Shown piece by piece: positions 1-64,000 of a stretch of 64,000 nucleotides of DNA (positions are counted from its first letter, which is position 1; each line of letters starts with the position of its first letter). The notes beneath the pieces are model-generated. The model was not told the DNA's origin and made no database searches. It saw only the letters and a list, made by a program, of their open reading frames with translations. The position numbers and the translations under genes were made by a program. The stretch covers positions 2,356,001 to 2,420,000 of the forward strand of contig NC_013165.1 in NCBI RefSeq assembly GCF_000023885.1, read 5' to 3'. Source of the stretch: Slackia heliotrinireducens DSM 20476 (GTDB lineage Bacteria; Actinomycetota; Coriobacteriia; Coriobacteriales; Eggerthellaceae).

Positions 1-20
1 TGCGCGGCCTGCGAAAACTC

Positions 21-1226
21 TTATTGGTAATGCAACGATTCGACCGGGTCGAGCTTCGCGGCGCGCCGCGCTGGCCCGTAGCCGAAAACCACGCCGATGC
101 CCGTGCAGATTCCAGCCACAATCAGCATGTCCCGCAGCGAGAAATAAGGCGTGACGGTCATGCCTTCCGCCAAAGACGAAGCAACGCCCGAAAGCGCAAG
201 GGCGCTTCCATAACCCACAAGGATGCCGATAATGCCACCGATCAGGCACAACGCAATCGACTCGATCAAAAATTGCTTTGTGATGTCGGCATTTCGCGCG
301 CCCAGGGCCTTGCGCAGACCAATCTCGCGGATGCGCTCGGTCACGTTCGTCAGCATCATGTTCATGATGCCGATGCCGCCGACCAGAAGCGAGATGCTTG
401 CAACCGCCGTCATCATGAGCTGGAACGACATCATCGTGGCGTTCACCTCGTCCAGAAGCGACTGCATGGTCTGTACGTACACGTATCCAAGACCGCTCTC
501 GTCGTCTTCCTCGCTTATCCCGTAACGTTCCCGCAGATACGATTCGGTCCTTTCGCCGAGAGTCGCCATGTCGGCGTCTTCGGTGGCAAACCCCACGATC
601 GTGTCGACGCTCGCATACCCAGAGATACGGGCCACGCAGGTCGGGAACGGGATATAGGCCGAGCCTTGGTTTACAAGCAGACTGGCGGATTCCACCACGC
701 CCACTACCACGTACTCATCGTTGCCGATGGTGACTCGTTTGCCGGCGGCTTGTTCATCCGCTCCGAACAGTTCGCGAGAAAGATAGCTGTCGATAACTAC
801 CGACATGCTGCCCGAAGCCAGCTCGTCGTCAGTCAAAAGACGCCCCTCTTTCAAAGTCATGCCCATTGCGTCGAAGAAATGTTCCCCGACGCCCATCACA
901 GTGGATTGCTGCTGCTTGGTGCCTGTGGAAACCGTGCTGGACGACCATTGCGCACCAGCCACATAGTCGTACCCATCCACATTCTCTTCGATTCCAGCAA
1001 GGTCTTCGAAGGTGTTCTCCTGTCCCGTGTACAGATCGATCATCACCATGCGGGATTGGTCAAGGCCAAGCTCACCCACCAAGGACTGCTTCACGCCTCC
1101 GATAAGCGACACCATGGCGATGACAGCGGCAATGCCGATGACGATGCCCAAAATGGTCAGGAAGCTGCGGCCCTTGTTCGCCGCCAGCGCCGACCAGGTT
1201 TCATATAGAAGGTCCCTGATTCTCAC
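21..1226 (-). CDS. MacB-type ABC transporter permease (FtsX domain)
   Basis: A 401-residue inner-membrane permease that probably expels a peptide, antibiotic or lipid together with the two genes upstream. One membrane segment lies at about residues 21-43, then a large extracytoplasmic domain, then three more segments near the C-terminus. The loop with ERIREIGLRKALGA is typical of FtsX/MacB permeases. It starts at GTG with GGAAGGGGG just upstream, and this GTG overlaps the ATPase stop by four bases, so the two are translationally coupled. The substrate cannot be read from the sequence. Confidence 0.88.
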   Translation of the reverse strand: MRIRDLLYETWSALAANKGRSFLTILGIVIGIAAVIAMVSLIGGVKQSLVGELGLDQSRMVMIDLYTGQENTFEDLAGIEENVDGYDYVAGAQWSSSTVSTGTKQQQSTVMGVGEHFFDAMGMTLKEGRLLTDDELASGSMSVVIDSYLSRELFGADEQAAGKRVTIGNDEYVVVGVVESASLLVNQGSAYIPFPTCVARISGYASVDTIVGFATEDADMATLGERTESYLRERYGISEEDDESGLGYVYVQTMQSLLDEVNATMMSFQLMMTAVASISLLVGGIGIMNMMLTNVTERIREIGLRKALGARNADITKQFLIESIALCLIGGIIGILVGYGSALALSGVASSLAEGMTVTPYFSLRDMLIVAGICTGIGVVFGYGPARRAAKLDPVESLHYQ

Positions 1227-1954
1227 GTGCGCCCCCTTCCGAGGTTCGAACTTGCCGCCACCATGGCACGCTCCTCCTCGTCGGTGAGCAGCTTGCCGTC
1301 TCTAATATGCACCGTGCGATCGGCCCAGTCGGCGACTTCGGGGTCGTGGGTGATGAGGACTACGGTTTTGCCGGCGTCACTCAGTCGCCGGAACGTGGTC
1401 AAGACCATATGGCCCGTGGCAGAGTCCAGGTTGCCGGTCGGTTCGTCGGCGAGAATGAGTGCCGGGTCGTTGACCAAGGCGCGGGCGATGGCCACGCGCT
1501 GCATCTGGCCGCCGGACAGCTCGTTTGACTTGTGGTCGAAATACTCGGCTGGCAGGCCCACCGACTCCAGCGCGTCACAGGCGCGCGTCAGACGCTCGGA
1601 CACGGGGCAATCGGAGTAGATCAGCGGCAGCATGACATTGCGGATAACCGTTGCACGGGGCAGAAGGTTGAACGACTGGAACACGAATCCCAGGCGGGTC
1701 GAACGCACCTCTGCAAGTTCATCGTCATCGAGCGTGGACACGTCAATCCCCTCGAGGAAATACTGTCCCGACGTAGGCCTGTCCAAGCACCCCAAGATAT
1801 TCATGAACGTGGATTTTCCCGAACCGGACGGACCCATGATGCATAGGAACTCGCCCCGCTCCACCGTTAGCGACACGCCGCGCAAGACGTGGGTGAGCCC
1901 GGCCTTGCTCTCATATATGCGATGTATGTTGCGAACATCCAAGACGGGAGGCAT
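1223..1954 (-). CDS. ABC transporter ATP-binding protein (MacB/LolD type)
   Basis: Cytoplasmic ATPase of 243 residues that powers the adjacent FtsX-type permease. Visible motifs are Walker A GPSGSGKST at residues 41-49, a Q-loop (FQSFNLLP), the signature LSGGQMQRVAIARAL, Walker B ILADEPTGNLDS and the switch histidine in LITHDP. The LPRATV region after the Q-loop is typical of the MacB/LolD/FtsE branch. It begins one base after the stop of the adaptor gene and ends inside the permease start, so the three genes form one operon. Confidence 0.93.
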   Translation of the reverse strand: MPPVLDVRNIHRIYESKAGLTHVLRGVSLTVERGEFLCIMGPSGSGKSTFMNILGCLDRPTSGQYFLEGIDVSTLDDDELAEVRSTRLGFVFQSFNLLPRATVIRNVMLPLIYSDCPVSERLTRACDALESVGLPAEYFDHKSNELSGGQMQRVAIARALVNDPALILADEPTGNLDSATGHMVLTTFRRLSDAGKTVVLITHDPEVADWADRTVHIRDGKLLTDEEERAMVAASSNLGRGRT

Positions 1955-1955
1955 G

Positions 1956-3566
1956 CTAGTATCCCATCATCGCGCCGTCGTCTTCGAGCATTTCGCCTTC
2001 GAAGCTCGGTATGAGCAGCGTGTCGTCCGCCTGGACATCGCCGGTCACCACGGCTGTGGCGGCATCCTGAGCCTGCACCTCCACAGTGCGGAGCTCGACC
2101 AAATCGCCGCCGGCGTCATCGGTGCCCGTGACCACTTGCACGTCGAACGTCCCGTCGCCATTGTCGATAAGCGCCGATGTCGGCACCATGAGCACATCCT
2201 CCAGGCTTTGCGAGACAATCTTCACGCTGGCGGTCATGCCGGGTTTCACCCGTTCGTCGGGTTCGGGAATAACCAGTTCGACCGCATAGGTGACGATGCC
2301 GCCCGGCTGGTAGGACTCGCCTTCGCCGGGGTTTCCGGAAGCCAACGTGGCAATGTGGCGCACCTCTGCATCCAGCTCCACGTCCGGCAACGCCGCAAAG
2401 GTGACCTTTGCCTGCTGGCCCTCTTGCACGTTGTTGACATCGACTTCGTTCACTTGAACGGTCACCTGCAACGACTCAAGGTCGGCGATGGTCACAAGCG
2501 AGCCCGTCGCCTGTGACGTTCCGCCTTCGGCCTGACCGATGGCGGCGCCTTCTTCGGCGGACATGGCGATGATCGTTCCCGACTTGGGCGCCTTCACCGT
2601 GCGCTTCTCAGCGGTGGCGACGGCCTGGTCGTATGCGTCCTTTGCGGATTGGAGGGCGATGTTGGCGTTGTCGAGCTCGATCTGGGCATTGTCCACAGCC
2701 AGCTGCAGCTCTTCTGTCGATACGCTCGGTTGCTGAACGGCGTAGGCGTCGGAATCCCCCGATCCGCCATAGTCGCCGTAATCGGCATACTCGCCGTAGT
2801 CGCCGGCATCGGCATATGCGGCGCCATCGGGCGATGTGTCGTCTTCGGGACCGTTGATGTAGTCGGTCCTCACCGTAGCCGCCTCATGGGGCCTGTACGT
2901 AGCCCAGCTGAATTCGGCGGCACCGTACGGCCGCTGAACCTTCGCCGAAGCCAATCCGTTGATGCCGCTGTTGGCGTCGGACAAGGCCTTCTTCGCGTTC
3001 TTCAAGGCCAGCTCAGCAGAGGTCACGCCGTTTTGCGCGGTCTTGACCTGCTGGTTGGCCTCCGTTACCGCTTTGTCCAGGGAATCGTTCTTGATGTAGA
3101 AGAGGACGTCGCCTTCTTCCACCTGGTCGCCTTCGGCAACCTGCACGTCGGTAATGATGCCGTCAACCTCCGGCGTGACCACGACTGAGGAAGCGGGCTG
3201 CGTCGACCCAGATGCAGACACATTGGCTTCGAAAGTCCCCTGCTCGACGTATCCGTATTCCGCCTCAGGAAGAGCATCCACGTTGTTCGCGTTGTTCCAG
3301 AGGGCGTACCCGCCTACGCCCACGGCAAGAACCGCAGCAACTGCAGCGCCACGAATGATGCGCTTGCGGCGCTTCTTCTTGCGGCGGCGTTCAAGCGTCT
3401 GATAGGCGCTCAGTCCTTCGATTTCATCTGAAGTAGGAGAAGACTGTTCGTCAGGCGATGCAGGTACGGTATTGGGAATGCCCTGCAAAGGCGCGGGAGG
3501 AACCACATTGGGGTTCTCACCTGCCGTGGGAATGTTGATGGCAGACTGCTTCCGTTGGAATAACAT
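1956..3566 (-). CDS. HlyD/MacA-family periplasmic adaptor subunit
   Basis: Membrane-fusion adaptor of 536 residues that would link the ABC pump to the cell envelope. It has a cytoplasmic N-terminus rich in Lys/Arg (61-72), one membrane anchor (about 73-90), a lipoyl-like half domain (VQVAEGDQVEEGDVLFYI), a coiled-coil hairpin and a beta-barrel. The coiled coil is interrupted at about residues 212-280 by a Tyr/Gly/Asp-rich insert (GDYGEYADYGDYGG). The ATG at 3566 was chosen over one 15 codons upstream because GAGAGGGG sits five bases before it. First gene of the efflux operon. Confidence 0.85.
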   Translation of the reverse strand: MLFQRKQSAINIPTAGENPNVVPPAPLQGIPNTVPASPDEQSSPTSDEIEGLSAYQTLERRRKKKRRKRIIRGAAVAAVLAVGVGGYALWNNANNVDALPEAEYGYVEQGTFEANVSASGSTQPASSVVVTPEVDGIITDVQVAEGDQVEEGDVLFYIKNDSLDKAVTEANQQVKTAQNGVTSAELALKNAKKALSDANSGINGLASAKVQRPYGAAEFSWATYRPHEAATVRTDYINGPEDDTSPDGAAYADAGDYGEYADYGDYGGSGDSDAYAVQQPSVSTEELQLAVDNAQIELDNANIALQSAKDAYDQAVATAEKRTVKAPKSGTIIAMSAEEGAAIGQAEGGTSQATGSLVTIADLESLQVTVQVNEVDVNNVQEGQQAKVTFAALPDVELDAEVRHIATLASGNPGEGESYQPGGIVTYAVELVIPEPDERVKPGMTASVKIVSQSLEDVLMVPTSALIDNGDGTFDVQVVTGTDDAGGDLVELRTVEVQAQDAATAVVTGDVQADDTLLIPSFEGEMLEDDGAMMGY

Positions 3567-3783
3567 GGTGCCCCTCTCAAGCGTGCTGTGTTTATAGTAC
3601 GATTCCTGCATAAGGAGAGCGTTTATTCACCTTACACGGATGGACGATGCCCTTGGTGAAGAGAGGGCAACAAGTCAGAAACAAAGCATAGTGCAGAGGG
3701 AAGGCACCTGGCCGCATCGGACACGCGCAACCAACGCCCCACAGGCGCGAAATCCGACAGGCGCCGCGTTCGATCGATTCGAG

Positions 3784-4224
3784 CTAGCGGGCCACCACGT
3801 CTAAGTCCTCGTCGGCCTCGGAATCAGAACCGGCTACGGCCTCCACGTCCATGGAGCCGCCGCTTTCGCCGGATCGGACCACTTCGATCCACAGTTTATG
3901 GGGAAGACAGATGATCTGGCGGCCTGGCGCAGAAACGCTTCCCTGGCGCATGCAGTCGTGGCCGTCGCAGTCGGCGTCATCCATGTACACTTCGCCGTCC
4001 TGCACCACGACGACGTTCGTGCCCAGGTCAGTGGTCACTTCCAGGGTGTCGTCGGTGTCCAGCGGCATCTCGTACACGTTGCCGTCGGAGTCGTGCACCA
4101 TGGCGACCAGCTCGCCGTCCGAGCCGCCGCCCAGCATCATGCCGACGACCACGAAAGAACCCACCAGAACGGCGGCTATGACGGCGATCGCGATGGCCGT
4201 CGTTGTGTTCACCTTGCCCGCCAT
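3784..4224 (-). CDS. NusG domain II protein (EetA-like)
   Basis: Small membrane-anchored extracytoplasmic protein of 146 residues with one N-terminal membrane segment (9-33), then a NusG-II domain. The domain is marked by three cysteines (C86, C91, C106) in a DCDGHDC stretch followed by IICLPHKLWIEV. In the Listeria extracellular electron transfer locus a NusG-II protein (EetA) works with a Gx-transporter protein (EetB) and a flavinylated lipoprotein; the same families neighbour this gene. It ends an operon, 9 bases after apbE, with AGGAGG before its ATG. The acidic tail after residue 118 is probably disordered. Electron transfer is inferred from context. Confidence 0.75.
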   Translation of the reverse strand: MAGKVNTTTAIAIAVIAAVLVGSFVVVGMMLGGGSDGELVAMVHDSDGNVYEMPLDTDDTLEVTTDLGTNVVVVQDGEVYMDDADCDGHDCMRQGSVSAPGRQIICLPHKLWIEVVRSGESGGSMDVEAVAGSDSEADEDLDVVAR

Positions 4225-4233
4225 GCGGTCCTC

Positions 4234-5280
4234 CTATAGAAGTTCCATCTGGGAATTCTCAGTTTGCAGAATGGTGCCGTCGTCCAAAACGAGCAGACCC
4301 TGCAACGATTGGCGCCCCTCGATGAACGCCAAGGCATCCTCATGATTCATCATGAACAGCGGCTTGGTGAAGCCGTCGCCGTCGATGGACGCCTCGGATA
4401 CGATGGTGGCTCCCATCACGTCGGTTTCCACCGGATATCCGGTCTTCGGGTCCAGAATGTGCCAATAGCGCCTGCCGTCCTCTTCGAACACACGCTCGTA
4501 CAGGCCGCTTGTCACCACAGAGGTGTTTTCGGAAGCTATCTTGGCCAGCACATTGGATGAGTCCGCCGGATCCTGGATGCCCACGTTCCACGGGTTGCCG
4601 TCGGGCTTGCATCCCAGGGTTTTCACGTTGCCGCCCAGGTTGACGAAAGCGCTTTCGCACCCCTCGTCCAACAGCAGGTTCACCAGGTCGTCGGCGATGT
4701 AGCCCTTCGCGATGCCGCCCAGGTCGATCTTGCCCTTGGGGTCGGCCAGCGTGACGGTGGTGCCGTCCACCATGACCTGCGTGTAATCGATGTGGGTGAC
4801 GGCCTCGGCAAGCTCGTCGGGGTCGGGCACGATGCCCTCTTTGAAGTCCCACAGCGACGTGGCCGCGCCGATGGTTATGTCGAAGCGCCCCTCGGATTCG
4901 TCGCAGTACACGAGCGCCTTCGAGATGAGGTCCGCCGTGGTCGGTTCCACCGTAACCGGCTCGCCGCCTGCGGCGTTGATGCGTCCCACATCGCTTCCTT
5001 CGATGGTGCGCGACAGCGTGTTCTCGAAGAAGGTGCACCTATCCTGCAGCTTGACCATCACCTCCATGGTGGTGGCCGCCTTGATGATGATGACCGTGTC
5101 GAACGCGAAGAATTCCACCGACTGGAGCCCGTCGTCTTCCGATTCCAAGCTCATGAGGACCTTATCCGCATCGGCGGAAACATCCGGTTTCTGACGCGAG
5201 CAGCCAGGCGCCAGAAAACAACCGAGCGCACCGGCCGAAGCCAGTGCGCCCAGATGCGTGAATGTACGTCTTGTCAGCAA
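4234..5280 (-). CDS. apbE: FAD:protein FMN transferase, ApbE family lipoprotein
   Basis: Covalently attaches FMN from FAD to Ser/Thr of target proteins outside the membrane. The 348-residue protein carries DLGGIAKGY, VNLGGNVKTLG, TSGLYER and HILDPKTGYP, all ApbE signatures. The N-terminus has a twin-arginine-like RRTF and a lipobox ending LAPGC, so it is likely an exported lipoprotein. Translation begins at TTG nine bases after the stop of the FMN-binding gene, in the same frame, and no strong ribosome site is seen, which suggests translational coupling. Its obvious substrate is the FMN-binding lipoprotein encoded just upstream. Confidence 0.92.
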   Translation of the reverse strand: MLTRRTFTHLGALASAGALGCFLAPGCSRQKPDVSADADKVLMSLESEDDGLQSVEFFAFDTVIIIKAATTMEVMVKLQDRCTFFENTLSRTIEGSDVGRINAAGGEPVTVEPTTADLISKALVYCDESEGRFDITIGAATSLWDFKEGIVPDPDELAEAVTHIDYTQVMVDGTTVTLADPKGKIDLGGIAKGYIADDLVNLLLDEGCESAFVNLGGNVKTLGCKPDGNPWNVGIQDPADSSNVLAKIASENTSVVTSGLYERVFEEDGRRYWHILDPKTGYPVETDVMGATIVSEASIDGDGFTKPLFMMNHEDALAFIEGRQSLQGLLVLDDGTILQTENSQMELL

Positions 5281-5289
5281 GTCTGATGC

Positions 5290-5652
5290 TTATGCAGCAG
5301 CCTGAGCCAGAGCGTCTTCGACAGCGGCCTTGACGCCGTTAGAGGTCAGGGTTGCGCCGGCAACGCCCTCGATTTCAGCGGACTGAGCCTCTTCGATCTG
5401 AGACTTGAAGGTGCCGTCAGCAATGGCCTCGGCGCCACCGATGCCCGCGGTCTCGCCCGGGTCGGTGATCTCGTCAACGGTGATCTGGTCATCGGCGATG
5501 GTCAGGGTGACGGTGATGTCGCCGCTCTTGCCGGTGCCGGTGCCGGTGTAGGTGCCATCGTTGTACATGGAGCTGCCGCCGCCGCAGCTAGCGAGCAGGA
5601 GCATGGCGCTCATGGCGAAAGCGCAGGCCGTAACCGTAAGGATCTTCTTCAT
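5290..5652 (-). CDS. FMN-binding domain lipoprotein (flavinylation target)
   Basis: A 120-residue secreted lipoprotein: signal peptide, lipobox LLLASC, then one FMN_bind domain. VAGATLTSNG matches the motif in which ApbE esterifies FMN to a Thr/Ser. It is probably a one-domain electron carrier on the outer face of the membrane, like PplA but with a single site. The ATG at 5652 has AAAGGA six bases upstream and is preferred to two earlier ATGs. The 199 bp upstream contain TTGACG and, 18 bases on, TGATAG, a possible promoter that would start the FMN_bind-apbE-NusG_II transcript separately from the fusion gene. Confidence 0.88.
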   Translation of the reverse strand: MKKILTVTACAFAMSAMLLLASCGGGSSMYNDGTYTGTGTGKSGDITVTLTIADDQITVDEITDPGETAGIGGAEAIADGTFKSQIEEAQSAEIEGVAGATLTSNGVKAAVEDALAQAAA

Positions 5653-5851
5653 TTCTTGTCCTTTCGACATGGCGTACGGACCCCTCCTCCGCATGCCTAT
5701 TTAATAAAACGAAGGTATTCTATCAGAAAAAGAAGAGGACGCGCGTCAATTTGGACGTTGCAAGGAAATTGTTTCATTCGCGCAACACTTATTCCCCATT
5801 GTGTTCACGTTGCGTACATATTGCCGCAAGCGCCTTCGCGAAGGGCGCCCG

Positions 5852-7078
5852 TCAGGAGTCTTGACTTATGCGCCCCATAACGGCCTCGGCATAGGAGTCT
5901 GCACGTGACGCTTCCCATACAGCCAGGTCGCGAAGGATGTTCGCATATACCCCTGCTTTGGCGCGCAACGAAACATCCGGGTCTTCCGGCTTAAGCCGCT
6001 GTGCGCGCAGCGTTCTGAAATGCTCGACCATGTCGGGGGCCGAACGCATGGCCACGTCGACCGCGAGCATCAAGCCTTCCAAGGGGATGCCGATGCGCGA
6101 CAAGGGCCCCGACAGCCTTGCGAGCGACGCAGCCGCCTCGTCCAGTCGGACCACGCGCATGAACGCCACGTTTGCCGCCACGATGCACGCGAGCCGCACC
6201 AGCATGCGCGCGGTCTCGTGCAGGGCGTCGTAGGTCACCATCAGGCCTCCGATGGCGAAAGCCGCGTCGCCTTCTTGAAAGCTTATGACCTGAAACACCA
6301 TGGTGAACAGGGCGATGGCTGCAAGGGGCTTGAGGGCCTTCAACATGTCTTTGGGCCTGACCTGCGCATACACAAGCATGGCCAGAGCAAGCGCTGCCGA
6401 GGCACCCAGCGTGCGGACCCCTGAGAAGTTGAGCACCGCCACCACGTACACCACCAGAACCGCGCACGCGATCCTAAACGGCACCTGGCGTGCGGATTGC
6501 GAACGGCTCGCCGGCAGCGCCGCCTTTCCGGCCTGCGGCGAATCGGCCAGGGGCATGCCGGCCGGCGGCTCGGCAGCCGCGCTTTCGTCGGCACCTTCCA
6601 GCGCCTGCACTGCCTGGTTGGCCAGAAGCCCGCTCACCGTGCCCGTCAGGCAGCCGGCGACCAGCAATATGGGCAGGCTGTACCACACGAGCGGTGTACC
6701 TAGCAGGACCGATGCCACGGCAAGCTGCCCCACGTTGTGAAGCATGCCGCCGGCCGCAGACACCACGGCAAGATGCAGGCCGGGCACGCGAATCAGCAGG
6801 GCCATGGCCGCAAACGCCAGCAGCGTGCCGGCGACCGAATAGGCCATCATGATGGGCGAGCCGAACAGGAACCCGGCGGCCAGCACCTTCACCATCGCGA
6901 CGAAAAAAGCGCTCTTCGTGTCGTAGCGGACCAGGGCCACCAGCACCACGATGTTGGCCAAGCCCAGCTTGACGCCGGGTATGGGGATGGGCACGAAGGT
7001 CTCGACATAGCTCAGCAGCAGGGCGAACGCCGCCAATACGCCGACATGGGCCCACCGCCGGGCCTCTTCGATCTGCAT
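5852..7078 (-). CDS. Gx-transporter (EetB-like) / EcfT-like fusion membrane protein
   Basis: Fused membrane protein of 408 residues. Residues 1-160 match the Gx transporter family (also named heptaprenyl diphosphate synthase component I), a relative of ECF S-components, with FVPIPIPGVKLGLANIVVL near the start and GGMLHNVGQLAVA later. A Pro/Ala-rich linker covers 161-199. Residues 200-408 resemble EcfT/CbiQ coupling proteins and end in a cytoplasmic helix with RAQRLKPED. In Listeria, EetB and FmnA (EcfT-like) are separate products of one electron-transfer locus; here they look joined. ATG at 7078 has AGGAGGT six bases upstream. Its own role (flavin export, quinone or electron transfer) is inferred. 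Confidence 0.8.
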   Translation of the reverse strand: MQIEEARRWAHVGVLAAFALLLSYVETFVPIPIPGVKLGLANIVVLVALVRYDTKSAFFVAMVKVLAAGFLFGSPIMMAYSVAGTLLAFAAMALLIRVPGLHLAVVSAAGGMLHNVGQLAVASVLLGTPLVWYSLPILLVAGCLTGTVSGLLANQAVQALEGADESAAAEPPAGMPLADSPQAGKAALPASRSQSARQVPFRIACAVLVVYVVAVLNFSGVRTLGASAALALAMLVYAQVRPKDMLKALKPLAAIALFTMVFQVISFQEGDAAFAIGGLMVTYDALHETARMLVRLACIVAANVAFMRVVRLDEAAASLARLSGPLSRIGIPLEGLMLAVDVAMRSAPDMVEHFRTLRAQRLKPEDPDVSLRAKAGVYANILRDLAVWEASRADSYAEAVMGRISQDS

Positions 7079-7131
7079 GCGTCCACCTCCTCGTGCCGCG
7101 CTGGTTTTCCGTTCGTCCTGCACATTGTGCC

Positions 7132-7168
7132 AAAAAGAAAACGGGAGGCCCCGTTGCGAGCCTCCCGT
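7132..7168 (-). terminator. Rho-independent terminator after the peptidase gene
   Basis: On the minus strand a nine-pair stem ACGGGAGGC/GCCTCCCGT is followed by TTTCTTTTT, immediately after the peptidase stop codon. It isolates the peptidase gene from the flavin locus. Confidence 0.8.
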
Positions 7169-7189
7169 GCATCGAATCGTCAGATATGC

Positions 7190-8086
7190 CTACTCGTGGC
7201 GCTCGATGAAGTTCTCCACGGCCTCGAAGTATTCTTTGGCGTGGGTGGCGTTGCCGATGTGCGCCGCGCCCTGGACCAGCACCCACTCGGTGCCTGCGGG
7301 CATGGCGTCGTAAGCCTCCTTGATCAGGAACGGCGTGGCCTCGTCGTTGGTGCCGGACAACAGCATGGTGGGCACCTTCAGGTTCTTGACCTGGTCAAGC
7401 ACGTTGAAGTCCTTCATCTTGCCGGTCATGACGAATTCGCTTGCGCCCTGCATGACGTTGAAGCACTCGCCCACGTTCTCGGGCTTGAAGGCCTCCTGCA
7501 CGAAATCCGGCCAGGGGTCGCAGCCCACCACATGGCGGCGGTAGTACTCCATGTAGGCGGCTTCGCGCTCGGGGGTGCTGTAGTCTCCGCCGGCGGCCTC
7601 GGCCTCGGCGATGGCCTTCTGCATCTCTTCGGGCAGATACAAAATCAGGCGGTTGGCCTCGGACAACCACGTCTGGCAGTTGTACGGGGAGCCGTTGACG
7701 ACCATGGATGCCACGCCCGTGTCGTCCCTCAGCATGCACATGGTTGCCAGCATGCCGCCCCAGCTGTTGCCGAACAGGTGGAAGTCGTCCAGGCCCAGCG
7801 CATCGCGCACGGTGAAGAACTCATTGATCCACAGGTCGTAATCGTAGAAGTCGTCCTCCTGGTGAGGAATGTTGGATTTGCCGCAGCCGATCTGGTCGTA
7901 GAAGATGATCTGGCGGTCGTACAAATCGGCCATGTCGCGGTAGTTGAGCAGGTACAGATGGGTGTCGCCTGGGCCACCGTGCAGGATGAGCAGGGGTTTC
8001 TTCCCGTTGTCCTTCCGCTCGCCGTAAATTTCGTAGTACGTTTTGAAGCCCTTGTAATCGATGTAGCCGGATTTCATTTCAGCCAT
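7190..8086 (-). CDS. Proline iminopeptidase-family alpha/beta hydrolase
   Basis: Cytoplasmic serine hydrolase of 298 residues, probably cleaving N-terminal proline or another residue from short peptides. It shows the oxyanion motif HGGPG, DQIGCGKS, the nucleophile elbow GNSWGG and a C-terminal catalytic histidine in GAAHIG. These fit the S33 prolyl aminopeptidase family, usually about 300 residues. The ATG at 8086 (MAEMKSG) has AAGGAG upstream; earlier ATGs lack one. Monocistronic, with a strong terminator. The exact substrate is uncertain because relatives also hydrolyse amides and esters. Confidence 0.82.
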   Translation of the reverse strand: MAEMKSGYIDYKGFKTYYEIYGERKDNGKKPLLILHGGPGDTHLYLLNYRDMADLYDRQIIFYDQIGCGKSNIPHQEDDFYDYDLWINEFFTVRDALGLDDFHLFGNSWGGMLATMCMLRDDTGVASMVVNGSPYNCQTWLSEANRLILYLPEEMQKAIAEAEAAGGDYSTPEREAAYMEYYRRHVVGCDPWPDFVQEAFKPENVGECFNVMQGASEFVMTGKMKDFNVLDQVKNLKVPTMLLSGTNDEATPFLIKEAYDAMPAGTEWVLVQGAAHIGNATHAKEYFEAVENFIERHE

Positions 8087-8545
8087 ATGCGATCTCCTTC
8101 GCCTGAAACTGTAGGACATTGGCACTGCATGCCACACGTGCCCTCCCATTGTATAACCTTTGAAATGAATTCACGACCTGAACTTGACTTTGTGGCTCCG
8201 TTTAGCACCGCGCAGCCCGACCGGCCTGCTCCTTTCGCCCAAAACCTCGATTCCCGCCAAGAAAAACAAGTAATGTACGGCCTGGAGTCCGCTCTAAGCA
8301 TGATATCGAGATATCGCCGAAAAGCGGTTTGCAAAACCCCAGTTAAAACCGCGTGTGCGTTTCGGGGCCGACATATTCGTTTCCCAAGTCGTACACTAGT
8401 TGTTTTTCTTGGCGGAAAAGGCCCTATTTCGCAAAAGTTGTGGGCGAAGGCGCACGAAATGGCACGCATGTAGCAGATCCGCAACGTGGTTCCGTGTGGT
8501 TGAGTCGCGCAAGCGCCCCGGCATCAGACGAAGCGCCTGGCGACG
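8087..8545. other. Intergenic region holding an inverted-repeat element
   Basis: This 459-bp gap lies upstream of the peptidase and downstream of the acetyltransferase. No credible gene is seen: the open frames have no ribosome site and no recognisable product. Its main content is the inverted-repeat element listed separately. Confidence 0.6.
8234..8448. repeat. Inverted-repeat element, copy A
   Basis: Left arm 8234-8285 and right arm 8384-8448 are imperfect reverse complements. They share CCGCCAAGAAAAACAA on one side and TTGTTTTTCTTGGCGG on the other, then the core GTCGTACACTAGTTG and the outer part ending GTTGTGGGCGAA. About 98 bp separate the arms. A second copy with the same arms is at 58018-58238. 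It could fold into one long hairpin RNA or be a non-autonomous mobile element. Confidence 0.75.
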
Positions 8546-9145
8546 TCACGAGTTCAGAATGTTCTCCAAGTCGCTTGCGACCTGCGGAAACCACCGCACT
8601 GGAGGCTGGTCGGCGCAATGCTCGCCGATGAGCTTCTCCATCCACACCATGTCGTACCACCGGTTGAACTTGAATCCGCACTTCTCGAACCTGCCCACCA
8701 TGCGATAGCCCATGTGGTCGTGGAACCCGACACTGTTGTTGGTCAGATACTCGTCTTCCACAGGGGCGTAGGCGATGCACGCCTCCAGGTTCAGGATACC
8801 TTGGGCGGCCAGCACCTTCTCGAGCGCATCGTACAGCGCGCGCCCCGTGCCCCGCGTGCGGCCGTCGCGGCGTACGTACACGCTGGTCTCCACCGCCCAA
8901 TCGTAGGCAGGCCGCGCGTGGAACTGCCCTACATACGCGTACCCCTGGATGCCGTCGGAGCTTTCCGCCACCAGATAGGGATACTTCTCCAGCGTGCCGG
9001 CGATGCGGCGGGCGAACTCCTCGACGCTTGGCACGTCGTATTCGAAGGTGATGGCGGTGTTCTCGACGTAGAACGCGTAGATCGCCAGCAGCTCTGCCGC
9101 ATCCGCAGGCGTCGCCGCCCTGATGGTAAGCGCGTTGGTGGCCAT
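8546..9145 (-). CDS. GNAT N-acetyltransferase (phosphinothricin acetyltransferase-like)
   Basis: Cytosolic acetyl-CoA-dependent N-acetyltransferase of 199 residues. The order ATPADAAELLAIY, NTAITFEY, YAYVGQFHARPAYDWAVETSVYV and the acetyl-CoA loop GRTRGTGRALYDAL is characteristic of the PAT/Bar and MddA branch, which acetylates phosphinothricin, methionine sulfoximine or related amino-acid analogues. The ATG at 9145 has AAAGGA five bases upstream, and this start matches the usual family N-terminus. The natural substrate is not known. The next gene upstream, a drug-efflux carrier, runs the same way. Confidence 0.85.
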   Translation of the reverse strand: MATNALTIRAATPADAAELLAIYAFYVENTAITFEYDVPSVEEFARRIAGTLEKYPYLVAESSDGIQGYAYVGQFHARPAYDWAVETSVYVRRDGRTRGTGRALYDALEKVLAAQGILNLEACIAYAPVEDEYLTNNSVGFHDHMGYRMVGRFEKCGFKFNRWYDMVWMEKLIGEHCADQPPVRWFPQVASDLENILNS

Positions 9146-9208
9146 GTGCATCCTTTCACAGTTCGGAGCCATGCGCATATGGTACTCCCCTTTTGGCTGA
9201 CGGAACAG

Positions 9209-10435
9209 CTATTTGACGCCGCGAACCGGGTACGGCGACTTCAGCAGGACGACCCACAGAGCCACCGCCGCCGTGAAGAACACCAGAATGGTGCCTGCGT
9301 CCGCCGTCACGAAGTCGGGCCAGCTCAGAGCAGCCACCACCGAGCCCAGCGATCCGAAAGCCGTGAACGTGAAGTTGATGAGCGAACTGGCCGAGCCGGT
9401 ATCCGTCTCGTGCTGCATGAGCAGGACGTTGGTGGTGCCGGGGCGGATGGCTGACGACATCATCAAAAACGGTGCGATGGTCAGGACGAACATCCATGGC
9501 GAACGCTTCGCGAACAGCAACATGAGCCCCGCGAACACGAACGCCCCGACCATGGTGGCCTCGATGAGCGTCTTCGTTTTGAAGTACCGCGAAACGATCA
9601 GGTAGACGAAAGGCGCTGCGACCATGATGAGGGCCGTGCCTGCGAAAAACAGGCTGTACGCGCCCGAGCTCAGCCCGAAGAAATCCATGTAGACGTAGGA
9701 AGACGTGGTCACGTAGCCCATGAACGGGGCCGAAACGAGCGCCAGTGTGACCAGCAGCAACGTAAACCCTTTGTTTCGGGCCACGACGGCAAGGCGTCCG
9801 AAATTGCCGGCCAGCGACCCGGTGTAGCGCATCTCCGGCGGGTTCGACTCGCGGTAGACAATCGCAAGGGCGAATGCGGCCAGGCCCGTGCCGGCAAGCA
9901 CCCAGAACACCACGCGCCAGGTGGCGAAGGTGGAGATCCAGCCGCCGATGACGGGAGCCACGACCGGCCCCAAGGCGCCCGCCGCCTGCGTCACGATGAG
10001 CACGCGGGCCCTTCGCTCCTCGGGAAAGCAGTCCTTCGTGATGGCCATGGCGATGGCGCCGCCCGCGCCTCCGCCCAGGCCCTGCAGCGCGCGCAGGGCC
10101 AGCAGCACGGCGATATTCGGGGCCAGGGCGCATCCGATGCTGGATGCGACGAACACGCCGAGACCCGCCAGAAGGATGGGTTTGCGGCCGAACTTGTCCG
10201 AGATGGTGCCGAACAGCAGCTGGCCCACGCCGAACATGAAAAAGAACGCGATAATGGATGCGCTGGCCACGGCCGACGAAGTGCCGAGATCCTCCCGCAG
10301 CTCGGGCAGCGACGGCATGTACATGTCGGTGGCCAGCGGCGGAAACACGCTGAGCAGCGTTATGAACACGATGAGCATGACCTTGCCCATAGGCTGGTCG
10401 ATAAGAAGATCGGTTTTCTTGTCTGTTGCGCCCAT
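9209..10435 (-). CDS. MFS multidrug efflux transporter, Bcr/CflA family
   Basis: Twelve-helix proton-driven efflux carrier of 408 residues. It has the family N-terminus (LSVFPPLATDMYMPSLPEL), the MFS loop GTISDKFGRKPILLAG, and ALQGLGGGAGGAIAMAI in helix 4-5, as in Bcr/CflA exporters of bicyclomycin, sulfonamide or chloramphenicol. ATG at 10435 has GGAAGGGAG just upstream; the longer frame adds 37 residues without a ribosome site. It precedes the acetyltransferase by about 60 bp, so both may be one resistance-like transcript. The drug is unknown. Confidence 0.88.
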   Translation of the reverse strand: MGATDKKTDLLIDQPMGKVMLIVFITLLSVFPPLATDMYMPSLPELREDLGTSSAVASASIIAFFFMFGVGQLLFGTISDKFGRKPILLAGLGVFVASSIGCALAPNIAVLLALRALQGLGGGAGGAIAMAITKDCFPEERRARVLIVTQAAGALGPVVAPVIGGWISTFATWRVVFWVLAGTGLAAFALAIVYRESNPPEMRYTGSLAGNFGRLAVVARNKGFTLLLVTLALVSAPFMGYVTTSSYVYMDFFGLSSGAYSLFFAGTALIMVAAPFVYLIVSRYFKTKTLIEATMVGAFVFAGLMLLFAKRSPWMFVLTIAPFLMMSSAIRPGTTNVLLMQHETDTGSASSLINFTFTAFGSLGSVVAALSWPDFVTADAGTILVFFTAAVALWVVLLKSPYPVRGVK

Positions 10436-10730
10436 ATGCTCCCTTCCGATGTGACTTTGGGAGCTTACCAGAGCTTTCGGCGCATCAAGCCCGGCATGCC
10501 GAACCACCTGCGAAAAAAGCTGACTTTCGCACCTTTCGCAACACATGCCACGTCTTGCGCGAGACGGTTAGATTCGGCTTTTTGACCGTCGTGCAGGTTC
10601 AGCGACAACATTACAATTTTCTTTGTGTTCGATTTGTGAACTCCGTTGAGGACATGCGGTGTCTTGTACGGAGGTCACAGGGCGGGGATGCATATCCCCG
10701 TGCTTGTTTCTTGAGGTAAAGAGGTTGTCT
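10436..10730. other. Divergent promoter region with a 5' leader hairpin
   Basis: This 295-bp gap separates the divergent efflux gene and the membrane permease, so it must hold both promoters. No clear -35/-10 pair stands out. At 10683-10700 there is a seven-pair hairpin (CGGGGAT, loop GCAT, ATCCCCG), 30 bases before the permease ATG, which could affect its leader. Confidence 0.4.
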
Positions 10731-12182
10731 ATGGCTTTCATGAAAAGGTCGTACGGCGGCGTACAGCCATACATTCCGTGTGGCCTGCTCCGTATCCGCA
10801 TCCCATTCGTCCATTTCAAAATCTCGCCTCCGGAAATCGCCACGGGTTTGATGAACGCCTGTACGTCCTACGGTGCGCTGGCGGTCCTCATCACCACCTT
10901 GGGGCTCGATCCGGAAGTCGCGTGGGCGCTGGTCGTCTTCGAGACCATGCTCTACACCTGCAACTGGCTGCTCGGCGAACCTTCAATTTGCGGCTGGATC
11001 ACCCCGGCCATGGCCATCGTCGTCGTATACCTCGAAGGTTTCGATCCAGGCGTCACACGAATACAGGCGCTTACCGCCGTCGAGCTGGAATTGGCCGCCA
11101 TGTTCATCATATTGGGTTTGACAGGCCTCTCGAAAAAGCTGAACACGCTGGTCCCGCCAGCAATCAAGGCGGGCATCGTGCTTGGTGCCGGCGTCAACGC
11201 CGTATACGCCCGTCTGAAGGAGGGCGGCGCCCTGGACACCGTCACCTACGGTTGCCTGGCCGGCCTCATCGTCGTGTTCTTCCTCATGTTCAGCCAGCGC
11301 ATCCGCAAGCACATGGCCGAGCATAGGTTCCTGCAGATCCTGGGCAACTACAGCTTCCTGTGGGCGGTCATGGTCCTGTTCATCGTCGGCGGCATCACCG
11401 GCGAGTTCGACTACGACTTCTCCGGCGAAATCATCAAGGTCCCCGACTTCGGAGCCCTGTTCGCCACCGTGTCCCCGTTCTTCATCGGCTGGCCTTCCGC
11501 CGAGCTTTGGATTTCCGCACTGCCCATCGCGGTCATCGCCTGGGTCATCGCCTACGGCGACTTCATCACCGTCCAGCAACTGGGTCTGCAGGCGCAGCGC
11601 GAGGACGAATACATCGAGTTCGACCCCAACCGCACCAATGTCATCTGCGGCATCCGCAACTGCCTTCTGGGCCTGTTCGCGCCCTACCCGGCGCTTGCCG
11701 GCCCTCTGAGCGCACCCTACTGCGTGGCCACCTACCAGCGCTACAAGCAGAGCGGACGCCAGGGTATGGATTCCATCTACGACGGATCCGGCACCAACAT
11801 CATCTTCACGGTCATCGGCCTGTTCATCTACCCGTTGTACGAAGCGTCCTTGGCCGCCTCGGCCGCGCTGCTGGTCGTGGTGCTGTGCATCCAGGGCTTC
11901 GTCTGCGCGCAGATCTGCTTCGATTTGGCCCGAGACAAGCTCGACCAAGGCATCGCCGGCATGATTGCGGGCTTCATCATCGCCCGTGGCGGCGGCTTCG
12001 GACTGATCGCCGGCGTGGTGCTGTACCTGCTGCTGTGCGATACGGCCAAGATCAAGTCCGACTACGCAGGCAACAAGGAACGCCAGCGCATCGAGGATGA
12101 GAAGACCCAGAAGATGCTCGACGAGCTTGCAGCCCGCCGCGAAGCCTTCAAGAAGGGCGAACTTCAGGAGGAAGAGGCCTAA
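10731..12182 (+). CDS. Putative polytopic permease with NCS2/SulP-like features
   Basis: Integral membrane protein of 483 residues with about 12 hydrophobic segments and a charged cytoplasmic C-terminal helix (about 430-483). Segments such as LVPPAIKAGIVLGAGVNAVY and NCLLGLFAPYPALAGPLSAP resemble the two half-helices of the NCS2 (uracil/xanthine) and SulP fold. No substrate-specific motif is recognised, so purine, carboxylate or anion transport are all possible. ATG at 10731 has AGAGG seven bases upstream. It is monocistronic, ends in a strong terminator, and is read divergently from the drug-efflux gene. Confidence 0.65.
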   Translation: MAFMKRSYGGVQPYIPCGLLRIRIPFVHFKISPPEIATGLMNACTSYGALAVLITTLGLDPEVAWALVVFETMLYTCNWLLGEPSICGWITPAMAIVVVYLEGFDPGVTRIQALTAVELELAAMFIILGLTGLSKKLNTLVPPAIKAGIVLGAGVNAVYARLKEGGALDTVTYGCLAGLIVVFFLMFSQRIRKHMAEHRFLQILGNYSFLWAVMVLFIVGGITGEFDYDFSGEIIKVPDFGALFATVSPFFIGWPSAELWISALPIAVIAWVIAYGDFITVQQLGLQAQREDEYIEFDPNRTNVICGIRNCLLGLFAPYPALAGPLSAPYCVATYQRYKQSGRQGMDSIYDGSGTNIIFTVIGLFIYPLYEASLAASAALLVVVLCIQGFVCAQICFDLARDKLDQGIAGMIAGFIIARGGGFGLIAGVVLYLLLCDTAKIKSDYAGNKERQRIEDEKTQKMLDELAARREAFKKGELQEEEA

Positions 12183-12208
12183 GCCTTCAGCCAACCCCAT
12201 ACGCACGC

Positions 12209-12240
12209 AGGCCCGCCGATCGGCGGGCCTTTTTTATATA
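12209..12240 (+). terminator. Rho-independent terminator of the permease gene
   Basis: Perfect 11-pair palindrome (AGGCCCGCCGA and its complement) followed by TTTTTTATATA, 26 bases after the permease stop. Confidence 0.88.
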
Positions 12241-12363
12241 TAGAGAAACCAACGTGGCCGAAGCGTTGCTTCCCATGCGAAGCGGCCGATGCTTCCACCC
12301 GTCCCCATCCGCAGGACCCGGCAAATGCCGACGCGTCGCACCTTCCGCATCCGCAGGACCGGT

Positions 12364-12540
12364 GCGACCCCACCCGCACGGACACCCTTTCCAGCCGCTC
12401 GGGGATGCCTCCAATGCGCCAAGCACAACCCCATCTGCATGGGCATCCTTTCCAACCGCCAGGGGCTGCCTCCAATCCCCCAAGCGCGACCCCGCCTGCA
12501 TGGACACCCCTCCCCTAGCCGAAGGCCTCCGGGCCACGCA
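12364..12540. repeat. Three degenerate ~60-bp tandem repeats between convergent genes
   Basis: Units at 12364-12422, 12423-12483 and 12484-12540 share the order ACCCC-CCTGCATGG-CACCC, a TTTCCA(A/G)CCGC block and GCCTCCAAT-CCAAG; the third is the most diverged. Parts of the unit (CCGCAGGACC) also recur at 12310-12360. They lie between the terminators of two convergent genes and carry no recognisable gene; open frames through them give Gly/Trp/Arg-rich peptides without a ribosome site. Confidence 0.7.
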
Positions 12541-12557
12541 TCCTGCTTCCCAAATAC

Positions 12558-12586
12558 AAGAAAGGCCGCCGGAAAACCGACGGCCC
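12558..12586 (-). terminator. Rho-independent terminator of the NSS transporter gene
   Basis: Minus-strand stem GGCCGTCGG, loop TTTT, CCGGCGGCC, then TTTCTTG, 25 bases after the transporter stop. Confidence 0.82.
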
Positions 12587-12610
12587 TGACAATTGCCGAT
12601 GTGCGAAAAC

Positions 12611-13996
12611 CTAGAAACTGACGAACCCGAACTGCGCGGCCACGTACGAAACCAGGATGATGACGATCAGAACCGGCGCGATGAATTTGATCATGGCGAC
12701 CCATGCCTTTTCAGCCTTCAGGGCGCTGCCTTCCTTCATCTCGTCGATAAGCACCTTGGGCTTGATGACCCAACCCACGAAGATGCAGGTCCCCAGCGCC
12801 ACGATGGGCATCAGCACGACGTTGGACACGAAGTCGAACAGATCCAAAAGCGTCGAGCCATCGCCCAGCGGCTCGATGAAGCTCAGGCGGTTGTAACCCA
12901 GGTTCACGAAGATTCCGACGATGACCATGACCGCCACCGTGATGATGAAGCATTTCCTGCGGCTCCAACCGGTGCCGTCGGACACGATGGACACGCAGGC
13001 CTCGGTAAGCGAGATTGCGCTGGTCAATGCGGCAAACAACACCAGAAGGAAGAACACGCAGCCCACGACAGGCGCCATAGCGCCCAAGCTTTCGAACAGC
13101 GTAGGCAGGGTGCCGAACATGAGGCTGGGGCCCGCCTTGGCGGCTACGGCCTCGCCGCTTCCCAACGCCACGAAGGACGTCGGTACGATCATGAGGCCCG
13201 CCAGGAAGGAAACGCCCACATCGAACACGCCGATACGGGTGGCCGACGATACGATGTCCTCGTGCGGTAGCAGGTAGCTTCCGTACGTGACCATGATGCC
13301 CATGGCCAGCGACAGGCTGTAGAACATCTGCCCCAGAGCGCCCACCAGAAGCTCAGGGGAGAACTTCGAGAAGTCGGGCTTCACGTAGTACAGCAGGCCG
13401 TCCACGGCGCCCGGCAACGTCAGCGTGTAGGCCGACAGCAGAATGGCCATCAGGATAAGGGCCGGCATCAGCACCAGGTTCACCTTCTCGATGCCGCGCT
13501 TGACGCCCAAGGCAACCACGACGAAGGTAATCGCCATGAACAGCAGCATCCAGAAGAAACTGGAGAACTCGCTGGTGATGAAGGAGCCGAAGAACGATTC
13601 CGACGCGATGTCCGCAGGGCTGTCAAGCACGTACGAAGCGGCGTATTTGGCCACCCAGCCACCGATGATGCAGTAGTACGGCGTGATGATGAACGGCACC
13701 GCCGCCGCTAGAAAGCCCAGAGGCTTCCAGCGTTTGTCGAACGCCGCGTAGGCGCCGATGACGCTCTGGCGCGACGCGCGGCCCAAGGTGATTTCCAAAA
13801 GGAGCATGGACACGCCGAAGGTGAACACCAGCACCAGATATGTAAGCAGGAACATGCCGCCGCCGTATTTGGCCGCCAAATACGGAAAACGCCACATGTT
13901 GCCCAGACCGACGGCGCTTGCAGCACCCGCGAGGATAAACGCCCATTTGCCCGACCATGAAGATCGGGTCATGCTTTCGAGATTCGATTCTGCCAT
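12611..13996 (-). CDS. Sodium-dependent transporter, NSS (SNF) family
   Basis: Na+-coupled amino-acid or amine symporter of 461 residues with the LeuT fold. The N-terminus (WSGKWAFILAGAASAVGLG, then NMWRFPYLAAKYGGG) is the family signature covering the sodium and substrate sites in helix 1. About eleven to twelve membrane helices follow. Bacterial NSS proteins of this short type usually carry tryptophan, tyrosine or other amino acids; the substrate here is not determined. ATG at 13996 has AAAGGGA four bases upstream. The small gene behind it ends 59 bp upstream on the same strand. Confidence 0.9.
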   Translation of the reverse strand: MAESNLESMTRSSWSGKWAFILAGAASAVGLGNMWRFPYLAAKYGGGMFLLTYLVLVFTFGVSMLLLEITLGRASRQSVIGAYAAFDKRWKPLGFLAAAVPFIITPYYCIIGGWVAKYAASYVLDSPADIASESFFGSFITSEFSSFFWMLLFMAITFVVVALGVKRGIEKVNLVLMPALILMAILLSAYTLTLPGAVDGLLYYVKPDFSKFSPELLVGALGQMFYSLSLAMGIMVTYGSYLLPHEDIVSSATRIGVFDVGVSFLAGLMIVPTSFVALGSGEAVAAKAGPSLMFGTLPTLFESLGAMAPVVGCVFFLLVLFAALTSAISLTEACVSIVSDGTGWSRRKCFIITVAVMVIVGIFVNLGYNRLSFIEPLGDGSTLLDLFDFVSNVVLMPIVALGTCIFVGWVIKPKVLIDEMKEGSALKAEKAWVAMIKFIAPVLIVIILVSYVAAQFGFVSF

Positions 13997-14055
13997 TGAT
14001 TCCCTTTGTCTTCGAAGATAAGTACAAGGTACCATATCCCCGAAGCGGCCTTGCG

Positions 14056-14262
14056 TCAATCCAGCTGGCTAAAGCGCCGGGGGTCAACGGCGCACAAATG
14101 GCCGTCCGCATCTTCATACAGCGCCATTTTCCCGTCGCGGCTTTCGCAGATGTGCTTGAACCGGGCCAGCGAGCTGTTATCGAGCGGAACGCGACCTTTG
14201 GTGCCAAGCTTTTTCGGAAGTGTGGTCCAATCTTGCCGGACGCGGTTGCGACGCTTCATCAT
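14056..14262 (-). CDS. Small basic protein coupled to truA, function unknown
   Basis: A 68-residue protein I do not recognise. The N-terminus is basic (MKRRNRVRQDW); the second half (SLARFKHICESRDGKMALYE followed by DADGHLCAVDPRRF) has alternating strands and two cysteines. Its ATG overlaps the truA stop as ATGA, so it is translationally coupled to truA, which supports it being real. No signal peptide or membrane segment. Whether it acts on RNA is unknown; only position suggests it. Confidence 0.6.
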   Translation of the reverse strand: MMKRRNRVRQDWTTLPKKLGTKGRVPLDNSSLARFKHICESRDGKMALYEDADGHLCAVDPRRFSQLD

Positions 14263-15074
14263 TCGTACTCCACATGCCAGAACACGAGACCCTGGGCCGG
14301 AGCGTTCTGTCCTGCGGCACCGCGATTGCGGGCCTCAAGCACGTCGCACACCCATTCAGGGTTGCGTCTGCCGCGGCCGACCTCCACCAGGGTTCCCACT
14401 ATGGTGCGCACCATGGAATGCAGAAACGCATTGCCCACAACGCGGACGGTTGCCACCTGTTGGCCAAGAATCTCCTCTTCGAACACCTCAAGCTCCATGA
14501 CGTTGCGGCACGTGGGCTTGCCCACAGCCGAAGCCGCCACGCAGAAGCTCTTGAAATCATGCTCACCGATCAGGTGCACGGCAGCACGGTTCATGGCGTC
14601 GATGTCCAAATCGACCCCGCCCAGGTGCCAGACCAAAGGCATGATGAGCACAGGCCGTGCGGCAGCCGTGGAGATACGGTAGCGGTATTCGCGCCATTTC
14701 GCATCGAAGCGGGCCGAAAACCCGAAGGGCTTTTCCTCCACCACAGACACGGACATGTGGTCGTCCACCAAGGCGTTGAGCGAACGCAGAAGCGAACGCG
14801 GCGTGCGCGAGGCGAACTCGTCCTCGGTCACGTCGAAACTCACCACCTGGCCGATGGCGTGCACGCCGGCGTCGGTGCGTCCTGCACAGGTCGTGCGCAC
14901 GTCGCGGCGGTACAGCACCCGCAGGGCATGCTCCAGTTCGCCCTGCACGGTCATGACACGGTCGCATTCGGCCTGGCGTGCGAACCCCGCGAAGGGTGCG
15001 CCGTCGTAGGCCACCTTGCACGCCAAGGTGCGAGACAGGTTTTCAGGCTGAGGTATGTTCTGTTCGAAATCCAT
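14259..15074 (-). CDS. truA: tRNA pseudouridine synthase A
   Basis: Converts uridines 38-40 in the tRNA anticodon arm to pseudouridine. The 271-residue protein has the catalytic aspartate in CAGRTDAGVHAIGQV, an ACKVAYDGAPFAGFARQ start and RYRISTAAARPVL, the standard TruA order. ATG at 15074 is preferred over a TTG at 15092 because that TTG lies inside the terminator hairpin of dnaE; no strong ribosome site is seen for either. The small unknown gene overlaps its 3' end. Confidence 0.92.
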   Translation of the reverse strand: MDFEQNIPQPENLSRTLACKVAYDGAPFAGFARQAECDRVMTVQGELEHALRVLYRRDVRTTCAGRTDAGVHAIGQVVSFDVTEDEFASRTPRSLLRSLNALVDDHMSVSVVEEKPFGFSARFDAKWREYRYRISTAAARPVLIMPLVWHLGGVDLDIDAMNRAAVHLIGEHDFKSFCVAASAVGKPTCRNVMELEVFEEEILGQQVATVRVVGNAFLHSMVRTIVGTLVEVGRGRRNPEWVCDVLEARNRGAAGQNAPAQGLVFWHVEYE

Positions 15075-15090
15075 GGCGCACAGTATACCC

Positions 15091-15122
15091 AAAAGCGGCG
15101 AAGGCCCGAAAGACCTTCGCCG
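15091..15122 (-). terminator. Terminator of dnaE
   Basis: Minus-strand stem GGCGAAGG/CCTTCGCC with a TCTTTCGGG-type loop, then GCTTTTG, directly after the dnaE stop. Confidence 0.72.
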
Positions 15123-15127
15123 TCATT

Positions 15128-18100
15128 TTAAGCGGTCTGCCACACGGGTCTGCCGAATACCGACATGATCTCCGAATACATCAGGTTGTTGGCGGCGTCC
15201 ACCGTCACCGGCAGCTCGGCCCGGAACTTGCGGCCGTCGGACTGCTGCACCAGCAGCACCACGGGGTCGCGGCCCGGATAGTTCGCCAGCACGTTGTTGA
15301 GCTGGGCCGACGTCATGGAGTTCAAGTCGGAGGATTGCAGCATGATCTGCAGGCTGGACGGACCTTGCTTCATGGAGTCCACATCCAGGCGCTCAACCTC
15401 GAAGGCCATCAGCTGGTCGCCTCGCTCGGAGTGCTCGAACTTGCCCTTCACCTTGACGATGGCGTCCTCTTCGATGGCGTCCTTGAACTCGTCGTATTTG
15501 AAGCACACGCAGTCCACGAACCCCGTCGTGTCCTCCATGACGAAGGTGGCCATCTTCTTGCCCTTCTTCGTCATCTTGATCTGGACGGTGCTGATAAGGC
15601 CGCAGAACACGCCGTTCTTGATGTCGCCCTTGTGGTCGGCCAAATCGCCCAGTTGGAACTTGGAGATGGACCGCAGCGACCGTTCGTACTGGCTCAAGGG
15701 GTGGTCGGAAACGTAGATCTTCAAAATGGACTTCTCGAAGGCAAGCAGGGTGCGCTTGTCCCACTCAACACCGTCGGGAGCGGGGATGTCCTCCTCAAAG
15801 CCGCTGTCCTCCATGTCGCCGAACAGGTCGAACATGCTGACCTGACCGTTCTCGCGGTCGCGCTGGCGCTTCGCCACATCTTCCAAAAGCGACGTCTCGT
15901 CGATGAAGTACATGAGCTGCTTGCGGGTGTAGCCCGTGGAGTCGAAAGCGCCTGCCTTGACGAGAGCCTCCAACGTTTTGCGGTTGTAGCATTTGCCGTC
16001 GACGCGGTTCACGAAGTCGTGCAGACTGGTGAAGGGACCTCCCTCGTCGCGCTCGGCGATGATGGACTCGGCCACAGCGGCGCCGACGCCTCGCACGCCT
16101 GCCAGACCGAAGCGGATGCCTTCCTCCAGCGGCGTGAACTCCAGGTTGGAGGAGTTGATGTCAGGCGGCAGAACGGGGATGCCGTTGCGGGTGCAGCTGG
16201 AAATGTACTTGATCAGCTTGTCCGCAGAGCCCATGTAGCTGGACAGCACGGCGGCCATGTATTCATATGGATAATGGGCCTTCATGTATGCGGTGCGGCA
16301 CACCAGCACGGCGTATGCCGCCGAGTGCGACTTGTTGAAGGCGTACTTTGCGAATTCCTCCGCGTCATGCCAGATGCGCTCGGCGATTTCCAGCGAGAAG
16401 CCGTTCTCGACGGCGCCGTTGCACCAGTCGTCCTTCAGCTGCATCATGACTTCGATGCGCTTCTTGCCCATCGCCTTGCGCAGCTTGTCTGCCTTGCCGG
16501 CGGAAAAACCGCTCATAGCCATGGAGATCTGCATGATCTGCTCTTGGTAGACGATGGTGCCGTAGGTTTCCTCCAGCAGAGGCTTCAGGCGGTCGTCGTA
16601 ATAGCTGACGGGTTTGCGGCCCATGCGGCGGTCGACGTACAGGTCGACGAAGCCGTTCTCCAACGGGCCCGGGCGGTTGAGCGCGATGGATGCCACGATG
16701 TCCGAGAACGTACGGGGCTTCATGCGGGCGAACAGGCTCACATACAGGGCGGATTCCACCTGGAACAAGCCGTCCATGGAGTACGGGGTCTCCAAACGCA
16801 TGAGTTTGTAGGCACCTTCGTCGTCGATGGGAATCTCGTCGGGAACGATGGTGATGCCGAAGCGGTCCTTCACGTTGCGGCAGGCTCGGGACAGCACGCC
16901 CAACGTGCGCAGACCCAGGAAGTCCATTTTCAGAAGACCCAGTTCAGGCGTGTAATGGCCGTCGTACTGGGTAATCATGCCGCCGCCCTTGGTGTCGCGT
17001 TTGACGGGCACGTGGTCGACCAGAGGGTCGCGGCAGATGATGGTAGCGCAGGCATGAACGCCTTCGCCGCGGATATTTCCTTCGATGGACATGGCCGAAT
17101 CGAGGATCTCCCTTGATTCAGGCTCCTCCTTGTAGATCTTGGCCAGATCGGGGTTGTTCTCGATGGCGTCCTTCAGCTTGATGCCGAGCTCGTCGCCGAT
17201 GACCTTGCACAGCCGGTCGCCCGTGTTGTACGGGTGGCCCAACACGCGTGCGGCGTCGCGGACGGCGTTTTTCGCCTGCAGCTTGCCGAAAGTGATGACG
17301 CCTGCGATGTGGTCGGCTCCGTAGAACTCACGCACGTGGTCGATGACCTCCTGGCGACGTTCATCCTCGAAGTCGACGTCGATATCGGGCATCTCCACGC
17401 GCTCGGGGCTCAAGAATCGTTCGAACAGCAGACCGTTGGACAAAGGCTCCAGGTCGGTGATGCCCATGGCGTAGGTGCAGATGGCGCCTGCTGCCGAGCC
17501 GCGGCCCGGGCCTACGCCGATGCCGTGCTCCTTGGCCCAGCGGATGTATTCCTGCACGATAAGGAAGTACGCCGGGAAGCCCTGCTGCACGATGACGCTT
17601 GCCTCGTATTCGTAGCGTTCCAGGACCGACACGTCATGCATACCGTCGGAGATCTTGATCTCGCGCCAATCGGGGCCGTAGCGACGCTCCAGGCCCTTCT
17701 CGCACTCCTCGCGGAACAGCTGCTCTTCGGTGTATCCGGGAGGCAAGGGGAAGCGCGGCAAAACGGAGTCGCGCTCCAGCTCCACGAAGCACTTCTCAGC
17801 CACTTCGATGGTGTTGTCGCAGGCTTCGGGGAAGTCCTTGAGGGCTTCGCGCATCTCCTCTTCTGTCTTCATATAGAACTCGTCGTTGCTGAAACGCATG
17901 CGGTTCTCATCGTCGCGCAGCGAACCGGTGCCGATGCACAGCATGATGTCCTGCGCCGCCGCATCTTCGCGGGTCAGGTAATGGAAGTCGTTGGTGGCGA
18001 TGGTCTTGAGCCCCAGCTCCTGGGCTATTTGCGTCAGCTGGGTGTTGATTTCCTTCTGGGTCAGGCCGCCGCGGGACGTCAGGCCCTGGTCCTGCAGCTC

Positions 18101-18628
18101 AACGTAGAAGTCGCCCGGGGCGAATATATCCGCGAAGCGCTTGGTCCACGCCAGGGCGTCCGCGTAGTTGCGGTCGTCCAGACGGCGCTGCACGATGCCC
18201 GACATGCAGGCCGTGGTGCCGATGATGCCCTCGGAATACTTCTCCAGCACGTCGATGGTGGTGCGGGGCTTGTAGAAGAAGTTGTCCATGTGCGATTCGG
18301 AAACGATGTGCAGCAGGTTGTGGTAGCCCACGTTGTTTTTAGCCAGCAGGATGAGGTGGTACAGGGGCGACTTCTTCCTAGTGCCGATTTCACGGTCCTC
18401 GGTGAAGTACACTTCGCAGCCGTAGATGGGCTTGACGTAGACGCCCGTCTCCTTCTTGACGGCTTCGACGGCGTCGCAGAGCTCGGGGACGCCGCACATG
18501 ACGCCATGGTCGGTGATGGCGACGGCAGGCATGCCCAAATCGGCGGCGCGACGCACCATTGCTTTGATCTTGGTGGCGCCGTCCAACATGGAGTACTCGG
18601 TATGGTTATGCAAATGTACGAATGCCAT
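15128..18628 (-). CDS. dnaE: DNA polymerase III subunit alpha
   Basis: Replicative DNA polymerase catalytic subunit, 1166 residues, a normal DnaE length. It has an N-terminal PHP domain (HLHNHTEYSMLDGA; AITDHGVMCG), the polymerase active site with PDIDVDFEDERR, the fingers, tandem helix-hairpin-helix part and a C-terminal OB fold (FCGLISTVQIKMTKKGKKMA). ATG at 18628 gives the standard MAFVHLHNHTEYS start; the longer open frame adds 84 residues of unrelated sequence. GAGGGA sits about 11 bases upstream. It ends in a terminator before truA. Confidence 0.96.
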   Translation of the reverse strand: MAFVHLHNHTEYSMLDGATKIKAMVRRAADLGMPAVAITDHGVMCGVPELCDAVEAVKKETGVYVKPIYGCEVYFTEDREIGTRKKSPLYHLILLAKNNVGYHNLLHIVSESHMDNFFYKPRTTIDVLEKYSEGIIGTTACMSGIVQRRLDDRNYADALAWTKRFADIFAPGDFYVELQDQGLTSRGGLTQKEINTQLTQIAQELGLKTIATNDFHYLTREDAAAQDIMLCIGTGSLRDDENRMRFSNDEFYMKTEEEMREALKDFPEACDNTIEVAEKCFVELERDSVLPRFPLPPGYTEEQLFREECEKGLERRYGPDWREIKISDGMHDVSVLERYEYEASVIVQQGFPAYFLIVQEYIRWAKEHGIGVGPGRGSAAGAICTYAMGITDLEPLSNGLLFERFLSPERVEMPDIDVDFEDERRQEVIDHVREFYGADHIAGVITFGKLQAKNAVRDAARVLGHPYNTGDRLCKVIGDELGIKLKDAIENNPDLAKIYKEEPESREILDSAMSIEGNIRGEGVHACATIICRDPLVDHVPVKRDTKGGGMITQYDGHYTPELGLLKMDFLGLRTLGVLSRACRNVKDRFGITIVPDEIPIDDEGAYKLMRLETPYSMDGLFQVESALYVSLFARMKPRTFSDIVASIALNRPGPLENGFVDLYVDRRMGRKPVSYYDDRLKPLLEETYGTIVYQEQIMQISMAMSGFSAGKADKLRKAMGKKRIEVMMQLKDDWCNGAVENGFSLEIAERIWHDAEEFAKYAFNKSHSAAYAVLVCRTAYMKAHYPYEYMAAVLSSYMGSADKLIKYISSCTRNGIPVLPPDINSSNLEFTPLEEGIRFGLAGVRGVGAAVAESIIAERDEGGPFTSLHDFVNRVDGKCYNRKTLEALVKAGAFDSTGYTRKQLMYFIDETSLLEDVAKRQRDRENGQVSMFDLFGDMEDSGFEEDIPAPDGVEWDKRTLLAFEKSILKIYVSDHPLSQYERSLRSISKFQLGDLADHKGDIKNGVFCGLISTVQIKMTKKGKKMATFVMEDTTGFVDCVCFKYDEFKDAIEEDAIVKVKGKFEHSERGDQLMAFEVERLDVDSMKQGPSSLQIMLQSSDLNSMTSAQLNNVLANYPGRDPVVLLVQQSDGRKFRAELPVTVDAANNLMYSEIMSVFGRPVWQTA

Positions 18629-19230
18629 GAACCAGCTCTTCCCTCGTATGCATTTGTTTGAAGCTCGCTCGCAATCGGCCTTAAGCGCCGATGCCGTTTC
18701 GTCAATGGGTGTGTTTGAATCGTGTTTGACCCTTCCGATAATAGCAGGATTGCAGGGCGGAACACACGAACAGACTGTGGAGTTTCGCAAACATTTGTGC
18801 GGAGATTGCAACGCTGCCCTTGAATCGCCTGTTGACGACGAATGAAAAAGATTTTGGAAAAAAGAAGCGGCCGGAGACACGTCATAACAACGGTTCCGAC
18901 CGCCCTGTCATGCTGTGTTTCGAGTGCGTTTGACTCCATCTATAATAGCAGCACCGAGCAGTTCTGCACCTATGCATCCTGTGGAGATTTACCACCACAT
19001 ATTCGCCATGAGACGGACATGACACCTAGGGGTTGTGGTTGCCGCTGCTGAAAAACTGCCCTTCGAACTGCGCTTACGCGTCTTGGCCAGACGCCCGCGA
19101 CCGCCTGGCTAGGCGGCGATTTCCCTCTGCAGAACGTTTGAAACCGGCCGCTTTCTGCCGTGCGGCGAACACCGCCCGAGAAATATCGTATTATAGTCTA
19201 CCCAACGAATTGACCTCGGATGGAGCCCGC
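18629..19230. other. Long intergenic region with duplicated promoter-like repeat
   Basis: Six hundred bases between divergent dnaE and the SEC-C gene. No convincing gene is seen. Two 38-bp plus-strand direct repeats (18710-18747 and 18914-18951) carry TATAAT/GATAAT followed by AGCAG. A TATTAT near 19190 could serve the SEC-C gene, whose start has GGAG five bases upstream. Confidence 0.45.
18710..18951 (+). promoter_or_regulatory. Two direct copies of a promoter-like 38-mer
   Basis: Copies at 18710-18747 and 18914-18951 match at about 27 of 38 positions and share TGTGTTT, GTTTGAC and ATAATAGCAG. In the first, TTGAAT lies 16 bases before GATAAT. In the second, TTTCGA lies 17 bases before TATAAT. 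Both point right, towards the SEC-C gene. Confidence 0.4.
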
Positions 19231-21228
19231 ATGTTTTTCAACGAGCACTTGAGCAACAAGTTCTTCGACATCTTCGACACGCTGATGGATTACGCCAACG
19301 TGGCCATGAACATGTACCCGGATCTGAACGACCCCACCGGGCAGTACATCGACACGCAGCGCCAGTCGGAAGTGGCAGACCAGCTCTGGGACAACATCGG
19401 GGTCATGGACCAGTTCATAAACACGAACCCCGCCGGCTTCAACCGCGAGGAGCTCGACATCGTCCGCTCTTGGAAATCGGTGCTGAGCGGCAACCTGTTC
19501 GTGGTCACCCAGCCGGGCCGACCGGCCGTGTTCCTTTACGAGGACCGGGTATTCGAGGTGTACGGCATCACCGAGGAGGTGAGCTCCATCACCAGCGGCG
19601 CCACCCACATTGCGGCACGCGGCGCCCTGCTGCCCTTCGAAGGCAAGGTGACCTACGGAGCCGCCCTGCTGGAAATGCCCCTGGAGCTTCCTGTCGAAAT
19701 CAAGGCGCACCTGAACAGGACCATCGAACAGGCCTACCGCGAGAACACGGTGATCCGCACGGCACAGCAGTTCCTGGCGGCCGCCCCCGGCATCGTGGAG
19801 GCCCGCATCTCCCGCGAGGCCGAGGCCATGCTTGCCGACCTCGAGTTCGAGATGAACCCCGAATCCCAGGTGCCCGGCACCCACAGAGGCGCGCTGGCCG
19901 GGCTTGAAGGCGACGCACGTCGCACCGCCCTGCTGAAGAACTACGGCACGAGCAACGACAAACGCATTGCCGAAGCCGTCAGGACCAACACGTTTCCTGG
20001 CCCCGTGCAGACCGACCTGTTCAAAATCGTCATGATGGCGACCAAATACGACCTGGAAGATTACTGCCGCGCATTCGGCATAATGGGCTATTCGAAGAAG
20101 CGCAAGTCCGAAATCGCCGACATGGTCATCGAGGAGTTTCTACATCCGGAGCACGGCATCCTGTACAGCATTGTGGAGGAACTCTCCTACGACACAGCCT
20201 CCGTCGTGCGCGACATCTGCGCGGCTGGCGGAAGTTTCCGCACGTCCATCACCGACTCGTTTATGAACTCCGGCAAATTCATAATGCCCATCCCCTTCCT
20301 GTCCGTGCTGTTCCACGACCGCGACGACATCGTGTGCGTCATACCGGACGAGGTCCGCGAGCGGCTCAACCAGCTGGACTGGGATGCCATCCTGGCCGAC
20401 AAGCTCATCAGGAAACGCCTCTTCGAGGTCTGCGAGCTGTGCGTCGAGCTGCGCGGCATCGCCACCATCGAATCGGTCTGGGAGGAATACCGCCGTTTGT
20501 ATCCCACCGGCTACGACGAGGCGGCCTTCCGCGAGACGGTCATGAACCATGCGGGCATGGAAGCTTACCTCTTCGACGTCTGGAATACCGGCGACACCAT
20601 CTACCTGGTGCATTTCGACCTGGACGAGAGCCGCTCCAGCAGCTCGCGGTACATGTCGAACCCGTTTACGGGAATGGCGCCCACCCTTGCGATCCGCGCC
20701 CTGAACGAAACGCCCAGGCCCTTGAGCCAGTACCTCACCGAGCTTCTCGAGGTGCAGAAGGACCTTGCCCCTCGCCCGATTCCCGAGGCCATGCTCTCCG
20801 ACGACCCCGACTTCTCCTATACGAATTGGGCCTGCGCGCAGCCGGGTGCGGCCACCTTCCTGCGTTTTCTGGACGAGCACGTTCCCCAGGACGCTGACGA
20901 CTACACCTTCGCCGACAGCGTCATGTCCGAGATGATCTACATGTCCCACGGTGGCTACGGCATGGACCAGGTGCTGCAGTTCCTGGCGGGTCGCGGCTTC
21001 GTCATGCCCCCGCAGCACACCAACCGCCTGCTGGAAATGTTGGGCAACATGTTCAACGGCCTTCCGAGTTGGGAAAACAACGGCTGGTCCCCCAACGACC
21101 TGCTCGAGCAGCAGATGGGTCACAAGGTGTTCTTCAACGAGGACGGCTCCATCATGCGGGTCGGCGTCAACGACCCCTGCCCCTGCGGTTCAGGCAAGCG
21201 GTTCGGCGACTGCCACGGACGCCGCTAG
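19231..21228 (+). CDS. SEC-C motif protein with Rho N-terminal-like segment
   Basis: Cytosolic protein of 665 residues. It ends in a SEC-C zinc-binding motif (NDPCPCGSGKRFGDCHGRR), the same C-terminal ligand set used by SecA to bind SecB or ribosomes. At about residues 270-302, DLEDYCRAFGIMGYSKKRK then SEIADMVIEEFL resembles the LEM-like Rho N-terminal fold that binds nucleic acid. The rest is acidic and unrecognised. ATG at 19231 has GGAG five bases upstream; the longer frame lacks a site. It stands alone between dnaE and the ATP synthase operon. A role in translation or RNA handling is only a guess. Confidence 0.72.
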   Translation: MFFNEHLSNKFFDIFDTLMDYANVAMNMYPDLNDPTGQYIDTQRQSEVADQLWDNIGVMDQFINTNPAGFNREELDIVRSWKSVLSGNLFVVTQPGRPAVFLYEDRVFEVYGITEEVSSITSGATHIAARGALLPFEGKVTYGAALLEMPLELPVEIKAHLNRTIEQAYRENTVIRTAQQFLAAAPGIVEARISREAEAMLADLEFEMNPESQVPGTHRGALAGLEGDARRTALLKNYGTSNDKRIAEAVRTNTFPGPVQTDLFKIVMMATKYDLEDYCRAFGIMGYSKKRKSEIADMVIEEFLHPEHGILYSIVEELSYDTASVVRDICAAGGSFRTSITDSFMNSGKFIMPIPFLSVLFHDRDDIVCVIPDEVRERLNQLDWDAILADKLIRKRLFEVCELCVELRGIATIESVWEEYRRLYPTGYDEAAFRETVMNHAGMEAYLFDVWNTGDTIYLVHFDLDESRSSSSRYMSNPFTGMAPTLAIRALNETPRPLSQYLTELLEVQKDLAPRPIPEAMLSDDPDFSYTNWACAQPGAATFLRFLDEHVPQDADDYTFADSVMSEMIYMSHGGYGMDQVLQFLAGRGFVMPPQHTNRLLEMLGNMFNGLPSWENNGWSPNDLLEQQMGHKVFFNEDGSIMRVGVNDPCPCGSGKRFGDCHGRR

Positions 21229-21251
21229 CCCGACGCGCACACCAACAAGCC

Positions 21252-21291
21252 AAGGCCCGGAACGCACACATCGTTTTGGGCCTTTAATTTT
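21252..21291 (+). terminator. Terminator of the SEC-C gene
   Basis: AAGGCCC (21252-21258) pairs with GGGCCTT (21278-21284), followed by TAATTTT, just after the SEC-C stop. Confidence 0.68.
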
Positions 21292-21306
21292 CCCGCCTCA
21301 AATATG

Positions 21307-21341
21307 AAAAAGGGCGGCCCCGTAAGGGAACCGCCCTTTTC
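21307..21341 (-). terminator. Terminator of the ATP synthase operon
   Basis: Minus-strand stem AAGGGCGG/CCGCCCTT with a 13-base loop, then TTTC, 21 bases past the atpC stop. Confidence 0.8.
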
Positions 21342-21361
21342 AAAGCAAGGATGCGAGAAGG

Positions 21362-21625
21362 TTACTTCGCTTCTGCCTTGTCGGCAAGGATGATGACCTT
21401 CGTGCCCGTTACCTGAACATATCCGCCTTCGATGGCAAACTCGGTATCGGGGCCGCCTTCATCCTTCTTGACACGCACCACGCCGTTCGTCAGCGCGGAG
21501 ACCAGCGGCACATGGCCGTACAGGAAGCCCATTTCGCCTTCCGTACCGGGGACCACAACAGAGTACACTTCCTCAGAGAAGAACTGTGCTTGAGGGGTCG
21601 TGATATCGCAGGCAAGCTTCGGCAT
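21362..21625 (-). CDS. atpC: ATP synthase epsilon subunit, short form
   Basis: F1 central-stalk subunit of 87 residues. It contains only the N-terminal beta-sandwich (CDITTPQAQFFSEEVYSVVV, GTEGEMGFLYGHVPLV, FAIEGGYVQV). Typical epsilon has about 130-140 residues, with two C-terminal helices that inhibit ATP hydrolysis; these are absent. The gene follows atpD by two bases and is followed by the operon terminator, so the short form looks genuine rather than interrupted. Confidence 0.93.
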   Translation of the reverse strand: MPKLACDITTPQAQFFSEEVYSVVVPGTEGEMGFLYGHVPLVSALTNGVVRVKKDEGGPDTEFAIEGGYVQVTGTKVIILADKAEAK

Positions 21626-21627
21626 GT

Positions 21628-23085
<1,458 letters not shown>

Positions 23086-23997
23086 TTATTCCTCCAAAGC
23101 TGCTGCGCCACCAACGATTTCAGAAATCTCAGTGGTGATGGCACCTTGACGTATACGGTTATACAACCTGGACAGCGTTTCCACCATTTCGGTCGCGTTC
23201 TCGGTCGCCGAATGCATTGCAGTACGGCGAGCGGCCTGTTCCCCTGCTGCAGAGTCGATCAACGCATGGTAGATCGAAGCACGCAGGTAGGCGGGCAGTA
23301 GGCTCGCCAACACGTCAGCGGGTTCAGGTTCGAACTCGATGCCCGCAGGAACGTCGGACTCGGTAGCGGCGACATCGGCCTTGGCGGCCTTGGCGCGCGC
23401 CTCTTTGGCGGCAGTAGTATCGACGGGCAGGATGGTCTCCGTCACAAGGGTCTGCTCAGCAGCGTTCTTGCAATGGTTGTAGACCAGCACCACTTCGTCG
23501 ATGCTGCCCTCAGTGTACGCCTTGATGGCGTACTCGGCGATTTCGTTCGCCTCTTCAAGCGTAGGGTCGGCAGAAAGGTCCTTGTACTCAAGAACTGGGG
23601 TTATCTTGCGGAAGCGGAAGAAACCGCCAGCCTTTTTGCCGCAAGCGACGACATCCGTCTCAATACCCTGCGCGCTGTTCGCGCGAATCGCCTTCTCGAC
23701 GCAGTGCAGAATGTTCGAGTTGAAGCCGCCTGCCAGACCGCGGTCGGAAACCACGGCCACCATCAGGACGCGCTTGGTGCTCTCATGCTTCGACAGCAGC
23801 GGGTTCTCACCCGGCTGGACGCGCTCCGCGACGCCCGAAAGCATCTCGGACATGGAGTTGGAGTAGGGCTCGGATGCAGCGATGCGATCATTCGCATGCT
23901 TCACCTTCGCGCCTGCGACCATTTCCATGGTGCGCGTAATCTGCTTCGTCGAGGAAACCGACTTTATGCGCTTGTCAATATCGTGCAGGTTAGGCAT
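23086..23997 (-). CDS. atpG: ATP synthase gamma subunit
   Basis: Rotating central shaft of F1, 303 residues. The N-terminal helix (DIDKRIKSVSSTKQITRTME) and the C-terminal helix (ASIYHALIDSAAGEQAARR, then NRIRQGAITTEISEIVGGAA) form the coiled coil expected of gamma. Middle-domain features such as SDRGLAGGFNSNI are normal. It lies 13 bases after atpA and directly abuts atpD. Confidence 0.95.
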   Translation of the reverse strand: MPNLHDIDKRIKSVSSTKQITRTMEMVAGAKVKHANDRIAASEPYSNSMSEMLSGVAERVQPGENPLLSKHESTKRVLMVAVVSDRGLAGGFNSNILHCVEKAIRANSAQGIETDVVACGKKAGGFFRFRKITPVLEYKDLSADPTLEEANEIAEYAIKAYTEGSIDEVVLVYNHCKNAAEQTLVTETILPVDTTAAKEARAKAAKADVAATESDVPAGIEFEPEPADVLASLLPAYLRASIYHALIDSAAGEQAARRTAMHSATENATEMVETLSRLYNRIRQGAITTEISEIVGGAAALEE

Positions 23998-24010
23998 GTC
24001 TTCTGCCTTC

Positions 24011-25572
<1,562 letters not shown>

Positions 25573-25579
<7 letters not shown>

Positions 25580-26148
25580 TCACCTCCATCGTTTGATTCC
25601 GTAAGCACGGTGCGGGCGTTCGCCAGTTTGGAAGCGACGCTCGCGTCGATGCGTTTTCCTTGGGTAGTGATGATGATGCCGCCCAGGATGGACGGATCGA
25701 TATGCTCGCGCAGCACAATGTTCCTGCCAAGATCGTTCTTCAGCTTGTCGGAGATGAAGGCGCGCAGCTCGTCGTCCAAGTCAACCACGGTGGTGACGCC
25801 GACGACGGCGACGTTGAGCTTCTCTTCGACAAGGTCGGAGAACATATGCCAGACACGAGGAAGCAGTTTGACCTCTTCGCGCTCGGCCATGACCTTGAGC
25901 ACACTGATGAGCAGAGGATCGACCCCGGCGAAAACGGCTTCCGCCATGCTGCCGCGCTGCTCCGCCGTGTAGTTGGGAGCATCCAGCGCATCGCGAAGGT
26001 CCGCATTGCCGTGAAACAGCGAAACGATCTGTTCCAGCTGATCACGAACCTCCAGGACGCGGTCCTGGCCATCCTCGTTTGCGGCTTCAAAAAGGGTGTT
26101 CGCGTAGGTCGCGACCCTTCCTTGTACGAGCAGTCGATTAGTTGGCAT
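25573..26148 (-). CDS. atpH: ATP synthase delta subunit
   Basis: Peripheral-stalk subunit of 191 residues joining F1 alpha to subunit b. The helical N-terminal half ([18 protein letters not shown]) and the C-terminal [12 protein letters not shown] and [20 protein letters not shown] are typical of OSCP/delta. It overlaps atpF by 11 bases at its start and atpA by seven at its end. Confidence 0.93.
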
Positions 26149-26749
26149 TGAAGCTACCTACCTCTTCGACATAGCGCTTGATGATAGCGCGGTGCTCGTC
26201 ATCCGAAAGGTCGGTGCCGATGACCTTGGACGCGACCTCGACGGAGATGTCCGCCACGGAACCCTGGAGATCCGCAATGGCAGCCTTCTTCTCCGCCTCG
26301 ATGGCGGCGCGGGCCTTTTCAATCATGCCGTCGGCTTCAACCTGTGCCTTAGCCGTAATGTCGGCCTTGACGTCTTCGCCGGCCTTCTTCGCATTCGCGA
26401 CGATCTGAGAAGCCTCGGCCTTTGCTTCGGCAAGCTGCTGCTTGTACTCAGCAAGGATGCGCTCGCTTTCCATGCGAGCTTCCTCGGCGTTCTTGAGGTC
26501 GTTGCGGATGGTGGACTCACGCTTCTCAAGCATGCCGTCGAAGATGGGCCAACCGAATTTCGCAAGGATGATCCACAGGATGATGAAGGCGACGAGCATC
26601 GGGATGAATTCATTCATCTTGGGAAGAATGGCGCCGATGCCACCCTCCTCAGCAGCGAATGCATACACCGGGCAGGTGGCGACAACCGTAGCCGCGGAAA
26701 CAGCAGCGGTGCCGATGAGCCCCTGAACCTTGTTCGTGTACGTGTTCAA
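26138..26749 (-). CDS. atpF: ATP synthase subunit b
   Basis: Peripheral-stalk membrane subunit of 203 residues: an N-terminal segment that may be cleaved (AAVSAATVVATCPVYAFA), a second membrane helix at about 45-65 (MLVAFIILWIILAKFGWPIF) and a long charged coiled coil (RESTIRNDLKNAEEARMESE onwards). Translation appears to start at TTG, with AGGAGG eight bases upstream. It overlaps atpH. Confidence 0.92.
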   Translation of the reverse strand: MNTYTNKVQGLIGTAAVSAATVVATCPVYAFAAEEGGIGAILPKMNEFIPMLVAFIILWIILAKFGWPIFDGMLEKRESTIRNDLKNAEEARMESERILAEYKQQLAEAKAEASQIVANAKKAGEDVKADITAKAQVEADGMIEKARAAIEAEKKAAIADLQGSVADISVEVASKVIGTDLSDDEHRAIIKRYVEEVGSFNAN

Positions 26750-26805
26750 CTCGCTAGCCTCCTGTTCTTTCTCGTGGTTAACGTTCAGTGTTCGGATACT
26801 GTCTG

Positions 26806-27024
26806 TTAGCCGATGAAGAACAGAACCAGGCCCAGCAGTGCCAGAGCCTCGGACATAGCAGCACCGATGAAGAAGTAGCCCATGAGCTGACCCTTCATTT
26901 CAGGCTGGCGGGCGGCGGCGGTGCACAGGCCGTGGGTGGCGATGCCGATGCCGATGCCAGGGCCGATCGCGGCAAGACCGTAGCCGACGACCTTCAGTGC
27001 GGCAAGGGTGATGATAGTTTCCAC
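26806..27024 (-). CDS. atpE: ATP synthase subunit c (proton-type site)
   Basis: Proteolipid of the rotor ring, 72 residues, two helices joined by the polar ARQPE loop. The ion-binding carboxylate is E59 in MSEALALLG. The additional Na+ ligands of sodium-type c subunits (Gln in the first helix, Ser-Thr after the Glu) are replaced here by Ile26 and Ala60-Leu61, so a proton-coupled ring is expected. ATG follows an AGGAGG-type site (AAAGGAGGATAC). Confidence 0.96.
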   Translation of the reverse strand: METIITLAALKVVGYGLAAIGPGIGIGIATHGLCTAAARQPEMKGQLMGYFFIGAAMSEALALLGLVLFFIG

Positions 27025-27154
27025 TGTATCCTCCTTTGACGGGCCCCTCTGCCTTCTAAGGGGCCATTTTCCTATTTATGTGAGCCGATAGCGGCACAAC
27101 ACCAAATTCGAATGCCCGTTGTTTAAGGCCTTACGAGCACGGCCTGTCCGTTTC

Positions 27155-27958
27155 CTAGTGAGGATGAACCGCACCGGAGATGTAGGACGACGACAGGATG
27201 GCGAACACGAACGCTTGCAGGAACGCGACCAGGCATTCCAGGGCGTACATGATGACCAGCAGCAGGAACCACACGACGGAGGTTGCGCCCGTCGCCACAG
27301 CTGCCACGGCGCTGGTGGCGGACATCACGGCATACAGCACGAAGGTGCTGGTGGCGATGCCGAACACGCCGAGGATCATATGGCCGGCGAGCATGTTGCC
27401 GTAAAGTCGGACGGCCAGCGTGAGCACGCGAATCATGGTGGAGAACAGCTCCAGGAACCAGATGATGGGAGCCATGGGTTTCGGCACTCCGTGGGGGCAC
27501 AGGGTGACCCAGTACTTCAGCAGACCGTTCTCTTTCATGCCCCAGTACAGGAAGTACACGAACGAGATGACCGAAAGGGCCCACGTGCACGAGATGGTGC
27601 CCGTGGAGGTCTTGAAGCCGGGAACCAGACCCAGCACGTTGCAGACCAGGATGAAGAAGAACAGCGTTGCGAGGAACGGCACGTGCTGCTTGAAGCCGCT
27701 GCCGATGACGTCCTCACCGATGTTCTTACTCACGAAGTCATAACCGAACTCGACGATGTTCACGAACTTGTTGTCGGGCACCAGTTTGGAATTCTTGGCC
27801 GCAACCAACACCACAGCAAGCGTGACAAAGAAGCCGATAAACAGCCACACGACGTATTGCGTGACGTTCCACGGCCCGATACTGAACACCGTGGTCGGCT
27901 CGAAATGTTCGAAGATGTGTTGCGCTTCTTCGACAAACGCAGCAAGAGCCTCGCCCAT
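27155..27958 (-). CDS. atpB: ATP synthase subunit a
   Basis: Membrane half-channel subunit of 267 residues with five to six helices. The essential arginine sits in LTLAVRLYGNMLAGH and the C-terminal helices contain ALECLVAFLQAFVFAIL. ATG at 27958 has GGAG seven bases upstream; a GTG two codons earlier is too close to that site. It follows the small AtpI-like gene by about 30 bp. Confidence 0.94.
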   Translation of the reverse strand: MGEALAAFVEEAQHIFEHFEPTTVFSIGPWNVTQYVVWLFIGFFVTLAVVLVAAKNSKLVPDNKFVNIVEFGYDFVSKNIGEDVIGSGFKQHVPFLATLFFFILVCNVLGLVPGFKTSTGTISCTWALSVISFVYFLYWGMKENGLLKYWVTLCPHGVPKPMAPIIWFLELFSTMIRVLTLAVRLYGNMLAGHMILGVFGIATSTFVLYAVMSATSAVAAVATGATSVVWFLLLVIMYALECLVAFLQAFVFAILSSSYISGAVHPH

Positions 27959-27990
27959 TCTCACTCTCCTTCTTACCCGTTACCTACACA

Positions 27991-28287
27991 CTACTCACGG
28001 GGCGCGCGACGCTTCGCAAGCAGATTCTTATACACGACGAACACGATGGTTGCTGAAAGGAATACGACGGTTTCCGAGACGGCAAACGGCAAAACGCTCG
28101 CCTTCGCGGTTATTCCGCACGCTACCAAAGCCACCACAAGAATGATGAACGAGACGCAGACGCCCGCCAAACCGTACATTCCTATGGTAAGAGCTTCGGT
28201 TGAGGTGGATCGACGCGCCAAGCGAAGCGAAAGCAGCAAAGGCAGAAAACCGAGGGCTCCCGTCAACGCACCAAGCACGATGGCCAT
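27991..28287 (-). CDS. AtpI-like small membrane protein, first gene of the atp operon
   Basis: A 98-residue protein with three membrane helices (roughly 1-20, 35-58, 66-88) and a short basic tail. Its place as the first gene before subunit a, with matching strand and a 32-bp gap, is that of AtpI, which assists rotor-ring assembly or ion supply; the sequence itself is not diagnostic. ATG at 28287 was chosen because an ATG at 28344 would lie at or before the likely transcription start. GGAGGAG lies about 15 bases upstream, which is rather far. Confidence 0.65.
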   Translation of the reverse strand: MAIVLGALTGALGFLPLLLSLRLARRSTSTEALTIGMYGLAGVCVSFIILVVALVACGITAKASVLPFAVSETVVFLSATIVFVVYKNLLAKRRAPRE

Positions 28288-28347
28288 ATAACGCCGTTCA
28301 CTCTCCTCCAAAAGATACCCACAGCACGACCGCACAAGTCGCATTGG

Positions 28348-28376
28348 TATATGCTAGCAAATATTCAACCTGTCAA
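28348..28376 (-). promoter_or_regulatory. Probable atp operon promoter
   Basis: Minus strand: perfect -35 TTGACA (28371-28376), 17-base spacer, then CATATA (28348-28353), a weak -10. A start near 28340 would give a leader of about 50 bases. Confidence 0.5.
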
Positions 28377-28423
28377 GCATCACACAGACACAAATGGCGA
28401 AAAACTTGTATATGCGGCAAGTT

Positions 28424-28894
28424 TTATGAAGACATCTCGACCCTGCGCACCATGATGCCTGTTTCGCTCAGCATCTCCATGGCAAGCTCGTCGGGGTACC
28501 CTTCCGCATACACCACTTCCGTGATGCCCGCATTGATGAGCATCTTGGTGCATACCACGCACGGCTGAGTCGTTATATATATAGATGAACCTGCGATGTC
28601 GATGCCGTACCTGGCCGCCTGGATGATGGCGTTTTGCTCGGCGTGCAAACCGCGGCAGATTTCATGGCGCTGGCCCGACGGTACGTTGAGCTGCTGGCGA
28701 AGGCACCCGGTCTCGTCGCAATGGCGCAGCCCGGACGGAACACCGTTGTAGCCCGTGGCCAAGATGCGGCGGTCCTTGACGATGACGGCGCCAACGGCGC
28801 GGCGCAGGCAGGTCGACCGCTTGGAGACCTCGAATGCCAGATGCATGAAGTACTCGTCCCAGCTGGGCCGTTCGATATGCCTGGTTTCTGCCAT
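28424..28894 (-). CDS. dCMP deaminase / ComEB-family cytidine deaminase
   Basis: Zinc enzyme of 156 residues deaminating dCMP to dUMP, the precursor of dTMP. The zinc site is HAEQNAI plus PCVVC; the helix CRGLHAEQ and the start [18 protein letters not shown] are typical of dCMP deaminases. ATG at 28894 has AAAGGA six bases upstream; earlier ATGs in frame have none. It is monocistronic between the atp promoter and the reductase operon. Confidence 0.9.
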
Positions 28895-28995
28895 GGTCAA
28901 TCCTTTCCGCTGCATTGCACGGCGTCCATCATACCCCATTTCGCAGCATCGGATGGATTCACCGCGATTCTTGCACATGGGCGAAAACGACGAAA

Positions 28996-29076
28996 GGCCC
29001 CGCACCCTGAAATGAACCGCCTCTTTTCCCAGGGCCGTGAGAAAAGGAGCAGCAGTTCATTTCGAGGTACGGGGCC
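28996..29076 (-). terminator. Very long hairpin, probable terminator of the grd operon
   Basis: Minus strand: GGCCCCG/CGGGGCC, then ACCU with GGGU, then GAAATGAAC/GTTCATTTC, with an inner stem of about six pairs (CTTTTC/GAAAAG). In total it spans 81 bases and is followed by TTTCGTCGTTTT. The stem has one mismatch in its first 22 positions, far longer than the other terminators here. It lies 22 bases after the ridA stop. Confidence 0.7.
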
Positions 29077-29098
29077 AAAACCCGAAATGCGACGCGCC

Positions 29099-29473
29099 TT
29101 ACGGAAGCACGGCGATAACCGAAATCTCGATTTCGGCGCCCTTCGGAAGCGCGCTTACCTGCACGCACTCACGTGCAGGATTGCTTACGAAATGACGCGC
29201 GTATTCGGTGTTGAACTCGCCGAAATGGGCCATATCGGTCAGATAACACGTGGTTTTCACCACGTGTTCGAAGCCGGTTCCGGCTTCGTTGAGGATGGCT
29301 TTAATGCTAGCGGCTATGCGGGCCGTCTGTTCGGCGATGGTTCCGGCAAGCAAATCCCCCGTTTCCGGATCGATGGGAATCTGGCCGGACACATAAACAA
29401 CGCCGTTTGCCGAAACGGCCTGGGAATACGGCCCGATTGCCGCAGGTGCCAAGCTTGTGCGTATAGGTTTCAT
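29099..29473 (-). CDS. ridA: RidA family enamine/imine deaminase
   Basis: A 124-residue YjgF/YER057c/UK114-family protein that hydrolyses reactive enamines and imines formed by PLP enzymes. The active-site arginine is in RECVQVSALPKGAEIEISV, and AAIGPYSQAV and YVSGQIPIDP are canonical. ATG at 29473 has GAGGAGC six bases upstream. It follows grdB by 123 bp, on the same strand and before the same long terminator, so it is probably the last gene of the reductase operon. Its purpose there may be clearing imine intermediates; this is inference. Confidence 0.9.
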   Translation of the reverse strand: MKPIRTSLAPAAIGPYSQAVSANGVVYVSGQIPIDPETGDLLAGTIAEQTARIAASIKAILNEAGTGFEHVVKTTCYLTDMAHFGEFNTEYARHFVSNPARECVQVSALPKGAEIEISVIAVLP

Positions 29474-29511
29474 GACGACGCTCCTCTTCATACGGCGTAG
29501 CAAAGCGAGGT

Positions 29512-29583
29512 CCCGCAGGCATCGCCACCTCGGCGCGCCTGCGGGAAATGGCCTGCGGAGCGCGACCTGGCATACCGCGCTCC
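29512..29583 (-). promoter_or_regulatory. Two hairpins between grdB and ridA
   Basis: Stem CCCGCAGGC/GCCTGCGGG (29512-29545, nine perfect pairs) and stem GGAGCGCG/CGCGCTCC (29557-29583, eight pairs) lie back to back. Neither has a U-run. They may control RNA processing or lower ridA expression relative to grdB. Confidence 0.45.
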
Positions 29584-29596
29584 TCTAAACGGCCTC

Positions 29597-30892
29597 TTAT
29601 TCGAAGTGGGTCGGGCCGTCGACTTGGGTTGCCAAGCCGTCAACCGCACGCTCGACCATAGAGACGCGCAACGACTTCTCTTCCTCAGGCGGCAGCTCCG
29701 GATTGCCAGCAGGATACGGAATCGCCACGGTAGGCAGGATTCGGTTCGCGCCGACCGATTCCGAAATCGTGGTGATCGTAGCCATGTGGATGATGGGAAT
29801 GCCGTAACGTTCGATTTCTTTAACCATCGTTGCACCGCAACGAGTGCAGGTGCCTCAAGTGGAGGTCAGAATAACGCCGTCTACACCGGCATCTTTCAAC
29901 TCCGCACCGATTTCCTTACCGAATGCGCGCGCGTTCGCGACGGCCGTACCGGTGCCGGTGGTGGTGTACATGTAGTCGTACACCTTGCCGATCTTTCCTT
30001 CGCGTTCCAGCTCGCGCAAGGCGTCGAGTGGAGCGACGCGATCGGCGTCTTCGTTGCAGTACACGGGGTCGAAGCCGCCGTGCACCGTGAAGAAGTCGCT
30101 CTTCAGGTCGTCCTCGCTGGAGATATCGTACTTGTTCCACTGCTGCGCGGACGCGGACTGAAGGTGATCGGGGTTGCCCAGAGGCACAATGCCGCCGGAC
30201 GTTGCCAATGCGATGGTAGCCTTGGACAGATCGAGAATGGCCGGCGCCGGCTCGACCACGTCGAACGAAGGCATCGGAAGCTCGGTGGTGAACGGCTCGT
30301 CGTTCAGTCGCGCAAGCAGCATGTTGACGGCGCGTTTGGAACCGATCTCATCAACAAGGATGCACTCGCGTCGACCCTGCGGGAAGTAATGGTCGTCTTC
30401 AGGCGTAACCTCTTCACCAAGGGACAGCTTCTTCACAAGGTTCGCCATAGCAGGAATCGCCTTGCGCATCTGCGCTGCGGCGTTCGCCGTTTCCGCCACC
30501 CAAGCGAAGGACTGGCAGTGTTCAAGGCCGGGGTTTTCGGCGTACATGCCGCTCACGCACGTGATGCCGAGTTCGTCGGCAGCCTTGCAGGCGCCTGCGC
30601 AGGCGAATCCGTAACGCCCGGCGTTGAAAGCGGGACCGGCTATGAAGATGTCGGGCTTCTGCTGGGTCAGGACGTTCTTGATGAATTCGACAGCCTCGTC
30701 CTCGCGCTGCCCGAAGAAGTTGTCGCCGCAGATGATGGTGCCAACAGCCTCGATGTCGTCGCCGGCCGCCGAGGCGATGCCCTGGGCGGGACCAACGAGT
30801 TCGGTCCGGAACTCGGGCGCATGGTCGGCCATGTCCTCGCCGCCGATGCCGCCGAAGAACTGGTTCAGATAGAAAATCGCTCGTTTAGCCAT
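29597..30892 (-). CDS. grdB: Glycine/sarcosine/betaine reductase component B, selenoprotein subunit
   Basis: Substrate-specific subunit that, with GrdE, reduces glycine, sarcosine or betaine, transferring a carboxymethyl group to the selenoprotein GrdA. The product has 431 residues if the in-frame TGA at 29855-29857 is read as selenocysteine (residue 346). The context VILTST-U-GTCTRCGATMVKEIE matches the known GrdB Sec site, and the frame continues for 85 normal family residues to a TAA. A small hairpin follows the TGA. Other family marks are GPAFNAGRYGFACAGACKA and YTTTGTGTAVANA. ATG at 30892 has AAGGAGG upstream. It is not a pseudogene. Which substrate it uses is not visible. Confidence 0.92.
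29831..29848 (-). promoter_or_regulatory. Candidate bacterial SECIS hairpin of grdB
   Basis: Six bases after the TGA, the minus strand folds as TGCAC, loop TCGTTGCG, GTGCA. The loop contains GUUG-type bases of the sort SelB reads in known bacterial elements. Position fits, but sequence rules for SECIS elements are loose. Confidence 0.5.
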
Positions 30893-30907
30893 CGTGTCCT
30901 CCTTTCG

Positions 30908-32191
30908 TTAGTACAACTTGACAGATGCGTTGTGGTAGCCGATTTCCGAAGTGGCGCCGATCACCGCGTTCAGTTCGACCTTTATCGAGCCGTCATCCGC
31001 GACGCAGCCGTCCCAGCCGCCGGCCAGGGTCTGCGCCGATTTCAGGTTGCCGATGACGCGTTCGGCGGGCCCGAGGTCGATGACCTTGCTCACGTTGCCG
31101 GACGAAACGACGGCGACGGCTTCGGGCGCGGTGTCGGTCAAAGGCTGGCTCGTACCGTCCCAACCCGAGCACTCGTCGGTGACAAGAGCGGTCTTGATTC
31201 CGCGCTTCTCGAGACGGGAGCAGATCATGACCAGGTCGGAGTCGGGGTTGCCGTAGCCTTCCTCGGAAACGATGACGCCTTCAACGCCCATCTGCTCGCA
31301 GAGCTTCGCGGTGTAGTCGCATGTGCGGAACTTGCCGTCCAGCGTAGTGAGCTCCGGCGCGAAGAAGGCGCCGACGAAGTTGATGGTCTTGCCGTGCTGC
31401 TCGTACAGGTCAAGAATGAGCGCATTGTTCTGGTGCTGGTAGGTGGTGATCTTGTCGCATGCCGCCACGCAGTTTCCGCTGATGACCGCATTGTCCAACT
31501 CCTCGTTGGGATGGAACCAGGTGGGGATGATCTGCTTCAGGTCGACGCCGTACAGGAACGTGTCGTGCAGCAGGCCCTGGGAGATGGTCATCTCCACATA
31601 GGCGACCTTAGGAAGGTTCGGGTATTTCTCGGTCTCCTTGTCCATGGGGCCCATCTCGTAGACCACCGTTTCGTCGATGGCGGCGTCTTTGGCGGCCAGG
31701 CCGACAAACGTCGAGGCACGAAGGCCAGCCAGGCGGACGACCACCTCGTGCTGATGCGGGTCGAGACCGTCCACGGGAGTGATGTCCACGACGATGTTCA
31801 ACGTCTTGGAGAACGGGGTCCAAAGCGCACCTTCGCCCCACATGTCGATGACGCCCTCTTGGAAGCCGACCATGTCTCCGATGGTGACCACGGCGGCACC
31901 TTTCAGAACGTTCACGGTGCCGTTGCCGGCTTCTTCGTACTTCGTGGTTACGCCTGGAAATCCGTTTGCGCGGTCGACGCGGTAACGGGGCTCGATGACG
32001 TCCTTGACAGGAACGATGCGTGCGCACTCGCCAGGCTTGGCCAGATCGATTTTGACGTCTTTGACCTTATCGTCTTCCAATACGACGTTGCGAAGCCCCT
32101 CCGCATCAACGGTGAGAACGCCGTCTTCCACTTTGTTCTCATCACCCAAAACCACGTCTTTGATGTAAATCAGGTTCTGTTCAAGTCTCAA
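30908..32191 (-). CDS. grdE: Glycine/sarcosine/betaine reductase component B, GrdE proprotein
   Basis: Precursor of the alpha and beta subunits of component B, 427 residues. It is expected to self-cleave before Cys241 in AVISGNCVAACDK, creating the pyruvoyl group that forms a Schiff base with the amino substrate. N-terminal MRLEQNLIYIKDVVLGD, VVDITPVDGLDPHQHE and LDLYEQHGK agree with the family. The TTG at 32191 is chosen because it has AGGAGG eight bases upstream and gives the conserved start MRLE; an upstream GTG touches that site. grdB follows after 16 bases. Confidence 0.92.
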   Translation of the reverse strand: MRLEQNLIYIKDVVLGDENKVEDGVLTVDAEGLRNVVLEDDKVKDVKIDLAKPGECARIVPVKDVIEPRYRVDRANGFPGVTTKYEEAGNGTVNVLKGAAVVTIGDMVGFQEGVIDMWGEGALWTPFSKTLNIVVDITPVDGLDPHQHEVVVRLAGLRASTFVGLAAKDAAIDETVVYEMGPMDKETEKYPNLPKVAYVEMTISQGLLHDTFLYGVDLKQIIPTWFHPNEELDNAVISGNCVAACDKITTYQHQNNALILDLYEQHGKTINFVGAFFAPELTTLDGKFRTCDYTAKLCEQMGVEGVIVSEEGYGNPDSDLVMICSRLEKRGIKTALVTDECSGWDGTSQPLTDTAPEAVAVVSSGNVSKVIDLGPAERVIGNLKSAQTLAGGWDGCVADDGSIKVELNAVIGATSEIGYHNASVKLY

Positions 32192-32203
32192 TGTAAGCAC
32201 CTC

Positions 32204-32578
32204 CTAAATTGCATGTGCATCTACCAGAATCGAAATCTCCTGCAGCGCCGATTCATGGAGCCGTAAGTCCATGGCCGCATAGCCCATGTCATGTTCGGGC
32301 TGTCCATTACGGTGCTCGGTCGCCTTTTCGAACAGGATGATCGCGTTCTCGGCAACCTGGCACTGTTCCAGGTCGGACGAATGATGCCGTTTTCCCAGGA
32401 TCACCGTCCGGAACGGAGAGAACATCATACGGCTGCTTGCGAACAGCGGGTGCGACACCAGGTCATACCCTAAGAACACTTTGTCACGCACGTTCACAAG
32501 CACATCCCGAAACGATCCTTCCACGAACTCGACGTTCTCTCCCCCTTTCATCAGGGGATTGTTGGACACGACAAGCAT
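32204..32578 (-). CDS. grdX: GrdX family protein
   Basis: A 124-residue cytosolic protein that commonly accompanies grd operons; its biochemical role is unknown. It starts LVVSNNPLM as GrdX proteins do, and has HPLFASSRMMFSPFRTVILG in the middle. ATG at 32578 has GGAGGTGA six bases upstream. It sits between the transporter (36-bp gap) and grdE (12-bp gap), so it belongs to the same transcript. Confidence 0.8.
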   Translation of the reverse strand: MLVVSNNPLMKGGENVEFVEGSFRDVLVNVRDKVFLGYDLVSHPLFASSRMMFSPFRTVILGKRHHSSDLEQCQVAENAIILFEKATEHRNGQPEHDMGYAAMDLRLHESALQEISILVDAHAI

Positions 32579-32614
32579 GGCATCACCTCCTTTCAGGCAT
32601 ATGCCGTCGCGGCT

Positions 32615-33841
32615 CTATTCGTTCCCACCGTCTTCAAGTTCAGGCGCGGGCGCCTCGGCAGGCAGGTCGGATTCGCGGTTCTTCCTCTTGGCGATCAAGT
32701 CGCGAATGTTTTTGGCCACCATGAAGATGAGCAGCGCGGCGCCTACGTAGCCGTTAAGCACGTAGATGACGTTGACCAGAACGCGGAAGGGCAAGAACAG
32801 GCCGATAAGCAGACCGACGATACCCAGGACAGCCGTCAGAACCTTGAAGCGCACGGTGCCTTCTTCGGCGAAACGGGACACAGGGTTGTACAGCAGCGGC
32901 ACGGCCGTGCTGTAGATGCCCGCGAAAACGACGATTGCGAACACGGAGCTCAGAGCAGGCAGGATGTGCTCGGTCAGAACGAGGTTGGGGATGTCCGCAT
33001 TCCACACGTACACGCCGGGGTTCGAAAGGGACTCGACGTTGATGCAGCAGATCTGGGCCAAAGCAACAAGCACGATGGCGACGCAGATGGCAACCGTTCC
33101 GCCGACGATGCCGGCATTAAGATCCTTCAAGCGGTTGTTCATGCCAAGCGCCGACGTGAATGCGGCGAACCACAGCAGGACGAAACCCGCATACGAAAGG
33201 CCAGACATGAGCCACCCAGGAATAAATCCGTTGGGGTCTGCCGCATACTTGATGTTGTCGGTCGCCGTAGCTCCGATGAGCCCCTCGGGGGCGCTTGCCA
33301 ATGCCGCCAAGCCGGCCGAAAGGTTCTCCCAGTTGCTAATCAACGACAGAACGGCAATGGCGATGCACATGACCACGATGATGGGACCGACGATTCCGAT
33401 TGCGTCAACCAGCTTGCGCAGGCCCGCTGCAACGGTGATTATGGCCAAGACCGCCAAGACGATGCCGCCGACGACATGCGGAAGGCCGTATTGCTGCTCC
33501 AATGTGGAGGATGCCCCACCGATCATCACCCAGAAGGACATGTACACGAAGGCGGTGGAGTAATAATCCAGGACCGTTCCCAGGTGCTTGCCGCAGTAGT
33601 ATTTGTAGACGTCGTTCGCCTTTTCGAATCGTTCGGTGGCGCCTGCATGGGCAAAATTGAAGTTGTAGTACAGGAAAAGCACAGCGAAAACGACGACCGT
33701 GGCGAAGAGCTCCAAGCCATACGACGTGTAGTACTGGATGATCTCCTGTCCCGTCGCAAAGCCTGAACCGATGGTAAACGCTATGACCGCACCTGCCAGG
33801 ATAAGCACCCGTCTTGGGTTCAACCCAGTTCGGTTGTCCAT
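32615..33841 (-). CDS. YkvI-family membrane transporter, likely substrate carrier for the reductase
   Basis: Integral membrane protein of 408 residues with about ten helices and a LeuT-like N-terminus (AFTIGSGFATGQEIIQYYTSYG). It belongs to the YkvI group (COG3949-like), whose members are poorly characterised and often sit beside amino-acid genes. As the first gene of the grd operon it probably imports glycine, sarcosine, betaine or a relative. ATG at 33841 has AGGAG upstream. The acidic C-terminal tail (PAPELEDGG) is cytoplasmic. Confidence 0.8.
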   Translation of the reverse strand: MDNRTGLNPRRVLILAGAVIAFTIGSGFATGQEIIQYYTSYGLELFATVVVFAVLFLYYNFNFAHAGATERFEKANDVYKYYCGKHLGTVLDYYSTAFVYMSFWVMIGGASSTLEQQYGLPHVVGGIVLAVLAIITVAAGLRKLVDAIGIVGPIIVVMCIAIAVLSLISNWENLSAGLAALASAPEGLIGATATDNIKYAADPNGFIPGWLMSGLSYAGFVLLWFAAFTSALGMNNRLKDLNAGIVGGTVAICVAIVLVALAQICCINVESLSNPGVYVWNADIPNLVLTEHILPALSSVFAIVVFAGIYSTAVPLLYNPVSRFAEEGTVRFKVLTAVLGIVGLLIGLFLPFRVLVNVIYVLNGYVGAALLIFMVAKNIRDLIAKRKNRESDLPAEAPAPELEDGGNE

Positions 33842-33909
33842 GCCAGTCTCCTAACTTTCTATCGCATCCAATAGATGAAAAAAGCGGTCGACTGCTTCTA
33901 TTAGGAAAT

Positions 33910-33939
33910 ACTATACGGATTGCCATTTGTGATAAATGG
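33910..33939 (-). promoter_or_regulatory. Candidate grd promoter with overlapping operator
   Basis: Minus strand: TATAGT (33910-33915) is a good -10. The expected -35 position falls in an inverted repeat CCATTT, five bases, AAATGG (33923-33939). A regulator bound there would block the promoter. A second repeat (GATTCC, eight bases, GGAATC) is at 33996-34015 and a third (AAATGT, GGG, ACATTT) at 34068-34082. The adjacent TetR protein is the likely ligand. Confidence 0.4.
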
Positions 33940-34084
33940 TCGATGATCCCAGTTCAGTCGCTTATTCCAGTGTTTGCGGCAAAGCAGGAGCATATGATTC
34001 CGATTGACAGGAATCGCTGATTAAGAAATCAAATACTTATTTGTTTCCCTTATGGGACGCTTTTTAAAAATGTGGGACATTTCC

Positions 34085-34648
34085 CTACTTGAGCAGGCCG
34101 CCTTTAACCAGGATGGTGCAGGCGATTTCCACCAACCGCTCAAGAGGAACGACTTTGCCGTCCTTAACCCATTTGCGGTATGTCTGCCATTGGACTGCGG
34201 TTACGCCCACCATGTACAGGTGCCATTCTTCTGCAGTCCACCCCTCCGGCGGCACGGAGTTCGCATAGCGTTCCGACTCCATGCCTTTTGCGATCTTCGC
34301 GAATATGCGCCCGTGCTTCTCGTTGCAGAGGATGGCGTCGTACATGGGGCCCTGCGCTGCGGAGAACCTGAGGAAATCCCCGGTCACCTGCTCGAGGTCT
34401 TCGGGATACCTCATGCCGGATGTAAGCTCGATGTACTCCCGGGCGTAGCGATCCTCGTATTCGTCGAGAAGATCGTTCAGGGTGGGATAGTACCGGTAGA
34501 ACGTCTTTTTATTGATGCGGGCCCTTGCGCATAACGCGGTGACGGTAATCGACTCGAAAGGCATTTCCACCATCAGCTCTTCGAACGTCGAGTGGATATT
34601 GTCAAGCGTCTTCTGCACGCGTAAATCGCCGGCGTTCCTGTCAAACAT
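34085..34648 (-). CDS. TetR family regulator beside the grd operon
   Basis: DNA-binding regulator of 187 residues. The N-terminal helix-turn-helix reads FESITVTALCARARINKKTF then YRYYPTLNDLLDEY, the TetR pattern, followed by a helical ligand domain. It lies directly upstream of the grd operon on the same strand with about 240 bp between them, which carry three inverted repeats. It probably controls the operon, and perhaps itself through the hairpin-like repeat at 34723-34760. ATG at 34648 has AGGAGG nine bases upstream. Confidence 0.87.
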   Translation of the reverse strand: MFDRNAGDLRVQKTLDNIHSTFEELMVEMPFESITVTALCARARINKKTFYRYYPTLNDLLDEYEDRYAREYIELTSGMRYPEDLEQVTGDFLRFSAAQGPMYDAILCNEKHGRIFAKIAKGMESERYANSVPPEGWTAEEWHLYMVGVTAVQWQTYRKWVKDGKVVPLERLVEIACTILVKGGLLK

Positions 34649-34942
34649 GCGGAGTGACCTCCTATCGAAGCCGATGCTGGCAGCTAGAGAATTCTGGCGC
34701 GTGTATCATGGGAGATAATATACCTGGAACCAGCCCGCCGTTGCAGCCGCCTGGTTCTGGAAAATAGATATACACTATTACCCCAGTTGAAACGGCATAT
34801 ACAAGTTAACAGGTCGGAAACAGACGACGCATACGTCCGAAGGACGGCGTGTTGCGCGCGCGGCATTGGGGCGTTGGTCGGAAGTTTCTTCAATTGAAAG
34901 AGGCCGGCATGCAGCCGGCCTCCAGACAGGTGCGATTCGAAC
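34649..34942. other. Intergenic region between glyA and the TetR gene
   Basis: About 294 bp with the glyA terminator at its left. An inverted repeat (CCTGGAACCAG 34723-34733 and CTGGTTCTGG 34751-34760) sits just upstream of an AT-rich TATATTATC on the minus strand, so it may be the TetR gene promoter with an operator. Nothing else is recognised. Confidence 0.4.
34892..34922 (-). terminator. Terminator of glyA
   Basis: Minus-strand stem GAGGCCGGC/GCCGGCCTC with a five-base loop, then TTTCAATT, about 20 bases after the glyA stop. Confidence 0.82.
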
Positions 34943-36199
34943 CTAGATGAGCTCGTAGCCGGGATAGAGCGGGTGCTTCTCGAGCAAGGCCTTGGTCTGC
35001 TCGGCAACCGAAGCCAGCACGGCGGCGTCACCCTTGGCGAACAGGGTTTTCGCGATAAGGTTGCCTACCAGGTGGAAATCCTCGGCCGTGAAGCCGCGGG
35101 TGGTGGCCGCTGCGGTGCCGACGCGGATGCCGCTGGTCACGAACGGCGAGCGGGGCTCGTTGGGAATCGAGTTCTTGTTCACGGTCATGCCCACGGATTC
35201 GAGCAGATGCTCGGCATCCTTGCCCGTGACGTCGGCGGGCGTCAGGTCCACCAGGCACAGATGGTTGTCGGTACCGCCGGAAACAAGGCGCAACCCGCCT
35301 TCGGTCAGGCCGTCCGCCAATGCGGCGCAGTTCTTCACCACGTTGTCGATGTACACGGCGAACTCGGGCTGCAAAGCCTCCTTGAAGGCGACGGCCTTGC
35401 CGGCGATCACATGCATGAGCGGGCCGCCCTGGCTGCCGGGGAACACGGCCTTATCGACTTTGGCGGCAATCTCTTCGTCGTTGCACAGGATGAGGCCGCC
35501 GCGGGGGCCGCGCAGGGTTTTATGGGTGGTGGAGGTGACGATGTCGGCATAGGGCACGGGGTTCGGATGGGCGCCCGTGGCTACAAGACCTGCGATATGG
35601 GCCATATCCACCATGAAGTAGGCGCCGTGGGAATGCGCGATGTCGGCCATGCGCTCGAAATCGATCACGCGCGGGTAGGCGGAGGCGCCGCCGATGATCA
35701 TCTTGGGATGCAGCTCGTCGGCCATACGCTCCAGCGCGTCGTAATCGATGCGCTCGTCTTCGTCCAGTCCGTAGCCATGGACGTCGTACAGCTTGCCGGA
35801 GAAGTTCGCCGGTGAACCGTGGGTCAGGTGCCCGCCGTTGTCGAGGCTCATGCCCAGCACGGTGTCGCCAGGGTTGACCAGTGCGAAGTAGGCCGCCAGA
35901 TTGGCGTTGGCTCCGCAGTGGGGCTGCACGTTGGCGAAATTGGCTCCGAACAGCTGCTTGGCGCGTTCGCGGGCCAAATCCTCAGCAATGTCGACCTTTT
36001 CACAACCGCCGTAGTAGCGCTTGCCTGGATATCCTTCAGCATACTTGTTGGTCATGACGCTGCCCATGGCCTCCAAAACCGACGTGCTGGTGAAGTTCTC
36101 AGACGCAATCAGCTCGATGGTGTTGCGCTGACGGTCCAGTTCCGCCTGAAGTGCACCGGCTATTTCGGGGTCTGATTGACTGAGATACTGAAGAGTCAT
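34943..36199 (-). CDS. glyA: Serine hydroxymethyltransferase
   Basis: PLP enzyme of 418 residues interconverting serine and glycine with tetrahydrofolate. PLP lysine is in [19 protein letters not shown] near the N-terminus, [15 protein letters not shown] and [10 protein letters not shown] are signature segments. ATG at 36199 has AAAGGAA seven bases upstream. It follows rpiB by 37 bp on the same strand and ends in a terminator, so the pair is probably one transcript. It could supply glycine to the reductase chain. Confidence 0.96.
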
Positions 36200-36236
36200 G
36201 CGCGGTTCCTTTCCCTATATACGTCGTGCACGAAGC

Positions 36237-36677
36237 TTATCGTGCGTCAAGTGCCATGATTTTCTCAACACGCCCGGCGTGGCGACCACCGCCGAATTCC
36301 GTCGTGAGGAACACATCAAGAATTTCCTTGTTGGTGTCCACGTCGACGAAACGACCCGAAAGGGTGATGACGTTGGCATCGTTGTGCTCGCGGCACAGGG
36401 CTGCGAACTGCGGCGTGATGATATTTGCGGCGCGGACGCCTGCAACCTTGTCAGCTGCGAGCGCCATGCCGATACCGGTGCCGCACACAAGCACCCCGCG
36501 CTCAACCGTACCATCTGCCACGTCGTTGGCCACGGGAACGGCGTAATCGGGGTAATCGACACGGTCATCGGAATTCGGACCCCGGTCTATGACCTCGTGT
36601 CCTGCGGATTCAAGATATGCACGGAGCAGTTCCTTCTGCTCGAAACCTGCATGGTCGCTTGCAATGGACAGTTTCAT
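36237..36677 (-). CDS. rpiB: Ribose-5-phosphate isomerase B
   Basis: Interconverts ribose-5-phosphate and ribulose-5-phosphate. The 146-residue protein has IASDHAGFEQKELL, VCGTGIGMALAADKVAGVRA and REHNDANVITLSGR, all RpiB signatures including the active-site cysteine in LVCGTGIG. AGGAGG lies seven bases before ATG 36677. Likely cotranscribed with glyA. Confidence 0.93.
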   Translation of the reverse strand: MKLSIASDHAGFEQKELLRAYLESAGHEVIDRGPNSDDRVDYPDYAVPVANDVADGTVERGVLVCGTGIGMALAADKVAGVRAANIITPQFAALCREHNDANVITLSGRFVDVDTNKEILDVFLTTEFGGGRHAGRVEKIMALDAR

Positions 36678-36774
36678 GCGCTTTACCTCCTGCGCTTGCG
36701 GCGTTCACCCGATAACGGCGGCTGCCATTTTACGACACAACAATACGAAACGCAGTCAATTCCATCGGCTTCTA

Positions 36775-38286
36775 TCAAAGCGTCTTATTTAACTTCGTTG
36801 AAACACGGGCGACCGCATCGTGCCATCCGTCAAGATGGGCTTTGCGACTCTCCTCATCCATATGGGAAACGAACCGGTCGTCCGTCTCGCGCAGCGAACG
36901 GACCGCGCCGAGGTCTTTCCAGAACCCCGTGTTCAGGCCCGCCAGCAATGCCGCACCGAACGCCGTGCTCTCGATGACCTGCGGACGGTTGATCTGCGCG
37001 TCCAGGATGTCGGCCTGGAACTGCATGAGGAAGTTGTTGCGGCACGCGCCGCCGTCCACGTTGAGATGCTTGATGGGGATGCCCGAGTCGGCCTCCATGG
37101 TGCGGACCACGTCCGCCGCCTGATAGGCCAAAGCCTCCAACGCCGCGCGGGCGATGTGGGCGCGACCGGCGCCACGGGTCAACCCCAGGATTGCACCGCG
37201 GGCCTGCGCATCCCAATAGGGGGCGCCCAACCCGGTGAATGCCGGCACCACATAGACGCCGGCGCAGTTCTCCACGCTGTTGGCCAGGCCTTCCGTTTCG
37301 GCCGCATCGGAGATGATGCCCAGCTCGTCGCGGAGCCACTGGATGAGGGCGCCCGCCACGAACACGCTTCCCTCAAGGGCGTATTCGATGCCCTCGGCCC
37401 CTGGAGCGCTTGCCGCAATGGTGGTGACCAGGCCGTTTTTAGAAGCAACGGCCTCGGTTCCCGTGTTCATCAGGAGGAAGCACCCGGTGCCGTAGGTGTT
37501 CTTGGTCTGGCCCGGCTCGAAGCAGCACTGGCCGAACAGGGCCGCCTGTTGGTCACCGGCCACGCCGCGGATGGGGATGCCTTCGGGCAGGCCCGCGCGG
37601 GATGTGACCCCGAAATCCGCCGACGACGGCAGCACCTCGGGCAGCATGGCACGGGGCACGCCGAACAGTTTCAGCAGATCGTCGTCCCAATCGCCCTTAT
37701 GGATGTCGAACAGCATGGTGCGGCTGGCGTTGGTGCGGTCGGTCGCATGCACCTTGCCGTCGGTCAGCTGCCAGATGAGCCACGTGTCCACGGTCCCGAA
37801 CGCCAGCTCGCCCGCTTCGGCACGCTGACGGGCACCAGGCACGCTGTCCAGGATCCATTTGATCTTGCTTGCCGAGAAGTACGCATCGGGCACGAGGCCG
37901 GTTTTCGCCGTGATGTCGGCTGCGACCTGCGGATCGGAGCACAGCTCGTCGATGATGCCGGCCGTGCGGCGGCACTGCCATACGATGGCGTTGGCGACGG
38001 GCTCCCCCGTGGTGCGGTCCCACACGACGGTGGTCTCGCGCTGGTTGGTGATGCCGATGGAGTCTATCTCGTCGGGCGTGGCGCCGGCGGCGATCAGGGC
38101 TTCGGCCATGACACCCAGTTGCGTGGATGCGATTTCCATCGGGTCGTGCTCGACCCAGCCCGGCTGCGGGTAGATCTGCGTGAAGGGATGCTGAGCGACG
38201 CCGCAGATGACACCCTGTTTGTCGAAGAGGATCGCGCGGGACGACGTGGTGCCCTGGTCGAGGGACATGACGTACTTTTTAGGCAT
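36775..38286 (-). CDS. glpK: Glycerol kinase
   Basis: Phosphorylates glycerol to glycerol-3-phosphate with ATP; 503 residues, normal length. It carries the FGGY-family N-terminus [29 protein letters not shown], the substrate loop [17 protein letters not shown] and the C-terminal signature [21 protein letters not shown] region. ATG at 38286 has GAGG six bases upstream. It starts 29 bases after the lipase stop on the same strand, so lipase and kinase likely form an operon. Confidence 0.95.
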
Positions 38287-38315
38287 GGGATTCCTCGTTT
38301 CTCTCAACACCGTCG

Positions 38316-39257
38316 TTACAAGCCGCGCCTGGTCAGCCAGGTGAGGACATCGTCGAAAACGCGCTGGTGGTCGTCTTCGTTCAGAATCTCGTGGCGCATG
38401 CTGCGATACAGCGACACGTCAACCACGTGGATGCCGGATTTCTGATACAGCTCGACGGCCTTCATGACGCCTTCGCCGTTGTCACCCACCGGGTCCTCCG
38501 CGCCCGCGATAAAGAGAACGGGCAAGGTCTTCGGTATGTTGGCCGCAGCCTTCGGGTCGGCGGCGATGCTCGTCAACCCAAGCAGAGCTTTGTATCCGCC
38601 CAGCGTGAACATGACGCCGCACAGCGGATCCTCAATATATTTGTCCACGTTCGCTTCGCTATAGGAAAGCCAGTCCAACGGCGTGCGCGCGTTCTTGACG
38701 GCCTTGGAGTATGCGCCCGTGACCATGCCGTCGACCAGCTCGCTTTTAGCCGTCTCGCCATGCAGCTTGATAAGGAGGTTGACCAGTGCGGTGCCGCCCT
38801 TCGACACGACAGGCGGCGTGAAACCGACGCCGCAGATGATGGCGGCTGCCAACCCGTCGGCATGACGCGTCAGGTACGCCTGGGTCATGAAGGCCCCCAT
38901 CGAGTGGCCGAACAGGACGTACGGCACGCCTGCAAAGCGCTCCTGCATAAGGCCGCGCAGGCCATGGACGTCTTCGATCAGCGTGTCGGTTCCGTTCGGG
39001 TTACAGGAGATGTGACTCAGCGATTCCGGCGTCGCCACGCTTTTGCCATGACCCACATGGTCGTTTCCGCAGACGGCGAAACCGTGTTCGACAAGAAAAC
39101 CTGCGAACTCGGTGTACCTTTCGATGTATTCCTCCATGCCGTGGGCGATCTGGATGACGCCGCGCAAGGGCTTCTCGTCGGTGTCGGGCTCCCAGACAAC
39201 GGCATGCACGGTGGTTTTGCCGTCGTGGCTCGGATACGTAAGGTCGGATGTCTTCAT
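38316..39257 (-). CDS. Alpha/beta hydrolase, monoacylglycerol lipase-like
   Basis: Cytosolic serine hydrolase of 313 residues. The nucleophile elbow is [26 protein letters not shown] and [10 protein letters not shown] match the monoglyceride-lipase/lysophospholipase group (COG2267). The catalytic histidine is likely in [11 protein letters not shown] at 39257 has AAAGGGGA four bases upstream. Because glpK is the next gene, the probable task is releasing glycerol from monoacylglycerol or lysolipid for phosphorylation. No signal peptide is seen. Confidence 0.88.
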
Positions 39258-39354
39258 ACATTCCCCTTTCGTCTGCATCGGGATGATTATAGCCCCATTG
39301 GGGGCCGAACGCGCGAAGCGGACGCCTTACGTTCGGCGGCTTTTTGGAGACAGG

Positions 39355-39933
39355 TCACCACAGCCCGGTCAGTACGACCGCGGCGAAAGCCATGCCGATA
39401 TAGGGAGCGAAGGGAAAATCCCGCGCCGGAGGCGGCGCCCTTTTGATGCGCGCCACGGCGCAGCGGACGACCTGCGCGGCCAAAGCCAGGATGCAGGCCC
39501 CCGCAAGGCAAGCGAAAACCCCGTAGAACCCCAGGTACAGCCCGAGCACGGCGAGCAGCTTCACGTCTCCCCCTCCGATGGCGGGCGACCCGGTCGCAGC
39601 CGTCATGGACCCGCCGCTTGCCAGCAGCACCGCGGCGACCGATGCGGCTGCGACAAACGACTGCGCCACGCCCGCGCGCATAGACCCCGAAGCCATGGCG
39701 GAAAACGGAAGCGGTCCGGAAGGTTCCCAAGATGCGCCGCCCCCGACCAGGCAGAGCAGCATTGCTGTTGCCGCCCACAGAACCGCAAGCGACAGGGTGA
39801 GCTTGTTGGGGATGTTGCGCGTGCGCATGTCGACGATGGCGATTCGCACAAGAAGCGCGACCGCACACGCCCAGGCCGTTGCGGAAACCACGGCCGAAAG
39901 AGGAAGCGGATATGCCAAGACAACAATCATCAT
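39355..39933 (-). CDS. Prepilin peptidase, A24 family
   Basis: Membrane aspartic protease of about 192 residues with about six helices that processes type IV-like prepilins. The two catalytic aspartates are seen in VDMRTRNIPN and GGGDVKLLAVLG (the GxGD motif). It lacks the methyltransferase domain, as in the CpaA/TadV-type short form. The start is unclear: ATG 39933 gives the shorter N-terminus used here, while ATG 39984 adds 17 residues; neither has a good ribosome site. No pilin genes are nearby. Confidence 0.82.
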   Translation of the reverse strand: MMIVVLAYPLPLSAVVSATAWACAVALLVRIAIVDMRTRNIPNKLTLSLAVLWAATAMLLCLVGGGASWEPSGPLPFSAMASGSMRAGVAQSFVAAASVAAVLLASGGSMTAATGSPAIGGGDVKLLAVLGLYLGFYGVFACLAGACILALAAQVVRCAVARIKRAPPPARDFPFAPYIGMAFAAVVLTGLW

Positions 39934-40115
39934 GGCGACTACGCTACGGCACGAACCTTGCCGAACTGTATGTAAAGTTTGCATCGAAACGCGGCCAAAA
40001 CCTGAACCGGATTCGACCCGACCCTGATTTTCTCCTGATTTGCCTGGTCAGAAGCGCGCTTATTCCTTATCTGCCCGTATGCGGGGCAGCAAGACTTGTG
40101 GCCAGATTGAAGACG

Positions 40116-40724
40116 CTACAGCAGAGCCGCGAAATCGGCGGCCGTTATGGCTCCGACGCGGATGATTTCCGGATGGTCGCCGGTGCAATCCGCAACCGTG
40201 GAGGAAACGCCGCTCCGAGGCACGTTGTCGCCCAATGCTGCAGATACACGGCTCAGGACGGCGGGGTCGATTTCGGAAAAACGGCGAGGCGGCTTGTGGC
40301 CCTGAAGGTTCGCACTGGACGTGGCCAAAGGGAATCCGCAACGGCGGATAAGCTCCAACGCGGTGTCGTCGTCGGGCATGCGCAGGGCGATGGTGCCGTC
40401 CGGACCGCAGAATGCTTTGGGGACGGTGCTTGCCGCGCGCACGATGAGCGTCAGAGGACCGGGCCAAAACACCCGCGCCATGGTCTGGGCGAATTCGGGA
40501 ACGTCCTGCCCGTACAGCAGAAGCGACGAATGCTGTCCCACCAGCCACGGAATGGCCTTGCCGGCGTCGCGTTCTTTAATGTCGTAAATCGCCTGCGGCG
40601 TTTGGGCCAACCCCACAGCCAAGCCGATGCCATACACCGTATCGGTCGGAAAAATGATCGGCCGCCCCACGTTGAGCGCCGCGAGGGCATCGTCAAAAGA
40701 GCTCGTCTCAAGTGCCTCGGCCAT
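40116..40724 (-). CDS. L-threonylcarbamoyladenylate synthase (Sua5/YrdC)
   Basis: Makes threonylcarbamoyl-AMP for the t6A modification of tRNAs that read ANN codons. The 202-residue YrdC domain has GRPIIFPTDTVYGIG, AIYDIKERD, WPGPLTLIV, LRMPDD and TSSANLQGHKPP. The Sua5 C-terminal domain is absent. ATG at 40724 has GAGGA four bases upstream. Confidence 0.9.
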   Translation of the reverse strand: MAEALETSSFDDALAALNVGRPIIFPTDTVYGIGLAVGLAQTPQAIYDIKERDAGKAIPWLVGQHSSLLLYGQDVPEFAQTMARVFWPGPLTLIVRAASTVPKAFCGPDGTIALRMPDDDTALELIRRCGFPLATSSANLQGHKPPRRFSEIDPAVLSRVSAALGDNVPRSGVSSTVADCTGDHPEIIRVGAITAADFAALL

Positions 40725-40820
40725 TCGATCCTCGATTCAACTGGGTTTGAAGCTTGGACCCACGAGTCTAGCACAGGGGTGTGGAAAACAAAGGCGCGGC
40801 AGGTCACAGACCGGTAACGG

Positions 40821-41387
40821 TTAGGGAAGCATGGCCTTGATGCCGATAATCACCAACACGATGCCGCCGACGACCTCGGCACGTTCGCCCAGCACCGTTC
40901 CGAACCGGCGCCCTACGACGAGGGCCACGATGCACAGCGCAAACGTGGTCAAGGCGATGATTGAAGCCGCCGAAACGATGGACACCGCCTCGGCACGCAA
41001 GGTGACGCCGACAGCGAAGGCATCGATGCTGGTGGCTATGGCCTGCATGACCACGGCAGGCAGCGTGATGACGCCGCTTTCGACGCCCATTCCACCATCG
41101 CCTCCGTCTCGCAGCGTCTGCACGCCTTCTTTAATCATGTTGCCGCCGATGAAGCCCAGAATGATGAGGGCGACGATGCCCGAATAGCGCTCGATGACGG
41201 CTCCGAACGCGCTGCCGAGTATGTAGCCCAACACCGGCATGAGCCCCTGGAACAGGCCGAACGCCACAGGCAGCATAAGCTGGCGGGCGCGGGTCATTGC
41301 CGGATACGCGAACATGTCCGAAATGGTGACGGCGAAGGCATCCATCGAAAGCGCCACGCCGATGAGTACGACCTCGACGATTCCCAT
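40821..41387 (-). CDS. mntP: Manganese efflux pump MntP
   Basis: Six-helix exporter of Mn2+, 188 residues, made of two inverted repeats with SMDAFAV (14-20) and SIDAFAVG in the second half; the acidic residues in these motifs bind the metal. FGLFQGLMPVLGY and IILGFIGGNMIKEG are conserved. GGAGGG precedes ATG 41387 by seven bases. It begins three bases after the nfo stop, so the two are cotranscribed. Confidence 0.93.
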   Translation of the reverse strand: MGIVEVVLIGVALSMDAFAVTISDMFAYPAMTRARQLMLPVAFGLFQGLMPVLGYILGSAFGAVIERYSGIVALIILGFIGGNMIKEGVQTLRDGGDGGMGVESGVITLPAVVMQAIATSIDAFAVGVTLRAEAVSIVSAASIIALTTFALCIVALVVGRRFGTVLGERAEVVGGIVLVIIGIKAMLP

Positions 41388-41390
41388 CCG

Positions 41391-42233
41391 CTAGCCCTCC
41401 GCACCTTCGGCCAGGCTGCGCAGCATTTCGATTTCGGCGGCGTAACCGGGCAATTCGTTCGGCGTTTCCAGAATGAACGGCAGGTCGCGCAGAGCCGGGT
41501 GCCGGACGATGCGCGCAAACGCCTCGAGTCCGATGTGCCCGTTGCCGATGGTTTCGTGGCGGTCCTTGTGCGATCCGCAGGGGTTCTTGCTGTCGTTGAT
41601 GTGCACCGCCCGCAGCCGGTCGAGCCCCACGACGCGGTCGAATTCGTCCAACACGCCGTCAAGGTCGTTCACGATGTCGTACCCGCCGTCGAACACATGG
41701 CAGGTGTCGAAGCATACCCCCAGGTGGGATTCGAGCTCCACCCGCTCGATGATGGCCGCCAGCTCCTCGAAGGTGCGGCCCACTTCGCTCCCTTTGCCGG
41801 ACATGGTCTCGAGCAGCACCGTGGTGGTCTGCTCCGGCCGCAGCACCTGGTTGAGCAGGTCTGCGATCATCTCGATGGCCGCTTCGGACCCCTGCCCCAC
41901 ATGGCTGCCCGGATGGAAGTTGTAGTAGCTGTTCGGCACGGATTCCATGCGGACCAGGTCGTCAGCCATGGCCTGAAGCGCAAATTCGCGGGTTCGTTCC
42001 TTATCCGAGCAGGGATTCAGCGTGTACGGAGCATGGGCTACAAGCGGCGCGAACCCATGTTGGGCCATGTGGTCGCAAAGGGCTTGCGCGTCGGCGGGAT
42101 TGATAGCCTTCGCGCTTCCGCCCCGCGGGTTGCGGGTGAAGAACGCAAACGTATCCGCGCCGATTTCGGTGGCCGTCTTCCCCATGGCCAAAAAGCCCGA
42201 AGACGACGACAAATGACAACCGATATGGAGCAT
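41391..42233 (-). CDS. nfo: Deoxyribonuclease IV (apurinic endonuclease)
   Basis: Zinc-dependent AP endonuclease of 280 residues for base-excision repair. The TIM-barrel metal ligands are seen in [56 protein letters not shown] and ILETPN. ATG at 42233 has AAAGGG five bases upstream. It precedes mntP and is read away from a small membrane-protein gene. Confidence 0.93.
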
Positions 42234-42370
42234 GCCCACCCTTTCGAACTGCAAATCAACGAACCTAACGGCTTGTCAACGCCCTTTCGACGCACGGATT
42301 ACATCGGGCGGACCAGCTCTCGCGTTCGGCATAGTGTATGGCATACTTGCATCGTCGAGAAAGGCATACC

Positions 42371-42640
42371 ATGAAAACATCGAACGAGAATTTTTACGAA
42401 GCATACGTGATCAACAACGACGGCACCAAGACGTCTGCTCCGATGACGTTCGTCGAACGCCCTAACAACCCGTTCGGAAACGGCGCATCGGCACAGGCCG
42501 TCGCCTACACCCCCGGCCTGCATCTTGGACGTCGCATCCTAGGCCTCGGACTTGTGGCCATCGGCATCCCGATGCTCATCCTGCCTGGCCCCGGCCTTCT
42601 GGCCGTAACGCTTGGCCTGTCGATGGCTTTGCTTCCGTAA
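42371..42640 (+). CDS. Small PGPGW-like membrane protein
   Basis: Protein of 89 residues with a polar N-terminal half and one hydrophobic hairpin region (61-88) containing GIPMLILPGPGLLAVTLGL, which resembles the PGPGW family of putative membrane proteins. Function unknown. ATG at 42371 has GAAAGG six bases upstream. It is monocistronic, followed by a strong terminator, and divergent from nfo. Confidence 0.68.
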   Translation: MKTSNENFYEAYVINNDGTKTSAPMTFVERPNNPFGNGASAQAVAYTPGLHLGRRILGLGLVAIGIPMLILPGPGLLAVTLGLSMALLP

Positions 42641-42692
42641 TTTCATCCACCCTTCATGCTTCCCACAGAGCACGACACATCTCCTTCCTACA

Positions 42693-42731
42693 GGGGCCCC
42701 GTATCGCACAGCGGGGCCCCGCCCCTTTTTA
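42693..42731 (+). terminator. Terminator of the PGPGW-like gene
   Basis: Stem GGGGCCCCG/CGGGGCCCC with a loop of about nine bases, then GCCCCTTTTTA, about 50 bases after the stop. Confidence 0.82.
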
Positions 42732-42862
42732 TGGGCGTGTTGCCCTGGCCGGCCGAACATTCGACCGGGAGCTTCATGGACTTCGGCCCCGCCGAATCGC
42801 AGTCCCGTCCGATGAATCGGCAAACAAGGGCTCGCCGGTATCCTAGACGGCAGGCCAACAGC

Positions 42863-42902
42863 AGCAAAACGCCCCGCCGCTGCAAACGCAGAGACGGGGC
42901 GA
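42863..42902 (-). terminator. Terminator of the second FKBP gene
   Basis: Minus-strand stem CGCCCCGTC/GGCGGGGCG, then TTTTGCTG, about 25 bases after the isomerase stop. Confidence 0.76.
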
Positions 42903-42925
42903 CGTTATTCGGAGTAGCAAAGCGC

Positions 42926-43354
42926 CTAGTCGACGACTTCGACCAGCTCGATATCGAAGTTGAGGTCTTTGCCGGCAAGCTCGTGGTTCGTATCGAACAC
43001 GACGTTTTCGGAGTCGACGGACACGACCAACGCCGGGAAGGTGCGGCCCAGCGAATCGTTGAGACACACAGCCTGGCCCACGATCAGGTCTTCTGCACCG
43101 GGAATCACCGATGCAGGAACGGTGTAGACGGCGGCGGGATCGGTCTCGCCGTAGGCGTCCTTGGCGGGAATGTGGACCGTCTTCTTCTCCCCCACCTGCA
43201 TGTCAAGCACGGCGGCGTCGAACCCGGGAATCATCTGGCCGATGCCGGCGACGAACTCCAGCGGCTCGCCACGGTCGTAGCTGCTGTCGAACTGGCTTCC
43301 GTCATCCAACGTACCACGGTAGTGCACTTTGATGGTCTTGCCCTGGTTGCTCAT
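42926..43354 (-). CDS. FKBP-type peptidyl-prolyl isomerase, SlyD-like (copy 2)
   Basis: Cytosolic prolyl isomerase/chaperone of 142 residues. The FKBP part (KVHYRGTLDDGSQFDSSYD, GQMIPGFDAAVLDMQVGEKK) is interrupted by an insert-in-flap region (about 70-120), then NHELAGKDLNFDIELVEV, as in SlyD. The His-rich tail of E. coli SlyD is missing. ATG at 43354 has AAAGGA six bases upstream. It is a close paralogue of the gene at 43602-44027; each has its own terminator. Confidence 0.9.
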   Translation of the reverse strand: MSNQGKTIKVHYRGTLDDGSQFDSSYDRGEPLEFVAGIGQMIPGFDAAVLDMQVGEKKTVHIPAKDAYGETDPAAVYTVPASVIPGAEDLIVGQAVCLNDSLGRTFPALVVSVDSENVVFDTNHELAGKDLNFDIELVEVVD

Positions 43355-43532
43355 GGCGATTCCTTTCAGCGTCGAAGTGATGCGTATATGGTACCCGACC
43401 AGCTCCGCCCGCCCAAGCGCAGCTGCGCAATCCCGCAGGTAATCCACGAGGCCGCAGGGGCGCGGCGGAGCTTCCGCTTGGGCCGAAGTCCCGATTTGCG
43501 ACCATCCGGCGGCATCGGGGTCCGCAATGCAG

Positions 43533-43571
43533 AACGCCCCGTTCGCCGATGGATGCCGGCGGACGGGGCGC
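43533..43571 (-). terminator. Terminator of the first FKBP gene
   Basis: Minus-strand stem CGCCCCGTCCGCCG/CGGCGAACGGGGCG with a short loop, then TTCTGCATT; the U-run is weak. It is located about 30 bases after the isomerase stop. Confidence 0.6.
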
Positions 43572-43601
43572 ATGGAGCGCAAGGCTTTGCAGCTGGAACG
43601 T

Positions 43602-44027
43602 TTAGCCTTCGACCTCGACCAGTTCGATTTCGAAGGTGAGGTCCTTGCCGGCCAGCTCGTGGTTCATGTCAAGCACCACGTTCTGTTCGTCCAGAGAAAC
43701 GACCTTCGCCGGGAAAGGGCCCATGGGCCCGTTGAAGTACACGGTCTGACCGACGGGCAGGTTCTCGGCACCCGGGATCATTGCCACGGGAACGGTCTGG
43801 ACGGCTTCGGGGTTGTGCTCGCCGTAGGCGTCCTTGGCGGGAATGTGGACGGTCTTCTTCTCGCCGACGGCCATCTCAAGCACGGCGGCGTCGAAACCGG
43901 GGATCATCTGGCCGGCGCCCGCGGTGAACTCCAGCGGCTCGCCGCGGTCGTAGCTGGAATCGAACTGGGTGCCGTCGTCCAGCGTGCCGCGATAATGCGC
44001 CTTGACCTTCTTGCCCTGATTGCTCAT
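43602..44027 (-). CDS. FKBP-type peptidyl-prolyl isomerase, SlyD-like (copy 1)
   Basis: Prolyl isomerase/chaperone of 141 residues with the same layout as its neighbour: KAHYRGTLDDGTQFDSSYD, GQMIPGFDAAVLEMAVGEKK, AKDAYGEHNPEAV and NHELAGKDLTFEIELVEVEG. Most differences from copy 2 fall in the insert region (for example FNGPMGPFPAKVV against LNDSLGRTFPALVV), which usually binds unfolded clients. ATG at 44027 has AAAGGA six bases upstream. A tandem duplication. Confidence 0.9.
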   Translation of the reverse strand: MSNQGKKVKAHYRGTLDDGTQFDSSYDRGEPLEFTAGAGQMIPGFDAAVLEMAVGEKKTVHIPAKDAYGEHNPEAVQTVPVAMIPGAENLPVGQTVYFNGPMGPFPAKVVSLDEQNVVLDMNHELAGKDLTFEIELVEVEG

Positions 44028-44147
44028 GTGATTTCCTTTCGAAAGTAAATGCAATGGGGCAATGGTACCCGACCCGCTGCGGCTCGCGCGCCCCGCTCAC
44101 GCATCCCTACAGGCAATCCACGAGTCGAACGGGCGGCGTACCGCAGG

Positions 44148-45350
44148 CTACGGCTGCACGACTCCCGTCAGTGCAGCAATGGCGATGACGACGACAAACA
44201 GAACAAGGGCAACCAGTCCCGTCAGCAAAAGGTTCAGGAAGAACCCCAGCTTGCGAAGCTTTGGGAAGCGCTTCTTCAAGAAATGCTTGTCGACAAGCGC
44301 CCAGAAGGCGCACAGCATCCAGCCGCCAGCCAAAAAACCGTAGACGACCACCCTGAACCAAAAGGGCCACCCGCTGGGATCGTCATCACCTATGATGCAG
44401 AGCCACAGAATCCAGGACATGGCAAGCACGCACAGCGCGAGCAGCGCATTCCATATCATGGCGAGCGACGACACGAACAGCGATCGGGGCTTCATCTCTG
44501 GTTCGGCGGCCGAAGCCGACTCAGCCTTCAACGGCACGGCAGGCTCGGAGCCGCCCAATGCGCGGGACACGGCCTGCTTAAGCTCCGCTGCCGAAGAGAA
44601 CCGCTTCGCAGGATCGAACGCGGTGGCCTTCGCCAAAACGCTGCGCATGGCAGGGGTCGTTTGGGCCTGCGCGAACCCATCGGCCAGGTCCGACTGGGTC
44701 GGCATGCGCCCCAACAGGCAAAACGCGTATACCATACCCAAAGCATAGATGTCGCTGGCCACGCTCGATTGGGCATAGCCGAACTGCTCGGGGGCTGCAT
44801 AGCCTCGCATGCCGAAGGGGTTCGTATCCCGTTCGGCCCCCGACGCGTATTCCCGCGCCACGTCGAAATCGACCAGAACGGGCATGTCTTTAGCGGTTAT
44901 GACGATGTTTCCAGGCTGCAGGTCCCGATGGATGATGGGAGGATCGAACCCTTCGTGCAATTCCGACAAGGCGTCCGCCAGCCGCAAAAACACCGTCTGC
45001 AACCGCTCGCGGTCATATGTGCCCGAAAGGACGCACTGCTCAAGGGTCCGACCTTCGACAAACTCCATGACGACGACCGTTGTACCCGGTTCATGCTCTA
45101 CCTCGTAGATGAGGGGGACGTACTTGTAGCGAAGGCCCCGCTGCTGCGCCTCGTACAGAACATCGTACGCACGGCCGAACCCTTGGACATCCGCCATGAT
45201 TTTCCGAATGCGCAGCGGGCCGGTCGACCCGTCCCTACGCACAGGCAAAACCGCCTGGACAGTTTCGGCGGCATTGGCTGACAGCACCTGCTCGACACGA
45301 TATCGTCCGTCGTCATGTTCTTGCGCCGCATATATCTTCTGATTGTCCAT
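44148..45350 (-). CDS. Membrane-anchored Hanks-type kinase with degenerate motifs
   Basis: A 400-residue protein with an N-terminal kinase fold (about 15-265) and three to four membrane helices after residue 310. The beta-3 lysine (K50) and HRD (141-143) are kept, but the catalytic-loop lysine is glutamine (HRDLQPGN) and DFG is DFD (161-163). The glycine-rich loop is poor. It may be a weak kinase or pseudokinase. It closely parallels the next kinase upstream, whose stop lies six bases before this ATG (GGAG within the overlap), so they are coupled and perhaps a pair. Last gene of the cluster. Confidence 0.85.
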   Translation of the reverse strand: MDNQKIYAAQEHDDGRYRVEQVLSANAAETVQAVLPVRRDGSTGPLRIRKIMADVQGFGRAYDVLYEAQQRGLRYKYVPLIYEVEHEPGTTVVVMEFVEGRTLEQCVLSGTYDRERLQTVFLRLADALSELHEGFDPPIIHRDLQPGNIVITAKDMPVLVDFDVAREYASGAERDTNPFGMRGYAAPEQFGYAQSSVASDIYALGMVYAFCLLGRMPTQSDLADGFAQAQTTPAMRSVLAKATAFDPAKRFSSAAELKQAVSRALGGSEPAVPLKAESASAAEPEMKPRSLFVSSLAMIWNALLALCVLAMSWILWLCIIGDDDPSGWPFWFRVVVYGFLAGGWMLCAFWALVDKHFLKKRFPKLRKLGFFLNLLLTGLVALVLFVVVIAIAALTGVVQP

Positions 45351-45356
45351 CGTCCA

Positions 45357-46667
45357 CTACTCCAACCCTAAAGACAGCGGCACGAAGATCACAAGGATCA
45401 AAAACGCGATGTAGGCGATGGCCGTCAAAATGAGGTTCGGCACGAAACGAATATTCCGAAGGACCTTGAACCGCCGCTTGAGCGGGTATTTGTCCAGCAA
45501 GATCCAGCCGATGGCAATAGCGAACATCGGCAGGACAAACACGTACACAAGGAAATCGAACAGATAGGAATTCCCTTGCGTTCCCGCTATGGTCAGACCC
45601 ATAAGAGATCTTACCGTGAAGTACGCCGCCAGCCCGATAATAAGGACGTTCCAGACAAAACCCAAGCGCGAGAGCCAAACGGGCCTCGGCTTCAGGGCGG
45701 TGGAATCCGAGTCCGCAACGGCCGATCGGCCGGCGAGCCGAAATATACCTGGCTTAGACGAATGCGCAGGCGACGCGGCTGAGCCGTCGTTCGCAACGAC
45801 CCAATAGCTGACGCGCCTGTCCCCATCCGGCCGCGACGGGAGAACCTTCGCGCTCTCGTTTCCGCCGTTTCGGCATGCCGCATCAAGCGCCGTTTTGAGC
45901 TCCGACACGCTGGCGAAGCGGTCGTCGGGACTGAAGGCCGTGGCTTTGGCAATGACATTCCGCACCAAGTCGGACGCAGGCAGGTTTGAGAACCCGGCTT
46001 CCCTATCGGCTTGAGTCGGCGTGCGGCCCAACAGGCAATACGCAATCACCATACCCAGCGCGTATACGTCGCTGCGCACGGTGGTCTGGGCATAGCCGAA
46101 CTGCTCCGGCGGCGCATAGGCGCGCGTGCCGAAGTGGTTCGTGTCCTCATCGGAACCGGGCTTGTATTCCCGCGAGATTCCGAAGTCGATAAGCACCGGC
46201 ACGCCCATCTTGCTGATCATGATGTTGGAAGGCTTCAGGTCCCGATGGATGATGGGCTGCGCGAACCCTTCGTGAAGCTCGATCAAGGCGTCGCACAGTT
46301 GCATGAACAGCGCAGTCGTTTGCTCCCACGACAGATGGTTCGCCTCGAGATGCTTGTCCAGCGAAAGGCCCTGGACCCGCTCCATCACGACAACGGTCTC
46401 GTCGTCGTAGCGTTCAACTTCGTATACTGCGGGAATGTGCTTGAAGCGGTAGCCGCTGCGCTGCGCCTGGCGGATGAGCTCGTAGGCGCTGCCCACGCCG
46501 TGCCCGCTGGCGATGATTTTGCGGATGCACTGCTGACCGAGGGATCCGTCGTAGCCGATGGCAGACACCAGCTGCGTCGTCTCGATCGGGCTCGACTTGA
46601 TGACGGCGTCCACGTGGTAACGCTCGCCATGGGCAAGTTCGTTCAAATATGCATCCAATTCGTTCAT
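45357..46667 (-). CDS. Membrane-anchored Hanks-type Ser/Thr kinase
   Basis: A 436-residue kinase with standard catalytic motifs: K50, HRDLKPSN (141-148), DFG (161-163) and APPE (185-188). The glycine loop is replaced by VIKSSPIETTQLV. Three membrane helices follow residue 335, without PASTA repeats, so the sensor would be in the membrane or absent. ATG at 46667 matches the paralogue's start; no clear ribosome site is seen. Cotranscribed with the degenerate kinase downstream. Substrates are unknown; the two helix-turn-helix proteins upstream are the obvious candidates. Confidence 0.9.
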   Translation of the reverse strand: MNELDAYLNELAHGERYHVDAVIKSSPIETTQLVSAIGYDGSLGQQCIRKIIASGHGVGSAYELIRQAQRSGYRFKHIPAVYEVERYDDETVVVMERVQGLSLDKHLEANHLSWEQTTALFMQLCDALIELHEGFAQPIIHRDLKPSNIMISKMGVPVLIDFGISREYKPGSDEDTNHFGTRAYAPPEQFGYAQTTVRSDVYALGMVIAYCLLGRTPTQADREAGFSNLPASDLVRNVIAKATAFSPDDRFASVSELKTALDAACRNGGNESAKVLPSRPDGDRRVSYWVVANDGSAASPAHSSKPGIFRLAGRSAVADSDSTALKPRPVWLSRLGFVWNVLIIGLAAYFTVRSLMGLTIAGTQGNSYLFDFLVYVFVLPMFAIAIGWILLDKYPLKRRFKVLRNIRFVPNLILTAIAYIAFLILVIFVPLSLGLE

Positions 46668-46757
46668 GGTGGTATGGTACCAAAGCTTTCGGCGTGCACT
46701 GTCCACAAACGCGTACATGAGGGCCGTATCGGTTGCTGCGGCCCTATAGGCCGACGC

Positions 46758-46856
46758 GGAAGGCGCATACGCCATGCTCAAACAGTCCTGCTTTGGCGAA
46801 ATGTCCGCCGGACATTTCGCGTCGTGCGGAACTGCGCGTGGCATACGCGCCTTCTG
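46758..46856 (-). repeat. Long imperfect hairpin between HTH and kinase genes
   Basis: Outer arms 46758-46777 and 46836-46855 (GAAGGCGCATACGCCATGC and its near complement) enclose an inner perfect 11-pair stem CGAAATGTCCG (46797-46807) / CGGACATTTCG (46809-46819) with a single-base centre. The whole spans about 99 bases in a 221-bp gap. No U-run follows, so it may regulate read-through to the kinases or be a palindromic element. Confidence 0.6.
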
Positions 46857-46888
46857 CCCCTGACCGAACAGTGGCGGATCGGTTGTGC

Positions 46889-47332
46889 CTAATCGGGGTC
46901 GTAAAGCGCCTTATGGCCTCGTTTGACCAGTTCGTCGTTGCATTCCATCATGCTCATGCCCTTGTTGACGCAGAAGATGATGATGGCGTCCCGTTCGTTT
47001 TTGGGAGACAACGGGCTCAGCCCTGCCGCCTGCAGCGTACGGGCGGATTCTTTCAGGTCCATTTGCATTGCGAACACAAGCTGCAGCACCCTGTCGCGGG
47101 CCGGGTGCTCCTTGCGCCCGGAAATGATCTCGTATCCGTACGTATACCCTATTTCCGTTTCAGCCAGGACCTTCGACTGGACCAAGCCCTTCTTGTCCAG
47201 CAAGTGCTGTAGGTAATCCGACAGGGTCCGCCGGCCAGGCTGGCGTTCTCCCAAGTAGGAATCGAGGTTCGGCGCCGCAAGCAGCTCGTCGAGCAGCTCG
47301 TCAGTCAACGGTTCTGTCTGGGTTTCGTCCAT
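46889..47332 (-). CDS. Small XRE-like helix-turn-helix protein (copy 1)
   Basis: Cytosolic protein of 147 residues. The acidic N-terminus is followed by LSDYLQHLLDKKGLVQSKVL, ETEIGYTYGYEIISGRKEH and ARDRVLQLVFAMQMDLKESA, an XRE-type DNA-binding layout, then LSPKNERDAIIIFCVNKG. The same order is in its neighbour at 47398-47859. Proteins of this type are often encoded beside Ser/Thr kinases. ATG at 47332 has GAGGG four bases upstream. It lies directly upstream of the kinase pair. Confidence 0.72.
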   Translation of the reverse strand: MDETQTEPLTDELLDELLAAPNLDSYLGERQPGRRTLSDYLQHLLDKKGLVQSKVLAETEIGYTYGYEIISGRKEHPARDRVLQLVFAMQMDLKESARTLQAAGLSPLSPKNERDAIIIFCVNKGMSMMECNDELVKRGHKALYDPD

Positions 47333-47397
47333 GCGGCCCTCGTTCCTATAGGGTAATCGGCTTTTCTGAAGTATAAGCCAACGCACGCACGGCAACG

Positions 47398-47859
47398 TCA
47401 GCAGATTGTCTCTTCGGCGCGGCGATACAGTTCGGCGTTCGTCTGCTGCAGCGAGTAGCCCTTGTTCATGCAGAACAGGATGATGGCGTCGCGACGGTCT
47501 TTCGGATACAGCGTGTTGACCCCGGCCGCCTGGAGCAGGCGGTTGGATTCGCGGATGCTGAGTTTCATGCCGAACGCCAGCTGCAGCACCTTATCGCGGC
47601 TGGGGTTGCGCTGCCCGGTGAAAATCTGGTACCCGTAGGTTTCGTTGAGGTCGGACTCGCGCACGACCCGCGACCTGACCAGCTCCTTCTCTTCTAACAG
47701 CTGTTTAAGGTATTCGGGAAGCGTCCGCTTGATGCTCGGGTGCCCGTCGAGATAGCCTTGCACATCCTCCGTTTCCAGCAGCTCCCCCATCAGATCCTCG
47801 GTCAGCGGCTCAGCAGGACGGATGGTCTGCATGCGTCGCGCATTGTCTTCTTGTCGCAT
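47398..47859 (-). CDS. Small XRE-like helix-turn-helix protein (copy 2)
   Basis: Paralogue of the preceding protein, 153 residues: LPEYLKQLLEEKELVRSRVV, NETYGYQIFTGQRNPSRDKV, LQLAFGMKLSIRESNRLLQA and LYPKDRRDAIILFCMNKGYS. The TYGYxI and RDAII(I/L)F blocks are nearly identical between copies, suggesting a shared DNA site or partner. The start is uncertain: ATG 47859 is chosen because GGCGGA lies upstream and ATG 47877 abuts the terminator of the lipoprotein gene. Confidence 0.72.
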   Translation of the reverse strand: MRQEDNARRMQTIRPAEPLTEDLMGELLETEDVQGYLDGHPSIKRTLPEYLKQLLEEKELVRSRVVRESDLNETYGYQIFTGQRNPSRDKVLQLAFGMKLSIRESNRLLQAAGVNTLYPKDRRDAIILFCMNKGYSLQQTNAELYRRAEETIC

Positions 47860-47877
47860 TCGATGTTCCGCCTTCAT

Positions 47878-47899
47878 GAAAGAGGTGCACCGAAATGCA
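47878..47899 (-). terminator. Terminator between lipoprotein and HTH genes
   Basis: Minus-strand stem AAGAGGTGCA/TGCACCTCTT with a six-base loop, then TCATG. It follows the lipoprotein stop by about 50 bases; the U-run is short. Confidence 0.62.
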
Positions 47900-47948
47900 C
47901 CTCTTGATGTTTGCATGTCTCAGGATCGGCGTCACAGCGCCGCTGCTA

Positions 47949-48545
47949 TTACAGATATGCGTTTAGGGCCGCATCCTCGTAGGCGCTGGTGATTTCCATC
48001 GACTGGGCCTCGTAGACGTCGTAGAGCTTCATGCTCCAATCCTCGTACACCTCGTAATCGTCGCCGTCGCGATACATGACCAGCGCCATGCGCTCGGTGC
48101 CTTGCGTCTCGATAAGCGCCAGCTCCTGAATCTTGTCGGTGCAGATGTTAGCCAGTTCAACCATGTCGGTAACGCCCTCCGCTTCGGCGTTGAACTCCTC
48201 GATCAGCGTCGGCGTGGCCTCTTCCAACTGAGCCGTGTAGTCAGCCAGAATGCTCTCGTAGGTGGCGTCACCAATCGAGTCGACATCTTCCTGCGATGCC
48301 TCTTCGGCCGCTTTTTCGGCATCGGGCTCAGCAGCAGGTTCGGGCTCAACGGCTGCCTCGGGCTCAGCGGCCTGTTCAGCCTCCGCGGTCGTCTCGGTCG
48401 CCGCAGGCTCAGGGTCGGACGCCTCGTCTTTCTGGGCGCCCTCGCCTCCTCCGCAGGAAGCAAGCAGAACCGCCAGCACAAGGCCCGCTAGCACAAGGGC
48501 GTATTTCATGACGAAGCTATCGCGTGCGTATCCTTCGCTGTGCAT
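47949..48545 (-). CDS. Lipoprotein with Glu/Ala/Pro-rich linker
   Basis: Secreted lipoprotein of 198 residues: signal peptide, lipobox LLASC, an acidic Ala/Pro/Glu linker (about 37-92) probably spanning the cell wall, then an all-helical domain (YESILADYTAQLEEATPTLI onwards) with no recognised family. ATG at 48545 has GGGAG five bases upstream; a later ATG at 48509 lacks one. It follows the DUF5067 lipoprotein by 21 bases. It may be a sensor or cargo of the kinase cluster, inferred from position only. Confidence 0.82.
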   Translation of the reverse strand: MHSEGYARDSFVMKYALVLAGLVLAVLLASCGGGEGAQKDEASDPEPAATETTAEAEQAAEPEAAVEPEPAAEPDAEKAAEEASQEDVDSIGDATYESILADYTAQLEEATPTLIEEFNAEAEGVTDMVELANICTDKIQELALIETQGTERMALVMYRDGDDYEVYEDWSMKLYDVYEAQSMEITSAYEDAALNAYL

Positions 48546-48566
48546 AGTTACTCCCGTCGCCTTTGG

Positions 48567-49112
48567 CTATTCCACGCTGAACGTGGCCGTCGCGATGATG
48601 GTCTCTTCCCACTGCCAGCTGTCTTCGACTTCGACCTCGACTTCGGACGTGTCATCCAACAGGTATGCAACCTGGTAGGACGTGGTTGCACCGGGCTTTA
48701 CGTCGTTCCATTCGCTGTCGTTGTCGATGTCGGAAACTATCCCGCGCTCAAGCTCGACTCCGTTCTGGTAGGCCTTCGAATAAAGCGCAGCCGCAGCACT
48801 GGTCTTTTCCTCGGAATTGTTCGTCCAGGTGTAGTCGACGATGATGCACGGGTTGCCCTCGTAGTCCTCGCCCAAAGACGACCCATCGATGGTCACGGCG
48901 TAATTGGATTCGACCGTTTCCTCTTCAGGCTCGGCCGCTGGTTCGGGCTCGGCGGCCTCTTCAGGCTCGGCGGCTTCCTGAGTCTCGGTGCTTGCGGAAT
49001 CGGCCGCATCCGCCCCTTCGTCGCTCGACGAGCACGCAGCCAGTACCAGCATGCCGCAAAGGGCCATCGCAACCATCGCGATTCCCAGAATCTTCTTCGT
49101 TTGTTTCTTCAT
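48567..49112 (-). CDS. DUF5067-like lipoprotein
   Basis: Secreted lipoprotein of 181 residues with lipobox LVLAAC, an acidic linker (about 32-65) and a single beta domain: NYAVTIDGSSLGEDYEGNPC, IIVDYTWTNNSEEKTS, YQNGVELERGI and VKPGATTSYQVAYLL. This fits DUF5067, an immunoglobulin-like domain of unknown function common in gut bacteria beside kinases and lipoproteins. ATG at 49112 follows AAAGGGAG. Same strand and close to its neighbours. Confidence 0.82.
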   Translation of the reverse strand: MKKQTKKILGIAMVAMALCGMLVLAACSSSDEGADAADSASTETQEAAEPEEAAEPEPAAEPEEETVESNYAVTIDGSSLGEDYEGNPCIIVDYTWTNNSEEKTSAAAALYSKAYQNGVELERGIVSDIDNDSEWNDVKPGATTSYQVAYLLDDTSEVEVEVEDSWQWEETIIATATFSVE

Positions 49113-49148
49113 TACGACTCCCTTTCGTTCGTTATGCCAGCCGAATCG

Positions 49149-49511
49149 CTACTGCGCCTTCGGCGTACGGCTCCGGACAATGTCAATAACGGCAACCACG
49201 GCGCAGATGAGGCACCATCCAGCCCAAATACGCAGGTCGGAATAGCTTCCGGCAAGTGCGAAGCCGAGCAGCGCCGCGAGTCCGAACACGACGGCGAGCG
49301 CGATGTTGCCGCCGCGGCCCTGGCTGTTGCGAACGGCGATCGCCACGATGCCGCCGGCCAGCAGCAGGATGGCCACAAGGACCCCCGCCGACCCGCCTAC
49401 CTCGCCGCTGTTCTCCAGGCTGTTGCTCAGCCCGGCGGCGCAAGATTGGAATAGAACGAATACGCTCAGGACAATCGAGAGAATGCCCGACACCAGCTTC
49501 CAAATTTTCAT
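49149..49511 (-). CDS. Small four-helix membrane protein
   Basis: A 120-residue hydrophobic protein with four probable helices (about 5-25, 42-60, 67-86, 93-112) and no recognised motif. AAACGCC and GAGG precede ATG 49511. It stands first in the run of same-strand genes leading to the lipoproteins, HTH proteins and kinases, 36 bases from the next. Function unknown. Confidence 0.72.
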   Translation of the reverse strand: MKIWKLVSGILSIVLSVFVLFQSCAAGLSNSLENSGEVGGSAGVLVAILLLAGGIVAIAVRNSQGRGGNIALAVVFGLAALLGFALAGSYSDLRIWAGWCLICAVVAVIDIVRSRTPKAQ

Positions 49512-49704
49512 TGGCGTTTCCTCCTGCCATCAATCGGTGTTGACAGTGAAAACGGTACCCGTCTTGGTCGTTCGTTTCATTAGCTGTCAGCTAAGACTTC
49601 GGCGGCGGTCGCCGACACCCCATCGCCCTTTAGAACCGTATTCGAGGTCCGTGTCCAAGTTTTCAGCAGAAACGAAAAGGAGGCCTCCGACGGTTGATCA
49701 GGCC

Positions 49705-49752
49705 AAAAAACCGCCTCCCGAGACTTTGTGCACGTCTTCGGGAGGCGGTTTC
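49705..49752 (-). terminator. Terminator of the TetR gene at 49790
   Basis: Minus-strand stem AAACCGCCTCCCGA with its complement TCGGGAGGCGGTTT, then TTTTTGG, about 40 bases after the regulator stop. It also isolates the kinase cluster. Confidence 0.84.
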
Positions 49753-49789
49753 AGTCGATGTTGCACGGCCGGAGCCGCGGACTAGGCGC

Positions 49790-50329
49790 CTATCGGTCCA
49801 AGGGCAGCATGAACCACCTGGCCACATCCTCCGGCCTCGTCTTGCATCCCCGTTCAAACCACCAGGCCACGGCTTCGCAGAACGCGCTTACGAGCAAACG
49901 CTGTGCAAAGTCACCGTCCGCTTCGGGAAAAGCAGAGGCTCCGTCCGAAAGCAACCCTTTCAAACGTCCTTGGAAGTGCGAAGTGAAGTGCGGCTCGCCT
50001 TCCATAAGAAGCTTGCCGCTCACGCCCCCATGCGTGTCCCTCAAATGATAGAGCAGGTGCGCGAGCTGGCCTTCCAGACCGGGAGTTTCGAGCGTGGCAT
50101 GCGTCACGCAATCGGAGTTGACCCCTTCGAAGATATGGTTGAACATCTCGGTGCAGATGGTGTCGATCAAATCGTCCTTCGTCTCGAAGTGGGCGTAAAA
50201 CGTCGACCGGCCGATGTCTGCGCGCTCAATAATCTGCGCCACCGTCACCTGGCTGTAATGCTCTTCGGCCATAAGCGCTTCGAATGCGTCGAAAATGGCG
50301 CGCTGCGTCTTTCTCTGGCGTCTGTCCAT
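49790..50329 (-). CDS. TetR family regulator divergent from the metal ATPase
   Basis: A 179-residue regulator: MDRRQRKTQRAIFDAFEALM and YSQVTVAQIIERADIGRSTF then YAHFETKDDLIDTI form the TetR helix-turn-helix. The C-terminal domain is short. ATG at 50329 has AAGGAAAC upstream. It diverges from the P-type ATPase gene, with 139 bp between starts containing an inverted repeat (AATCG, TAC, CGATT at 50401-50413). Likely controls the ATPase. Confidence 0.87.
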   Translation of the reverse strand: MDRRQRKTQRAIFDAFEALMAEEHYSQVTVAQIIERADIGRSTFYAHFETKDDLIDTICTEMFNHIFEGVNSDCVTHATLETPGLEGQLAHLLYHLRDTHGGVSGKLLMEGEPHFTSHFQGRLKGLLSDGASAFPEADGDFAQRLLVSAFCEAVAWWFERGCKTRPEDVARWFMLPLDR

Positions 50330-50400
50330 GGCATGTTTCCTTCCGCACAATTCGGGCATCGGTGTTCCGTATCTTCCGATAGACGGCGATTGACTCTTCA

Positions 50401-50413
50401 AATCGTACCGATT
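50401..50413. promoter_or_regulatory. Candidate TetR operator
   Basis: Five-base arms AATCG/CGATT around TAC, midway between the divergent TetR and ATPase genes and close to a TATAGC hexamer. Confidence 0.35.
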
Positions 50414-50468
50414 GGATTATAGCGTACTAAGTGTTCAATATCGTAACAGTATTCCAGGAGAGTGAATC

Positions 50469-52364
50469 ATGAAAGGCAGAATCGACGCAGCGTTACACAG
50501 GTTGGAAGACTTGTTCGACATCGGCGGCATCAAAAAGGACATTGTGCTTCTCGTCATTTCGGCGGTGGCGCTTGTTGCGAGTTTCGTGGCGGGAAGGTCG
50601 CTTCCCGTAGATCCGGCATGGATCGCCATCGTGCTCTGCGGTATCCCCATTCTCGTCGGTGCCCTGGTCGGCCTTGTTACCGAATTCGACATCAAGGCCG
50701 ATGTGTTGGTGGCCATAGCCCTTTGTGCTTCGGTTGCGGTCGGAGAATACTTCGCTGCAGGCGAGGTTGCGCTCATCATGCAGCTGGGCGGCTTGCTGGA
50801 GGAGGTCACGGCCGCCCGCGCTCGGGCAGGAATCAAGCGGCTCGTGTCGCTTACGCCCAGGTCCGCACATGTGATTGGAGCCGATGGCACCGTTTCCGAT
50901 GTGCCCGCCGAGAAGGTCGCCGCAGGCGCCACGGTGCGCGTACTGCCCGGAGAAACGGTTCCGGTAGACGGCCTGATCGTCACGGGCCTTACAAGCGTGG
51001 ACGAAGCCATCGTGACAGGAGAGCCCCTGCCGAAGGACAAGGGCCCGGGTGACGAAGTGTCTGCCGGCACGGTCAACTGCAACGGGTCGGTCGACGTGCG
51101 CGCCACCCGCGCAGGAGACGACGGCACCATCGCCCGCATGGCACGCCTTGTGGAAAGCGCCGACGCAGGCAAAGCGAAGATCGTGCACCTTGCTGACCAG
51201 TGGGCTACCTGGGTTGTGGTCATCGCGCTGCTGGCCGCCGCCGGAACCTTCCTCGTTACGCACGAGGTACTGCGCGCAGTCACGGTGCTCGTCGTGTTCT
51301 GCCCTTGCGCGTTCGTGCTGGCCACACCCGCAGCCATCGCAGCCGGCATCGGCAACGCCACGCGCCATGGCTTCCTGGTGCGCGAGGGTGATGCGCTCGA
51401 GCGCCTGGCCAAAACCAACCGCGTCGCCTTCGACAAGACGGGCACGCTCACCGAAGGCACGCCTGAATTGTTCGCAATCGAACCCCTTCCCGAATCGGGC
51501 TTCGACGAGCGGAGCCTCCTCGGGCTCGTCGCTTCCGCCGAAGCCAAGAGCGAACACCCGCTCGGCAAAGCCGTCGTGGATGCCGCCCGCAAAGCCGGTA
51601 TCGAACCCGTCGCGTCGGATGCGTTCGAGGCCCTGCCAGGACTCGGCATCCGCGCACGCGTTGGAAACTCATCCGTCGCAGTGGGCAACAAAACCCTTAT
51701 GATCAAGGACGGCATCTCTTTGAACAGGCAGGATTACCTGGTTGATATGGCGGGACAAGGAGGCGGATCAATCAGCTACGTAGCCGTTGACGGCGCCCTT
51801 GCAGGGGCTGTGGTCCTCTCCGACACGGTGCGCACAGACGCCGGCGAGGTTGTTGAGAACCTGCGCTCCCAGGGCATCGAGCCCGTCATGCTCACAGGCG
51901 ACGCCCCCGAACCCGCCCGTGCTGTGGCTGCGCGACTTGGAATCGAAGAGATCTTCCCCCACTACCTGCCCGAGGACAAGCTCGCCGCAATCGAGCGCAT
52001 GGAATCACAAGGCCGCAAGGTCGCCATGATCGGCGACGGGGTGAACGACGCCCCTGCGCTCAGGCGCGCCTATGTGGGCCTCGCTATTGGCGGCGTGGGA
52101 TCCGACATCGCTATGGAGGCTGCCGACATCACCGTTGTTGGCGGCATTGCCGACCTTCCCCACCTGTTTGCGCTCTCCCGCAAGATGATGCGCAAAATAA
52201 AAGCGAACCTCACGTTTTCGATGACCTTGAACTTCGTGGCCATCGCGCTGGCCATCGCAGCCGTGCTCGACCCCGTCACCGGCGCACTTGTTCACAATTG
52301 CGGCAGCGTATTCGTGGTTGTGAATTCGGCCCTCCTATTGAGATGGGAATCGCAGAAGGGCTAG
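50469..52364 (+). CDS. Heavy-metal translocating P1B-type ATPase
   Basis: Inner-membrane metal exporter of 631 residues. Visible are the membrane CPC motif (FCPCAFVLATP), the phosphorylation site DKTGTLTEG, actuator TGEP, the HP motif SEHPLGKA and GDGVNDAPAL. The N-terminal metal-binding domain is absent. The CPC motif and the C-terminal helices fit Zn2+/Cd2+/Pb2+ or Cu+ transport; a ZinT-like lipoprotein nearby favours zinc/cadmium. GGAG lies ten bases before ATG 50469. Confidence 0.92.
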   Translation: MKGRIDAALHRLEDLFDIGGIKKDIVLLVISAVALVASFVAGRSLPVDPAWIAIVLCGIPILVGALVGLVTEFDIKADVLVAIALCASVAVGEYFAAGEVALIMQLGGLLEEVTAARARAGIKRLVSLTPRSAHVIGADGTVSDVPAEKVAAGATVRVLPGETVPVDGLIVTGLTSVDEAIVTGEPLPKDKGPGDEVSAGTVNCNGSVDVRATRAGDDGTIARMARLVESADAGKAKIVHLADQWATWVVVIALLAAAGTFLVTHEVLRAVTVLVVFCPCAFVLATPAAIAAGIGNATRHGFLVREGDALERLAKTNRVAFDKTGTLTEGTPELFAIEPLPESGFDERSLLGLVASAEAKSEHPLGKAVVDAARKAGIEPVASDAFEALPGLGIRARVGNSSVAVGNKTLMIKDGISLNRQDYLVDMAGQGGGSISYVAVDGALAGAVVLSDTVRTDAGEVVENLRSQGIEPVMLTGDAPEPARAVAARLGIEEIFPHYLPEDKLAAIERMESQGRKVAMIGDGVNDAPALRRAYVGLAIGGVGSDIAMEAADITVVGGIADLPHLFALSRKMMRKIKANLTFSMTLNFVAIALAIAAVLDPVTGALVHNCGSVFVVVNSALLLRWESQKG

Positions 52365-52464
52365 ATGACGACGCGTCGTCCCGTCTAAAGGCAGCCGAAG
52401 CCATGCATCCCGAGTCGCTTTCGTCGAGCCTGACGCATTTCAAAATACCTGACGCTCGGCACAC

Positions 52465-52493
52465 CAAAGAGGCGCCCCCGAAGGAGCGCCTCG
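52465..52493 (-). terminator. Terminator of the ZinT-like gene, also after the ATPase
   Basis: Minus-strand stem GAGGCGC/GCGCCTC extended by CC/GG, loop TTC, then TTTGGT. It lies between convergent genes and may act on both. Confidence 0.72.
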
Positions 52494-52529
52494 ACAGATT
52501 TGCAATTGTCCCGACACGGGAGATTCGCA

Positions 52530-53267
52530 CTAGGCGGCTTGAGCCTCTTGCTCGCCCTGGTCGGCCAGGTTCTCTTCGCAGAACAAACCGATGACATCCT
52601 CGATCATCTGATCGTCGGCGTCCGTCAGGATGCCGGCCGCCAGCCAGTAGGCGTACGGACCCTCGGCGTAATGTGTCAACGCATCGATGTCGCTGCCGTA
52701 GCGGAATTCGATATGATAGGTGCTGCCCGGCGTATCAGGCATCATGAAGAAGTATTTGAATTCGCCCGCATCGGCATCTTCGGTGGCATACAGGTAGCCG
52801 TCCATCATGCCGTCCAGCGACAGGTCCTGCACATAGGCGTATTCGTGGCTGAACACCTCGTTGCCGTTTGCGTCGACGCCGGAAATGGTGTTGCCGTCGA
52901 ACGTGATCTGCGCCGGACCGTTGATGAAGTAGCAGTCGAACTGCGCGGCTTCCGGATCATCGGCATACGCAGCCGCCGCCTCGTCACCGTAGATGGTGCC
53001 CGTGCAAGCGCTCTTCAACATGTCGGCGGCGTCAGCAGCCATGTCAGGACCCACAAGGGCCTCACAGTCTTCCAGCCACAACTGGTCGTATTGCGGGTCG
53101 CAGATTACCGTGAACAGTTCGTCATATGTGCCGCTCACGTCAACCAGCAACTGATCGGCAGGCGACAGGGGCTCTTCCTGAACGGCCTCCTCACCGGCGC
53201 CCGACGAGCATGCGCCCAGCGTCAACGCCATTGCCAACGTGCATAGCAACGTCACGATTCTTTTCAT
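52530..53267 (-). CDS. ZinT-like lipoprotein
   Basis: Secreted lipoprotein of 245 residues with lipobox LTLGAC. The body aligns by eye with the ZinT/YodA calycin fold: GTYDELFTVI, an INGPAQITFDGNTISG strand pair, EFKYFFMMPDTPGSTYHIEF and YGSDIDALTHYAEGPYAYWL. ZinT binds zinc or cadmium, but its His-rich N-terminus and two of the C-terminal histidines are not seen; only one His is kept in TYHIEFRYG. Metal binding is thus unsure. It converges on the metal ATPase. GAGGAGGG lies just before ATG 53267. Confidence 0.68.
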   Translation of the reverse strand: MKRIVTLLCTLAMALTLGACSSGAGEEAVQEEPLSPADQLLVDVSGTYDELFTVICDPQYDQLWLEDCEALVGPDMAADAADMLKSACTGTIYGDEAAAAYADDPEAAQFDCYFINGPAQITFDGNTISGVDANGNEVFSHEYAYVQDLSLDGMMDGYLYATEDADAGEFKYFFMMPDTPGSTYHIEFRYGSDIDALTHYAEGPYAYWLAAGILTDADDQMIEDVIGLFCEENLADQGEQEAQAA

Positions 53268-53617
53268 ATACCCTCCTCTGATATATGAGGCTTCTTCCTA
53301 TTTGTTAGCCTCTTCTAACTTTATGATAGCGCGATGCGGAACGGATGCAAGCAATTGTTACTTTTCTTATTTCCGTCGCGGCAAGCCGGTTCGCAACATC
53401 ACACCGCAGCAAAGCAGCTACCGCCTTCGCCAGATGCAATGCGACGTCCTTCAGAAAACGCAGCTCAACGCGTACATGCGGAAACAAGCCTGAGGCCAGG
53501 CACGTTCGATTCCCCCGTTATTAAAGGGTAGATTTCCCCAGTCCTCAGGTGAGTTTCTCGCGCATGCGAGCGCCTTTGCCCTTCGACGAGCTTCGCGTGC
53601 AGACAGACTCCCTACCC
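53268..53617. other. Intergenic region with operator-like repeat and gatB remnant
   Basis: Holds the promoter of the ZinT-like gene, an inverted repeat, and at its left edge next to gatB a partial copy of the gatB 3' end (listed separately). No gene is seen. Confidence 0.5.
53304..53319. promoter_or_regulatory. Operator-like repeat upstream of the ZinT-like gene
   Basis: Arms GTTAG (53304-53308) and CTAAC (53315-53319) around six bases, 37 bp before the lipoprotein ATG. The TTAG/CTAA arms recall metal-repressor sites (DtxR/MntR type), but this is a weak match. Confidence 0.3.
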
Positions 53618-53640
53618 TCAGGCGAGCTTCTCGCGCAGCA
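53543..53640. repeat. Duplicated 3' end of gatB
   Basis: The last 25 bases of gatB (53616-53640) recur with few changes at 53543-53569, just downstream of the gatB stop. On the minus strand the copy reads MREKLT then TGA, against LREKLA then TGA in gatB. It looks like the tail of a decayed second copy or an old gatB end displaced by an insertion. Confidence 0.65.
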
Positions 53641-55183
53641 TTTGGGTGATGACCTGGGGATTGCCTTGGCCGCGCATCTGCCTCATGCATTGCCCGACGA
53701 AGAATCCCAAAAGCTTGGTTTCGCCGTCACGATAGCGCCGAGCCTCTTCGGGGTTGACAGCGATTACGGCCTCTACCGCCGCCTCAATTGCGCCCGCATC
53801 GGACACCTGCCGCATACCGCGGGCCGCCACGATGGCGGCGGGATCCGCGTCCTCGTCGATCACGGCAGCGAACACGTCTTTGGCCTGACTTGACGATATA
53901 TCGCCCCCAGCAACCAGCTTCACCAGGTCCACGGCGCGCTTCGGGGTGAGCGGACCTTCCGCAAGGTCGAAAAACGCATCCGCGTTCATGCGGGCTGCCA
54001 CGTCGTTGAGCATCAGGTTGGCCAGCGGCTTTGCAAGCGATGCGTCGGCGCCCGCCATGGCGCGTTCGAAAAAGTTAGCCACATCCGCCCGTTCAGCCAG
54101 ATGGCGGGCGTCAGCAGAGCTCAGTCCGTAGGTTTTCCGGAAGCGTTTCGCCACCTGATCAGGCAGTTCGGGAAGCTTCGCGCGCACGCGTTCAATAAAG
54201 TCGTCGGATAGGTCGAACGGCACAAGGTCGGGCTCGGGGAAGAACCGGTAGTCGTCGTTGGTCTCCTTCACGCGCATGACGATGGTGCGTTTCTCCGACG
54301 GGTTCCAATGGCGGGTTTCCTGCGCGATGGTGCCGCCGGATTCCAGCACCTCGGCTTGGCGGCGAATCTCGTAGGCCAGGCCATCGTGCAGGCTCTTGAA
54401 GCTGTTCAGGTTCTTGAGCTCGGTTTTCGTGCCGAAGCCCTCTTTCCCACGCCGGCGCAGGCTCACGTTGCCGTCGCAGCGCAGCGACCCCTCCTCCATG
54501 GAGCAGTCCGAAATGCCGATGGCCTTGTAAATCAGGCGCAGCTTCTGCATGAACAGGCGCGCCTCTTCGGGCGTGCGCAGGTCGGGCTCGGTCACCAGCT
54601 CGATCAGCGGCGTGCCGGCCCGGTTGAAGTCCACCAGTGAGTGGGTGGCGCCGGCGATGCGGCCTTCGCCCCCGCCGACATGCACCATCTTGCCCGCGTC
54701 CTCTTCCATATGGATGCGCATGATGCCGATACGGGCCGTGTAGCCCTCGTCGGTACGAACAACGTTTCCGCAGGTCTCGCCAGGTGCAAGGCCGACCGCT
54801 TCGACACGCTCGCCCGCGGCGGCCCCTTCCACATCCACATCCAGACGGCCTCGCATGCAGAACGCGATGGGGCCCTGGGTGATCTGGAAGCTCTTGGGCA
54901 TATCGGGGTACATGTAGTTCTTGCGGTAGAACATGGACCGCTTCTCGATGTCGCAGCCGGTGGCAAGCCCCGCCAGCACGATGCTTTCGATGGCGGCCCT
55001 GTTGGGCACGGGCAGCGCGCCCGGCAGCCCCAGACACACGGGACAGGTGTGGGTGTTGGGCGGCGCGCCGAATTCCAATTTGCAGCCGCAGAACATCTTC
55101 GTGTTCAGCGTGGTCAGCTCCGCATGGATCTCCAGACCGATGACGGCCTCCCAGTCGCGCAGGGCTTCTTCCAACTGACGCAC
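53618..55183 (-). CDS. gatB: Asp-tRNA(Asn)/Glu-tRNA(Gln) amidotransferase subunit B
   Basis: tRNA-binding kinase-like subunit of the amidotransferase, 521 residues. It has WEAVIGLEIHAELTT, the zinc-type cysteines (CGCK, CPVCLG), SLVDFNRAGTPLIELVTEPD and the C-terminal YqeY-like tail. GTG at 55183 starts two bases after the gatA stop. The 3' end is duplicated downstream. With GatA and GatC it corrects misacylated Glu-tRNA(Gln) or Asp-tRNA(Asn). Confidence 0.96.
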   Translation of the reverse strand: MRQLEEALRDWEAVIGLEIHAELTTLNTKMFCGCKLEFGAPPNTHTCPVCLGLPGALPVPNRAAIESIVLAGLATGCDIEKRSMFYRKNYMYPDMPKSFQITQGPIAFCMRGRLDVDVEGAAAGERVEAVGLAPGETCGNVVRTDEGYTARIGIMRIHMEEDAGKMVHVGGGEGRIAGATHSLVDFNRAGTPLIELVTEPDLRTPEEARLFMQKLRLIYKAIGISDCSMEEGSLRCDGNVSLRRRGKEGFGTKTELKNLNSFKSLHDGLAYEIRRQAEVLESGGTIAQETRHWNPSEKRTIVMRVKETNDDYRFFPEPDLVPFDLSDDFIERVRAKLPELPDQVAKRFRKTYGLSSADARHLAERADVANFFERAMAGADASLAKPLANLMLNDVAARMNADAFFDLAEGPLTPKRAVDLVKLVAGGDISSSQAKDVFAAVIDEDADPAAIVAARGMRQVSDAGAIEAAVEAVIAVNPEEARRYRDGETKLLGFFVGQCMRQMRGQGNPQVITQMLREKLA

Positions 55184-55185
55184 GG

Positions 55186-56673
55186 CTACTCACCCGCTTT
55201 CGGCGCGAATGCGGGTGCCACCTGGGCCTGTCCGTAGATGCGTTCCAGCTCGGATGCCACCGCAAACATGTTTCCGTCCTGGAACTGCGGAGCCATGAGC
55301 TGCACGCCCACGGGCATACCGCTGTCCCGCCCCAGGCCGCAAGGCACGGTCATGCCCCCGTTGCCGGCGATGTTGAGCGCGATGGTGAACACGTCGGACA
55401 AATACATCTGCGCGGGTTCGGCAAGTTCGCCGAACTTGGGCGCCACGGTAGGCGCCACCGGCGACAGGATGACGTCGCATTGCCTGTACGCGCGGCGGAA
55501 GTCCTGTGTGATGAGCGTGCGGACCTTCTGCGCACGGACGTAGTATTCGTCGTAGACGCCGCTTGACAGCAGGTAGCTTCCCAGCAGGATGCGGCGCTTG
55601 GCCTCGGCGCCGAACCCCTTCGCGCGGCTGGCCTCGTATTGGCCGCCCAGATCGGTATGACCCGCATCGCAGCAGCCGTAGCGCACCGAGTCGAATCGGG
55701 CCAGGTTGGAGAAGGCCTCGCAGGGCGCGAGCACGTAATAGGCGCTGATGGCGGCATCCGCATGGGGCAGATCCACCTCGACCAGCGTGGCGCCCGCCGC
55801 TTCGAGTTTCGCCGCGGCCTCGGCCACACGGGCTTTGACCTCGGACGATAGGCCTTCAGCCTCCATGAACGACGGCACGATGCCGACGCGCGCGCCTTCG
55901 ACGGGCCGCTCGGTTGCCGCCACGAAGTCGATTTCTACGTCCTGCGACGTGCAGTCCATGGGGTCGCGTCCGCACAGCGCATCCAAGGCAAAGGCCGCGT
56001 CCTTCACGCTACGGGCGAAGGGTCCCACCTGGTCAAGGGAGCTTCCGAAGGCAACGACACCGTATCGCGACACCATGCCGTATGTGGGCTTGACGCCCAC
56101 CACGCCGCAGAATCCCGCGGGCTGGCGGATGGACCCGCCGGTGTCGGAGCCCAATGCCAGGGCGGTCATGCCCGAAGCCACCGCCGCGGCGCTTCCGCCC
56201 GACGAGCCGCCGGGCACGCGGTCCGGGTCCCACGGGTTACGGGTGGGCCCGAACGCGGAGTTTTCGGTGGTGGATCCGAAGGCGAATTCGTCCATGTTGA
56301 GCTTACCCAAAGGCAAACATCCTGCATCCAGCATGCGCTGCACGCAGGTGGCTGTATAGGGCGACACATAGGTTTCCAACATGTGCGAGGCGCATGTGGT
56401 GCGGGTGCCTTTCAGGTTCATGTTGTCTTTAAAGGCGATAGGCACGCCTGCCAGCGGACCCAGCCGGCCAAAGGTGCCGTTTGCGATGGCTCCGTCCACC
56501 CGCACGGCAGCTGCCCGGGCGGCGTCTTCGGTCAGCTCCAGAAACGCATGGAGCTGCGGGTCGGCCTGCTTGATGTGGGCGAGCGCGGCATCCACCACGT
56601 CGCAGGCGGAGAACTCCCCCGCCGCCAAACCCTCGTGGATGCGCGAGACGCCCATGTCGGTCGCATAGGCCAT
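55186..56673 (-). CDS. gatA: Glutamyl-tRNA(Gln) amidotransferase subunit A
   Basis: Amidase-signature subunit of 495 residues that releases ammonia from glutamine. The Ser-cisSer-Lys triad is seen in VPIAFKDN, GGSSGGSAAAVAS and LGSDTGGSIRQPA. ATG at 56673 shares one base with the gatC stop (TGATG), so translation is coupled. Order gatC-gatA-gatB is standard. Confidence 0.96.
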   Translation of the reverse strand: MAYATDMGVSRIHEGLAAGEFSACDVVDAALAHIKQADPQLHAFLELTEDAARAAAVRVDGAIANGTFGRLGPLAGVPIAFKDNMNLKGTRTTCASHMLETYVSPYTATCVQRMLDAGCLPLGKLNMDEFAFGSTTENSAFGPTRNPWDPDRVPGGSSGGSAAAVASGMTALALGSDTGGSIRQPAGFCGVVGVKPTYGMVSRYGVVAFGSSLDQVGPFARSVKDAAFALDALCGRDPMDCTSQDVEIDFVAATERPVEGARVGIVPSFMEAEGLSSEVKARVAEAAAKLEAAGATLVEVDLPHADAAISAYYVLAPCEAFSNLARFDSVRYGCCDAGHTDLGGQYEASRAKGFGAEAKRRILLGSYLLSSGVYDEYYVRAQKVRTLITQDFRRAYRQCDVILSPVAPTVAPKFGELAEPAQMYLSDVFTIALNIAGNGGMTVPCGLGRDSGMPVGVQLMAPQFQDGNMFAVASELERIYGQAQVAPAFAPKAGE

Positions 56674-56984
56674 CAGCGGTCGCTCCCCTCGCCCAGAATC
56701 GATGGGACCAGAAAGCTGCCATCCTGCTGTTTTGGAGCATTGACCAGGGATTCTTCCTGCGTGAAGGAGGAGGTCTCGACGTCGTCGCGCATGACGTTCG
56801 AAAGGCCCGCGATAGGATGAAACGTCGGCTCCACAGCATCCAGGTCGTATTCCTTGATGCGGTCCAGCGTGGCCAGGATGTTGTTGAGGTCGACCGTCAT
56901 CTGGGCCAGCTCGTCTGCATCCAAGCCGATGCGCGCATACGCGGCCATGCCGCGCACGTCGTCTTCGGTGAGCTTCTGCGTCAT
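56673..56984 (-). CDS. gatC: Glutamyl-tRNA(Gln) amidotransferase subunit C
   Basis: Small subunit of 103 residues that stabilises GatA and GatB. It starts TQKLTEDDVRGMAAYARIGL and has the wrapping segment DAVEPTFHPIAGLSNVMRDD. ATG at 56984 has GAAGGG six bases upstream; the open frame upstream adds 42 unrelated residues. First gene of the operon. Confidence 0.92.
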   Translation of the reverse strand: MTQKLTEDDVRGMAAYARIGLDADELAQMTVDLNNILATLDRIKEYDLDAVEPTFHPIAGLSNVMRDDVETSSFTQEESLVNAPKQQDGSFLVPSILGEGSDR

Positions 56985-57315
56985 GACCGACCCTTCCTGG
57001 TGAATCCGTGGTTTACAAGCACCCATGATAGCAAAACCGCCGGCAGGACGGCTGCTCCAAGAGCCTGCCCGCCGAGTCGAGGGCCGATGCGTCAGTCGAC
57101 GTACTTCCACACGAACCGTCTTTTATAAGCCGACGCCATCCGCGCCCAGTGGCAGAAAGCGCGAGTGGCTTCACCGGCCCTCTTTTTTTGCTTGTGCCAG
57201 GTAGCTTCACCATCGGAGCATCGCAGAAACCAACAGGTTCCGACACGATGCTGTCGCGTGCGGACAAATACGCCTATCATGTTCACCCAAAAGACACCTA
57301 TCAAGGAGTAGATAT
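56985..57315. other. Intergenic region between gatC and a lipoprotein gene
   Basis: About 330 bp holding the divergent promoters of gatC and the lipoprotein. A plus-strand run CCCTCTTTTTTTGC at 57178-57191 follows a weak GGC/GCC stem and may end a short unidentified transcript. Nothing else is recognised. Confidence 0.35.
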
Positions 57316-57993
57316 ATGAAAAAGGCCGCAATCCTTCTTGGCGCCGCAGCTCTTGCGCTTACCGTCGGCTGCGCAAACGCGCCTGACAAAGCGATGGAAA
57401 CCCTGAACAACAGCACGTCTGAAACCCCGGCGGCATCCGCCGACGCACCGCAGGATGCCGATGCATCGCAGGACACAGATGCCGAGCAGGACGCGAATGC
57501 CAAGCAGGACGCAAAATCCTCTGGCTCGGGCATGCCCGAATACGATTTCGGGATGGACGAAGCCGCGTACCTTGTCGAGACCTATTCCCTTCCCGACGAC
57601 CGGTATCTCGACCTGGTAAGCTACGACCAGCTCGTTTGGATCGTCCAGAATAAGGGCACGGCGGCTGTGGTGGTGGCCCAGCCTGGCGAAGACGCCTCCG
57701 TGCGCATGGTGTCCGAGGCCAAGTCGGCCATCAACGGACTTGGGTCCACACTCTACGTCTACGAGCCGTACCGTGATGCGCCGGATGGAGACTGGTCTGG
57801 CGTGGCCCAGGGGCTTGTCGACGGAGGTCTTGCCAACCTGGAAGGGTTCGAGCCAGGATTGCTCATGGCCATCGAACGGTCTGCGAAAGACTCGGATGGG
57901 AACCCTGCCCCCATCGTCGGGCAGACCGATAACCCCAACGAGGCAACCACCATCATCAGCATGGTCTGCGGCATATCCTGCTGCACGTTCTAA
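57316..57993 (+). CDS. Lipoprotein with QDA-type repeats, function unknown
   Basis: A 225-residue lipoprotein (lipobox LTVGC) with a low-complexity spacer of about six-residue units (QDADAS, QDTDAE, QDANAK, QDAKSS) that probably reaches across the wall. The folded part (about 75-225) includes LVSYDQLVWIVQNKGTAAVV and ends with a Cys-rich CGISCCTF. No family is recognised; the layout of strand-loop-helix might hide a thioredoxin-like fold. AAGGAG lies seven bases before the ATG. It is followed by an inverted-repeat element. Confidence 0.7.
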   Translation: MKKAAILLGAAALALTVGCANAPDKAMETLNNSTSETPAASADAPQDADASQDTDAEQDANAKQDAKSSGSGMPEYDFGMDEAAYLVETYSLPDDRYLDLVSYDQLVWIVQNKGTAAVVVAQPGEDASVRMVSEAKSAINGLGSTLYVYEPYRDAPDGDWSGVAQGLVDGGLANLEGFEPGLLMAIERSAKDSDGNPAPIVGQTDNPNEATTIISMVCGISCCTF

Positions 57994-58017
57994 CGAACGG
58001 GATTTCTGAAGCCGCTG

Positions 58018-58238
58018 CCAACAACTTTTCCCGAAAAGCCCCCTGTCCGCCAAGAAAAGCAAGTAGTGCACGACTTGAAACGGCAGCTTTGTGGTTTTGA
58101 ACTTATTCCGCAATGGTGCCGCATCACAATGCCTGTTCAGGCTCTTGTATGTTTTCTGGATAGGACCCAGGTGCGACCAAGGTCGTACACTAGTTGATCT
58201 TCTTGGCGAAAACGGCCTGTTTTCGCAAGAGTTGTGGG
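58018..58238. repeat. Inverted-repeat element, copy B
   Basis: Left arm 58018-58077 and right arm 58177-58238 are imperfect reverse complements. They share with copy A at 8234-8448 the blocks CCGCCAAGAAAA, CGTACACTAGTTG, TTCTTGGCG and GTTGTGGG. Spacer length is also about 99 bp, but the spacer sequence differs between copies. Conserved arms with a variable interior fit either a foldable RNA or a MITE-like element. Confidence 0.75.
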
Positions 58239-58639
58239 AGCTGGCAAGACCCGAGGCAAGATACCGACCCGAGAGTCACGCTCTAGCCACCCGAATAGAC
58301 ATGGCAGCACCCCTGAATTCACAGGGCAGAAGCTGAAGCTGCCAGACGACGCACTCGCCGCAACCGTCAGCGGCGCCGCTGCGCACGGTTCCGCGACCGA
58401 GCCATCAAGGGCAACTTTTGCGCCCTGACCAAATGTAAAAGGCCGGTGTCGAGATTCAAAACACCCATGAAACCACATGCCTTTCTACACGCAGGAATGC
58501 GACCTGCGCGATCAAGCAACGGTTACAGCTGTCCCTTTCCCACACAACGGGCTGCAGGTTCGTTGCCATGTATTGAGTTGTCATTTGATTGCTTGATGTA
58601 CTCTTGCGAGGAAGATATCAGAGTCCTTGATTAATTTCA

Positions 58640-58657
58640 ATATTCTATTTAATATTA
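58640..58657. promoter_or_regulatory. AT-rich palindromes upstream of the AT-hook TetR gene
   Basis: Two AATATT palindromes (58640-58645 and 58652-58657) lie in a strongly AT-rich stretch 50 bp before the start. They could be an autoregulatory site and also contain a promoter. Confidence 0.35.
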
Positions 58658-58707
58658 TATCTAAAAGAATCTACGATTATCGGCAAACGGAAAAGAAGGA
58701 GCCGTAC

Positions 58708-59505
58708 ATGAGCCTAGCAAGGGAGTCGCTCGCGGAAGCGGACATCGCCCTCGCCCCTCGAGCAAGCCAGTCCAATGAGTTGCGGGTGGTCTCCGCCCCG
58801 GCAAAGCGCCGCCGCGGCAGGCCGCGCAAGGACGGGTCCGGCACAACCGACCAGGCAGCCGCCATTCTGGATGCGGCCATCACGCTGTTCATGAAACAAG
58901 GCTATCAGGCCACGACCATGAGTCAGATCGCCGAGGCGTCAGGATACAGCCAGTCATCCCTTTATTATTGGTACAAGAAAAAGGAAGACCTGCTCGAAAG
59001 CATCGTCGAGAAGACAGGGTTCTCGCTGCGCACGGCGTCGCGCATCGCGAATCTGCCCGACGACAAGCTCACCCAGCTTTACGCCGTGCTCTACGCCGAC
59101 ACGCTCATGATGTGCAAACTCCCCTGCGACTTCTACGATCTGGAAGATGTCGCGCACACGCAGGAAGACACGCTGAGCGGGTTCTTCACCACCTACCAAC
59201 AGCTCACGGGCGCCGTGCGTCAGATCATCGAGGAAGGCATCGAAAGCGGCGAGTTCATCAAGATCGACGCAGCCACCGCGGCGCTTGACGCCTTGGCCGT
59301 CAACGAGGGCCTGCAGCACCGCTACCATTCGACCGTACGCTTCCCCAGCAGCACCTGCAGCATGGTGGAGGAAGAGGCCCGCACGATCTTCCGGTCGGCG
59401 GAGGACGTGGCGCACCATGCCGCAACCATCACCATCGAATACCTGGCCCCGGGCTGCGTTCCCGCCAAAGTGCGCCAGCAAGCCATCGACAACAACTGGA
59501 TCTAG
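58708..59505 (+). CDS. TetR family regulator with N-terminal AT-hook
   Basis: A 265-residue regulator. Residues 33-41 (KRRRGRPRK) form an AT-hook-like minor-groove binder inside a disordered N-terminal extension, followed by the TetR helix-turn-helix (AAILDAAITLFMKQGYQATT, YSQSSLYYWYKKKEDLLESI) and a ligand domain. The protein is longer than usual (about 200). ATG at 58708 has AAGGAG six bases upstream. Its gene is preceded by AT-rich palindromes. It converges with the formate dehydrogenase cluster; the targets are unknown. Confidence 0.85.
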   Translation: MSLARESLAEADIALAPRASQSNELRVVSAPAKRRRGRPRKDGSGTTDQAAAILDAAITLFMKQGYQATTMSQIAEASGYSQSSLYYWYKKKEDLLESIVEKTGFSLRTASRIANLPDDKLTQLYAVLYADTLMMCKLPCDFYDLEDVAHTQEDTLSGFFTTYQQLTGAVRQIIEEGIESGEFIKIDAATAALDALAVNEGLQHRYHSTVRFPSSTCSMVEEEARTIFRSAEDVAHHAATITIEYLAPGCVPAKVRQQAIDNNWI

Positions 59506-59536
59506 CCCAGGCTCGAACCGAGCTTGTGCGCACAAC

Positions 59537-59572
59537 AGAAGGCTCCGGGCACATGCGTCCGGAGCCTTCTTA
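59537..59572 (+). terminator. Bidirectional terminator between TetR and fdhE genes
   Basis: Stem AGAAGGCTCCGG/CCGGAGCCTTCT with a ten-base loop and a following TT, between convergent genes. It serves the plus strand most clearly. Confidence 0.78.
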
Positions 59573-59594
59573 CTGACTTGTTGCCGAGATGCGG

Positions 59595-60509
59595 CTAATT
59601 ATCGTTCTTGAAGCGCGGGTCCAAAGCCACCTGGTCCAGACGGGCCATGACCACGTCTTCAACCTCCATGACCAAAGGAGCATGGGGGTCCAGATCGTCT
59701 TGGAACACCACCCTCTCGTACTGCCCGCAGGCCTCGCAGCTCTGCAGACGGTGGGCGGAATCACCCTCGATGTGATGGTAGTGCAGCTGGCTCTGGTTCA
59801 CATTGCCGCACACGCCGCAGCGGATGCGCTCGAAGCCCCACTGCGTGCCGCACAGGCTGCAGTATTGCACACGATTGCCGCTTTCGGTCACGCCCGAGGT
59901 GCTGACCACGTGCGAAGCCGCCGCGGGAGACCCGCACACGGGGCAGCGCAGGGGCTGGTCGTGGACCGCGGTGTCCTCCTTCTTCAGCCTCAACGCGTCC
60001 ATGCACGTCTTCGCCGCGCCCTGCAGGTGCGCACGCAGCGCCATAACCGGCGCCATCATGAACACCGTAGCCGGCAGATCGGGGCTCACGCCGAACCCGT
60101 CGATACCCGTCAGGCACGACTCCACGAACTCCTGCGGACGGCTGCCCGCAAGCGCCAGGTCGGCGGTTTCGCAGAACGCGTTCCAGTCGTAGCCGGCCAA
60201 CGCATCCGCGGCCTTGTCCTCAAGACCTGCGCTTGCAGCCAGGTGCAATGCCAGCTGGCGGCAGGTTTCCGCAAAGGCCTCGGGGTCCAGATCCACAGGC
60301 GCGTGGGTGAGGAACGGCTCGTATGCCCAGTACCACGCCCGCGCGTCTTCCTGGGGAGGGGCCTCGTAGCCGCCGGCAGCAGCCACGAGGTCCGCACGTT
60401 CTTGCTGAATCTGCATGACGCCCTTGAAGAATTCCAGGCGCGCGACGTCCGCTTCGGAGGCTTCCGCCTCGTAATGCTCAACGGCAGAAGCCACCGTACG
60501 CAAATCCAT
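59595..60509 (-). CDS. Formate dehydrogenase accessory protein FdhE-like
   Basis: A 304-residue cytosolic protein needed for formate dehydrogenase maturation. It has four rubredoxin-like CxxC pairs in the C-terminal half (CPVCG, CSLCG, CGVCG, CEACG), binding iron or zinc, after a helical N-terminal domain. The C-terminal SCEACGQYERVVFQDD block is characteristic. ATG shares one base with the stop of the gamma-subunit gene, so it is translated with the enzyme. The last gene of the cluster. Confidence 0.86.
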   Translation of the reverse strand: MDLRTVASAVEHYEAEASEADVARLEFFKGVMQIQQERADLVAAAGGYEAPPQEDARAWYWAYEPFLTHAPVDLDPEAFAETCRQLALHLAASAGLEDKAADALAGYDWNAFCETADLALAGSRPQEFVESCLTGIDGFGVSPDLPATVFMMAPVMALRAHLQGAAKTCMDALRLKKEDTAVHDQPLRCPVCGSPAAASHVVSTSGVTESGNRVQYCSLCGTQWGFERIRCGVCGNVNQSQLHYHHIEGDSAHRLQSCEACGQYERVVFQDDLDPHAPLVMEVEDVVMARLDQVALDPRFKNDN

Positions 60510-61201
60510 TACTTCGTCTCCTCAACCACGACGTTGTCGCCTTTTTCAAGCTCTTCGCGAGCCCAGAAGCCCCAGTGGTACAGGGCGTTGGACTCGGACA
60601 CCTTGCCGTCGCCCCACATGAGGCGGATGGTTCCGCGGTAGGGCTGGAAGATGCCGGCGCCCAGGTAGATGTGGGCGACCACGAAGATGACCAGCAGGAT
60701 GAAGAACAGGTCGTGCACGAAGCGCATGACCAGCAGCGCCCCTGCGGATGCGTGGAACACGCTGGTGCCCAGCAGCAGCACCAGGCCGGATAAGGCCATG
60801 GCTATGCCGCCCAGGATAAGCATGCCGTCAGCGATGCGCTGGCCGGACTTGACTTCGTCCTGGTCGGGCATGTGCACGCGCTTGGGTCCGAGCATGTAGG
60901 GCACGAACTTCTTCATGAACTCGACATCCTGCGGCGTCCACTTGGTGAAGTACTTGTGCAGGAAGGCCTTGAACCCGCCGGGCGCCATGCATGCGCTCAC
61001 GATGGGAGCAAGGATGAAGATGCAGCCCACGATGCGGTGGCTTACGCGCATCGCACGGGTCACGCCGTCGCCCACGGCCGCGGCCAGGGGCGGAACGAAC
61101 ACGAACAGGCCGGAGATCATCAGCCAGATGCAGGCTATGACGACGATGCCGTGGGTGATACGCGTCTGCTTGGAGTGACGCTTGATGTAACGCTCTGCCA
61201 T
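60509..61201 (-). CDS. Formate dehydrogenase gamma subunit (cytochrome b)
   Basis: Membrane cytochrome b of 230 residues that passes electrons to the quinone pool, FdnI type. Four helices carry heme-ligand histidines in TRITHGIVVIACIWLMISGL, RVSHRIVGCIFIL, RFVHDLFFILL and VAHIYLGAG. The FGY-like loop is GGFKAFLHKYFTKW. It overlaps by one base with both neighbours (TAATG). Together with the beta and alpha subunits it forms a membrane-bound enzyme facing outwards. Confidence 0.92.
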   Translation of the reverse strand: MAERYIKRHSKQTRITHGIVVIACIWLMISGLFVFVPPLAAAVGDGVTRAMRVSHRIVGCIFILAPIVSACMAPGGFKAFLHKYFTKWTPQDVEFMKKFVPYMLGPKRVHMPDQDEVKSGQRIADGMLILGGIAMALSGLVLLLGTSVFHASAGALLVMRFVHDLFFILLVIFVVAHIYLGAGIFQPYRGTIRLMWGDGKVSESNALYHWGFWAREELEKGDNVVVEETK

Positions 61202-62091
61202 TATCGTTCACCTGCCTCAACGTCGATGTGCCTGATGACTTCGCCGGTCTCCTCATCGATGATGTCGTGGTTGACCTCGTCGTAACGCATCTTATGACGC
61301 TGGTAGCCGACGCCGGTGAGGAACGACAGCCCAAGGCCGCCGAGCAGGGCGACGGTGCCCAAGCCAGCCAGCGGCTTCATGAACTCGAGGACCTCGACCA
61401 ACGGGCTGAGCTCCGGCTTCTCGGGCAGCTGGTACTGGTCGATGGGGTACTTCAGCACGTGGATCACATGGCATCCGCCCATCTCGTCCACGCCGTAGGT
61501 GCGGGCCGAATCGAAGCCCTTGGATTTCAGCAGCTCGACACGCTCCTCGGCGATGGCGATCATCTCGTCGCGGTCGCCGAACTGCAGCGCCCCGGGCTGG
61601 CAGGTGGTCACGCACGCAGGAGCGCGGTCCTGACGCACGCGGTCCAAACAGCCGGTGCACTTGTTGATCAGCGTCTCGCCGCCCAAAAGGCTCGACCCGG
61701 TGTGACGGGGAACGTCGAATGGGCAGGCCGCGGCGCAGTACTTGCAGCCGATGCACTTGTCCTTGTTGTAGGAGACCAGACCCGTCTCCTCGTCCTTGAA
61801 CAGGGCGCCCGAGGGGCACACCTGCACGCAGCCGGCGTCGGTGCAATGCATGCACGCACGGCGGCCGAACGCCCAGTTCACACCATACATCTTGCCGTTG
61901 TCGGCCTCGTCGAAGGTGATGATCAGGCGCGTGTTGTCGTTCAGATCGGGCGGGTTCTGCAGCGTGCCGCTCCACTCCTGGGAGTTGGTCTCCATGGGGG
62001 AAGGAAGCCCGTTCCAGCACTTGCAGGCAACCTGGCAGCCCTTGCACGCCGAGCAGCGCGAAGAGTCGAACAGGATCGCTTTCTCAGTCAT
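61201..62091 (-). CDS. Formate dehydrogenase beta subunit (4x[4Fe-4S])
   Basis: Electron-transfer subunit of 296 residues. Four ferredoxin-type cluster motifs are visible: CSACKGCQVAC, CMHCTDAGCVQVC, CIGCKYCAAACPF and CTGCLDR with ACVTTCQP. A C-terminal membrane anchor (LAGLGTVALLGGLGLSFLTG) is followed by a tail. AGGAAG precedes ATG 62091. It lies between the alpha and gamma subunit genes, matching FdnH/FdoH. Confidence 0.93.
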   Translation of the reverse strand: MTEKAILFDSSRCSACKGCQVACKCWNGLPSPMETNSQEWSGTLQNPPDLNDNTRLIITFDEADNGKMYGVNWAFGRRACMHCTDAGCVQVCPSGALFKDEETGLVSYNKDKCIGCKYCAAACPFDVPRHTGSSLLGGETLINKCTGCLDRVRQDRAPACVTTCQPGALQFGDRDEMIAIAEERVELLKSKGFDSARTYGVDEMGGCHVIHVLKYPIDQYQLPEKPELSPLVEVLEFMKPLAGLGTVALLGGLGLSFLTGVGYQRHKMRYDEVNHDIIDEETGEVIRHIDVEAGER

Positions 62092-62105
62092 GGTCTTCCT
62101 CCTTC

Positions 62106-64000
62106 CTATGCCTTCTCAACGTCCACGAGGAACGCCTTGTACTCGGGAATGAAACTGTTGGGGTCGCCCACGTTGGGCGTCAGGTCGTTGACCACGTCGC
62201 CCGTGGAGTACATGTTGGTCCAGTCCCAATGGTGGATCATGCCCACCTGATGCACCGTCTCACCGTTGATGGTGAAGGGGCGGATGCGCTTGGTGACCAG
62301 GGCCTTCAGCACCACCGAACCGCGATTGTTGAACACGCGGACGTCGTCGTTGTTGGCGATGCCCTTCTCGGCGGCCAGCTCCTCGGACATCTCGATGAAC
62401 TGCTTCGGGGCGATTTCGTCCAGGACCGGGCACATGCGGGTCTGGGCGCCCGTCTGCCAGTGCTCGGTGATGGAGTAGGTGGTGGCCACGATCGGGTACT
62501 CGGCGTAGTCGCCCTTCTGCACCGACGCGTTGTCGGCGAACTTGATCATGGGCGAGTTCTGCAGGCCGTTGAGCACGTTGGAAGTCGGCGACTCCAGCGG
62601 CTCGTAATGCTCGGGCAGCGCCGCGTCCTTCATGCCCGTGGACAGGAAGTTCGCGTTCTGCTCCCACTTCATCATGAACGCCTTGTTGTTGGGCGGGATC
62701 ATCTCCACGGTGCCGTCGGCGTTGGTCTTCTTGAAGCCGAAGTCCGGGACGTCGTTGGTGATCCACTCGGTGCCGGTCCATTCCACCAGCACGCGGTCGG
62801 GGTTCCACGGCTTGCCGTTCATGTCGGCGGACGCGCGGTTGTAGATGATGCGGCGGTTGGCCGGCCATGCGAAGGCCCAGCTGGGGTACAGGCCCAGGTT
62901 GCCCGGGTCGTCATGCTCGCGGCGGCCGATGGGCTGCTGCGCCGGGTCGAGCGGGGCGTCGCTGTTGTTGTAGAAGCCGCCGTAAATCCACATGGCGTTG
63001 GCGGTGGAGCCGTCGGCAGCCAGGTTCGCGAAGGCGGGCAGCAGATCCACCTTGCCGCTCTCGAAGTCGGTGCCGTCCACATAGTAACCGTTCAAGGCCC
63101 AAGCCACAGGGCGCGGGTCGATGACGCCGTCCACGTAGTAATCCCACTTGGTGTTCAGGATGGGCTCGGGGCATGCGCCGCCTTCAGCCTTGTACAGCTC
63201 GACGATCTTCTTCCACAGAAGGTCGCACATCTCGTAGTCGGGCTTGGCGCCCCCTACCGGGTCGACGGCCTTGTAGCGCCACTGCAGCCAACGGCCGGAG
63301 TTCAGGATGGTGCCGCTCTTCTCGTAGATGAGGGCAGCAGGCAGGATGTAGCATTCCGTCTGGATGGATGCGGGATCCATGTCGGGCGCGCGCCAGAAGG
63401 ACGCGGTGGCCGTCTCGGTCCAGTCGGCCGCCACCAGCCAGTCCAGGTTGCACATGGCGTTGCGGATGAACTTGGTGTTCGGATCCGACGCGGCTGGGTT
63501 CTGGCCCCAGGCGAAGTAGCCCTTCATGATGCCCTGGTCCATCAGCTCGAAGGTGCCGATGGTGGTGAAGTCGGCGCCGTTCTTCGGGATCTTCGGCAGC
63601 CAGTCGTAGCCGTAGTCGTTCTCCAGCGTTGCGTGCTCGCCGAACCACTCCTTCAATCCGGAGATGAAGAACTTGGGCTTGTTGGTGTAGAAGCCGTCCG
63701 AATAGGTCTGGCCCTCAAGCCAGGTGCGCAGGTCGGGCGAATCCACCGCATGGGGCCACTTCAGGTAGCCCGGGAAGTCGAAGACCAGCATGGCCATGTC
63801 CGTGGCGCCCTGGACGTTGGGCTCGCCGCGCAGAGCGTTCAAGCCGCCGCCGGCCACGCCCACGTTGCCCAGGATCAGCTGGACCAGCGTCATGATGCGC
63901 GTGTTCTCTGAGCCGTAGTGATGCTGCGTCTGACCGAGCGCGTACAGGATGGTGCCGGACTTCTCAGGGGCGCCCGTGGAGGCGTAGGTCTTATAGACGA
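62106..64000 (-). CDS. Formate dehydrogenase alpha subunit, C-terminal part (partial)
   Basis: Molybdopterin oxidoreductase, cut by the right window edge; about 631 C-terminal codons are present. The frame stays open to base 64000 with SGTILYALGQTQHHYGSEN, typical of FdnG. LILGNVGVAGGGLNALRGEP, YILPAALIYEKSGTILNSGR, EWTGTEW and VFNNRGSVVLKALVTKRIRP fit the family. The active-site Cys or selenocysteine, the iron-sulfur motif and any twin-arginine signal lie outside the window. Followed by beta and gamma genes. Confidence 0.93.
   Translation of the reverse strand, partial: VYKTYASTGAPEKSGTILYALGQTQHHYGSENTRIMTLVQLILGNVGVAGGGLNALRGEPNVQGATDMAMLVFDFPGYLKWPHAVDSPDLRTWLEGQTYSDGFYTNKPKFFISGLKEWFGEHATLENDYGYDWLPKIPKNGADFTTIGTFELMDQGIMKGYFAWGQNPAASDPNTKFIRNAMCNLDWLVAADWTETATASFWRAPDMDPASIQTECYILPAALIYEKSGTILNSGRWLQWRYKAVDPVGGAKPDYEMCDLLWKKIVELYKAEGGACPEPILNTKWDYYVDGVIDPRPVAWALNGYYVDGTDFESGKVDLLPAFANLAADGSTANAMWIYGGFYNNSDAPLDPAQQPIGRREHDDPGNLGLYPSWAFAWPANRRIIYNRASADMNGKPWNPDRVLVEWTGTEWITNDVPDFGFKKTNADGTVEMIPPNNKAFMMKWEQNANFLSTGMKDAALPEHYEPLESPTSNVLNGLQNSPMIKFADNASVQKGDYAEYPIVATTYSITEHWQTGAQTRMCPVLDEIAPKQFIEMSEELAAEKGIANNDDVRVFNNRGSVVLKALVTKRIRPFTINGETVHQVGMIHHWDWTNMYSTGDVVNDLTPNVGDPNSFIPEYKAFLVDVEKA

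Follow-up and report, generated by a model that had tools for sequence, protein, structure and literature searches.

The window, the whole stretch of 64,000 nucleotides analysed here from the genome of the rumen bacterium Slackia heliotrinireducens, carries on its minus strand between positions 3784 and 7123 four proteins: an EetA-like NusG_II protein, an ApbE FAD:protein FMN transferase, an FMN_bind lipoprotein and a Gx (EetB) membrane protein. Each has a strong Pfam family match, and the E-values of the four matches exclude chance. The sequence-only reading had placed these four families together on one strand, and the Pfam searches confirm it. A terminator-like hairpin on the same strand (7141–7168), recognized by consensus match alone, parts the locus from an upstream iminopeptidase-like gene. 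No σ70 promoter was found at consensus in the region, and a plasmid search gave no match. Downstream of the locus, the minus strand encodes a MacA/MacB-like efflux set of adaptor, ATPase and permease (21–3611), and elsewhere in the window a short tandem array (12367–12509, 2.3 copies of a 61-base unit) lies between two transporter-like genes.

The closest PDB relative of the ApbE protein (4234–5280, minus strand, 348 amino acids from a TTG start; PF02424, 1.6e-77) is FmnB of Listeria monocytogenes (7esa, 4e-53), and its N-terminus displays an RR-containing, lipoprotein-like signal, which, like its lipobox, we read from the sequence. The FMN_bind protein, encoded in an open reading frame spanning 5290–5694, contains one PF04205 domain (3.4e-14) that matches the FMN4 domain 8p2b in the PDB. 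Its best start is at 5652, which gives a 120-residue protein (5290–5652, minus strand) with the putative lipobox LASC. A single AGATLTS flavinylation motif (5341–5361, minus strand), in which the predicted FMN-bearing Thr is encoded at 5350–5352, agrees with the earlier description of a one-site lipoprotein; in the alignment, the first position of this motif is Ala here and Ser or Thr in most relatives. The EetA-like protein (3784–4224, minus strand; PF07009, 2.9e-25) carries a CxxxxC...CxPH pattern, the three cysteines of which are present in nearly all aligned EetA proteins and suggest a disulfide, thiol or metal site.

The Gx protein (5852–7078, minus strand, 408 amino acids), whose best start is the ATG at 7078 with AGGAGG upstream, extends further than the sequence-only reading described. 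Residues 15–155 (6614–7036) match positions 1–146 of the 147-position PF07456 (Hpre_diP_synt_I/Gx) profile with an E-value of 6.1e-36, and residues of about 196–403 (5870–6493) form an ECF T-component half (PF02361, CbiQ, 5.8e-6), so the protein is a Gx–EcfT, or S–T, fusion and a predicted FAD exporter. Its AlphaFold2 model has a mean pLDDT of 87.8 and a pTM of 0.84. In Foldseek searches, the N-terminal half, modeled with the six-helix fold of an S component, matches RibU (TMt 0.68), and the C-terminal half adopts the membrane fold of EcfT from folate ECF transporters (9kym, 7nnt and 4huq; TMt 0.63–0.66). A profile of the fusion family searched against the PDB likewise finds EcfT (9e-27) and, weakly, RibU (0.0016). 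The T half had gone unnoticed in the sequence-only reading, and its description of the gene set as reduced is correct only in part, since a counterpart of FmnA is there, fused to Gx and eroded.

The erosion affects the region through which T components engage their motor. The two T-component signatures are ATPase coupling sites, and replacement of their Arg residues inactivates subgroup II ECF transporters (PMC3246461). We built a 268-position T model from 12 T components whose C-termini are complete; they reach positions 263–267, as do three full-length fusions, and all 15 carry an Arg at both signatures as well as the last transmembrane helix. The window fusion ends at model position 230, two other Eggerthellaceae fusions end at 225, and 20 of 20 fusions from another family of the order end at 171–194, with the coupling domain absent (in three of these 20, where the alignment becomes marginal, the first signature position is occupied by an Arg). 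Signature 1, in full-length T components A-R-G or a close variant, has no Arg in the window protein, where it reads AQRLK (5990–6004; QRLKP if shifted by one residue), and signature 2 (VMGR) is truncated directly after its Arg (5870–5872), which lies five residues from the C-terminus. The structural model has no helix beyond residue 407. The last transmembrane helix is missing from 23 of 23 reduced fusions, and their signatures are eroded or absent; the window protein stands between full-length T components and the most reduced fusions and may retain weak ATPase coupling.

A frameshift as the origin of the short T half was considered and rejected: the window protein and its counterparts at L037 and L081 have no downstream continuation in any frame, and the loss recurs in 23 species. 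Neutral decay is not favored either, as the T half has a dN/dS of about 0.18–0.44 in the informative pairs (near-identical pairs being uninformative), which indicates purifying selection, nearly as strong in several pairs as that on the Gx half. A tree built from the Gx half only unites the 23 reduced fusions (93/72; recovered in 91% of bootstrap trees). An alternative topology, with the Eggerthellaceae reduced fusions placed among their full-length relatives and separate from the other family, could nevertheless not be rejected (p-AU 0.32). A single loss of the coupling part is therefore favored, and two losses are possible. EcfA-like ATPases are encoded in 22 of the 23 genomes with reduced fusions, so a missing motor does not account for the loss.

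The ApbE–EetA–Gx linkage recurs within Eggerthellaceae and also in further families of the order. PF07456 genes were found in 25 of the 138 family genomes and in none of the 11 other genomes of the same genus that were searched, and a profile search of the contigs with a two-sequence alignment returned one locus only. In many relatives no T gene adjoins Gx, and in a second family of the order Gx–T fusions occur in at least 20 species. In a sample of 396 genomes from the phylum, no Gx–T fusion occurs outside the class, where two genomes do have a Gx match. One relative (L073:6845–8185) joins Gx instead to an ABC ATPase domain, with a full EcfT encoded separately next to it; this is another way of fusing parts of the same exporter, and it supports an ECF role for Gx.

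The neighbors of the cassette vary. An FMN_bind–FAD_binding_2 protein lies near it in four Eggerthellaceae loci (L070, L077, L085 and L088), and a NapH-like Fer4_5 protein together with FMN_bind or multi-FMN proteins in four others (L072, L073, L080 and L084). Proteins that each contain three or four FMN_bind stretches stand beside the cassette at L080:206–2140, L084:13923–15689 and L083:4443–6095, and two of these proteins adjoin a NapH-like Fer4_5 protein. Fusion genomes of the second family each encode exactly one FMN_bind protein; in the one such genome examined, it is RnfG, and the rnf operon lies about 4 kb from the cassette. In published work, eetB clusters with Rnf, EET, NapH-like and MsrQ-like systems.

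The S. heliotrinireducens genome encodes three FMN_bind proteins: the lipoprotein of the locus, a Tat-type FMN_bind–FAD_binding_2 protein (L034) and a lipoprotein (L035) adjoining a Tat-signal FAD_binding_2 protein. No Rnf subunits were seen near any of the three, and Rnf as a local client is rejected for this genome. Of the two ApbE genes, the second (321 amino acids, L068:7754–8719, at about 2.338 Mb of the genome) lies near a CobU gene and has no FMN_bind neighbor; its product shows no evident signal peptide and is possibly cytosolic. As the sequence-only reading had stated, Ndh2 and demethylmenaquinone genes are not adjacent to the locus. A genome-wide search with NDH2_C is a weak negative, its control missing genomes known to have Ndh-2, and E. 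coli Ndh was therefore used as a query; with it, Ndh-2 was not detected genome-wide beyond a weak partial match (2.4e-5). The genome has one UbiA prenyltransferase, about 0.8 Mb from the locus, and a set of housekeeping EcfA/A′/T genes at about 2.664 Mb, the EcfT of which has intact signatures. Considering (i) that the other FMN_bind clients lie in or beside FAD_binding_2 proteins and (ii) that Ndh-2 was not detected, the acceptor side seems closer to extracytosolic flavoprotein reductases than to Listeria EET.

We consider it on balance probable that the locus is an FAD-export and flavinylation module in which export by the fusion is uncoupled from EcfA/A′ or only weakly coupled to it. The EetB–EcfT fusion would move FAD out of the cytosol, and the membrane-anchored ApbE would cleave it and join FMN by a covalent bond to the AGATLTS Thr of the lipoprotein, and probably also flavinylate the two other FMN_bind proteins of the genome. 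The flavinylated lipoprotein would then carry electrons along the outside of the membrane, with flavoprotein reductases as the likeliest recipients and EetA as a putative accessory. During export, the S half could topple against the tethered T scaffold while FAD goes down its gradient, the use of FAD by ApbE outside pulling the process. Because the T half has lost its coupling part, fully in the other family and largely here, export is probably uncoupled or weakly coupled; since FAD plausibly runs downhill on its way out to ApbE, an exporter that works without ATP is reasonable. The Ala at the first position of the flavinylation motif counts against the proposal. A stricter version of the proposal, in which the single-chain EetB–T lineage exports FAD without any ATPase, with the T half as a toppling scaffold and ApbE making the transport unidirectional, is one that we put forward tentatively, at somewhat below even chances.

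Uncoupling has to be weighed against the possibility that the fusion is an ordinary ATP-driven ECF FAD exporter that, as in Listeria, still docks the shared EcfA/A′ despite its eroded signatures. The Arg at signature 2 is kept, a Lys occupies the Arg position of signature 1 and the coupling-region helices are still predicted in the structural model, so weak docking of an ATPase is possible; furthermore, EcfA/A′ genes are present in S. heliotrinireducens, as in almost every genome that has a reduced fusion, and FAD export in Listeria needs EcfA/A′ (PMC9973259). However, signature 1 has no Arg, signature 2 ends the protein, the last transmembrane helix is gone and 20 relatives are entirely devoid of the coupling domain, and we regard full ATP coupling as possible but rather unlikely. 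The intact housekeeping EcfT with its EcfA/A′, and the many relatives in which Gx has no T gene beside it, allow another arrangement, in which the S half works with the housekeeping module, as subgroup II S components do, and the T half survives as a structural remnant. Against this arrangement, which appears quite improbable, stand the purifying selection on the T half described above and the inability of the housekeeping EcfT of Listeria to stand in for FmnA in FAD export.

The sequence-only reading had taken the locus for a flavin-based EET locus in a minimal version fed by the quinone pool. The families are indeed those of the Listeria locus, with FmnB as the closest solved relative of ApbE, and the UbiA prenyltransferase could be cited in its favor, but Ndh-2 was not detected, the lipoprotein has one FMN site, the demethylmenaquinone genes are not adjacent and the other clients point to FAD_binding_2 proteins. 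We thus consider a true Listeria-like minimal EET locus unlikely, and FAD export with protein flavinylation the best-supported role. The Pfam name of PF07456 alone suggests a component of a prenyl-diphosphate synthase; this assignment is contradicted by the S-component fold with its RibU match, by the fusions to T or ABC domains, by the ApbE and EetA context and by Listeria EetB, also a PF07456 protein, which binds FAD and resembles RibU (PMC9973259), and it can safely be set aside.

Uncoupled or weakly coupled export of FAD by the fusion would bear on how ECF-type exporters work, a mechanism described as little known (PMC9973259). According to the importer model, the S component is freed from the T–ATPase module when ATP is hydrolysed; a protein in which S is tethered to T and the docking site is lost offers a direct test of whether export needs ATP and S release. 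The fusion is also a compact single-chain candidate for structure determination and reconstitution, and a marker of flavinylation systems in Coriobacteriia of the gut and the rumen.

The nearest known system is that of Listeria, in which EetB–FmnA–EcfA/A′, FmnB and PplA, together with EetA, represent the same families of S component, T component, ApbE, FMN lipoprotein and NusG_II protein. PplA carries two FMN_bind sites, where the lipoprotein described here has one. In Listeria, EetB and FmnA export FAD for flavinylation by ApbE, flavinylation of PplA by FmnB needs EetB, FmnA and EcfA/A′, and mutants deleted for eetA show no EET phenotype (PMC9973259). In the locus described here, by contrast, S and T are one chain, the T half has neither intact signatures nor the last transmembrane helix, and the Ndh2 and demethylmenaquinone genes are missing. 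EetB–ECF-T fusions of the same domain architecture have been reported in several bacteria, e.g. WP_021725833.1 and, in Fig. 2C of that study, WP_012799238.1 (PMC9973259). The latter may be the window fusion itself, although we found no paper tying this accession to S. heliotrinireducens. Both the module and the S–T fusion are of published kinds; loss of the coupling part of the T half was not found described, either in the main text of PMC9973259 or in literature searches covering open-licence papers. With EcfT, BioN and CbiQ, the T half shares the fold and sequence of the membrane part, but not the two Arg signatures and the last transmembrane helix, which are eroded or missing in the fusion. 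A parallel for transport without an ECF ATPase is provided by BtuM and BioY, which transport without an ECF module, and for BtuM facilitated diffusion was proposed, combined with an enzyme that works on the substrate once it has been imported (PMC6072759). The enzyme partner is BtuR there and would be ApbE here; BtuM and BioY, however, are importers with no T domain, whereas in the S. heliotrinireducens protein a T-derived half is fused to the S component and transport would be directed outward.

Follow-up and report, generated by a model that had tools for sequence, protein, structure and literature searches.

The window analyzed here, 64,000 nucleotides of Slackia heliotrinireducens DSM 20476, harbors a cluster of seven genes encoding a small membrane protein, two lipoproteins, two XRE-like helix-turn-helix (HTH) proteins and two membrane-anchored Hanks kinases (Table 1). 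A preliminary description of this DNA had listed these seven genes on one strand, and all were confirmed as open reading frames of the minus strand at or very near the same coordinates. The first gene has a homologue in the equivalent position in a second genome from the family (L189). The first lipoprotein belongs to the DUF5067 family (E=2.4e-33, 115.2 bits against a curated cut-off of 27), and the real start of the second may be an internal methionine near 48509. The hairpin between the lipoprotein and regulator genes is possibly an attenuator or a processing site, and the dispersed element ahead of kinase A is probably an unrelated insert; an Rfam scan of positions 44000-50000 returned no match. 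No histidine kinase or receiver domain was detected in the seven proteins (Pfam, E<=1), so that the cluster does not qualify as a two-component system.

Table 1. Genes and sequence elements of the cluster, by position in the window
Feature	Positions	Strand	Basis
Operator (predicted), perfect palindrome TTAGCTGTCAGCTAA, 69 bp 5' of first gene	49580..49594	.	motif recurrence
-10 element TACCGT (inferred), at fixed spacing from operator	49552..49557	-	footprint across loci + sequence
Small membrane protein, first gene of cluster	49149..49511	-	ORF + homologues
DUF5067 lipoprotein	48567..49112	-	ORF; Pfam PF16729
Acidic lipoprotein, without family match	47949..48545	-	lipobox LLASC
Hairpin, 10-bp stem, between lipoprotein and regulator genes	47880..47905	-	sequence
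HTH-1, XRE-fold regulator of the conserved kind; recognition helix canonical, NETYGYQIF	47398..47859	-	
HTH-2, fast-diverging paralogue, recognition helix GYTYGYEII	46889..47332	-	
Dispersed ~110-bp covarying hairpin element, HTH-2/kinase A gap	46754..46860	-	
Kinase A, with Hanks-type kinase domain and three membrane helices at the C-terminus; HRDLKPSN and DFG preserved	45357..46667	-	
Kinase B, diverged paralogue, HRDLQPGN, DFD, T181M	44148..45350	-	

Pfam (E<=1) returned no HTH family for the two HTH proteins, HTH_3-type profiles included, and HTH-1 gives a weak match to capH of PADLOC (0.0015). The AlphaFold (AF2) model of HTH-1, with a mean pLDDT of 90.5, matches DNA-binding domains of the lambda/434/P22 type through residues about 44-113, over about 61-66 residues and with Z scores of 9.5 for C.AhdI, 9.1 for P22 c2 and 8.8 for SinR, which places it in the five-helix HTH fold. 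No match in these searches spanned the entire model. Phosphonate synthases were also returned, probably reflecting an HTH-like domain embedded within them. The two HTH proteins share the identical blocks TYGY and RDAII, initially suggested to form a kinase-docking or DNA site. RDAII sits in the first helix of the C-terminal two-helix extension. As TYGY lies on the DNA-recognition helix, both in the model and in the fold matches, the DNA half of that suggestion is the better reading of this block, and docking is rejected as the cause of its identity.

Both kinases score above the cut-off of the Hanks kinase profile PF00069 (E=1e-29 and 1.2e-23), and the model of kinase A has the kinase fold, matching PknB structures at E about 5e-15, with no extracytoplasmic domain of any size. 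The catalytic lysine, the HRD aspartate, the asparagine and the DFG aspartate (K50, D143, N148 and D161) are kept in both. The glycine-rich loop, GxGxxG, is absent from kinases A and B as from the family generally, and the HRDxK lysine, retained in kinase A and replaced by glutamine in kinase B (K145Q), is missing in 28 of 125 aligned members; kinase activity is therefore not certain. Kinase B departs from the consensus at three of the eight catalytic positions compared, the sole such case among 128 aligned kinases, and is also the only one in which T181 is replaced; it is probably an impaired kinase or a pseudokinase. The DFD motif by itself was rejected as grounds for this call, since aspartate is found there in 8 of 125 aligned kinases, including those of Listeria. 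In PADLOC the kinases resemble PD-T4-6 and other kinase-based defence families (best E=5.8e-39), a likeness confined to the kinase domain that would arise with many Hanks kinases.

The HTH proteins are 45-47% identical, and the kinases are 42% identical from end to end and 50% within the kinase domain, in keeping with the paralogy first proposed for both. HTH-1 and HTH-2 are mutual closest relatives in a tree of 99 HTH sequences (support 0.935), as are kinases A and B in a tree of 103 kinase sequences (support 0.853). The pairs are real, then, but they reflect a local duplication and pairing is not part of the design of the system: most relatives have one HTH protein and one kinase. As judged from these sequences, the cluster arose when a two-gene unit that is widespread elsewhere, an XRE-like gene with a membrane-anchored Hanks kinase gene after it, was duplicated in this lineage. 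HTH-2, with its altered recognition helix, and kinase B, with its K145Q, DFD and T181M changes, look like decoy or modulator copies.

The conserved neighbourhood to which the preliminary description had looked for support is indeed found, and it extends to Listeria. A kinase lies directly downstream of the HTH gene, on the same strand, in 78 of 81 loci retrieved by the HTH protein alone, a set that comprises the window and the best 80 of 243 matches, all from Coriobacteriia and with near-duplicate Collinsella included. In a larger set (the window plus 128 loci, some of them chosen by hand for carrying second copies), 133 of 138 HTH matches have a kinase within 1.5 kb; the five without one count against the one-to-one reading given below. 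Among 16 further strong HTH proteins in later loci, 14 have a kinase nearby, the exceptions being L207 and L208, and L077 has lost the core of its kinase but retains the HTH gene. The two genes occur on the same strand, divergently, or as HTH-kinase-HTH, and in two phyla; given this conserved adjacency (78/81 and 133/138), they belong together, and their proximity is not a chance arrangement. Scanning viral contigs with a first alignment yielded no relative and with a wider alignment three; a scan of genome contigs with a single protein gave none.

In Listeria an HTH homologue, with 51% identity across 91 matched residues, is adjacent to a Hanks kinase and a DUF5067 lipoprotein, so that three homologous genes form a unit of the same type, although there the HTH gene is divergent from the kinase and lipoprotein genes and the duplication is absent. 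We take this unit to be lmo0617-lmo0618-lmo0619, numbers assigned by product and gene order; in L. monocytogenes the homologous kinase has 380 amino acids, as does lmo0618. Read by eye, the region between the divergent Listeria genes shows neither the Coriobacteriia palindrome described below nor any clear common palindrome. According to one report (PMC3091722), lmo0618 was among ten deletions in a screen for intracellular replication in Caco-2 cells, with a five- to tenfold reduction in all but one. Among open-licence papers, none was found that treats lmo0617/0618/0619 as one system, and nothing was found on HTH-kinase systems of this layout.

The perfect palindrome TTAGCTNNNAGCTAA ahead of the first gene recurs ahead of homologous operons. 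As a 17-mer, comprising the palindrome and a trailing TG, it is found exactly upstream of the HTH gene in 60 of the 81 loci, which were picked by protein and not via the motif, and in 72 when one mismatch is allowed; shuffled controls gave none (one shuffle per locus, possibly at 90% of length). At one mismatch it was not found in 9 of the 81, three of the 81 having short upstream sequence, and 15 of 81 loci have no site with a -10 element at two mismatches. The -10 element follows at a fixed spacing, which puts the operator centre near -42. Across the 48 non-redundant loci left after dropping upstream regions more than 85% identical, the unselected T15 and G16 are present in 48/48, A38 in 47/48 and T42 in 47/48. 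At the -35 position the sequence is ATGAAA or ATGTTT, which is non-consensus and has an invariant TG (48/48), and a sigma-70 consensus scan found no excess over shuffles. Within Eggerthellaceae, 70 of 118 genomes have the exact operator, usually as one copy, and a reversed control pattern occurs in 2 genomes. Of 83 sites, 68 are no more than 3 kb from an HTH gene, and the HTH protein is encoded in 68 of the 70 site-bearing genomes (matches with E below about 1e-12, opposite-strand matches counted once).

The HTH protein is the likely binder of this operator, as suggested by covariation: in L066 and L182 the recognition helix is SPTYGYMIF/IPTYGYMIF in place of NETFGYQIF, and the operator is TTAACTNNNAGTTAA. 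These are two loci and possibly one shared ancestral change. The motif is absent from the type-2 HTH loci (L146-L156), whose helix is NxTFVYDIF or similar. The S. heliotrinireducens genome has two sites, one at this cluster and another (L214) that may precede unrelated genes. Among exact sites remote from an HTH gene, L251 (plus strand), L255 and L256, with neither a -10 element nor a lipoprotein gene, look like chance occurrences, and L245, L247 and L249 have the -10 with unrelated genes downstream. A separate palindrome before kinase A, AAATGTCC, was rejected as an HTH-2 operator because it is the core of the dispersed hairpin element.

The first genes after the operator mostly encode exported proteins of the DUF5067, DUF4352 or Ltp type; the Ltp protein of phage TP-J34 excludes superinfection. 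In 54 exported proteins, namely 53 encoded between operator and HTH gene elsewhere and the window's own, 25 match DUF5067, 24 DUF4352 and 4 Ltp (overlapping counts). Some of the remote sites that keep the -10, among them L246, L252, L258 and L259, precede the same kinds of exported protein. The lipoproteins had originally been cast as the input sensed through the kinases, an idea that finds no support here, the modelled kinase having no extracytoplasmic domain of any size. Since their genes come first after the operator and differ from genome to genome, the lipoproteins look like output and not input.

The best reading, which we regard as reasonably probable, is that the HTH protein, under control of the kinase, binds the operator and so sets the expression of its own operon and of the surface lipoproteins. 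It builds on features read from the DNA: the gene pairing, the operator and promoter geometry, the near-single site per genome, the lipoprotein-type outputs, and duplication with divergence. The membrane-anchored Ser/Thr kinase would act, presumably by phosphorylation, on the XRE-fold protein of the neighbouring gene; a dimer of this protein would bind the palindrome, centred near -42, and would probably activate the operon promoter, as lambda CI does at PRM, leading to autoregulated expression of lipoproteins, regulator and kinase. Following duplication, HTH-1 and kinase A would be the working copies, with HTH-2 a modulator, either as decoy substrate or through altered DNA specificity, and kinase B a modulator in the form of an impaired kinase. 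Lambda CI at OR2/PRM shares the XRE-type dimer, the operator centred near -42 and the autoregulation, but has no kinase, and CI represses too. In Mycobacterium tuberculosis, PknH, which carries a sensor domain, is likewise a Ser/Thr kinase controlling a transcription factor of envelope genes, EmbR, although EmbR is a SARP/FHA protein and HTH-1 has the XRE fold. A review (PMC4601284) describes EmbR2, a diverged paralogue of EmbR, as competing for the kinase although it is not itself phosphorylated, and credits PknH with substrates besides EmbR; by analogy, EmbR2 may be a precedent for HTH-2 as a decoy.

Other arrangements can be envisaged. HTH-1/kinase A and HTH-2/kinase B could be two insulated signalling lines and not a working pair with decoys, which would be expected to leave both second copies diverging fast through changed specificity, as is seen; we consider this somewhat unlikely, as kinase B has lost three catalytic-site consensus residues together and the cluster has one operator of the known kind and no second kind that could be found. 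It is rather unlikely that the HTH protein is instead an autorepressor at the same operator, with the kinase lifting repression. XRE-fold proteins are very often repressors, and a palindrome abutting the -35 region is equally suited to steric repression, but the non-consensus -35 with its invariant TG, and a centre near -42, the classical activator position, argue for activation. That the kinase phosphorylates envelope or other proteins, leaving the HTH protein as merely a local regulator of the operon, is unlikely: L077 keeps an HTH gene beside a kinase without its core, and the review cited above contrasts pleiotropic Hanks kinases with histidine kinases that have one partner each (PMC4601284), but the two genes stay together through rearrangement in two phyla and were both duplicated in the lineage of the window. 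A phage-exclusion device, in which the regulator switches on superinfection-exclusion-type surface lipoproteins, is very unlikely, for although Ltp-type outputs exist, the DUF5067 gene and the first gene both match PHROG families, and a homologue of the first gene occurs in Lacticaseibacillus phage R3.3, flanked by integrase and repressor/ImmA genes (read from translations), most outputs are DUF5067/DUF4352 proteins without an assigned role and the Listeria kinase deletion reportedly reduces growth in host cells (PMC3091722).

Kinase control of the HTH protein would give the unit the hallmarks of two-component systems, with adjacent and autoregulated kinase and regulator genes, few targets and one-to-one partnership, although a Hanks kinase replaces the histidine kinase and an XRE-fold protein the receiver-domain regulator. 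We tentatively suggest, at somewhat less than even odds, that it may be a class-wide Ser/Thr-kinase counterpart of those systems, with a dedicated XRE-fold regulator and operator type, typically one site per genome, exchangeable lipoprotein outputs, and duplicates that turn into pseudokinase and decoy. If true, such class-wide one-to-one units would contradict the general view of Hanks kinases as pleiotropic and not exclusive. What is new here for the HTH-kinase pair is the prediction of a 15-bp operator, together with a promoter geometry that does not vary and a nearly single target. With kinase and regulator remaining neighbours despite rearrangement in two phyla, the role of an orphan kinase becomes testable by reporter and gel shift. 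The relevant genera are gut inhabitants, Collinsella, Olsenella, Gordonibacter, Eggerthella and Slackia, and the unit also offers a way to approach a Listeria kinase that has been little studied but has a reported deletion phenotype.

The seven open reading frames of the cluster (see table), described as same-strand genes in the preliminary description, all lie on the minus strand, in a host genome that consists of a single contig of 3,165,038 bp. The conserved neighbourhood that it named as a check is also found: a kinase gene lies directly 3' of the HTH gene in 78 of 81 loci (the window plus the best 80 of 243 relatives from a scan of named genomes). In the exceptions the kinase is divergent (locus L066), lacks the core (L077) or is absent (L108). 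The retained relatives come from Collinsella, Olsenella, Thermophilibacter, Enorma, Eggerthella, Paraeggerthella, Gordonibacter, Adlercreutzia, Slackia and other genera. In a larger, partly hand-picked set, the kinase is within 1.5 kb of the HTH gene in 133/138, with the order HTH-then-kinase in 120, divergent in 8 and kinase-then-HTH in 5.

Features of the cluster, listed 5' to 3' on the minus strand (window coordinates)
Feature	Position	Strand
Predicted operator (palindrome)	49580-49594	
Inferred -10	49552-49557	
Seven-ORF cluster	49511-44148	minus
Small membrane protein (first gene)		minus
DUF5067 lipoprotein		minus
Acidic lipoprotein (second lipoprotein)		minus
Hairpin, ten-base-pair stem	47880-47905	
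HTH-1	47398-47859	minus
HTH-2	46889-47332	minus
Dispersed hairpin element, ~110 nt	46754-46860	
Kinase A	45357-46667	minus
Kinase B	44148-45350	minus

With HTH-2 as the query, relatives are present in 95/119 Eggerthellaceae genomes. In a Coriobacteriia sample, 101/197 genomes have a match at E<=1e-6; a phylum sample of 396 genomes gave 8 matches beyond the class, all weak and mostly in long reading frames. HTH and kinase also occur together on three viral-collection contigs, and in Listeria innocua and L. monocytogenes they cluster with a DUF5067 lipoprotein, the HTH being divergent. The Listeria kinase gene, identified with lmo0618 from product and gene order, was deleted in work reported in an intracellular-replication screen (PMC3091722), with nothing to connect that deletion to the HTH. 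A separate publication describes the first 115 residues of Lmo0618 as TraE1-like (PMC4379056).

A second type of HTH-kinase pair (loci L146-L156, L168, L173, L190, L192 and L193) has longer kinases (~540-635 aa), and in many of them HxDIAP or HRDIS replaces HRDLKP. Loci L161-L164 have the order HTH-kinase-HTH, with a DUF5067 gene next in L163 and L164; their second HTH is the lower-scoring one, paralleling HTH-2. A third, more distant HTH relative (L166:5354-6292, genome ~2,313,000) has an extended N-terminus of low complexity; the 12 kb examined yielded no kinase of the window's family.

The palindrome TTAGCTGTCAGCTAA precedes the first gene, and allowing two mismatches brings up no further copy within the window. 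The exact 15-mer is found in 114 of 211 loci, a set that includes overlapping loci. Together with the TG that follows, it occurs unaltered 5' of the HTH gene in 60 of the 81 loci and with at most one mismatch in 72, against none in shuffled sequences. Conservation reaches beyond the search pattern in the 48 non-redundant loci, where TG directly follows the palindrome in all 48, the next base is A or T, and within positions 37-42 a T at 37 is kept in 40/48, an A at 38 in 47/48 and, past nnn, a T at 42 in 47/48. Across the family, the exact 17-mer occurs in 70 of 118 genomes (reversed control, 2), 68 of which carry the HTH gene, and 68 of 83 sites are within 3 kb of that gene. The TTAGCT-type palindrome is absent from the second, longer-kinase loci, for which no operator was found, and a changed recognition helix coincides with a changed palindrome in two loci. 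Taken together, the conservation, genome-wide linkage, absence at second-type loci and covariation argue that the HTH protein reads the predicted operator. With a start site assumed ~7 nt past the -10, the palindrome would have its midpoint near -42, where activators that contact the -35 region bind, as lambda CI does at PRM.

In 53 of 59 other loci, the stretch from the operator to the HTH gene codes for a protein whose hydrophobic segment is of membrane or signal type. A scan of these 53 and of the DUF5067 protein encoded in the window (54 proteins; E<=0.01, overlapping counts) matched DUF5067 in 25, DUF4352 in 24, DUF3426 in 15, DUF4190 in 12 and Lipoprotein_Ltp in 4. Some remote sites (L246, L252, L258 and L259) retain the -10 ahead of genes for the same kinds of protein; others have unrelated genes next to them or lack a -10. 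Besides the site in the window, the host genome has one more, which does not precede a lipoprotein gene. Homologues of the small membrane protein are rare (3/118 family genomes), and it is assigned to the unit because in L189 the order is DUF5067, small protein, HTH, kinase. Another homologue, in Lacticaseibacillus phage R3.3 (L211:2478-3468), adjoins an apparent integrase with a membrane-anchored protein alongside, a candidate superinfection-exclusion slot.

The hairpin between the second lipoprotein gene and HTH-1 might leave the regulator genes less strongly expressed than the lipoprotein genes. The element between HTH-2 and kinase A has 9 genome copies at <=3 core mismatches (control, 0) and compensatory double changes in 19 of its 46 predicted pairs, with no match in Rfam.

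Neither HTH protein is recognised by Pfam; the AlphaFold model of HTH-1 has a lambda-repressor fold at residues 44-113, with additional helices on either side. In the kinase A model, the kinase domain is followed by a disordered linker and then, at the C-terminus, by three long helices that we take to lie in the membrane; their very short loops would leave little space for an extracytoplasmic sensor domain. The paralogous pairing proposed earlier holds in the trees, where each HTH protein, and likewise each kinase, is its partner's nearest relative. The second copies have the longer branches (HTH-2, 0.71 versus 0.31; kinase B, 1.22 versus 0.61), and the recognition helix of HTH-2 reads GYTYGYEII rather than NETYGYQIF. 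Kinase B departs from the consensus at three positions, K145, G163 and T181; among 128 kinases, no other combines three departures of this kind, and no other has T181 replaced. A precedent for a decoy regulator is the paralogue EmbR2, described as competing for PknH without itself being phosphorylated (PMC4601284).

Linked Ser/Thr kinase-regulator pairs are already known, PknH-EmbR among them, whereas here the partner has an XRE fold, a dedicated near-single predicted operator and exchangeable lipoprotein outputs, a combination for which we found no published account in the open-licence literature. In the scheme that we propose, a membrane signal would reach kinase A, which would phosphorylate HTH-1. 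Binding of HTH-1 to the predicted operator is strongly suggested, and activation from there is what we infer; HTH-1 at the palindrome would set its own operon together with the surface lipoproteins. HTH-2 and kinase B may tune this action.
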